From the NCBI GenBank assembly GCA_020845855.1, contig JADLEZ010000178.1:1-37809 (forward strand): a stretch of 37,809 nt of DNA, written 5' to 3'. Every line of letters begins with the position of its first letter. Within the stretch, counting starts at the first letter, position 1. This stretch comes from Burkholderiales bacterium. GTDB taxonomy: Bacteria; Pseudomonadota; Gammaproteobacteria; Burkholderiales; Casimicrobiaceae. The translations under genes and the position numbers were made by a program. Shown piece after piece: positions 1-37,809 of this stretch. The notes under the pieces were generated by a model. That model was not told the DNA's origin. It ran no database searches and saw only the letters and a list, made by a program, of their open reading frames with translations.

Positions 1-615
1 CACGACCGGATGCGCCAGAAGCTCGCGCTGCGGGCGCAGGTGGATGCCGCTGCGCGGCAGGCGCCGGTGCCGCTTCCGGTGACGACCGACTGGAGCGCGT
101 GGCGCTATCGCCCGGTGCGGGCATCCGGCACGTTCGACGCCGCGCACCAGGTGCTCCTCGACAACCGGCTGTACCAGGGCCGCGCGGGCTATCACGTACT
201 GACCCCGCTCGTGACCGCGGATCGGCGCACGGTGCTCGTCGACCGTGGTTGGGTCGCGGCGGGTGTCGTGCGGTCGGAGCTGCCCCGTGTGCCGCCGCCC
301 GCCGGCGCGGTGACGGTCGCGGGCAGGATCAACCAGCCGCCGCCCTCGTTTCTCGAGCTCGCGCAGGACACGGTGCGCGGCGCGGTCTGGCAAAACCTCG
401 ACCTTGGGCGCTACTCCGCCGCCACGGGCCTTACCGTCCTGCCGGTGATCGTCGAGCAGACCGCGCCGCTCGCGCCCGGCGACACGCTCGTGCGCGAATG
501 GCCGGCCCCCGACCTGGGCGTGGAGAAGCACATGATCTACATGGTCCAGTGGTTCGCGTTCGCGGCGCTGGCGGCGGGGCTGTGGGTGTACTTCACGTTC
601 CGGCGCAAACCGTGA
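1..615 (+). CDS. SURF1 family cytochrome oxidase biogenesis protein (5' truncated by window edge)
   Basis: Frame is open from base 1 (HDRMRQKLALRAQVDAAARQAPVPL...). Contains SURF1-like 'GYHVLTPL', 'VLVDRGWV' and the C-terminal TM 'HMIYMVQWFAFAALAAGLWVYF'. The usual N-terminal TM is missing, so the true start lies upstream. Confidence 0.88.
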   Translation, partial: HDRMRQKLALRAQVDAAARQAPVPLPVTTDWSAWRYRPVRASGTFDAAHQVLLDNRLYQGRAGYHVLTPLVTADRRTVLVDRGWVAAGVVRSELPRVPPPAGAVTVAGRINQPPPSFLELAQDTVRGAVWQNLDLGRYSAATGLTVLPVIVEQTAPLAPGDTLVREWPAPDLGVEKHMIYMVQWFAFAALAAGLWVYFTFRRKP

Positions 616-1154
616 CCGCCAGAAAAACCATCCTCCTTCTCGCGCTGGTGACCATCGCCCCGGTGGTCGCGTCCTACGCCGCGTACTACTGGTTCCCGCG
701 CAACAAGTACACGAACTACGGCGAGCTCCTGCCCACGCGCCCGGCGCCCCTCGTCACGGGCAGCAGGGGCGCGGCGCCGTTCACGCTGAGCGACGTGGCG
801 GGCAAGTGGGTGCTGCTGGTGGCCGCACCCGCCGCGTGCGACGCGGCGTGCGCGCAAGCGTTGTATGCGATGCGCCAAGCGCGCACCATCCAGAATCAGG
901 AAATGGATCGCGTGCTGCGGATCTGGCTCGCGAGCGGCCCCGATGCGCCCGACCCGGCGCTGCTCGCGCAGCATCCCGACCTCGTGGTCGTGCGCACCGG
1001 CGTACCCGCGCTTGCCGATTGGCCTGCCGGCAGTCAGCGCATCTACCTCGTCGATCCGCTGGGCAATCAGGTGCTCGCCTGGCCGCTCGCGCCCGACGTG
1101 AAAGCGATGGCGAAGGATCTCGCGCGGCTGCTCAAGGCATCCCGTATAGGGTGA
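612..1154 (+). CDS. Small membrane-anchored protein of the cytochrome oxidase assembly cluster
   Basis: GTG at 612 overlaps the SURF1 TGA (GTGA). One N-terminal TM followed by 'APFTLSDVAGKWVLLVAAPAACDAACAQALYAMRQ', a thioredoxin/SCO-like layout. Commonly found between SURF1 and heme synthase genes. Confidence 0.75.
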   Translation: MTARKTILLLALVTIAPVVASYAAYYWFPRNKYTNYGELLPTRPAPLVTGSRGAAPFTLSDVAGKWVLLVAAPAACDAACAQALYAMRQARTIQNQEMDRVLRIWLASGPDAPDPALLAQHPDLVVVRTGVPALADWPAGSQRIYLVDPLGNQVLAWPLAPDVKAMAKDLARLLKASRIG

Positions 1155-1225
1155 GCGCCGTTGGGCCGCCCCCAGCCGATCGGGCCCCTCGGGGGAGGCG
1201 GCGCGTAGCGCCGCTTCGGGGGGCC
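1151..1225 (+). repeat. Dispersed GC-rich palindromic repeat, copy 1 (RTGAGC type)
   Basis: gtgagcgccgttgggccgcccccagccgatcgggcccctcgggggaggcggcgcgtagcgccgcttcgggggg; related to copies at 8611, 13169, 29106 and 34705. Inner stem GCGGCGC-GTA-GCGCCGC. Confidence 0.8.
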
Positions 1226-1253
1226 CTCGCATTGCCTGTAAAATAGCCGGTTC

Positions 1254-2135
1254 ATGTCCACGCTCGCCCTCGCCGAGAGCCGGTTCCGCCAGTTCCTGGC
1301 CCTCACCAAGCCGCGGGTGGTGTCGCTCATCGTGTTCTGCGCGGTGATCGGCATGTTCCTCGCCACCCCCGGCCTGCCGCCCGCGGACGTCGTGTTCGCC
1401 GCCACCGTCGGCATCGCGCTCGTCGCCGGCGCTGCCGCCGCGTTCAACTGCCTCGTCGAGCAGAAGATCGACGCGGTCATGCAGCGCACCTGCGCGCGCC
1501 CGCTGCCGCGCGGCGAGCTCACGTCGCGCTCGACGCTCCTGTTCGCGGGCGTGGTGGGCGGACTCGGGCTGTGGCTCCTGCATCGCTACGTCAATCCGCT
1601 GACGATGTGGCTCACGCTCGCGACCTTCGTCGGTTACGCCGTCATCTACACGGTGATACTGAAGCCGGCGACTCCGCAGAACATCGTGATCGGCGGCGCG
1701 TCGGGCGCGATGCCGCCGGTGCTGGGCTGGGCCGCGGTCGCCAACGACGTGGCGCCCGAGGCGCTGCTCCTGTTCCTCGTCATCTTCGCGTGGACGCCGC
1801 CGCACTTCTGGGCGCTCGCGCTGTACCGCACGCAGGACTACGCGCGGGCCGGCCTGCCGATGCTGCCGGTGACGCACGGGCCCAAGTACACGCGGCTCAT
1901 GATCGTGCTGTACACGCTCGCGCTGGTCGCGGTGTCGCTCATGCCGTTCGCGATCCGCATGAGCGGCGTGCTCTATCTCGTCGCGGCGCTCGCGCTGGGC
2001 GGGGTGTTCCTAGGCTACGCGCTGCGCCTGTACCGCGCCTACAGCGACAATCTCGCGCGCGCCACCTTCCGCTATTCGATCGTCTATCTCGCGGCGCTCT
2101 TCGCGGCGCTCCTGATCGACCATTACTGGAAATGA
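1254..2135 (+). CDS. ctaB: Protoheme IX farnesyltransferase (heme O synthase)
   Basis: UbiA-type polytopic protein: '[21 protein letters not shown]', '[21 protein letters not shown]', '[30 protein letters not shown]'. Confidence 0.96.
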
Positions 2136-2722
2136 GCGGGCTGCTGCGCGCGTTCGCCCTCCTGCTCCTGGTCGCCACGCTTGCCGGCTGCTCGCGCGAG
2201 GGCCCGAAGTTCAAGGCCTCCGACGTCACCGGCGCCTCGTTCGGGCGCGAGTTGGCGCTGACCGACCACACCGGCAGGCCGCGCACGCTCGCCGATTTCC
2301 GAGGCAAGGCGGTCGTGGTGTTCTTCGGCTTCACGCAGTGCCCCGACGTGTGTCCGACCACGCTGTCCACGCTGGCCGCGGCGATGAAGGAGCTCGGCCC
2401 GGACGCCGACCGCGTGCAGGTGCTGTTCGTGACGGTCGACCCGGAGCGCGACACCCCGGCGCTGCTCGCGCAGTACGTGCCGGCATTCGATCCGCGCTTT
2501 ATCGGCCTGACCGGCGACGCCGCCGCGATCGACAAGGTGGCGAAGGAGTTCAAGATCATCTACCAGAAGCAGCCCGGGCCGACCCCCGGCAGCTATTCGG
2601 TCGACCACTCCGCCGGCGTGTTCCTCTTCGACCCGCAGGGGCGCCTGCGTGTCTACGCAAGCCACGGGCAGGCGCCGGAGGTGTTCGCCCACGACCTGCG
2701 CGCGCTGCTCGAGGGGGCATGA
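2132..2722 (+). CDS. SCO1/SenC copper chaperone, cytochrome oxidase assembly
   Basis: ATGA overlap with ctaB; lipobox-like 'LAGCSREG'; '[15 protein letters not shown]' CxxxC motif; '[17 protein letters not shown]'. Confidence 0.94.
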
Positions 2723-4365
2723 GCGAAGCGCTGCGCAGGGCGCAGCAGTTCCACGAGGCGCTTGCGAAGGACCCCGACAACGCGCAGGCAGCCGCGGGTC
2801 TTGCGGCTGCGCTCTACGAGCACGCGCGCGAGTTGCGCAGGAACGGCGCGCTCGCCGGCGCCGTCGCCGCGTTCGCGCAGGCGGCGAAGTTCGCGTCCGG
2901 CAACGCCGACGCCTGGGTCGCCTTCGGCAACGCGTGCATGGAGCTCGAGCTCGCGCGCGTGCGCGGGCAAGCCGACGGGGCGCCGGAAGAGGATTTGCTG
3001 GCGTACGCGCTGGCGGCGTTCACGCGCGCCGCCGAGCTCGAGCCGGACGCGTCGCTCACGCAATCGCGCCGTGCGCTCACCGCGCGCTACGCCTGCGCAT
3101 GGGTCGAGGCGGCGCAAGCGCAGGCCGAGCTGTCGCGCCTCGCGCAGGCGGTGCCCGGGCGCTTCACCTGCGAGCCCATGGCCGCCGTGGCGCTGCTGGC
3201 CGATGCCACCCAGCAGCGGCGCGGAATCGAAGGCTATTGCCTCGGCGCGCTCCCGGCCCCGGCCGCGCCCGCGCTCGTCGCGCGCCGCGGCACGCGCCTG
3301 CGTGTGGGCTACCTGTCATCGGATTTGCACGACCACGCCACCGCGCACCTCGCGGCCGGCCTCTTCGAAGCGCACGACCGCGCGCGCCTCGAGGTGTTCG
3401 CTTACGCCTGCGACCGCGACGACGGCAGCGCCATGCGCAAGCGCCTGCGCGGCGCGTTCGAGCACTGGCGGGACCTCGCGGGGCGCGACGACCACGATGC
3501 GGCGAAAATCGTCGCGGACGATGGCCTCGACGTGCTGGTCGACTTGAAGGGGCACACCCACGGCGCACGCCTGCCGCTGCTCGCGCGCCGCCCGGCGCCG
3601 GTGCAACTGCACTACCTGGGATTTCCCGGGACGATCGGGTACGGGGCGATCGACGGCCTCGTGGCCGACGACGTGGTCGCGCCGCTTGGCCGCGAAGGCG
3701 AGTTCGCCGAGCGGCTCTTGCGCCTGCCGGTGTGCTACCAGGTCAACGACGCGCGGCGCGAGTTGCCGCCGGCCGCCTCGCGCGCGCAAGCCGGATTGCC
3801 GGAAGGGGCACTCGTGCTCGCGTGCTTCAACCAAGCGTACAAGCTGACCGAGCCGTTCATGGCGGTCTGGCTCGACGTGTTGCGCGAGCACCCCGATGCC
3901 GTGCTGTGGCTTGCCGTCCCGCACGAGCTCGCGCGCCGCAACCTGGCGAACTTCGCGGGGCAGCGCGGCATCGCGCCCGAGCGCGTGATCTTCGCGCCGA
4001 CGCTCGCGCAAGGCGCGCACCTCGCGCGCCTGCAGTGCGCCGACCTCACGCTCGACGTCCTGCCCTACGGCTCGCACACGACCGGCAGCGACGCGCTGTT
4101 CGCGCGCGTGCCGCTCCTGACCTGCCGCGGGACGACGTTCGCCGGCCGCGTCGGCGCGAGCCTGTGCACCGCCGTACACCTGCCGGAGCTCGTCGCCGAG
4201 TCGCTGCCGGACTACGCGGCGCGACTGCGCTCGCTGTGCGCCGACCGGGCGCGCCTCGCGCACTACCGCGAGCACCTCGCCGATCGCGCCCGCCTGCCGC
4301 TCTTCGACACCGAAGGCTTCACCCGCGCGTTCGAGCGGTTGTTGGAGGGGGCTTGCCTGCGGTAG
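2719..4365 (+). CDS. TPR-containing OGT/SPINDLY-like glycosyltransferase (GT41-like)
   Basis: ATGA overlap with SCO1. N-terminal TPR-like repeats; 'LRVGYLSSDLHDHATAHLAAGLFEAHDR', 'DVLVDLKGHTHGARLPLLARRPAPVQLHYLGFPGTIGYGAIDGLVAD', 'ADLTLDVLPYGSHTTGSDALFARVPLLT'. Confidence 0.88.
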   Translation: MSEALRRAQQFHEALAKDPDNAQAAAGLAAALYEHARELRRNGALAGAVAAFAQAAKFASGNADAWVAFGNACMELELARVRGQADGAPEEDLLAYALAAFTRAAELEPDASLTQSRRALTARYACAWVEAAQAQAELSRLAQAVPGRFTCEPMAAVALLADATQQRRGIEGYCLGALPAPAAPALVARRGTRLRVGYLSSDLHDHATAHLAAGLFEAHDRARLEVFAYACDRDDGSAMRKRLRGAFEHWRDLAGRDDHDAAKIVADDGLDVLVDLKGHTHGARLPLLARRPAPVQLHYLGFPGTIGYGAIDGLVADDVVAPLGREGEFAERLLRLPVCYQVNDARRELPPAASRAQAGLPEGALVLACFNQAYKLTEPFMAVWLDVLREHPDAVLWLAVPHELARRNLANFAGQRGIAPERVIFAPTLAQGAHLARLQCADLTLDVLPYGSHTTGSDALFARVPLLTCRGTTFAGRVGASLCTAVHLPELVAESLPDYAARLRSLCADRARLAHYREHLADRARLPLFDTEGFTRAFERLLEGACLR

Positions 4366-4383
4366 AACGAACCTGCCCCGAAC

Positions 4384-4770
4384 TCAGCGCTTGCGCTCGA
4401 TGAGCTCGATCTTGTAGCCGTCCGGGTCCTCGACGAACGCGATCACGGTGGTGCCGCCCTTGACCGGGCCCGCCTCGCGCGTCACCTTGCCGCCCTTGCT
4501 CCGCACCGCTTCGCATGCGGCAGCGGCGTCCGGCACCTCGACGGCGAGATGGCCGAACGCGTTGCCGAGCTCGTAGCGGTCCACGCCGTAGTTGTAGGTG
4601 AGCTCGATCTCGGCGCCTTCGGGATCGTCGGCGTAGCCCACGAAGGCGAGCTTGTACTTCTGTTCCGGCCGGTCGGTTTCGCGCCGAAGCTGCATGCCGA
4701 GGACACCGGTGTAGAACGCGACCGCGCGCGGCAGGTCGCCGACGCGCAGCATCGTGTGCAGTCTCTTCAT
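4384..4770 (-). CDS. gloA: Lactoylglutathione lyase (glyoxalase I)
   Basis: [46 protein letters not shown]...[24 protein letters not shown]...[20 protein letters not shown]. Start placed at 4770; the track ORF is longer. Confidence 0.93.
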
Positions 4771-4931
4771 AGCTCGATCATCTCGAAGTCCTCCTTGCGC
4801 GCCCCGCACTCGGGGCACGTCCAGTTGGGCGGCACGTCTTCCCAGCGCGTGCCGGCCGCGATGCCTTCCTCCGGCGCGCCGACCTCCTCATCGTAGATCC
4901 AGCCGCAGATGAGGCACATGTACTTTTTCAT
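4767..4931 (-). CDS. Rubredoxin (54 aa, absent from the ORF track)
   Basis: Reverse-strand translation [54 protein letters not shown], with CxxCG...CPxCG. ATGA overlap with gloA. Confidence 0.95.
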
Positions 4932-5026
4932 GAGGCCGGGGCATGCGATGCATGGGAGTAGACTTGCATTGTAGCGTTTGACGCGCGCACGCCCGCCGCG
5001 GCGCTAATCGCCGCAACGACGATCCC

Positions 5027-5896
5027 ATGTCCGACTCCGAACCAGGATACCCGCCGCTGGTCCTCACCTTCGCCGCCTCCGATCCGTCCGGCGGCGCCGG
5101 CATGCAGGCCGACCTGCTCACGCTCGCGAGCATGGGCTGCCACCCGTTGTCGGTGATCACCGCGATCACCGTGCAGGACTCGCTCGGCGTGGAGGGCGTG
5201 CTGCCGATCGACGCCGACTGGGTCGCCGACCAGGCGCGGCGCCTGCTCGAGGACATGCCGGTGGACGCCTTCAAGATCGGCGTGCTCGGCAGTGTGGAGA
5301 ACATCGCGGCGATCGCGGAGATCGTGTCCGACTATCCCGACGTTCCGCTCGTGTTCGACCCCGTGCTCGCGTCCGGCCGCGGCGACGAGCTCGCGAGCGA
5401 GGACATGACCCACGCTCTGCGCGAGCTCCTGCTGCCGCAGACGACCATCCTCACGCCGAACAGCCTGGAAGTGCGCCTGCTCGCGGACGAGGACGACGAG
5501 CGCACGCTCGAACAATGCGCCGCCAAGCTCGTCGACAAGGGCTGCGAGTACGTGCTCGTCACCGGCACGCACGAGAACACGCCGCAGGTCGTCAACACGC
5601 TGTACGCGAAAAGCGGCGCCGTGCGCAGCGATTCCTGGCCGCGGCTTGCGGGCTCGTACCACGGCTCGGGCTGCACGCTGGCCTCGGCGATCGCGGCGAT
5701 GCTCGCCAACGGCCTCGAGCTGCCGGAAGCCGTGCGCGAGGCGCAGGAGTACACCTGGCAGGCGCTGCGCAAGGCGTACCGGCCGGGCATGGGCCAGTTC
5801 CTGCCGGACCGTCTGTTCTGGGCGCGCGAGGAGCCGCAAGCGCGCGCGGAGGACGCCGAGGCCGCGCCTGCCGCCGATGCGCGTGGCAGCCATTAG
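5027..5896 (+). CDS. thiD: Hydroxymethylpyrimidine/phosphomethylpyrimidine kinase
   Basis: 'VLTFAASDPSGGAGMQADLLTLASMGCHPLSVITAITVQDS', 'VFDPVLASGRGDEL', 'SYHGSGCTLASAIAAMLANG'. Confidence 0.94.
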   Translation: MSDSEPGYPPLVLTFAASDPSGGAGMQADLLTLASMGCHPLSVITAITVQDSLGVEGVLPIDADWVADQARRLLEDMPVDAFKIGVLGSVENIAAIAEIVSDYPDVPLVFDPVLASGRGDELASEDMTHALRELLLPQTTILTPNSLEVRLLADEDDERTLEQCAAKLVDKGCEYVLVTGTHENTPQVVNTLYAKSGAVRSDSWPRLAGSYHGSGCTLASAIAAMLANGLELPEAVREAQEYTWQALRKAYRPGMGQFLPDRLFWAREEPQARAEDAEAAPAADARGSH

Positions 5897-5906
5897 ACTC
5901 GATCGT

Positions 5907-6007
5907 GCGCAAATCGCTTGTCCGCAGCCGCTCACGCGGCGGGCTGACCGATTTGCGCCCGGTGATGTCAGCGCGGGAAGCTTCGGGCGGCCGGGCGCTT
6001 CCCGCGC
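5907..6007. other. Two adjacent strong hairpins in the thiD-thiE intergenic region
   Basis: Perfect arms GCGCAAATCG (5907-5916)/CGATTTGCGC (5949-5958) and GCGCGGGAAGC (5971-5981)/GCTTCCCGCGC (5997-6007). Confidence 0.7.
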
Positions 6008-6069
6008 GGCAAAGGCTACGAAGCGCGTCGATCACAGCGCGCTGTCGCGCGCCGTTCGGTAACGCGCGC

Positions 6070-6729
6070 ATGCGATCGGACAGCCTTCGTTCGAGGCTTC
6101 GCGGGCTGTATGCCGTAACGCCGGACGAGCCGGACACCGCGGCGCTTGCGCGCAAGGTCGACGCCGCGCTGGCCGGCGGCGCCCGCGCGATCCAGTACCG
6201 CAACAAGGCGGCGGACGCCGCGCTGCGCGCGGCGCAGGCACGCGAGATCGTGCGCATTGCGCGCGGCCGCCACGCGCTTTGCATCGTCAACGACGACGCC
6301 GCACTCGCGCGCGAGGTCCTCGCCGACGGCGTGCACATCGGAGAGGACGACGCGGACTTGGCGTCGGCGCGTGCAACGCTCGGTGCACGGGCCATCATCG
6401 GCGTGTCCTGCTACGACGACGTGGAGCGCGCCCGCCGGCTGGTCGCGCAGGGCGCCGACTACATCGCGTTCGGAAGCTTCTTCAGCTCGCGCGTGAAGCC
6501 CGGCGCGCGGCGCGCGGACGTGTCGCTCATTGCCGCCGCGAAAGGACTGGGGGTGCCCGTGGTCGCCATCGGCGGCATCACCGCCGCGAACGCGCCTTCG
6601 CTCGTCGCCGCCGGCGTGGATGCAGTGGCCGTCATCAGCGACGTGTTCGGGCACGCGGAAGCCGATGCCGTCGCGCGGGCGGCGGCGGCCATCGCCGATT
6701 GCTTCGAAAGGATCCATGATGGGACGTAA
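6070..6729 (+). CDS. thiE: Thiamine-phosphate synthase
   Basis: '[11 protein letters not shown]', 'ARAIQYRNK', '[23 protein letters not shown]', 'IIGVSCYDD', '[22 protein letters not shown]', '[30 protein letters not shown]'. Confidence 0.95.
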
Positions 6730-7996
6730 CGAGGAGCTCTTCGCGCGCGCGCAACGCACGATCCCGGGTGGGGTCAATTCGCCGGTGCGCGCGTTCCGCT
6801 CGGTCGGCGGCACGCCGCGCTTTTTCGCGCGCGGCGAGGGCGCGTTCGCGTTCGACGCCGACGGCAAGCGCTACATCGACTACGTGGGCTCGTGGGGGCC
6901 GGCGATCTTGGGCCACGCGCACCCGGCCGTGGTGCGCGCCGTACAGGACGCCGCGGTGAATGGCCTGTCGTTCGGCGCGCCGACGGAAAGCGAGGTGGAA
7001 CTCGCGGAAGCACTCGTGCGCCGCCTGCCGTCGATCGAGCTTGTTCGTCTCGTGTCGTCGGGCACCGAGGCGACGATGACCGCCCTGCGCCTCGCGCGCG
7101 GTTACACCGGGCGCGCGAAGGTCGTGAAGTTCGAAGGCTGCTATCACGGGCACGGCGACAGCCTCCTCGTGAAAGCCGGGTCGGGCGCACTCACCCTCGG
7201 GCAACCGTCGTCGGCGGGCGTGCCGCCGGGTATCGCCGAGCTCACCGTCGTCGCGCCCTACAACGACCTCGCGGCGGTCGCGGCGATCTTCGCGGCCAAC
7301 CGCGACGAGATCGCGGCCGTGATCGTCGAGCCGATCGCCGGCAACATGAACCTCGTGATGCCCGCGCAAGGCTTCCTCGCGGGGTTGCGTGCGCTGTGCG
7401 ATCGCCACGGCGCCGTTCTGATCTTCGACGAGGTGATGACCGGCTTCCGCGTGCATGCGCAGGGCGTGCAAGGCATGACCGGCATCACGCCGGATCTCAC
7501 AACCCTTGGCAAGGTGATCGGCGGCGGCATGCCGGTCGGCGCGGTCGGCGGCAGGCGCGCGATCATGGAGAAAATCGCGCCGCTCGGTCCCGTCTACCAG
7601 GCCGGCACCCTGTCGGGCAACCCGGTCGCGGTGGCGGCCGGCCTTGCGACCCTGGCGGCCACCGAAGCGCCGGGCTTCTACGAGACGCTGGCAGCGCGCA
7701 CGCGCGCGTTCACCGGCGGCCTCGCCGCGGCCGCTGCGCGCGCCGACGTCACGTTCTGCGCGCAATCGGTGGGCGGCATGTTCGGCCTGTACTTCGCCGC
7801 GCGCGTGCCCGATTCCTACGACGCGGTGATGACGTGCGACAAAGAGCGCTTCAACCGCTTCTTCCACGCGATGCTCGACGCGGGCGTCTATCTCGCGCCG
7901 TCGGCGTACGAGGCGGGGTTCGTGTCCGCCGCGCACAGCGACGCCGACATCGCGCAGACGATTCGCGCGGCGGAGGGCGCGTTCGCGAAGGTCTAA
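6719..7996 (+). CDS. hemL: Glutamate-1-semialdehyde 2,1-aminomutase
   Basis: '[36 protein letters not shown]', '[48 protein letters not shown]', '[12 protein letters not shown]', '[19 protein letters not shown]'. An ATG at 6716 is also possible. Confidence 0.96.
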
Positions 7997-8123
7997 GCAG
8001 CCCGATGCAGAACGCGATCGCAGGCGACGGTGTGCGCACGTACTGCGCTTCCTCGACCCGGAGAACGGTATATTCGGGGAGGTTTTGGATGTTGGCGGGC
8101 ACGGCGAGATCGGGCCTTGCGCG

Positions 8124-8401
8124 CTAATTCTTGTGTTGGCCGCGAAGCGTTTCCAGCGCCCGTTCGATTATGAGGCGGTCTGCTACATCCTTGTCGCGTA
8201 TCGACTGTTTCGTAAGCAGCAAACCTTCCAGATTGATCGTTCTAATCTGCAGCTCTTCCAAATCAATCGTTTCGGCGTGTTGCTTCAGTGAACGAACAAC
8301 GCGTAGCCGCCGATGAGAAGATAGTCCGCGCCGTGGTCATTCAAGGCGCGGATCAGGGCCTTGAGATCTTCCAGCGTGGCAGGGCGGCTGAACTTCTCCA
8401 T
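8124..8401 (-). pseudogene. Decayed nucleotidyltransferase (MNT/AbiEii-like toxin family) remnant
   Basis: N-terminal remnant (M)EKFSRPATLEDLKALIRAL..DHGADYLLIGGYALFVH then stop; C-terminal remnant in another frame KQHAETIDLEELQIRTINLEGLLLTKQSIRDKDVADRLIIERALETLRGQHKN*. The central part is missing. Confidence 0.65.
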
Positions 8402-8526
8402 CACGACCGCCGCCGCTCAGACGCAATCGTGGTCATTCCGGCGGCGATGCATTCGAGATCGTAGCGGTTCGCGTCATCATGCGTCTTGAAGCGATAGACA
8501 CCCTGGCGACGAACGGAATGCAACAA
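8401..8526 (-). CDS. Small partner ORF upstream of the nucleotidyltransferase remnant (antitoxin-like)
   Basis: Reverse-strand (TTG)LHSVRRQGVYRFKTHDDANRYDLECIAAGMTTIASERRRS*; its stop overlaps the next ATG (TGATG). Short and possibly non-functional. Confidence 0.4.
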   Translation of the reverse strand: MLHSVRRQGVYRFKTHDDANRYDLECIAAGMTTIASERRRS

Positions 8527-8610
8527 ATTCTTCTAACGTGTTGTCTTATAACGTTTTCCGTGCACAGACAAGACCTCGTCCGTGATAGAATCGACAAGGG
8601 CATGGGGCGT

Positions 8611-8678
8611 CGAAGCGCCGTCCCAATGCGCTCGCCCCTTTCTGGGGAGGCGGCGCTAAGCGCCGCGCCGAGGGGGCC
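8611..8678 (+). repeat. Dispersed GC-rich palindromic repeat, diverged copy
   Basis: cgaagcgccgtcccaatgcgctcgcccctttctggggaggcggcgctaagcgccgcgccgagggggcc; shares the CGCTCGCCCC...GGGGAGGCGGCGC..AGCGCCGC core with the copies at 1151 and 29106. Confidence 0.7.
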
Positions 8679-8710
8679 AACTTGCCCTTGAATCTTCGAA
8701 GGTTTTTCAC

Positions 8711-10411
8711 TTGGACACACCGGTACGCAAGCGCCTGGGCGAGATCCTGATCGAGCGCGGCAAGCTCGACGCGGCGACCCTCGAGCGGGCGCTGCGACTG
8801 CAGCAGGAGTCGGGCGAGCGCCTGGGCGCGCTGCTGGTCACGCTCGGCGTGGTGGCCCAGCGCGACGTCGCCGATGCGCTGGCCGCGCAGCTTTCCCTGC
8901 CCCTGGTCGACGCCGCGAGCTATCCGGAGTTTCCGATCCTCGAGGAGCAGGTCTCGGCGCGCTTCCTGCGCGAGACGCGCGTGCTGCCGGTGCGCGAGGA
9001 CGACGCCGAAGTGGCGCTTGCGATGGCCGATCCCACCGATCTGTACGCCATCGGCGCGCTGCGCATGGTCACCGGCCGCGAGGTGCGGCCGATGGTCGCG
9101 ATCCCGAGCGAGCTCGAGGCCGCGCTGGAGCGCCTGTACGGCACCGGCAAGTCCGCGCAAAGCCAGGTGATCGGCGACGTCGAGACGCGGGTGGACGACC
9201 TCGCGTTCGACGCCGACGTGCAGCAGTTGAAGGACCTCGCGTCGGAGGCGCCGGTGATCCGCCTCGTGAGCCTCGTCATCACCAACGCGCTCGAGATGCG
9301 CGCGTCCGACATCCACGTCGAGCCGTTCGAGAGCCGCCTCGCGGTGCGCTACCGCGTCGACGGCGTGCTGCACGACGTCGAGTCCCCACCCAAGCGCCTC
9401 GCCGCCGCGGTGATCTCGCGCATCAAGATCATGGCGAACTTGGACATCGCCGAGCGCCGCCTGCCGCAGGACGGACGCATCCGGCTGCGCGTGCAGGGCA
9501 AGGAGATCGACCTGCGCGTGTCCACCGTGCCGACCATGCACGGCGAGTCGGTGGTGATGCGCATCCTCGACAAGGGCGGGGTCGCCCTCGACTTCGAGAA
9601 GCTGGGCTTCCTGCCGGACACCTTGAAGGTCTTCATCGACGTGCTGATGCAGCCGCACGGCATCCTGCTCGTGACCGGGCCCACGGGCTCCGGCAAGACC
9701 ACCACCCTGTACACCGCGCTCGACCGCCTCAACCAGCCCGACGTGAAGATCCTCACCGTCGAGGACCCGGTCGAGTACCAGATGCCCGGGATCAACCAGA
9801 TCCAGGTCAAGCCCCAGATCGACCTGACCTTCGCCAACGCGCTGCGCTCGATCGTGCGCCAGGATCCCGACGTGATCATGATCGGCGAGATCCGCGATCT
9901 GGAAACCGCGCAGATCGCGGTGCAGTCGGCGCTCACCGGCCACCTCGTGCTGTCCACGGTGCACACCAACGACGCGGCGTCCACGGTGAACCGATTGCTC
10001 GACATGGGAGTCGAGGACTACCTGCTGACCTCCACCGTGGTGGGCATCCTTGCGCAGCGCCTGGTGCGCAAGCTGTGTCCGCACTGCAAGGAGCCGTACC
10101 GGGCGCTGCCGGAGATGGTCGGGCAGCTCGGCCTCGGCAAGGTCGCCGGCGCCGGCGACGTGACGCTCTACCACGCGAAGGGCTGCAGCCAGTGCGGCAA
10201 TACGGGCTACCTCGGCCGCTTCTGCATCCTCGAGATGCTGCCGATGTCCGATCCCTTGCGCTCGCTGGTGATGAAGCACGCCACGTCGAACGAGCTCAAG
10301 GCCGAGGCGCAGCGCGAAGGCATGGTGTCGATGTACGAGGACGGCATGCGCAAGGCGCTGGCCGGAAGCACCACGTTCGAAGAGGTGCTTCGCGTCACCC
10401 GCGAAGCATGA
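8711..10411 (+). CDS. gspE: Type II secretion ATPase GspE
   Basis: Walker A 'GPTGSGKTTTLYTALDRLN', 'VEDPVEYQMPGINQIQVKPQIDLTFANALRSIVRQDPDVIMIGEIRD', tetracysteine 'CPHCKEPYR...CSQCGNTGYLGR'. TTG start. Confidence 0.96.
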   Translation: MDTPVRKRLGEILIERGKLDAATLERALRLQQESGERLGALLVTLGVVAQRDVADALAAQLSLPLVDAASYPEFPILEEQVSARFLRETRVLPVREDDAEVALAMADPTDLYAIGALRMVTGREVRPMVAIPSELEAALERLYGTGKSAQSQVIGDVETRVDDLAFDADVQQLKDLASEAPVIRLVSLVITNALEMRASDIHVEPFESRLAVRYRVDGVLHDVESPPKRLAAAVISRIKIMANLDIAERRLPQDGRIRLRVQGKEIDLRVSTVPTMHGESVVMRILDKGGVALDFEKLGFLPDTLKVFIDVLMQPHGILLVTGPTGSGKTTTLYTALDRLNQPDVKILTVEDPVEYQMPGINQIQVKPQIDLTFANALRSIVRQDPDVIMIGEIRDLETAQIAVQSALTGHLVLSTVHTNDAASTVNRLLDMGVEDYLLTSTVVGILAQRLVRKLCPHCKEPYRALPEMVGQLGLGKVAGAGDVTLYHAKGCSQCGNTGYLGRFCILEMLPMSDPLRSLVMKHATSNELKAEAQREGMVSMYEDGMRKALAGSTTFEEVLRVTREA

Positions 10412-10429
10412 CGACGCCACCGAGGTGAC

Positions 10430-11671
10430 ATGCCCCTGTTCCGCTACCGCGCCGTCAACCCGTCGGGCGAGGTCGCCGTCGGCGAGCTCGATGCCGCCAA
10501 CGAAAGCGAGATCGTCGACCGCCTGCGCGACCGCGGCCTGATGCCGATGCAGATCGCGCACGCGACCGGCGGGCCGGTGCCGATGGCCGGGACGCCGGCC
10601 AAGCGCGGCGCGCGCCGCAGCATCTTCGAGTCGAAACACGTCACGCGCGACCAGCTCCTGGCGCTCACCCGCGAGCTCGCCACCCTCCTGCGCGCGGGCC
10701 TGCCGCTCGACCGCGCGCTCGAGATCCTGATCGGCCTCGCCCCCACGCCGCCGGTCGCGGCGCTGCTGCAGGGCGTGCGCGACGACGTGCGCGGCGGCAA
10801 GGCGCTGTCGCAGGCGCTCGAGGCACGCCGCGAGGTGTTCTCGCGCTTTTTCGTCAACATCGTGCGCGCCGGCGAGGCAGGCTGCGCGCTCGGCGAAGTG
10901 CTGCAGCGCCTGTCCGACACCATGGAGCGCAACAAGGAGCTGCGCGAGTCGGTGAAGTCCGCGCTCATCTACCCGTCGCTCCTGGTGGTCGTAGCCGTGA
11001 TCTCCGTCGCGATCCTGCTCGTGTTCGTGGTGCCGCAGTTCGAGACGACGTTCGCGCAGGCCGGCAAGGCGCTGCCGATTCCGACGCAGGTCGTGGTCGC
11101 CGTCGGCAAGTTCGCGCGCAACTGGTGGTGGGCGGTGGCCGGTGTCGCGTTCCTGGCGATCATGTGGTATCGCCGCCACGGCAGAGTGCCGTCGGTACGT
11201 CGGGCACGCGACGCGCGGCGGCTGCGCATGCCGCTTCTCGGCGACCTGGTCGCCAAGGTCGAGACGGCGCGCTTCGCCCGCACGCTCGCCACCCTCCTTG
11301 CCAACGGCGTCACGCTGCTCGCCGGGGTGGGCATCGTGAAGGAGACGATGACCAATAGCGTAATGTCCGACTCGCTCGACGGCGTCATCGCCAAGCTGCG
11401 CGAGGGCAAGGGCTTCGGCCGCCCGCTCGCCGAGACGGGGCTCTATCCGCGGCTTGCGACCCAGATGATCCTGGTCGGCGAGGAGTCCGGCAGGCTCGAG
11501 GAGATGCTCGGCCGGGTCGCCGACGTCTACGACCGGGAAGTGGCTGCGTCGATCAAGCGCTTTCTCGCCGTGCTGGAGCCGGCGATGATCCTCACCTTGG
11601 CCGTGCTGATCGGCGGGATCGTGTTCTCGATCCTGATGGGGGTCATGGCGATGAGCGAACTCGTGGTCTGA
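10430..11671 (+). CDS. gspF: Type II secretion inner membrane protein GspF
   Basis: 'MPLFRYRAVNPSGEVAVGELDA', 'LTRELATLLRAGLPLDRALEIL', 'VGEESGRLEEMLGRVADVYDREV'. Confidence 0.95.
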   Translation: MPLFRYRAVNPSGEVAVGELDAANESEIVDRLRDRGLMPMQIAHATGGPVPMAGTPAKRGARRSIFESKHVTRDQLLALTRELATLLRAGLPLDRALEILIGLAPTPPVAALLQGVRDDVRGGKALSQALEARREVFSRFFVNIVRAGEAGCALGEVLQRLSDTMERNKELRESVKSALIYPSLLVVVAVISVAILLVFVVPQFETTFAQAGKALPIPTQVVVAVGKFARNWWWAVAGVAFLAIMWYRRHGRVPSVRRARDARRLRMPLLGDLVAKVETARFARTLATLLANGVTLLAGVGIVKETMTNSVMSDSLDGVIAKLREGKGFGRPLAETGLYPRLATQMILVGEESGRLEEMLGRVADVYDREVAASIKRFLAVLEPAMILTLAVLIGGIVFSILMGVMAMSELVV

Positions 11672-11738
11672 TCGCGCGTCTTAATCATTTGCCACGCCCG
11701 TCCCTGTCGGGACGCGACGACAGTTGAAAGGTACAACA

Positions 11739-12167
11739 ATGAAGCAACCGACTGCCCGAAGCCGCGCGCGCGGCATGACCCTGATCGAGATCCTGGTCGT
11801 GCTCGTCCTGCTCGGCATCGTGATGGCGATCGTCGCAGGCAACTTCATCGGCCAGGGCGAGGAAGCCAAGCGCAAGGCGGCCGCGCTCGAGATCACCCAG
11901 ATCGGCAGCACGCTCGACCTGTACAAGCTGGAAGTCGGCAAGTATCCGACTACCCAGGAAGGCCTGCAGGCGCTGATCACGGCGCCGGCCGGGGTCAACA
12001 ACTGGAACGGGCCGTACTGGAAGAAGCCGACGCTGCCCAAGGATCCGTGGGGCAACGAGTACAAGTACACCTCCCCCGGCGCCAAGATGCCCTACGAGAT
12101 CATCTCGTACGGCGCCGACGGCAAGGAAGGCGGCGATGCCGCGAACAAGGACATCACCAGCTACTGA
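11739..12167 (+). CDS. gspG: Major pseudopilin GspG
   Basis: Prepilin motif 'RARG^MTLIEILVVLVLLGIVMAIVAGNFIG'; 'YPTTQEGLQALI', 'KDPWGNEYKYTSPG'. Confidence 0.95.
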   Translation: MKQPTARSRARGMTLIEILVVLVLLGIVMAIVAGNFIGQGEEAKRKAAALEITQIGSTLDLYKLEVGKYPTTQEGLQALITAPAGVNNWNGPYWKKPTLPKDPWGNEYKYTSPGAKMPYEIISYGADGKEGGDAANKDITSY

Positions 12168-12597
12168 CGCCGCTGGCCTGACGCTGATCGAGCTCCTCGT
12201 GGTGCTCGCGATCATGGCGCTTGTCTCCGCCATCGCGATTCCGATCTTCACCGGCACTTCCAACGCCGAGATGCGCGGCGCCGCGCGCCAGTTGGCGTCG
12301 GGCCTACGCCTCGCGCGAAGCGAAGCGGTGTCGCAGCGGCGCGAGACGTTCCTCGTGATCGATCTCGCCGGCCGCCGCTTCAAGGTCGACCGCCAGGCGC
12401 AGGAGCATCCGCTGCCGCGCAACGTCGAGCTCAAGCTGTACACGGCGCAGAAGGACCTGGTCGACGACAAGGTGGGCTCGATCCGCTTCTACCCCGACGG
12501 TGGCAGCAACGGCGGGCGCATTACGCTCGGCAGCGGCGAGCGCAAGTACGAAGTCGACGTCGACTGGCTCACCGGCCGGGTCGCGATCCTCGATTGA
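12136..12597 (+). CDS. gspH: Pseudopilin GspH
   Basis: 'DAAG^LTLIELLVVLAIMALVSAIAIPIF'; overlaps the gspG 3' end. Confidence 0.88.
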   Translation: MPRTRTSPATDAAGLTLIELLVVLAIMALVSAIAIPIFTGTSNAEMRGAARQLASGLRLARSEAVSQRRETFLVIDLAGRRFKVDRQAQEHPLPRNVELKLYTAQKDLVDDKVGSIRFYPDGGSNGGRITLGSGERKYEVDVDWLTGRVAILD

Positions 12598-12599
12598 CG

Positions 12600-13145
12600 A
12601 TGCGCCCCTCACCCGCTCGATGCTGCGCATCTCGCACCCTCTCCCCGCGCATGCGGGGAGAGGGTAGGGGTGAGGGGGGCTCACCCGCTCGATGCTGCGC
12701 ATCTCGCACCCTCTCCCCGCGCATGCGGGGAGAGGGTAGGGGTGAGGGGGGCTTCTCCCTGATCGAGGTGCTGGTCGCCTTCGTGATCCTCGCGCTCGTC
12801 GCCACGGCGCTGTTCGGTCTCTTCTCCTCCTCGCTCAACAACGCCGCGGCGGCGGAGGAATGGAGCCGCGCGCTGCTCCTCGCGGAGTCGCGGCTGGACG
12901 CGGCCGCGGCCGCGCAGCCCTTGCGGGAGAACACCGAGCGCGGCGGCGACATGGGCGGCCGCATCGTGTGGGAGACGCGCGTTGCGCCGTACACCGCGCC
13001 GGACGTCGACCCCGACCTCGAGCGCGCGACGGAAGCGCTGCCGACGCGCCTGTACCGGGTGACGGTGGAGGTGCGCTACAAGGGCGGCGACGGCAAGGAG
13101 CGCACGCTGTCGCTCGCCACGCTCAAGGTGGGGCAGAAGACATGA
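12600..13145 (+). CDS. gspI: Pseudopilin GspI with repeat-derived leader
   Basis: 'EGG^FSLIEVLVAFVILALVATALFGLFSSSLNNAAAAEEWSRALLLAESRL'. ATG at 12600; in-frame ATGs at 12651 and 12723 lie within the repeat copies. Confidence 0.88.
   Translation: MRPSPARCCASRTLSPRMRGEGRGEGGSPARCCASRTLSPRMRGEGRGEGGFSLIEVLVAFVILALVATALFGLFSSSLNNAAAAEEWSRALLLAESRLDAAAAAQPLRENTERGGDMGGRIVWETRVAPYTAPDVDPDLERATEALPTRLYRVTVEVRYKGGDGKERTLSLATLKVGQKT
12608..12751 (+). repeat. Two perfect tandem 72-bp REP-like units
   Basis: Unit ctcacccgctcgatgctgcgcatctcgcaccctctccccgcgcatgcggggagagggtaggggtgagggggg at 12608-12679 and 12680-12751. Stem CCCTCTCCCCGC-GCAT-GCGGGGAGAGGG. Confidence 0.95.
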
Positions 13146-13921
13146 GTGGGACTAGGAGGCCGCGGCGCGTGAGCACCGCAGGGCCGCCCCAAGGTGCGAA
13201 CTGCGCCCCCCCGGGGGGCAGCGAGCAACGCTCCATCGCGAGCGTGGGGGCCCACTACCGCGGCTTCACGCTGGTCGAGCTCCTGATCGCGCTCTCGCTG
13301 TTCGCGCTCATGTCCGCGGTGCTGTTCGGCTCGCTGCGCCTTGCCGGCCGCAGCGCCGACGCCGGCGACGAGAAGGTGCAGGCGAGCTCCGGCATGCGCC
13401 TCGCGGGCGAGTACCTGCGCACCCAGCTTTCGGCGCAGCACCCGCAGCGCATGCGCAAGATCCACGAGTTCCCGCTGCTGTTCGGCGGCAATCAGGACGA
13501 GATCCGCTACGCGGCGCCGCTGCCGGCGCGGGTCGGCTTGGGCGGCATGTGGTACTGGCGACTGTCGGTGGCGAAAGTGCCTGGCAAGGAGCACGAGGCT
13601 CTCGTGCTCGACCGCATGATTCCCGACCTCAACGCGACCGACATGCCGACGTTCGCCGAGTCCGAGCGCTCGGTGCTCGCTGACGACATCAAGTCGCTCA
13701 AGGTGTCGTACTACGGGCGCGACCGCGGCAGCGCGCTCGACGTGGCGCCCACGTGGCGCGCGAGCTGGGAGGACTCGCAGCTGCTGCCGGTGCTGATCCA
13801 GCTCGAGGTCGCGCCGCGCGTCGGCGAGCCCTGGCCGCCGCTGCTGATCGCGCCGCGCGCGGCGCCCGAGGCCGGCTGCCGCGCGTGGGACACCATCCGC
13901 ATCCAATGCGTCGGCGCATGA
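13142..13921 (+). CDS. gspJ: Pseudopilin GspJ with repeat-derived leader
   Basis: 'HYRG^FTLVELLIALSLFALMSAVLFGSLRLAGRS'; ATGA overlap with gspI. Alternative in-frame GTG starts at 13169 and 13244. Confidence 0.9.
   Translation: MSGTRRPRRVSTAGPPQGANCAPPGGSEQRSIASVGAHYRGFTLVELLIALSLFALMSAVLFGSLRLAGRSADAGDEKVQASSGMRLAGEYLRTQLSAQHPQRMRKIHEFPLLFGGNQDEIRYAAPLPARVGLGGMWYWRLSVAKVPGKEHEALVLDRMIPDLNATDMPTFAESERSVLADDIKSLKVSYYGRDRGSALDVAPTWRASWEDSQLLPVLIQLEVAPRVGEPWPPLLIAPRAAPEAGCRAWDTIRIQCVGA
13169..13253 (+). repeat. Dispersed GC-rich repeat, variant with GGGGGGCAGCGAG...GAGCGTGGGGGCC end
   Basis: gtgagcaccgcagggccgccccaaggtgcgaactgcgccccccccggggggcagcgagcaacgctccatcgcgagcgtgggggccc; left half matches the copy at 29106. 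Confidence 0.75.
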
Positions 13922-14859
13922 AGCCACAGCGCGGGATCGCCCTCATCGTCGTGCTCTGGCTCACGATCATGCTCGCCGTGATCGCGAGCGGCTTCGCCTT
14001 CTCCATGCGCAGCGAGGCGCTGTCGGCGCGCAACTCGCTGTCGCTCGCGAAGGCGCGCCATGCCGCCAACGGCGCGGTGGAGCGCGTTGCGTTCGAGCTC
14101 TCCCGGCCCCGCATGGCGAGCTCGTGGCTTGCCGACGGGCAGGCGCACACGTGGCAGGACGGGGACCTCGCCATCTACGCGGTCGCGGTCGACGAATCCG
14201 CGCGCATCGACCTCAACGCGGCGCCGGAGGCGCTGCTCCGCGGCCTGCTCGAAAACGTCGGCGGCGCCGACCCGGAAGCCTCGCGCCGCATCGCCGACGC
14301 GATCGCCGACTGGCGCGACCCCGACGATCTCAAGCGCCCCAACGGCGCCGAGGAAGCCGACTATCGCGCGGCGGGCCAGAAGTACAAGCCCGCGAACGCT
14401 CCCTTCGAGACCGTGAGCGAGTTGGCGCGCGTGCTGGGCGTGACGCCCGCCCTCTACGCCCGCATCGCCGACAGCCTCACCGTGCAGTCGCGCCAGCCCG
14501 GCATCAACGCGCAGCTCGCGCCGCGCGACGTCCTGCTCGCGCTGCCCGGCGCGACGCCGGAAATGGTCGACACGTACCTTGCGCAGCGCGAGGAGGCGCG
14601 CAAGCAGAAGCTGCCCGTGGCGCCGTTTCCAGCGGCGTCCAACTTCGCCGCGGGCGCGGTGCCGGTGTGGCGCATCCGGGCCATCGTCACCGCGCCCGAT
14701 GGTGTAACCTTCGTCCGCGATGCGGTGCTGCGCCCTTCCGGCGATGCGCGCCGTCCCTTGCTCGTCCTCGGCTGGCAGGAAGGAGCCGTCAACGCGCCGG
14801 CGCCGCTCGCCGATCCAGCCTCCGCCAACCCGCCGCTTGCCGCCAATGCCCGCCCGTGA
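13918..14859 (+). CDS. gspK: Type II secretion minor pseudopilin GspK
   Basis: 'MKPQRGIALIVVLWLTIMLAVIASGFAFSMRSEALSARN'; lacks Glu5 as is usual for GspK; 'RIDLNAAPEALLRGLLENVG'. Confidence 0.9.
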   Translation: MKPQRGIALIVVLWLTIMLAVIASGFAFSMRSEALSARNSLSLAKARHAANGAVERVAFELSRPRMASSWLADGQAHTWQDGDLAIYAVAVDESARIDLNAAPEALLRGLLENVGGADPEASRRIADAIADWRDPDDLKRPNGAEEADYRAAGQKYKPANAPFETVSELARVLGVTPALYARIADSLTVQSRQPGINAQLAPRDVLLALPGATPEMVDTYLAQREEARKQKLPVAPFPAASNFAAGAVPVWRIRAIVTAPDGVTFVRDAVLRPSGDARRPLLVLGWQEGAVNAPAPLADPASANPPLAANARP

Positions 14860-16138
14860 CCTGACGCTGCCATCGTACGGCGCACGGGTGCGCGACTTCG
14901 CGCGCCGCAGCGGACTCGCGGGCTTCTGGGCGTGGTGGATGCGCGAGCTCGGGCCGCAACTGCCCGCCGCCGCGCGCACGGCGCTTGCGCGCCGCAGGAC
15001 GCGTCCGGTGCTCGTTTTCGCCGGCGACCACGCCACCCTCTGGCGGCCGGTGATCGAGGGCGGCGACATCTCGATGCGCAGCGCCGCGACCCTTGCGCTC
15101 GCCGGCGACGCGGCGGCCGACGGCCGCGCGGCGCTCTTGTCCCCGGGTGAAGCCGCCACGCCCCGCGTGGTGGTGAGCCTCGCCCCGCAGGACGTGCTGC
15201 GCAAGAAGGTCGTGCTGCCCGCCGCGGTCGAGGAAAACTTGGTACAGGCGCTTGCCTACGACCTCGACCGCCACACGCCGTTCAAGCCGGAGGAGCTGTA
15301 CTTCGATGCGGTAGTCGTCGACCGCGATCCGGCCCGCGGCACGATCACGGTCGACCTCGCGGCCGCGCGCCGCAGCGCGGTCGATCCCGCGCTGCGACAG
15401 GTGGCGGCGTGGGGCGGCGAGGTGGTCGCCATCGTGCCGGACCCGCCGGCCACCTCCGCGCGCTCGCGTTTGAACCTCCTGCCGGTGCAGTGGCGCAGCA
15501 CGCGCGCGCTGTGGCGGCGCTGGCAGTTCTGGGTGCCGGTGATCCTGCTCGCGGTGCTCGCCGCGGCCGCGATCGCGATTCCGCTGTGGCAGAAGCGCGA
15601 GTACGCGATCGAGCTTGCGCAGCAGGCGGATCAGGCGCGCGCCCGCGCCGCGGTGTCGGAGACGCTGCGCGCCGAGCTCAACGCGCGCGTGGGCGATTAC
15701 AACTACGCGCTCGAGCGCAAGTACGCGTTCCCCGGCATGCTGGCGGTCGTCGACACGGTGAGCAAGGTGCTGCCCGACGACACCTGGCTCACGCAGCTCG
15801 AAATGAAGACGATGGCCAAGGGCAAGGACGTGCAGCGCGAACTCCTGCTGCGTGGCGAGACCGCCAACGCGGGCAAGCTCGTCCAGCTCTTCGAGGAATC
15901 GCCGATGTTCGCGCAGCCCGCGCAGCGGGGACCGACCACCAAGATCCAGCCCGGTCCCGGCGAGATCTTCGACCTCGGCATGCAGCTTCGCCAGCGGCCG
16001 CCGCCAGCCGCGGTCGCGATTGCGGTTCCCGACAAGCCGCCCCCGGGAGAGCCGCCCTCGCAGCCCAGCGCCGGCGCGCCCGCGCCGGCACCCGCCGACC
16101 CGGCGAAGGCCGCGGCCGACATGAAAGGCAAGTCGTGA
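14846..16138 (+). CDS. gspL: GspL-like protein with PilN-type domain
   Basis: 'VVSLAPQDVLRKKVVLPAAVEENLVQALAYDLDRHTPFKPEELYFDAVV', 'SRLNLLPVQWRS', one central TM, 'LPDDTWLTQLEMK'. Confidence 0.85.
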   Translation: MPARDLTLPSYGARVRDFARRSGLAGFWAWWMRELGPQLPAAARTALARRRTRPVLVFAGDHATLWRPVIEGGDISMRSAATLALAGDAAADGRAALLSPGEAATPRVVVSLAPQDVLRKKVVLPAAVEENLVQALAYDLDRHTPFKPEELYFDAVVVDRDPARGTITVDLAAARRSAVDPALRQVAAWGGEVVAIVPDPPATSARSRLNLLPVQWRSTRALWRRWQFWVPVILLAVLAAAAIAIPLWQKREYAIELAQQADQARARAAVSETLRAELNARVGDYNYALERKYAFPGMLAVVDTVSKVLPDDTWLTQLEMKTMAKGKDVQRELLLRGETANAGKLVQLFEESPMFAQPAQRGPTTKIQPGPGEIFDLGMQLRQRPPPAAVAIAVPDKPPPGEPPSQPSAGAPAPAPADPAKAAADMKGKS

Positions 16139-16773
16139 GCCCGAAGCTAGCGAGTCAGATGACGCCGGCCGCGCTCGCCCGCCTGTCGCCGCCACGCCAG
16201 CGCGCGCTCGCGCTCGCGCTCTTCGGCATCGCGCTCGCGCTCGTGCTCGCCGTCGTGCTCGGCCCGATCGTGCTCCTGCATCGCCACTACGATGCCGCGA
16301 TCGCCGACCTTTCGGATCGCCTCGAGCGCTATCGCCGTGTCGCCGCGCAGGCGCCGGACCTGCGCCGCGCGCTGGAGGTGATCAAGGAAAAGGACGGCCG
16401 CCGCTTCTACCTCAAGAACACGGCGCCGAACCTTGCGAGCGCCGAACTGTCCGATCTCGTGCGCGGCGCGATCGAGAACAACGGCGGGCGCATCACGACC
16501 TCCCAGAACCCGGGCTCGCGCGACGACGGCGCGTTCCGCCAGATCACCGTCAACGTGCAGTTCTTCGCGACCACGCCGAACCTTGCCAAGATCCTGGCGG
16601 CGCTCGACGCCGCGGTTCCGTACCTCGTGGTCGACAACCTGTCGGTGCGCCCGCTCAACGCGTTTCGCGGGTTCAAGCCGGCGGCCGGGCAGGAACCGGA
16701 GAACAACGTGCAGCTCGACGTGTCGGCGCTCGCCTATCCCGAGCCGGCGCGGCCGGCGGCGCCGGCGAAGTGA
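16135..16773 (+). CDS. gspM: GspM-like type II secretion protein
   Basis: GTGA overlap with gspL; N-terminal TM, 'GRRFYLKNTAPNLASAELSDLVRGAIENNGGRITTSQ', 'VNVQFFATTPNLAKILAALDAAVPYLVVDNLSVRP'. Confidence 0.83.
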   Translation: MSPKLASQMTPAALARLSPPRQRALALALFGIALALVLAVVLGPIVLLHRHYDAAIADLSDRLERYRRVAAQAPDLRRALEVIKEKDGRRFYLKNTAPNLASAELSDLVRGAIENNGGRITTSQNPGSRDDGAFRQITVNVQFFATTPNLAKILAALDAAVPYLVVDNLSVRPLNAFRGFKPAAGQEPENNVQLDVSALAYPEPARPAAPAK

Positions 16774-16784
16774 ACGGAGGACTC

Positions 16785-17594
16785 ATGAATACGCTGCAAT
16801 CGAGCGCACGCGCGACGATGCTCTGGCTGGTGCCGGTGGCCGTGCTCGCCGTCCTGTTCCTGTGGCAGACCGACTGGGGCCGCGCGTTCGCGCGCACACC
16901 GTCCGCCGAGCCCGCGGCCGCGCCGCCGCCGCTGACGGTCGCGCTCCTGCCGGAGTACCAGCCGGCCGGCGCCGGCAGCGACATGGTCGAGCGCACCCCC
17001 TTCAACCCGACGCGCCGGCCGGCGCCCACGCCGCGAGAGGAGGCGGCGAAGCCCGTGTTTCCGCGCGGCAAGTTCACGCTGTCGGGGACGCTCGTCGTCG
17101 ACGGCAAGGCAACGGCGTACCTGCGCGAAGTCAACGGCGGCAAGCAGCGCCGGGTGGTCCAGGGCGAGTCGGTGGATGGCCTCGTCGTCGCCGAGATCAT
17201 GCCCGACCGCGTACGGCTCGCGCTCGGCGGCGAGAGCGAGGAGCTCGTCATGAAGCTCGCGACCGGCCCGCGGACCACCATTCAGCCGGTGGCGCCGGCT
17301 CCCGTGACGGCGAGCGCCGCGCCGCCGGGCGCGAGGCAGGTCCAGCCGGCGCAGCCCGGCGCGGCGCCGCCGCAGGCGCGCGACGTGGCCGAGATCCTCG
17401 CGGAGCGCCGGCGCGCGGCGCGCGCGGCCGAGAGAGCCGCGCGCAACCTGCCGCCGGGCGCGCCCAACCCCGACCTCGTGCCGAAAGGTCCGGTCACGGC
17501 GCCGAACATGCCACCCGTGCCCCAGGGCAGCATGAACACCGACGACCCGGCCTGGCAGCAGCTTTACCGGCGTTACCAGACACAGCGCCGTTGA
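16785..17594 (+). CDS. GspC/GspN-like inner membrane protein (HR-like domain)
   Basis: RBS ggagg before ATG 16785. N-terminal TM 'MLWLVPVAVLAVLFLWQTDW'; 'FTLSGTLVVDGKATAYLREVNGGKQRRVVQGESVDGLVVAEIMPDRVRLALGGESEELVMKL'. Confidence 0.72.
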   Translation: MNTLQSSARATMLWLVPVAVLAVLFLWQTDWGRAFARTPSAEPAAAPPPLTVALLPEYQPAGAGSDMVERTPFNPTRRPAPTPREEAAKPVFPRGKFTLSGTLVVDGKATAYLREVNGGKQRRVVQGESVDGLVVAEIMPDRVRLALGGESEELVMKLATGPRTTIQPVAPAPVTASAAPPGARQVQPAQPGAAPPQARDVAEILAERRRAARAAERAARNLPPGAPNPDLVPKGPVTAPNMPPVPQGSMNTDDPAWQQLYRRYQTQRR

Positions 17595-17642
17595 CGGCTG
17601 CGATAATCGCGCGCCCCCTCGCGTAACGCCTCCAACACCTAC

Positions 17643-19994
17643 ATGCGCAGATCATCCCCCTTCCGGGCGGCGGCCGCCGGCGCGCTGCCGCTCATCCTCG
17701 CCGCGTGCCAGACGTCCGCGCCCCAGCCGGTTGCCCCGCCCGCGGCCAAGCCGCCGGTACCGATGTCGCCGGCGCTCGCCGAGGCCACGGCCGCGGCAGC
17801 CAGGGGCATGCCGACGAACGAGGAGAAGTTGCAGGCGCACATCTACCGCGGCACCGGCGTGATCGTGCGCGGCCAGCAGCCCGGCGGCGGCGTGCCGCCG
17901 TCGCCGCCCGTGCAGGTAACCGGCGGCGGGGTCGTGCTCAACTTCGAAGGCGCGGACCTGCGCGAGGTCGTGCGCAACATCCTGGGCGACATCCTCAACG
18001 AGACCTACACCATCGATCCCGCCGTCGGCGGCACGGTGACCATCCGCACGTCGTCGGGCATCCCGCGCGAGGCGCTGCCCGCCACGCTGGAGACGCTGCT
18101 GCGCATGAACGGCGCCACGATGGTCAAGAGCGGCGGCCTGTTCATGGTCGTGCCGCAGGCGGCGGCGGTTCGCGGCAACGTGACCCCGCAGCTCGGCGGC
18201 ACCACGCGCGCGCTGCCGCCGGGCTTCTCCGTGCAGATCGTGCCGCTGCGCTACATCGGCGTGCGCGAGATGATGCGGCTGCTCGAGCCGTTCGCGCGCG
18301 ATGCGCAGGCCGTGCGGCCCGACGAGCTGCGCAACATGCTGATCCTGGCGGGCACCGAGCGCGAGCTCCGCCACCTCATGGACACCATCGACATGTTCGA
18401 CATCGACTGGATGGCGGGCATGTCGGCGGGTGTGTTCACGCTCAAGAACGCCGACGTCAAGGAGGTGATGAAGGAGCTCGAGAAGATCGTCGGCGACCGC
18501 AACACGAGCCCGATCACCGGCATCCTCAAGATCGTGCCGATCGAGCGCATGAACGCGCTGCTGGTGGTCACGCCGCAGCCCGCGTACCTGGACGAGGTGA
18601 AGAAGTGGATCGAGCGCCTCGACAAGGGCGGCGACGGCGCGGGGCCGCAGTTCTACGTCTACAACCTGCAGAACACGCGCGCCGAACGCCTGGCGCCGCT
18701 CCTGCAGCAGGCGTTCACCGGCCGCGCACCGCCGGCGGCGGCGCCGTCCACGCCGACGCTCACGCCCGGCACGCCCGCCGGCCAGATCGTCAATCCGCCG
18801 CCGTTCCAGACGCAGCCCGCGCTGCCCACGCCCACGCCCGCCGTCGTCGTGCAGCCGCCCGTTCCTCCTGCCGCCGCGCCGGGTGCCGCGGCCGGCAGCG
18901 GCATCGTGCGCAACCTCCAGGTCGTCGCCGACAAGGACGCCAACACGCTGCTCATCATCGCCACGCCGCCGGAGTTTTCGATCATCGAGCAGGCGCTGCG
19001 CAAGCTCGACCTCCCGCAGCGGCAGGTGCTGATCGAGGTGACCATCGCCGAAGTGCAACTGACCGACGCGCTGCAGTTCGGGGTCGACTGGCTGTTCAAG
19101 GGCGGGGCGCCTTCGGGACGCGGCTCGGGCGGGCTGTTGACGGGCGGCCTCATCGCGAATCCGATCAATCCCAACCGGGTCCCGTCGTCGACGGACTCCC
19201 CGGCAGCGGTCCTCGCCAAGGGCTTCACGTACATCATCAACAATGCCAACTTCCCGGGCGGCATACAGGCCGTCTTAAGCCTCCTCGATACCTATGGCAA
19301 CACCAAGGTCGTCGCCAATCCCCACGTCGGCGCGCTCGACAACCAGAAGGCGACGATCAAGTCGGGCGAGCGCATCCCTATCCAGCAGCAGACCAACTTG
19401 GGCGGGGCCACCAACGGTGTGGTCTCGACCGCGCAATACATCGACACCGGGGTGCTGCTGCAGGTCACCCCGCACATCAACGCCGGCGGGCTCGTGGCAC
19501 TCGACGTGCAGGCGGAAGTGAGCATCCCCGGGACGCCGCCTTCCTGCCCCGTCGACACTATTTGCGCCCCGCCGATCAACACCCGCTCCGTGCAGACCTA
19601 CGTCCAGGTCCAAAGCGGCCAGACCATGATCATGGGCGGGTTGATCCGCGACAGCCGCATCAACAGCTCTGCCGGCATCCCGTGGCTGTCCCGGATCCCG
19701 ATCCTGGGGGGGCTGTTCGGCAGCCAGGATCTGCAGAACGACCGTACGGAGCTCGTCCTGTTCATCACGCCCCGAGTGGTCGAGACCGACGCCGACGTCC
19801 GCTTCGCCATCGAGGAATTGCGCCGCAAGATGGACAACCTCGACGCGGTGGTTCCGATGATGCGGCCGATCGTCGGACCGGTGTTCCCGTACTCGGCGCC
19901 GAACCCCAACCTGCCGTCGATCCTGGTCACGCCCCCGTACACGAACTCGCCGTTGCCGCCGCCCGCGCCCACCACGCCGAAACCGGTGCCGTAA
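17643..19994 (+). CDS. gspD: Type II secretion outer membrane secretin GspD
   Basis: 'VVLNFEGADLREVVRNILGDILNETYTIDPAVGGTVTIRT', 'RQVLIEVTIAEVQLTDALQFGVDWLF', 'TPHINAGGLVALDVQAEVS', 'IMGGLIRDSRINSSAGIPWLSRIPILGGLFGSQD...TELVLFITPRVV'. Confidence 0.96.
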   Translation: MRRSSPFRAAAAGALPLILAACQTSAPQPVAPPAAKPPVPMSPALAEATAAAARGMPTNEEKLQAHIYRGTGVIVRGQQPGGGVPPSPPVQVTGGGVVLNFEGADLREVVRNILGDILNETYTIDPAVGGTVTIRTSSGIPREALPATLETLLRMNGATMVKSGGLFMVVPQAAAVRGNVTPQLGGTTRALPPGFSVQIVPLRYIGVREMMRLLEPFARDAQAVRPDELRNMLILAGTERELRHLMDTIDMFDIDWMAGMSAGVFTLKNADVKEVMKELEKIVGDRNTSPITGILKIVPIERMNALLVVTPQPAYLDEVKKWIERLDKGGDGAGPQFYVYNLQNTRAERLAPLLQQAFTGRAPPAAAPSTPTLTPGTPAGQIVNPPPFQTQPALPTPTPAVVVQPPVPPAAAPGAAAGSGIVRNLQVVADKDANTLLIIATPPEFSIIEQALRKLDLPQRQVLIEVTIAEVQLTDALQFGVDWLFKGGAPSGRGSGGLLTGGLIANPINPNRVPSSTDSPAAVLAKGFTYIINNANFPGGIQAVLSLLDTYGNTKVVANPHVGALDNQKATIKSGERIPIQQQTNLGGATNGVVSTAQYIDTGVLLQVTPHINAGGLVALDVQAEVSIPGTPPSCPVDTICAPPINTRSVQTYVQVQSGQTMIMGGLIRDSRINSSAGIPWLSRIPILGGLFGSQDLQNDRTELVLFITPRVVETDADVRFAIEELRRKMDNLDAVVPMMRPIVGPVFPYSAPNPNLPSILVTPPYTNSPLPPPAPTTPKPVP

Positions 19995-20063
19995 GCGGCC
20001 GCAAACGTGCAGTTGTGACGCGTTTTCGCCGGGCGCAGGCAGGGCCGTGGGCGCCTTCGTCCG

Positions 20064-20092
20064 TTGACGAGAACGATCGATTTCTGTAGAGT
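20064..20092 (+). promoter_or_regulatory. Candidate sigma70-type promoter TTGACG-17-TAGAGT
   Basis: TTGACG at 20064-20069, 17-bp spacer, TAGAGT at 20087-20092, downstream of the gspD stop. Confidence 0.6.
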
Positions 20093-20157
20093 TACATGTT
20101 TGGCCAGGCCGCCGCTTGCGGGACTTGCAGTGCGCAGTTCCCCTGCCCGCCGCCCCC

Positions 20158-20652
20158 ATGCAGGACGCGCAAAAATTGGTGTTTTTCACGAGAATTTCGA
20201 GTTTTGCCGACTTTTGGACCCTTAGCGTCTCCGTTTCCCGACATGCCTGTCGGGTTTTGGCGACACTTGGCTTGATCGCGACGGCAGGCTGCGCGACCAC
20301 CCCGCAGGTGGCGGCGCCCGCGCCGGCCACGCCCGAGGCGAAGCGGGCGCTGGTCGCCAAGCGCGCCGCCTCGCGCTGGGACGCCATGGTCAAGGACGAC
20401 CTCGACACGGCGTACACGTTCATGAGTCCGGGCTCGCGCGACGCGATGTCGCTCGACAAGTACAAAGCCAACACCCGCCGCGGCGCCTTTCGCGAGGGGC
20501 GCATCGACAGCGTTTCCTGCGACGGTGACGCATGCCTGGTCAAGGTGTACGTGACCTACGATCACCCGAAAATGAAGGGAATTACCACGCCCGTCACCGA
20601 ATCGTGGATCGTCGACGGCGGGCAGGCCTGGTACGTCTACGGCGGCCGGTAA
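20158..20652 (+). CDS. Putative lipoprotein/exported protein of unknown function
   Basis: 'RVLATLGLIATAGCATTPQVAAPAPATPEAKRALVAKRAASRWDAMVKDDLDTAYTFMSPGSRDAMSLDKYKANTRRGAF...ESWIVDGGQAWYVYGGR'. Start is uncertain (20116 or 20158). Confidence 0.65.
   Translation: MQDAQKLVFFTRISSFADFWTLSVSVSRHACRVLATLGLIATAGCATTPQVAAPAPATPEAKRALVAKRAASRWDAMVKDDLDTAYTFMSPGSRDAMSLDKYKANTRRGAFREGRIDSVSCDGDACLVKVYVTYDHPKMKGITTPVTESWIVDGGQAWYVYGGR
20237..20258 (+). terminator. Terminator-like hairpin overlapping the lipoprotein 5' region
   Basis: CCCGACA-TGCC-TGTCGGG-TTTT, perfect 7-bp stem with a short T-run. Confidence 0.5.
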
Positions 20653-20822
20653 AACATCGCAAAAAGTGTCGCTGCTTTGAGACGTTGCGGAAAATCCACA
20701 GTCGACCGCCTGCGCGGGGCGGGTTTCGTTTGTGTTCGGCAGGTAGCCTGTAATAAGATTCGCGTGCTGTCGGTCCCAAAGTGATCACGTTAAACGGCAA
20801 TCTAAAGGAGTCATCACCCACT

Positions 20823-22292
20823 ATGAACACGTTCAAACAGAAGTCGCTGTACGCCGCTCTCGCGGGACTGGGCGCGCTGGGCGCGACTGGCGTCGCGCAA
20901 GCGGTGTCCGTCAACCACGACGGGCTGGGTCAGGCCCTGATCTATCCGTACTACACGGTGCGTACGGTTCCCACGGGTCTCCTTGGTGCCGACGCCGCCT
21001 ACAACTCGCTGCTGTCGGTCGTCAACTCGACCGCCTCGGCAAAGGCGGTCAAGGTCCGCTTCCTCGAAGGCAAGAACAGCCGTGAAGTCCTCGACTTCAA
21101 CTTGTTCCTGTCGGCGAAGGACGTGTGGACCGCGGCGATCATCCCGACCACCGACGGCGCCGGCATCTTCACCGCCGACAAGTCGTGCACGGTCCCGGCC
21201 ATCTCGACCAGCTCGGCCGCGCCGAACCAGTTCGTGAACTTCGCGTACGTGGGCGACAGCGGCGGCGACACGCTCGACCGCACCCGCGAAGGCTACGCGG
21301 AAATCATCGAAATGGGCGACCTCATCGGCACCACGGCCGCCACGGTGACCCACTCCAGCGGCGTTCCGGCCTGCTCGAGTTCGCTGATCCGCGGCCAGGT
21401 TGCGCGGGACAACACCGTTCCGGGTTCCGGCGGCCTGTTCGGCAGCATGACCCTCATCAACGTGCTGAAGGGCGAGGACTTCGGCCTCGATCCGACCGCG
21501 CTCGACGGCTTCTCGACGGTTGCGTTGTGGGCCGAAGCGGATTCGATCAATCCGACGCTCGCGCAAGTCAACCCGAAGACCTCCGTGGTGGTGGCGGGCT
21601 TCAAGGTCTACGTGACCACGGGGTGGCAGACCATCCCGGTGCCCAACGCCGTCGATCCGGTGTCGGCCGTCCTGATGCACAACAACGTGTACAACGAGTT
21701 CGTGCTCGACGTGAGCACCCACTCGGCCACCGACTGGGTCGTCACGATGCCGACCAAGCGCGAATACGTCTTCAAGGGCACGGGCGCGGCACAGAAGCTG
21801 TTCCAGAACAACTTCAGCGCCGGCGGCTCGTGCGACGAAATCGGCCTCGTGATCTACGACCGTGAAGAGCGCACGCGGGTGGCCACCCAGGACTTCTCGC
21901 CGCCGCCGCCGCAGCGCATCGATGCGCTGTGCAACGAGGCGAACGTCATCACCTACCTCACCGGCGGCGGTACGGCGCCGACGGTGTCGACGGTGTTCGG
22001 CTCCAAGAACTTCGTGCCGGTCAGCACCGAGTTCGTGAACGGCTGGATCGCGCTGAGCTTCCCGGTCACCTCGACCGGCCGTCACCAGCTGGTCGGCCCG
22101 GGCTCGACGGTCTTCGACACGCGGACCGGCGGCACCAGCGGCACGCTGTCGACGACGTTCAACGGCCTGCCGGTCATCGGCTTCTCGGCGATCGTGTTCG
22201 AGAACAGCACGCTGAACATCGGCGGCTCGACGATCCAGTCGAACTACGGTGGCAACTTCAACCACAAGACCACCACCAGCATCGTTCCGTAA
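20823..22292 (+). CDS. Secreted surface-type protein of unknown function
   Basis: RBS aaaggag; signal peptide 'MNTFKQKSLYAALAGLGALGATGVAQA^VSVNHDGLGQALIYPYYTVR'; 'AKAVKVRFLEGKNSREVLDFNLFLSAKDVWTAAI'. Confidence 0.85.
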   Translation: MNTFKQKSLYAALAGLGALGATGVAQAVSVNHDGLGQALIYPYYTVRTVPTGLLGADAAYNSLLSVVNSTASAKAVKVRFLEGKNSREVLDFNLFLSAKDVWTAAIIPTTDGAGIFTADKSCTVPAISTSSAAPNQFVNFAYVGDSGGDTLDRTREGYAEIIEMGDLIGTTAATVTHSSGVPACSSSLIRGQVARDNTVPGSGGLFGSMTLINVLKGEDFGLDPTALDGFSTVALWAEADSINPTLAQVNPKTSVVVAGFKVYVTTGWQTIPVPNAVDPVSAVLMHNNVYNEFVLDVSTHSATDWVVTMPTKREYVFKGTGAAQKLFQNNFSAGGSCDEIGLVIYDREERTRVATQDFSPPPPQRIDALCNEANVITYLTGGGTAPTVSTVFGSKNFVPVSTEFVNGWIALSFPVTSTGRHQLVGPGSTVFDTRTGGTSGTLSTTFNGLPVIGFSAIVFENSTLNIGGSTIQSNYGGNFNHKTTTSIVP

Positions 22293-22316
22293 GCCAGGAA
22301 GTTTCCGCAACACTGC

Positions 22317-22345
22317 GGGGCGAGGAGCAATCCTCGCCCCTTTTT
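22317..22345 (+). terminator. Rho-independent terminator after the surface protein gene
   Basis: GGGGCGAGGA-GCAA-TCCTCGCCCC-TTTTT, perfect 10-bp stem. Confidence 0.9.
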
Positions 22346-22383
22346 CTTCTGCCCCGGGTGCATCGCGCGCCCGGCTTTCTCCC

Positions 22384-23340
22384 ATGCTCAAATCCCGCAG
22401 TCTCCTGATGGCCCTGGCGCTGGCCGTTGCCCTTCCCGCCGGCGCCCAGGGCAACGTGGTCCTCCTTTCCAACAGCCTCGCATCCGTGACCCGGGGCGAG
22501 TACGAGGCGGAGCTCTTGAAGCTGCCGCCCGAGATGCGCGAGGGGTTCGCCAACAATCCCCGGCGCGTGAACGAGCTTCTCGTCCGCATGCTGGTGCAGA
22601 AGTCGCTGGCCGCGCAGGCGCGCGCGGCCAAGCTCGATGTCAAACCGGAGAATGCGACGAGGCTTGCGCTCGAGGTCGAACGCTTCCTGGCCGCTCTCGA
22701 GGTCGAGAGCGTCGAGAAGGCCGCGGCCGCCGAGTTCGACGCCAACATCCAGAAGCAGGAGACGCGCGCGCGCGAGCTCTACCTCGTCGACAAGGCGTCC
22801 TTCACCCAGCCGGCGCAGGTGAGCGCCACGCACATCCTGTTCAGCACCAAGAAGCGCTCGTCCGAGGAGGCGCGCAAGCTCGCGGTCGAGGCGCGCGCGA
22901 AGATCGTCGCCGGCGCGGACATGGCAACACTCGCGCGCGAGCAGTCGGACGACCCGTCCGCCGCCGCCAACGGCGGCGCGCTCGGATTCTTCGCCGAGAA
23001 GGAGATGGACCCCGCCTTCGGCGCGGCCGCCTTCGCGCTGGCGAAGCCGGGCGACGTCTCGCAGCCCGTGCAATCGTCGTTCGGCTGGCACGTCATCCGC
23101 CTCGACGACCGGAAGGCCGCGACGGTCCAGCCCTACGAGCAGGCGCGCGAGGTGATCATGGCGCAGTTGCGCAAGCGCTACGTCGACGAAAAGCGCGAGG
23201 CCGCCATCGCCGCCGTGCGGCGGGATCCCAAGACGCAGGTGAACGTCGAAGCGGTGACGGCGCTTACTCCCAAGGTGGATACCGAAACGATCCGGCGCGC
23301 GATCGAAGCCGCCAATGCCGCGGGCGGGCCGGCCAAGTAG
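22384..23340 (+). CDS. PpiC-type (parvulin) peptidyl-prolyl cis-trans isomerase, exported
   Basis: Signal peptide 'LLMALALAVALPAGAQG'; 'VSATHILFSTKKRSSEEARKLAVEARAKIVAGADMATLAREQSDDPSAAANGGALGFFAEKEMDPAFGAAAFALAKPGDVSQPVQSSFGWHVIRLDD'. Confidence 0.92.
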   Translation: MLKSRSLLMALALAVALPAGAQGNVVLLSNSLASVTRGEYEAELLKLPPEMREGFANNPRRVNELLVRMLVQKSLAAQARAAKLDVKPENATRLALEVERFLAALEVESVEKAAAAEFDANIQKQETRARELYLVDKASFTQPAQVSATHILFSTKKRSSEEARKLAVEARAKIVAGADMATLAREQSDDPSAAANGGALGFFAEKEMDPAFGAAAFALAKPGDVSQPVQSSFGWHVIRLDDRKAATVQPYEQAREVIMAQLRKRYVDEKREAAIAAVRRDPKTQVNVEAVTALTPKVDTETIRRAIEAANAAGGPAK

Positions 23341-23385
23341 AGTGAATGGGGTCGGAGTCGATTTTCTGGACCCTAGCGCAATCCG

Positions 23386-24225
23386 GTGCAACCTGCTGCC
23401 TCGCCCGCAAACCGGAAGTCGAACCTGACCCCGGACGTCGTTCCGGCGCCCTCCGCCGGCGTGCGCGACCGCGCGCTGTTCGCGAACTTCTTCCGGCGGG
23501 AGCTTCGTACGCGCTACTTGGGCAGCGTCACGGGCCTCGCGTGGGCGTTCATCCATCCGCTCGTCCTGCTGGTCGTCTACCACTTCGTCTTCACCACGGT
23601 GTTTCGCACCGAGCGCTTCGGCAACGAGAGCTTCCTCGCCTTCGTCGCCGTCGCGCTGTGGCCGTGGCTCGCTGCGCAGGAGGGCATCCAGCGCGGCGCC
23701 ACCAGCCTCATGAGCTACGCCGGCCTCATCCGCAAGGTGGCGTTCCCGCACGAGCTGGTGGTGTACGCCTCGGTGTGCGGAACCCTGGTGTTGCAGCTCG
23801 CGGGCTACGTGGCGGTGCTGGTTGCGCTCGTCGTGTACGGCGAGCCGCTGCACCTGTCCGGGCTGTTGCTCGCGTTACCCTTGTGGATCGTGCTCGCGAT
23901 CGGCGTCATCGGCATCGCGCTGTTCTTCGCGGCGCTGCAGGTGTTCGTGCGCGATGTGGAGCACGTGCTGATGCCGGTGCTGATGATCCTCATGTACCTC
24001 ACGCCGATCCTGTATCCGTTGAAGCTCGTGCCGGCGTCGATGCGGCCGTGGGTCGAGGTGAACCCGTTCACCTGGCTCGTGCGCCGGCTGCGCGATGCGC
24101 TCATCGACGGCCGCCTGGCGCTCGAATGGGGCGATCTGTTCGCGGTGGTAGTGGCGCTTGCGCTGCTGCTCGGCGGCCGGTGGGTGTTCCGCCGGCTGTC
24201 GCCGCACTTCGAGGACTTCGTGTGA
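23386..24225 (+). CDS. Polysaccharide ABC transporter permease (Wzm-like)
   Basis: ABC-2 type: 'LFANFFRRELRTRYLGSVTGLAWAFIHPLVLLVVYHFVFTTVFR', 'MYLTPILYPLKLVPASMRPWVEVNPFTWLVRRLRD'. Confidence 0.9.
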   Translation: MQPAASPANRKSNLTPDVVPAPSAGVRDRALFANFFRRELRTRYLGSVTGLAWAFIHPLVLLVVYHFVFTTVFRTERFGNESFLAFVAVALWPWLAAQEGIQRGATSLMSYAGLIRKVAFPHELVVYASVCGTLVLQLAGYVAVLVALVVYGEPLHLSGLLLALPLWIVLAIGVIGIALFFAALQVFVRDVEHVLMPVLMILMYLTPILYPLKLVPASMRPWVEVNPFTWLVRRLRDALIDGRLALEWGDLFAVVVALALLLGGRWVFRRLSPHFEDFV

Positions 24226-24338
24226 GCGCGGCGGCGAGCGGAGCGAGCAAGGCCCGAAGGGCGCGGCGCCGCGCGATCGCGTCGAGGCCGACACTCAGCA
24301 TGCGCACGCGCAGAACCTACGAGGAGGCCGAGGTGTGA
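24222..24338 (+). other. Bridging mini-ORF between the Wzm- and Wzt-like genes
   Basis: GTGA overlap with the permease stop at its 5' end; open VSAAASGASKARRARRRAIASRPTLSMRTRRTYEEAEV* with stop overlapping the Wzt GTG (24335). Confidence 0.55.
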
Positions 24339-25519
24339 GCGGCGGTCGACCCCTGCTGGAGCTCGCGCACGTCGGCAAGGACTACGCGAAAGTGGAGTCG
24401 CGCGGCGGGCAGCTCCGCCTCGTGTGGGATCTCCTATGCGGCCATGGCGCGGCGCGCGTGTTCCGCGCGCTCGACGACGTGAGCTTCTCGATGGCCGCGG
24501 GCGAATCGCTGGGCATCGTCGGCGAGAACGGCGCCGGGAAGTCCACGCTTCTTAAGATCGTCGCCGGCGTGATCGCGCCGACCCGCGGCACCGTCACCGT
24601 CCACGGCCGCGTCGGGGCGCTGCTGGAGCTCGGCTCCGGATTCCACCCCGACTACACCGGCCTCGCCAACATCGACCTCGCCGCCGCGCTGCTCGGCCTG
24701 TCGCCGGCCGAGATCGCCGCCAAGCGGGAGGAGATCGTCGCTTTCGCCGACATCGGCGAGCACATCCACGACCCGATCAAGCATTATTCTTCCGGGATGG
24801 TCGTGCGGCTGGGCTTCGCGGTGGCCACGGCGCTGCGGCCGCACATCCTCATCACCGACGAGGTGCTCGCGGTGGGCGACGAGTCCTTCCAGAAGAAGTG
24901 CATCGCGTGGATGGAGGACTACCTGCGCGACGGCGGCACGCTGCTCTTGTGCTCGCACAGCATGTACCACGTGCAAAAGCTCTGCCGCAACGCGGTCTGG
25001 CTGCGTGACGGGCGCGTCGAGCGCGACGGTCCGGCGATGGACGTGACCCAGGCGTACCTCGCCTACCACGAGGAGAAGTCGGCGCGCTCGCGCGAGCCGC
25101 TCGCGCCGGCGCAGGCCGCCTCCGCGGGTGTGTACGCGATCCAGTCGCTCGCGATCGCCCCCGGGGAGTACGTTGCGCAGGGGCAGACGCTGTCGGTGCA
25201 AGGCGAGGTCTACTCGCCGGATGGGCGCGCGCCGGTGGTGCTGTTCGGGATCGTGCGCGCGGACGGCACGCCCGTGTACGGGGTGGCCACCGACATGGAA
25301 GGTGTCGTCCCGCGCAAGCTCGCCAACGACCGCTTCGCCTTCGCCGTGTCGCTGCCCGATCTCGCGCTCCTGCCGGGGAAGTACTTCGCGCGGGCGCACG
25401 CGCTCGACCCCGAGGGCGTGCGGCTGTTCGACCACGTCGAGCGCAGTTTCACCGTCACCGGCTCGTCGCGCGAGATGGGATTCGTGCGCCTGCCGCACCA
25501 CTGGCACGACGCGTCGTGA
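24335..25519 (+). CDS. Polysaccharide ABC transporter ATPase with C-terminal Wzt-like glycan-binding domain
   Basis: Walker A 'GENGAGKSTLLKIVAG', 'HYSSGMVVRLGFAVATALRPHILITDEVLAVGD', plus a ~130-aa C-terminal beta-rich extension ending 'SREMGFVRLPHHWHDAS'. Confidence 0.92.
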   Translation: MSGGRPLLELAHVGKDYAKVESRGGQLRLVWDLLCGHGAARVFRALDDVSFSMAAGESLGIVGENGAGKSTLLKIVAGVIAPTRGTVTVHGRVGALLELGSGFHPDYTGLANIDLAAALLGLSPAEIAAKREEIVAFADIGEHIHDPIKHYSSGMVVRLGFAVATALRPHILITDEVLAVGDESFQKKCIAWMEDYLRDGGTLLLCSHSMYHVQKLCRNAVWLRDGRVERDGPAMDVTQAYLAYHEEKSARSREPLAPAQAASAGVYAIQSLAIAPGEYVAQGQTLSVQGEVYSPDGRAPVVLFGIVRADGTPVYGVATDMEGVVPRKLANDRFAFAVSLPDLALLPGKYFARAHALDPEGVRLFDHVERSFTVTGSSREMGFVRLPHHWHDAS

Positions 25520-26826
25520 GCGCGAAGGGTAGTCCCGTGAGCTTGCAGACCGAGCTGGGGGACAAGAGACCCGGCGTGGTGCACGTCGTGCACGCGCGCG
25601 GCGGTGGCACCGAGAAATACATCCGCGAACTGATCGCGGCATCCGGCACCCACTACCGGCACTACTTCCTGCGCGTCCATGCCGACCGCTTCGTGGTCAA
25701 GCCAGCCGCCACCGACGACGCGCCTGGCTACGCCTGGCCGCGCCCGGGGGCGGACCCGCGCTGGCTGCTCACGATCTGTGCGTGGCTGCGCATCGGTGTC
25801 GCGCACGTTCACAGCCTCGTCGGCGGCGGCGACGACCTCATCGAAGCCCTCACGCGCGCGGGCGTGCCATATTGCTACTCGGCGCACGACATGTATCTGC
25901 CGTGCCCGACCGTCTACCTCATCGACAGTCAGGGCAACTACTGCGATGCGACCACCGACCCGGCGGCGTGCCGCAAGTGCCTCGCCGGCTTTCCCGCGCA
26001 CGCAGGCACGGACATCGTCGCGTGGCGCGAGCGGCATCGGCGCTTCCTCGCGGCCGCGCGCAAGGTGTACGCGCCCTCGCGGTGGGCAGCAACCACGCTC
26101 GGCAAGTATTTCCCGGGCATCGAAGTGACGGTCGCGCCCCCGCACGCGGCGCCGGTGTATCCGCTCGACGCGGGCGAGATGCCCAACGCTTTCCCGCTTC
26201 CGGACGACGGCTTGCGCCACGTCGGCATGCTGGGCGCCATCGGTCCCGAGAAGGGCGCACGCATCGTCGAGGCGATGGCCGCACGCATCCGCGAGCGGGA
26301 CCTGCCGTTGCGCCTCGTGGTGATCGGCTACACGGATCGGCAGAGCCGCGACCAGTCGGCGGACCACGTGCTGACGGTCCACGGTCCGTACCGCCGCGAC
26401 GAGATCGAGCCGCTGCTCGACGCGTACCGCGTCGGACTCGTCGTCTTCCCCACCATCTGGCCCGAGACCTTCAGCTATACGCTGAGCGAGGCGTGGTCGG
26501 CGGGAAGGCCGGTGCTCGTTCCGCCGCGCGGCGCGCTGCGCGAGCGCGTCGAGGTCACCGGCGCGGGATGGCTCATCGACGCGTGGCCCGAGGTCGACGC
26601 GCTCCTCGACCAGCTCATGTCGCTGACGGCCCCGGAGAATGCGATGGCGCTGGCGAAGAGGTCGCAGCTCGCCCGCGCGGCCGACGACGATGCGCAGGAC
26701 GACGCGCGCGTCGCCGACGCGCTTTATCGCAGCCTGCTCGCGAAAGCAACGCCGCCTGCCGAGCCGCCGGGCGCGCGAGACGCCGTGGACGAGGCCGCAC
26801 GCCGTGCCGCAGGGGTGCCGGGGTAG
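25516..26826 (+). CDS. GT4-family glycosyltransferase
   Basis: 'VVHVVHARGGGTEKYIRELI', 'CPTVYLIDSQGNYCDATTDPAACRKCL', 'GAIGPEKGARIVEAMA', 'PETFSYTLSEAWSAGRPVLVPPRGALRERV'. Confidence 0.88.
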   Translation: MSAKGSPVSLQTELGDKRPGVVHVVHARGGGTEKYIRELIAASGTHYRHYFLRVHADRFVVKPAATDDAPGYAWPRPGADPRWLLTICAWLRIGVAHVHSLVGGGDDLIEALTRAGVPYCYSAHDMYLPCPTVYLIDSQGNYCDATTDPAACRKCLAGFPAHAGTDIVAWRERHRRFLAAARKVYAPSRWAATTLGKYFPGIEVTVAPPHAAPVYPLDAGEMPNAFPLPDDGLRHVGMLGAIGPEKGARIVEAMAARIRERDLPLRLVVIGYTDRQSRDQSADHVLTVHGPYRRDEIEPLLDAYRVGLVVFPTIWPETFSYTLSEAWSAGRPVLVPPRGALRERVEVTGAGWLIDAWPEVDALLDQLMSLTAPENAMALAKRSQLARAADDDAQDDARVADALYRSLLAKATPPAEPPGARDAVDEAARRAAGVPG

Positions 26827-26828
26827 CG

Positions 26829-27929
26829 ATGTCCCTGCTCAAACGCTGGACCCGCGCCCCGGCCGGACCGGCCACGCCCGCTTTCTCGTTGCGCCGCCTC
26901 GCGCAGGAGAATCCTGCGCTCGCCGCCAACTATCTCTGGGGCACCAACGCGGCGCCGCCGGCCGCGCCGCCGCTGTACGTTCACCTGGGCTGCGGCGAGC
27001 GCGTGCTCGACGGCTTCGTCAACCTCGACTTCCTTCCGCACGACGACCGCGTGGCCGCGTGGAACCTGCTCGACGTATGGCCGGAGGCCTGGTCGGGCGC
27101 GGTCGAAGGCGTATTCTCGGAGGATGTGCTCGAGCATTTCTTCTACGCGGAGCAGGCGTACATCCTGTGCAACGCGAACCGCGTGCTGCGGCCCGGCAAG
27201 GTGGCGCGCGTGCTGATGCCGAGCCTGCCGCGCCTGGTCGAGTACAGCACGGACTACCAGCCTGCGCCGGACGAGCTCCTGCACCAGGCGTTCGGGGTGG
27301 AGACCGGCGCCGACGCGCTGAACATGGGCCTGCGCTTTTCCGGGCATCGCTGGCTGCACAGCGAGGAGAGCCTGCGCCGCCTGGCCGCGATGTGCGGCTT
27401 CGACCTGGTGCCCACGGCGTGCGCGACGTCGACGGTCGGCAAGTTCAACGGCATCAACCTGCGCAGCGAGACCGATTCGCTGTCCTTCGCGTGCGACCTC
27501 GTCAAGGCGCGGCCGGTCGCGCGCGTGGCGGCCGCGCCGTCGGCGGTCAGCGGTGCTCAGCTCGTGGAGGAGGTGGCCGCCGGTGCCCGCCTGTACGTCG
27601 CCACCGCGGACCGGCCACGGGTCGAGTACGCGCTGCCGGCACGGGTCCGGTGCGCGGATGTCGCCTGCCTCAACCTGCGCTCGGCCAACCTGTCGTCGTT
27701 TTTCGAGCACAACTTGAAATGGCTGGTGCTCGACGGCCTGCGCCGAGACAATCCCTGGCACTTCGACGAGACGCTCAAGTCGCGGCCGTGCATGAACCTC
27801 GTCACCCACAACCAGTTGCGTCTCGTCGCCCCCGACGCTACGTCCTTTCAAGCGCTCGCGTTCTCGCCCGCCGCGAAGGCTGGCGAGTATTTCACGCTCG
27901 GGCCGGCGGAAGCATTCGTGCTGCAATAG
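26829..27929 (+). CDS. SAM-dependent methyltransferase with C-terminal unknown domain
   Basis: 'LYVHLGCGERVLDGFVNLDFLPHD', 'FSEDVLEHFFYAEQAYILCNANRVLRPGKVARVLMPSLPRLVEYS'; ~130 aa of unassigned C-terminus. Confidence 0.82.
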   Translation: MSLLKRWTRAPAGPATPAFSLRRLAQENPALAANYLWGTNAAPPAAPPLYVHLGCGERVLDGFVNLDFLPHDDRVAAWNLLDVWPEAWSGAVEGVFSEDVLEHFFYAEQAYILCNANRVLRPGKVARVLMPSLPRLVEYSTDYQPAPDELLHQAFGVETGADALNMGLRFSGHRWLHSEESLRRLAAMCGFDLVPTACATSTVGKFNGINLRSETDSLSFACDLVKARPVARVAAAPSAVSGAQLVEEVAAGARLYVATADRPRVEYALPARVRCADVACLNLRSANLSSFFEHNLKWLVLDGLRRDNPWHFDETLKSRPCMNLVTHNQLRLVAPDATSFQALAFSPAAKAGEYFTLGPAEAFVLQ

Positions 27930-27930
27930 C

Positions 27931-29109
27931 ATGGCGGCCCTGGAATTCACCGGCGAGCGCTTCGTGCCGGGTGTGGCCGGCGAGATCGCGCACGAGCACT
28001 GGCATCGCTACGCGTTCGCGCGCCGCTTCGCCGGCGGGCAACGCGTGCTCGACGTTGCGTGCGGCGAAGGCTACGGCAGCGCGCTCCTCGCCGCCGTGTC
28101 ACGGAGTGTTATCGGGGTCGACATAGCCGACGCCGCTGTCGCCCATGCGCGTGCGGCCTACGCCGGCACGCCGAACCTGCGCTTCGAAACCGGCTCGGCG
28201 GCGGCGCTGCCGCTGCCCGCGGCGAGCGTCGATCTCGCGGTTTCCTTCGAGACCCTCGAGCACCTGCCGCGCGAGCTGCAGCCGCGCATGCTCGCCGACA
28301 TCGGGCGCGTGTTGACTGACGAGGGCGTGCTCGTGCTGTCGGTGCCGAATCCGGCCGAGTACTCGCTGGCGCGCGGGTACTGCAATCCGTTCCACGAGCA
28401 CGAGCCGCCGCGCGACGAGCTTGCCGCGCTGCTCGCGACGCACTTCCCGGCGCAGCGCTGGTACCGCCAGCGCCGCTACCTCGGGTCCGCGATCTGGAGC
28501 GAGGACGCAGCCGAGGCGTGCGAGGCGTGGGTTGACGGCAACGGCACGGTCGACCGTGCGCCGCCGCCCGCCGCGATGTATCACGTCGTGGTGGCCGCGA
28601 AGCGCGCGGAGGTATTGCCGCCTCCCGCGCCGATGCTGTCGCTGTTCTCCGACCGCGAGGAGTCGGAGCTTGCGCGCCTGGACGCGCAGGCGGCGGAGTT
28701 GCTCCGACTCGACGGCCTGCTCGCGGAGCGCGACGGCGCGCTCGACAAGTCGGCCGCGCACATCCGGCACCTCGAGGAGCTCGTCGCGTACCGCGAGCGG
28801 CTGGTCGAGGAGCGCGACGCGCAGCTCGCGGCGGCCAGCGCGTCTGTGGCCGACGCACTCGGTGAGCGCGACACGGCAAGAGAGGAGTGCGAGCGCGAGG
28901 CGGCCGCCCGCACGGGCGAAGCGGCCGCGCGCGCGGCCGAGGCGGCGTCGGCGCGGCAGGCGATCGGCGCCCTGGAGGCCGAAGCGCAGCGGCTCGAGCG
29001 CGCGGTGACGGCGCAGGAGCGCATCATCGCCTACCGCCAGAGCGTGCGCTGGTGGCTTGCGCTGCCCTGGCTGCGCTGCAAGCTTCTGTGGCAGCGCCTG
29101 CAACGATGA
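27931..29109 (+). CDS. SAM-dependent methyltransferase with C-terminal coiled coil
   Basis: 'RVLDVACGEGYGSALLAAV...VIGVDIADAAVAHARAAY', 'VSFETLEHLPRELQPRMLADIGRVLTDEGVLVLSVPNP'; Glu/Arg/Ala-rich heptad region, then 'SVRWWLALPWLRCKLLWQRLQR'. Confidence 0.88.
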   Translation: MAALEFTGERFVPGVAGEIAHEHWHRYAFARRFAGGQRVLDVACGEGYGSALLAAVSRSVIGVDIADAAVAHARAAYAGTPNLRFETGSAAALPLPAASVDLAVSFETLEHLPRELQPRMLADIGRVLTDEGVLVLSVPNPAEYSLARGYCNPFHEHEPPRDELAALLATHFPAQRWYRQRRYLGSAIWSEDAAEACEAWVDGNGTVDRAPPPAAMYHVVVAAKRAEVLPPPAPMLSLFSDREESELARLDAQAAELLRLDGLLAERDGALDKSAAHIRHLEELVAYRERLVEERDAQLAAASASVADALGERDTAREECEREAAARTGEAAARAAEAASARQAIGALEAEAQRLERAVTAQERIIAYRQSVRWWLALPWLRCKLLWQRLQR

Positions 29110-29179
29110 GCGCCGCAGGGCCGCCCCAAGGCGCTCGCCCCCTGGGGGGAGGCGGCGCGCAAGCGCCGCTTCGGGGGGA
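29106..29179 (+). repeat. Dispersed GC-rich palindromic repeat, copy forming the GT2-GT4 N-terminus
   Basis: atgagcgccgcagggccgccccaaggcgctcgccccctggggggaggcggcgcgcaagcgccgcttcgggggg. Confidence 0.85.
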
Positions 29180-31445
29180 TCATACAGGCGCCCATTTCGT
29201 CATCGATATCGTCATCCCGGTGTACAACGCGCCGGACGACGTGCGCGAGTGCCTGGCGAGCGTGCTCGCGCACCTGCGCCCGGACGTGCGCGTGGTGCTG
29301 ATCGACGACGCGTCGCCGGATCCGCGCATCCGCGAACTGTTCGGCCAGATCGAAGCGCGCGCGCATCCGCAGGTGGTGCTGATGCGCAACGAGGCGAACC
29401 TCGGCTTCACCGGGACCGCCAACCGCGGCATGCAGCTTTCGCGCGCGGACGTGATCCTGCAGAACTCGGACACCATCGTCACCGCCGGCTGGCTCGACGC
29501 GATCATGCACTGCGCGGCGACCGATGCGCGCATCGGGACCATCACGCCGTTCTCGAACAACGCCGAGATCCTGTCCTTCCCGAATTTCTGCGAGAACAAC
29601 CCGTGGCCGCCGGGCGCCGACCCCGCACCCATCGCCGCGGCGATTCGCGCGGTCGCCGTGCCCACGTACCCCGATTTGCCGACCGGCGTGGGATTCTGCA
29701 TGTATGTCCGGCGCGCGCTGATCGACGACGTCGGCATCTTCGATCCGGTGTTCGGCGCGGGATACGGGGAGGAGAACGACCTCTGTCGGCGCGCCGCGGC
29801 CGCGGGCTGGCGCAACGTGCTGGCCGACAACGCCTTCGTGGTGCATACCGGCGGCCGCTCGTTCGCGGGCCGCAAGGACGAGCTCGGCCCGCGCAACATC
29901 GAGGTGCTCGTCGCGCGCCATCCGCACTACCTCGACATGGTGCGCGCGTACATCGCTGCCGATCCGCTGCGGCCGTTGCGGCAGGCGGCGCAGATGCGGC
30001 TCGCGGCGGATGCCACACCCGGACGCGGCGTGCTCCACGTCACGCACCATCACGGCGGCGGCACCGAGGCGCACGTGCGCGGGCTCATCTATGGCTCGCG
30101 CGAGCGCTGGCGGCACTACCTGGCGATCGCGGTTGGCGACCGCTGGCAGGTCGAGGAACATCGCGGCGACGGGACCGTCGTCACTTTCGACTTCTGGCGG
30201 CCGCCGCAGGAATCCTGGCGGCAGTTCGTAAGGGGCGTGTGCGCCACGTTCGGCATCGGCCTCGTGCACCTGCACCACATTTCCGCGAGCCGCGCCGGCA
30301 TTGTCGAAGCGCTCGCGGATTTGCCCATCCCTTACGGCTACACCGTGCACGACCTGTTTGTCGCATGCCCGACCATCACCTTCCACGGTCCCGACGGCAT
30401 GTATTGCGGTGCGCAGGTGGACCCTGCGGTGTGCCGGCGCTGCCTCGCCGCGCAGGAAACGTTCGCGGGCGTGGACATCGAGGCCTGGCGCACGCAGCAC
30501 CACGCGCTCCTCCGCGGCGCTGCGTTCCGCATCGCGCCGTCGCAATGGGCCGCGGACACGCTCGCGCGCTACTTTCCCGACTGCCCGGCCACCGTGATCG
30601 AGCACGGCAGCCACGCCGGCTTCGCATCGCCCAGGCCGGGGGCGCGCACGGTCGTGCTGCTGCCGGACGACGGCGTGCCGACCGTCGCGGTGATGGGAGC
30701 GATCGGCCCCGACAAGGGCGCGCGCCGCTTAGAGCGCCTGGTGGAGATCGCGCGCAAGCAGGGTGCGCGCGTGCGCTTCGTGCTCGTCGGCTACCTCGAC
30801 TTCCAGCACGAGCCCATGCAGTCGCCGGATGCGCGGTTCACCGTGCACGGTCACTACGACACGTCCGACTTGCCCGAGCTGTTCGCACACTACCGGGTGC
30901 GCCTGGTGCTGTTTCCGTCCGCGGGACCGGAATCGTTCAGCTACACGCTGTCGGAGGCGTGGGCCCTCGGGAGGCCCGCGCTGGTCCCGCCGATCGGCGC
31001 GCTGCCGGAGCGGGTGCGCGCCATCGGCGCGGGGTTCGTGATGACCGACGCCGAGTGGCGCGACGAAGCGTCCATGCTGGACCGCATCCTGCGCGCGCTC
31101 GCCGACGATGACGCACTGCGCACGGCGGCCCAGCGCGCCCGCGAGCGCGCGCCTGACGCGCAGGCGCGGATGACCGAAGCGACACTCGCGCTGTACGAGG
31201 CCGCGGCCGATCCTGCCGCGCATCGCAGCCTCGCGCCGCTCGAGCCCGCGCGGCTGCGCTACGCGTTGAGCTACGTGGCGTGGGAGCCGCCGCCGCCCAC
31301 GAACCCGCGCCGACCCGCCGCGCCGGGACTGTTCGCACGCCTTGCGCGCGCGGCGGCGAATCGGCGCCACACGACCGCCGGACGCTTCCTGTTCCGCATC
31401 GCTCCGGCATCGGTGGTGTCGGCGCTGCGCGCGCGGCTCAAGTGA
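29106..31445 (+). CDS. Bifunctional glycosyltransferase: GT2 domain fused to GT4 domain
   Basis: GT2: 'VIDIVIPVYNAPDDVRECLASVLAHL..VVLIDDASPD', 'NEANLGFTGTANRGM', 'GAGYGEENDLCRRA'. GT4: 'VLHVTHHHGGGTEAHVRGLI', 'CPTITFHGPDGMYCGAQVDPAVCRRCL', 'PESFSYTLSEAWALGRPALVPPIGALPERV'. Confidence 0.92.
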   Translation: MSAAGPPQGARPLGGGGAQAPLRGDHTGAHFVIDIVIPVYNAPDDVRECLASVLAHLRPDVRVVLIDDASPDPRIRELFGQIEARAHPQVVLMRNEANLGFTGTANRGMQLSRADVILQNSDTIVTAGWLDAIMHCAATDARIGTITPFSNNAEILSFPNFCENNPWPPGADPAPIAAAIRAVAVPTYPDLPTGVGFCMYVRRALIDDVGIFDPVFGAGYGEENDLCRRAAAAGWRNVLADNAFVVHTGGRSFAGRKDELGPRNIEVLVARHPHYLDMVRAYIAADPLRPLRQAAQMRLAADATPGRGVLHVTHHHGGGTEAHVRGLIYGSRERWRHYLAIAVGDRWQVEEHRGDGTVVTFDFWRPPQESWRQFVRGVCATFGIGLVHLHHISASRAGIVEALADLPIPYGYTVHDLFVACPTITFHGPDGMYCGAQVDPAVCRRCLAAQETFAGVDIEAWRTQHHALLRGAAFRIAPSQWAADTLARYFPDCPATVIEHGSHAGFASPRPGARTVVLLPDDGVPTVAVMGAIGPDKGARRLERLVEIARKQGARVRFVLVGYLDFQHEPMQSPDARFTVHGHYDTSDLPELFAHYRVRLVLFPSAGPESFSYTLSEAWALGRPALVPPIGALPERVRAIGAGFVMTDAEWRDEASMLDRILRALADDDALRTAAQRARERAPDAQARMTEATLALYEAAADPAAHRSLAPLEPARLRYALSYVAWEPPPPTNPRRPAAPGLFARLARAAANRRHTTAGRFLFRIAPASVVSALRARLK

Positions 31446-34400
31446 TGAGTTCGGGCGGATTCGCCACGTGGCTCGCGCGCGGGCGAGCCCACCAGGAGCA
31501 GGGACGCGCCGCCGACGCGATTCCGTGCTATCGCCGCGCCGCGCGCGAAGACCCGCGCTCGCCGGTGCCGCACTTCCACTTAGGCGAGGCGTGGTGGCAA
31601 CTGGGGCTCGCGCGCGAGGCGGTGGACGCGTGGCGGGCGTCGGCGCGGATCGATGCCACGTTCCTGCCCCCGCGCTTGGCGCTTGCGGAGGCCGCCATGG
31701 CGCAGGGCGATTACGCGCTGGCGCGCGAGATCGGCGACGAGGCCGCGGCGCTGGCGCCGGCCGATGCGCGCGCGCGCGCCACCGCGCACGCCGCCCGCGC
31801 CGCGGCCGGCGACCGCGCGGCATTGGATGCATGCGCGCGGGACGTCGCCGCCGATCCGTCGCTCGCGCACGCGCCGTCGCTCGCGGGCGCGCTGGCGCGG
31901 GCGCTGGCACAGGCGCGCGACGGCGACGAGTTCGCCCGACTGGTCGCCGCGCTGACGCCGCACGCGGCGACGCTGCCGACGGCGCTGCTGGCCGCGCTTG
32001 CCGAAAGCGGTGTGATGCTCCCCGACGCCGTGGCGGCGCGACGCGTGACCGGCGACGACGTCGAGTCGTTGCGCCGTCTTGCCGTGGCGCTGCATGCGCG
32101 GCAGCCGCACCTCGCCGGGCACTTCACGGCTGCGTACTGCGCGCTGTGCGCGGCGCTGCCCCGCCCGGCGGTGCCGTTGTTGTGGCCGCAGCGCACCGGC
32201 GGGACCTTGCTTCGCGTCGCGTGGCTGCTCCCGCCGCAGGCATCGGCATCCTGGCACGCGGCAGCCGAAGCGCTGCGCTCGGTCGCGGGCGCGCGCCCTC
32301 TGTCGCTGGTGGTCGTGTGCACCGCGGATGCGGATGCGACGCGCGCGGCGCTGGCCGGCGCCGTCAACGCTGCCGTGTTCGTGACGCTCGAGTTGCCTGC
32401 CGGCGCCAACGCGGCCAAGGTCCTCGCCGCGCGCGACTGCGACGTGCTGGTCGATGCCGCCGGGCTCGCGGCGCCGACGGCACGCATGCTGCTCGCGCGA
32501 CCCGCGCGAGCCGTGTGGGCACTGGACGTTGGTGCGCCGCTGCACCGCGAGCCGGTGATCGACCGGGCCTTCGCCGGCGCGCGCGACCTCGAACGCGCGA
32601 TGGCAGGCGTCGACCTCACCGGCGGAACGCTTTCCGCCGACGCGCTCGCCGGCGCCTGGGACGCGGCCGTGCTCGCGCACCGCGATGGCAATCTCGCGCA
32701 GGCATCCGCGGGCTATGCGAACGTGCTCGCGCACCAGCCGCGCTTCGCGCCGGCGCTGCACCTCGCGGGTGTGGCGGCAGCCGCCATCAACGATCGCACG
32801 CGGGCGCAGGAAGCATTCGCGGCAGCGCTGGCGGCCGAGCCCGGATTCAGCGAAGTCCGCGTAGCCGCCGCCGATCTCGCGCTTGCCGAAGGCGACGCCT
32901 CGCGCGCGCTGACCCTCATCGAAGAAGGCCTCGCGCGCAGCCCGGGCGAGGACGCCCTGTGGCGCGCGCTCGGGCGCATTCATCTGCGCCGGCGCGACAC
33001 GCAGGCGGCGATCGCCGCCTGCGAACGTGTACTCCTGCTCGCGCCGGCCGACGCCGACGCCCACTTCGAGCATGGCGTCGCGCTTCAGCGCAAGGGCGAC
33101 GCGCCGGCCGGCGCCCGCGCCTATCAGCGCGCCCTCACTTTCCGGCCGGACATGATCGCGGCCGATTTCAACCTGGGCGTGCTGTTCCAGGAGCAGGGCA
33201 ATCGCGAAGCTGCGATCGCTGCCTACACGCAGGTGTTGCGCGCGGACCCCGCGCAGGTCGGCGCGTACAAGCACCTCGGTGACGTGCTCCTCGCGGCGGG
33301 CGACATCGACGCCTGGCTCGCCAACTTTCGCGCGTTCGAGACGCACTGCCCTTCCGCGCTGCCGCTCGCGGTCTACGCGCTCGAGGCGTGCCAGCACCTG
33401 GCGGACTTCGATCGCCTGCAGCGCTACCTCGACGGCCTGCGCCGCGACGAGTTCCACGCCCGCGACGAGGACGAGCTCGCCGATTGCCTCGAGTCGCTGC
33501 TGTACCTATTGCTCTTTTTCGACATCGAGCCGTCGGTTCTGTTGCGCCTCGCGCAGGCCTACGACGGGGTCGTGCCGCGGGTGTACGGCGCGCGCGTGGA
33601 GCTTCCCGCGCGGCGCAAGCCGGGACCGCTGCGCATCGGCTACCTGTCCGGCGACCTGCGCAACCATGTCATGGGCAAGATGATGTGGCAGGCGGTCCAG
33701 TATCACGATCGCGATCGCTTCGAGCTCCATTTCTATTCCAACGCGCGCGCGCGCGACGAGTGGACGCAGCGCTTCGAGGGCGTGGCGCACCGCTTCGTCG
33801 AGATCGCGGGCCTGGACGACGCGGCAGCGGTGGCGGAGGTGCTCGCCGACGACCTCGATCTCCTGGTCGACCTGTCGACGCACACGCAGGGCTCGCGGCC
33901 TGGCGTCCTTGCGCGCAAGCCGGCCCGCGTGCAACTCACGCACGTGGCCAGCGCGGGTGTGGTCGGCCTGTCGCAGGTCGGCTTCAAGCTGACCGACCGT
34001 TACGCCGACGTGCCGGAGAGCCAGGAATTCATGATCGAGCGGCTGCTCGCGATGGAAGGCTGCGTCTTTCCGTTCCGCCGCGTGGAACCCGCCGCATCGC
34101 ACCCGTTCCATCGCAGTGCGCTCGGCATCTCCTCCGACGCGGTCGTCATCGGCGCCTTCGTCAGTCCGCTCAAGCTTTCGCGCCGCTGCCTGCGGCTGTG
34201 GCGCGAAGTGCTTGCGCGCGTCCCGCGGGCGTTACTTGCGTTCTCACCCGCCAATCCGGCGATGCGCGCGAGCTACGTGCGTCTTGCGGCCGCGGCCGGC
34301 ATTGCCGGGGAGCGGCTCCTGTTCCTGCCCCAGGGACGCGACGACGCGCAGAACCAGGCGCGCTACTATCTCATCGACTTCGTCCTCGACACCATGCCGT

Positions 34401-34708
34401 TCGGCGGCGTGAACGGGACGATCGAAGCGCTCGCGATGAATGTGCCCGTGGTCACGCTCCTCGGCAAGCGGCACGGCGAGCGCACCACGTACTCGATCCT
34501 CGCCAACGCGGGCGTCACGCAGACCATCGCGCAAACGGGACCCGAGTACGTGGCCGTTGCCGTGCGGCTCGCCGACGACGCCGAATTTCGCCACACCGTG
34601 CGCTCCGCGATCGCGGCCGGCATCGCGCACTCGCCGCTGACCGACATGCCCGCGTACACGCGTCACCTCGAAGCGGCGTATCTCGCGGCGATGGCAGCTT
34701 CGCCATGA
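31445..34708 (+). CDS. Large TPR protein with OGT-like (GT41-like) catalytic region
   Basis: Two TPR blocks; 'LRIGYLSGDLRNHVMGKMMWQAVQYHDRDRFELHFYSNAR', 'DLLVDLSTHTQGSRPGVLARKPARVQLTHVASAGVVGL', 'LIDFVLDTMPFGGVNGTIEALAMNVPVVTLLGKRHGERTTYSIL'. Confidence 0.87.
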   Translation: MSSGGFATWLARGRAHQEQGRAADAIPCYRRAAREDPRSPVPHFHLGEAWWQLGLAREAVDAWRASARIDATFLPPRLALAEAAMAQGDYALAREIGDEAAALAPADARARATAHAARAAAGDRAALDACARDVAADPSLAHAPSLAGALARALAQARDGDEFARLVAALTPHAATLPTALLAALAESGVMLPDAVAARRVTGDDVESLRRLAVALHARQPHLAGHFTAAYCALCAALPRPAVPLLWPQRTGGTLLRVAWLLPPQASASWHAAAEALRSVAGARPLSLVVVCTADADATRAALAGAVNAAVFVTLELPAGANAAKVLAARDCDVLVDAAGLAAPTARMLLARPARAVWALDVGAPLHREPVIDRAFAGARDLERAMAGVDLTGGTLSADALAGAWDAAVLAHRDGNLAQASAGYANVLAHQPRFAPALHLAGVAAAAINDRTRAQEAFAAALAAEPGFSEVRVAAADLALAEGDASRALTLIEEGLARSPGEDALWRALGRIHLRRRDTQAAIAACERVLLLAPADADAHFEHGVALQRKGDAPAGARAYQRALTFRPDMIAADFNLGVLFQEQGNREAAIAAYTQVLRADPAQVGAYKHLGDVLLAAGDIDAWLANFRAFETHCPSALPLAVYALEACQHLADFDRLQRYLDGLRRDEFHARDEDELADCLESLLYLLLFFDIEPSVLLRLAQAYDGVVPRVYGARVELPARRKPGPLRIGYLSGDLRNHVMGKMMWQAVQYHDRDRFELHFYSNARARDEWTQRFEGVAHRFVEIAGLDDAAAVAEVLADDLDLLVDLSTHTQGSRPGVLARKPARVQLTHVASAGVVGLSQVGFKLTDRYADVPESQEFMIERLLAMEGCVFPFRRVEPAASHPFHRSALGISSDAVVIGAFVSPLKLSRRCLRLWREVLARVPRALLAFSPANPAMRASYVRLAAAAGIAGERLLFLPQGRDDAQNQARYYLIDFVLDTMPFGGVNGTIEALAMNVPVVTLLGKRHGERTTYSILANAGVTQTIAQTGPEYVAVAVRLADDAEFRHTVRSAIAAGIAHSPLTDMPAYTRHLEAAYLAAMAASP

Positions 34709-34893
34709 GCGCCGCGGAGCCGCCTCGAGGCGCGCCGCGCGGCCTCCTTGGCGAGTCGGCGATGGCGCGCGACGAGTGCGCGTCGGCCGCCATCCACGCT
34801 CGCGGACGCGCGCTGCGCGCCTGGGCTTCGCCCCGCTCGCATGGACGGCCTGGGGGGAGGCGGCGCGCAGCGCCGCTTCCGGGGGATCGATGA
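34705..34893 (+). repeat. Composite copy of the dispersed repeat with internal insertion, forming a bridging mini-ORF
   Basis: 5' half atgagcgccgcggagccgcctcgaggcgc; 3' half cctggggggaggcggcgcgcagcgccgcttccggggg; the intervening ~110 bp is unrelated. Open MSAAEPPRGAPRGLLGESAMARDECASAAIHARGRALRAWASPRSHGRPGGRRRAAPLPGDR*. Confidence 0.75.
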
Positions 34894-36971
34894 GCGTCGC
34901 CGCGATCCAGGCCAGGCTTGCCGCCGGTGACGCGCCGGGCGCGCGTGCCGCTGCCGACGCGCTGCTCGCGAGCGCGGCGCTGCCGGTCGCCGATCGGTTC
35001 AACGCGCTCGTCCTGCGGTCGCGCGCGTATGAAGAGCTGCGCGACCTGCCGCGCGCGATCCTCGACCTCGAGGGCGCGCTGGCGCTCGACGGCTCGCAGG
35101 CCCGGCTCTGGAACGATCTCGGCATCCTCTGCGCCGACGCGAGCCACGGCGAGCGTGCCGTCGATGCGTTCACGCGCGCCACGCGCGCGGATCCGGCATA
35201 CCCGCGCGGCTGGAATAATCTTGCCAATGCCCTGCGTGCCGCTGGTCGCACGCACGATGCCGTGCGCGCGGCGGAGCGCGCGGTGGCCGTGGACGCCAAC
35301 TACACGCTGGCGTGGGCGAACCTGGGCACGCTGCGGCGCGAGGTGGGAGACGAGGCGGGCGGGGAGCAGGCGCTGCGCCGGGCGCTCGCGCTCGATCCCA
35401 AGCAGCGCGGGGCGATGCTTGGACTCGCCGGCCTCCTGCGCGACCGCAGCGAACTCGCCCCGGCGGCGACGCTGTTCGAGCGCGCGGCGCAGATCGATCC
35501 GCGCGACGCGATCGCGTGCCTGTACCTGGGGCAGACGCGTGCCGAGCGCGACGACCTCGCCGGTGCGCGCCAGGCGTTCGCCGAAGCGCTGCGCCGCGAC
35601 CCGTCGATGCTGCGCGCGTCGCTCGGCAGCGCGCTCGCGCTGCCGATGGTGCCGGCGGACGGTGCGGCGGCATCCGCCGCGCGGGCTTCGTACGCGGAGG
35701 GCCTGGCCAGCGTCGAGCGCGAGCTGCCGGCGCGCGCGCGGCGCCTCGCGGCCGAGCGCATGCAGGACGAGTTGCGCTTTTCCAACTTCCTGCTCGCCTA
35801 CCAGGGGGAAGACGACAAGGAGTTGCAGGCGCGCTACGGCGCGCTCGCCATCGGCATGCTGCGCGCGGCGGCGCCGGAATGGATCGCGCCGTTGCCGCGG
35901 CGCGCGCGCGGCAGCGCGAAGGTGAGGGTCGGTTTCCTGTCGACGTTCTTTCGCGACGGCACGGTGGGGCGCTACTTCGAGCGCTGGGTGACCGACCTGC
36001 CGCGCGACGACTTCGAGGTGTTCGCGTATCACCTGCTCCCCGGCGTCGACCCCGTGGCGCAGCGGATCGCGCAGCGGGCCGATACCTTCCGCCATTGCCC
36101 GTGGTGGCGGCCGTCGCAGGTCGCACCGCGCGTGCGCTCGGATGCGCTCGACGTGCTCGTGTACCCGGAGCTCGGCATGGGGGCCGTACCGTTCGCGCTG
36201 GCCGCGATGAGGCTTGCGCCGCTGCAATGCGCGGGCTGGGGACACCCGGTCACCACCGGGCTCCCTGCCATCGACGTGTTCTTCTCGAGTGCCGTGATGG
36301 AGCCCGCCGACGCGGTCGATCACTACAGCGAGCGCCTGGTGACGCTGCCGGGGATCGGCACGCGCTATGCCGCGCCCGCGGCGCCCGACGACGCCACGCG
36401 CGCGCAATTCGGCTTGCCGCCCGACGTGCCGCTGCTCCTGTGCCCGCAGTCGCTGTTCAAGATCCATCCCGACAACGACGCGCTGTTCGCGCAGGTGCTC
36501 GCCGCCGCGCCCGACGCGGTGCTGGTCGTGTTCGAGGGTCGCGATCCCGTGCTGACCGCACGCTTCCGCGACCGCCTCGCCCGCAGCGGCGTGCCCGCCG
36601 CGCGGCTGCACGTGACGAAGCCGGTGCCGCACGCGGATTTCCTGCGCATCAATTCGCTGTGCGACGTGATGCTCGACACGCTGCGCTGGTCGGGCGGCAA
36701 CACGAGCCTCGACGCGCTCGCTTGCGGGCTGCCGATCGTGACGCTGCCGGGACGCTTCATGCGCGGCCGGCAAAGCTTCGGCATGCTCACGCTGATGGGC
36801 TTGCCGGAGCTCGTCGCGCGCGACGCCGCGGACTATGCGAGCAAGGTGGCGGCGATCGCGACCAACCGGGCGCACCGTGAGGACTTGTCGGCGCGCATCC
36901 GCGCCGCGCACGGCCGGATCTTCGACGACCCGGCGCCGGTCAGCGCGCTCGCCGAGTTTCTTCGCCGATAG
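34890..36971 (+). CDS. TPR protein with OGT-like (GT41-like) catalytic region
   Basis: TPR repeats 'ARLWNDLGILCADASHGERAVDAFTRATRADPAYPRGWNNLANALRAAGR'; 'KVRVGFLSTFFRDGTVGRYFERWVTDLPRDDFEVFAYHL', 'LQCAGWGHPVTTGLPAIDVFFSS', 'DVMLDTLRWSGGNTSLDALACGLPIVTLPGRFMRGR'. Confidence 0.9.
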   Translation: MSVAAIQARLAAGDAPGARAAADALLASAALPVADRFNALVLRSRAYEELRDLPRAILDLEGALALDGSQARLWNDLGILCADASHGERAVDAFTRATRADPAYPRGWNNLANALRAAGRTHDAVRAAERAVAVDANYTLAWANLGTLRREVGDEAGGEQALRRALALDPKQRGAMLGLAGLLRDRSELAPAATLFERAAQIDPRDAIACLYLGQTRAERDDLAGARQAFAEALRRDPSMLRASLGSALALPMVPADGAAASAARASYAEGLASVERELPARARRLAAERMQDELRFSNFLLAYQGEDDKELQARYGALAIGMLRAAAPEWIAPLPRRARGSAKVRVGFLSTFFRDGTVGRYFERWVTDLPRDDFEVFAYHLLPGVDPVAQRIAQRADTFRHCPWWRPSQVAPRVRSDALDVLVYPELGMGAVPFALAAMRLAPLQCAGWGHPVTTGLPAIDVFFSSAVMEPADAVDHYSERLVTLPGIGTRYAAPAAPDDATRAQFGLPPDVPLLLCPQSLFKIHPDNDALFAQVLAAAPDAVLVVFEGRDPVLTARFRDRLARSGVPAARLHVTKPVPHADFLRINSLCDVMLDTLRWSGGNTSLDALACGLPIVTLPGRFMRGRQSFGMLTLMGLPELVARDAADYASKVAAIATNRAHREDLSARIRAAHGRIFDDPAPVSALAEFLRR

Positions 36972-37201
36972 CGGAGCGAGAAGGAGGCGCACGCCCGCGA
37001 CAAATCCCACGGTGTCATCCCGAGGCCCGCCCATGCGGTCTTGGAGCGTCCGGCCGAGGAGGGCGGCAAAGCGCCGTGGCAGTGCTTGTAACGGCTGCCG
37101 CCCGCGCCAGGGCATGCGTCGTTGCGGCCGGACAGCCTCGAGGCGCGCATCTTGCGGCGCCACGGGGCGCCCCCATCTGCCGATCCGTGCAAAAGTTGGT
37201 G

Positions 37202-37230
37202 TTGACCGATCCCTGGAATCATCCTATAAT
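37202..37230 (+). promoter_or_regulatory. rRNA operon promoter TTGACC-17-TATAAT
   Basis: TTGACC at 37202-37207, 17-bp spacer, consensus TATAAT at 37225-37230, A/T-rich GCAAAAGTTGG just upstream, leading into 16S rRNA. Confidence 0.85.
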
Positions 37231-37318
37231 CGCGCTTCTTCGCTGCTAGAATTTTCCCTGGAAGCATCGCACGACCCCGGGGACAGTGTGCCGAATGAGT
37301 GTCAGAACGGGCAGCGAC

Positions 37319-37330
37319 GCTCTTTAACAA
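37319..37330 (+). promoter_or_regulatory. rRNA leader boxA-like antitermination element
   Basis: GCTCTTTAACAA in the 16S leader. Confidence 0.75.
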
Positions 37331-37515
37331 TTTGCAACCGATAGGTGTGGGTGCTCGTAGGTGGGCCCGGTGCTCGCTTGGTGTCAACTAAAGCGAGTGC
37401 TGGGTGAAGCCAAGGAAAACGAAGTGCTCACACTGGAAGTAAGTCTTGTCGTTTCCGCGGCGCGAGCTTGCGGAAGAGGCAGGGCCAACGTCAGTATGAG
37501 TTTACTTGCAAGATC

Positions 37516-37809
<294 letters not shown>

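Follow-up and report, generated by a model that had tools for sequence, protein, structure and literature searches.

The stretch of DNA analysed here (hereafter the window), 37,809 nucleotides in length, represents contig C178 of a fragmented 5.84 Mb genome (695 contigs, about 8% contamination) that is related to Burkholderiales MAGs. On its forward strand, a methyltransferase gene (27931-29109; Methyltransf_25, PF13649, E=2e-19) is followed by a gene encoding a GT2-GT4 fusion (29106-31445; Glycos_transf_2, E=2e-14; Glyco_trans_1_4, E=2e-9). The two genes share an ATGA at 29106-29109, which constitutes their junction and the putative target site of a dispersed element, with the methyltransferase stop codon TGA (29107-29109) located within the left arm of this element and overlapping the ATG at 29106. 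Reading from this ATG gives MSAAGPPQGARPLGGGGAQAPLRGDHTGAHFVIDIVIPVYN and then the GT2 core, with the first ~25-29 residues derived from the element and with the next in-frame start codon, a GTG, found only inside IPVYN at +114. The preliminary description of this junction had placed the stop codon and the overlapping start codon correctly, and its observation that no ATG, GTG or TTG lies between the repeat and the GT2 core agrees with the sequence. GT2-GT4 orthologues in relatives are devoid of the N-terminal stretch encoded by the element, and the predicted enzyme has thus gained about 25 residues from it. The start codon at 29106 had been further proposed to be newly supplied by the repeat. 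Since relatives without the element already contain the bare ATGA overlap at this junction, this start codon is ancestral and re-created upon insertion.

The element is headed by a 31-nt hairpin, TGAGCGCCGCAGGGCCGCCCCAAGGCGCTCG (29107-29137, forward strand; covariance model score 54.7 bits), in which the arms TGAGCGCC and GGCGCTCG flank the conserved core GCAGGGCCGCCCCAA. Its stem comprises 8 bp and its loop of 15 nt is nearly invariant, while the arms vary in step with their complementarity maintained, as in TGAGCACC/GGTGCTCG, TGAGTGCC/GGCACTCG, TCAGTCCC/GGGACTGA and others. In the alignment, 92% of cells are paired, double changes are found in six of the eight pairs and 29 double-change cells are counted as compared to 5.7 in shuffles, although these cells do not represent independent events, as some arm types may stem from few lineages. 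This one hairpin is combined with several 3' modules, some of which are shorter or longer than the types designated (a) and (b). Module (a), with the pattern CCCCC..GGGGGGAGGCGGCGC..GCGCCGCTTCGGGGGG, follows about 18 hairpin copies in the genome and at the methyltransferase junction occupies 29138-29178, where RNA folding predicts a CCCCC-TGGGGGG-AGGCGGCGC-GCAAG-CGCCGCTT-CGGGGGG helix. Module (b) has the pattern CCCCC..GGGGGGCAGCGAGC..GCGAGCGTGGGGG. A 3' tail, ATCATACAGGCG (29179-29190, end approximate), recurs as ATCATACAAGCG in other copies and in the tandem array L018. The element therefore exceeds the 74 bp (29106-29179) initially assigned to the repeat, as the second G/C helix extends to 29178 and the tail to about 29190. 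Tandem arrays of copies also occur, with a unit length between 75 and 92 nt; units of 75, 78 and 87 nt correspond to whole codons. A 66-nt subtype (MSPQGRPKGELPRSATARRVVQ-stop; d-type mini-ORF) exhibits similar behaviour in several copies. A second dispersed element has the GGGCCGCCCC core hairpin in common and continues with GATGCAAAAGGCGC...GCGGACGCCTTTTGCATCG (L003:417, L014:69, L020:210, L054, L057, L064, L069), and a different 72-nt palindromic repeat (CACCCTCTCCCCGC..GCGGGGAGAGGGTAGGGGTGAGGGGGG) is present as a perfect tandem duplicate at 12608-12751 of the window, between pseudopilin-like genes.

Other copies in the window, all on the forward strand, reveal additional arrangements. The copy at 1151-1246 contains a GTGA at the upstream stop codon (1152-1154) and a 31-codon mini-ORF that ends 7 nt before the UbiA ATG at 1254. 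At 13169-13252, a copy with module (b) begins with GTGA and its frame is open into a prepilin-like protein (..HYRGFTLVELLIALS), with the upstream stop codon (TAG) located eight codons earlier. A composite of two modules at 34705-34893 has ATGA at both ends and carries a 62-codon mini-ORF, whose TGA (34891-34893) overlaps with an ATG at 34890 in the frame of the TPR/OGT-like gene that follows. The coincidence of the left edge with the upstream stop, as initially described, thus holds at 1151, 29106 and 34705, with the exception of 13169. Similarly, all these copies are open in the repeat frame as had been noted, with 1151 and 34705 being closed mini-ORFs separate from the following gene. The copy at 13169-13252 appears to encode a prepilin-like leader that ends just before GFTLVELL, and because prepilin peptidase is expected to remove such a leader, insertion at this place may do little harm.

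The repeat is not a chance occurrence, since the pattern TGAGCNCCGNNGGGCCGNCCC, covering the left half with at most one mismatch, has 47 matches in the genome and its reversed control none. With a covariance model based on 29 distinct hairpins, 93 matches are obtained in the source genome. The same model matches 22 of the 41 genomes in a sample of relatives, all 22 belonging to the family of the window, and ten of 150 genomes of the order, spread across several families. In samples of the class (276 genomes) and the phylum (397 genomes), matches are confined to members of the order; no match was obtained in the genomes sampled outside the order, a sample without mycobacteria, and weak copies escape the strict filters used in the large surveys. 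The few loci read in more remote families of the order contain the hairpin, with the base preceding TGA being less strictly restricted (CTGA in L236). Many copies are located near contig ends in three genomes (G013, G019 and G020; e.g. L079, L138 and L141), suggesting that the repeat breaks assemblies.

For the analysis of gene context, taken from about 150 sequence stretches, genes were called with a home-made, self-trained coding model around 167 distinct copies, 65 of them from the source genome and all others from relatives within its genus, so that the counts include related copies that are not independent. In 95 TGA-type copies from the source genome and relatives, TGA is preceded by A in 74, by G in 20 and by T in one, and never by C, i.e., DTGA with D being A, G or T. 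At 51 TGA stops without the element in loci of the source genome, the corresponding numbers are A 24, G 11, C 9 and T 7. When only stop codons are compared, A precedes TGA in 19 of 20 stops with the element vs 24 of 51 others (p = 1e-4). For copies that are first in an array and have sense-coding sequence upstream, the upstream stop coincides exactly with the TGA of the element in 38 of 50; in six of the remaining 12 it lies 0-8 codons earlier in the TGA frame, and in the other six it is in other frames. At the right edge, a second target tetranucleotide is observed in about a third of copies, and many copies are without such a duplication of ATGA.

A comparable regularity is found in the reading frame. 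When followed from the overlapping ATG or GTG, 33 of the 62 copies with a sense gene downstream run open into that gene and another 21 end in a stop codon that overlaps the next start as an exact 4-nt overlap of the ATGA type. Thus, 54 of 62 copies are open or overlapping in this frame, as compared to 10 and 24 of 62 in the other two frames of the same copies. Of 28 copies in reverse orientation, 17 contain a mini-ORF whose ATGA start lies 26 codons ahead of its terminal TGA in the hairpin arm, and the start of the following gene is often found 4-9 nt beyond this TGA. The frame of the element is open in nearly all copies whatever their context, and open frames are common at the G+C content of these genomes; hence, openness is a trait of the family and does not prove selection at each site.

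Sites without the element are found in relatives at several junctions. The methyltransferase-to-glycosyltransferase junction is conserved across the genus and contains ATGA without the element in L073/L218, L074/L222, L216, L217, L220 and L223, GTGA in L224 and no overlap in L215, L219, L221 and L229. In the closest relative (L072/L214), with 70% identity in the gene core, this position is occupied by ATGAGCGCCGCAGCGCCTTCGGGGGG, and this junction (ATGAGCGCCGCA-GCGCC-TTCGGGGGG) is best read as a remnant of the element after an internal deletion. At a permease junction, an ATGA flanks the element on either side in the source genome (L003), and a single ATGAGC is present in relatives (L200, L206 and L208). 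In the case of anmK, the copy in L041 is located at the start codon itself; the gene in L178 simply begins with ATGAGC, and no upstream stop overlaps this start.

Four features can be read directly from the sequences, namely the restriction to DTGA, the preference for one frame, the covariation in the hairpin and the sites without an insertion in relatives, and together they point to a MIRU-like mobile repeat that inserts at DTGA and leaves operon translation nearly intact, a reading to which we assign a probability of roughly 0.7. Insertion would mostly occur at an ATGA or GTGA in which the stop of one gene and the start of the next overlap, and sometimes at a start-codon ATGA without an overlapping stop. 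The left edge would retain the target tetranucleotide, and the element would bring its own open frame of about 25-30 codons. A ribosome that finishes an upstream gene at TGA can restart at an overlapping ATG by termination-reinitiation. By this route, a ribosome ending at the upstream TGA would re-initiate at the overlapping ATG, translate the element and either go on in the same frame into the following gene (as at 29106) or stop at a second, re-coupling ATGA (as at 34705). We infer that the element is mobile in trans. No transposase linked to it was found, and the single Y1_Tnp gene of the genome has unrelated GGGGTCAGAGTCGA repeats on its flanks. The preliminary proposal, in which a family of repeats keeps or restores translational coupling, is partly supported: its central idea agrees with the enrichment at TGA stops (no C among 95 copies; 38 of 50 exact upstream stops), with the one preferred open frame and with the repeat-free orthologues with a bare ATGA, and the proposal fails in the part concerning a newly supplied start codon.

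The most serious alternative, which we regard as unlikely, is that insertion takes place anywhere and that purifying selection in operons retains only those copies in which stop, start and frame are left intact. Most copies are indeed situated in co-directional gene pairs, and the frame bias is what such selection would leave behind. However, the DTGA rule is kept in ten copies with antisense sequence upstream (A5, G4, T1, C0 before TGA) and in 26 copies whose upstream sequence is scored as non-coding, where selected coupling is improbable, and the exact placement on TGA in 38 of 50 is tighter than viability requires. Since the rule is maintained with antisense sequence upstream, it seems to reflect the insertion site and not coupling alone, and we infer an insertion preference beyond selection alone as the cause of the pattern. 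Somewhat less likely still is a spread without any transposase, by recombination or gene conversion, with the start motif ATGAGC serving as microhomology. At the left edge, ATGAGCG is similar to a start common among genes and seen in several empty sites, no transposase is linked to the element and the arrays look like products of unequal recombination, but there is little homology between the right edge and the targets, and copies in reverse orientation make use of different sequences (ATGAACGACC...). An ordinary palindrome of the REP or terminator type located after stop codons, with the start overlap due to the ATGA common in operons and the open frames due to high G+C, is very improbable: stable predicted hairpins (z about -1.9), a beginning at the stop codon and the frequency of A at TGA stops in general (24 of 51) would be in line with it, but not the excess of A at stops with the element, the anmK copy on a start codon that no upstream stop overlaps, the second, exact overlap at the right edge of 21 copies together with the frame control, the absence of a GTAG tag or the unlinked RAYT.

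A mobile repeat that targets DTGA finds its closest counterpart in the MIRUs, for which Supply et al. reportedly named the same DTGA target. MIRUs of Mycobacterium are of 46-101 bp and form tandem arrays (PMC12548453, PMC3914561), appear mobile, insert at start codons and carry an internal ORF that is coupled with a spacing of -4 nt (PMC12548453, citing Supply et al. 1997). The element described here is similarly short (about 66-92 bp), dispersed as well as arrayed in tandem, and positioned at start codons at gene junctions, judging from the site rule, the exact upstream stops and the empty ATGA sites. An internal ORF with a 4-nt overlap to the next gene is matched here in architecture only and in 21 of 62 copies, with 33 others being fused. 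The element differs from MIRUs, whose hosts are mycobacteria, by its occurrence in Burkholderiales, by a hairpin with a conserved loop and co-varying arms that hold the letters of the stop and start codons, by its presence in both orientations with different arms and by the in-frame fusion of about half of the copies that have a sense gene downstream. Because MIRUs have been described as behaving alike (PMC12548453), the suggestion that this is an undescribed kind of system cannot be sustained. The element can be called MIRU-like by description and architecture and is apparently new in Betaproteobacteria; a full-text search of open-licence papers found no report of such an element in Burkholderiales, which constitutes weak evidence of absence.

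Other families of palindromic repeats are less similar. Rickettsia palindromic elements (RPE) and intragenic CGTC/GTAG REPs are likewise palindromes able to add N-terminal residues, with CGTC repeats having loops of 4-5 nt, GTAG repeats having a GTAG tag and both being mostly located elsewhere relative to genes (PMC3733652). In contrast, the element here has a conserved loop of 15 nt and is located on stop/start overlaps. Membership in CGTC REPs or RPE, with a CGTC tag, a stem of 8-9 bp and a loop of 4-5 nt, is not supported, as the 8-bp stem is combined with the longer loop and CGTC precedes some reverse copies only. With REP/RAYT systems it has in common that short dispersed palindromes lie close to gene 3' ends, and membership or mobilisation by RAYT was rejected, as the GTAG tag is absent and the single Y1_Tnp/RAYT gene is not flanked by the element. 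The repeats that flank this gene (L071; C26:9964-10293) form a separate repeat family. An Rfam search above the gathering score yielded no family for the element and 16S rRNA only, within the window, where the 5' end of a 16S rRNA gene (37516-37809) coincides with the contig end, the contig thus breaking in an rRNA gene.

For the genomes that carry this element, some protein N-termini are repeat-derived, which should serve as a warning to annotators. The richest genomes contain some 50-90 natural insertions, some of them with matched empty sites, which could be used for measuring termination-reinitiation coupling. It is possible, and we put it forward tentatively at somewhat less than even odds, that this is a betaproteobacterial mobile element whose arms hold interchangeable stop and start codons, so that it may act as a coupling cassette in either orientation, repeatedly giving operon proteins new N-termini, as a convergent and independent version of the MIRU strategy. 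If true, landing on stop/start overlaps to spare operon translation would extend beyond mycobacteria.
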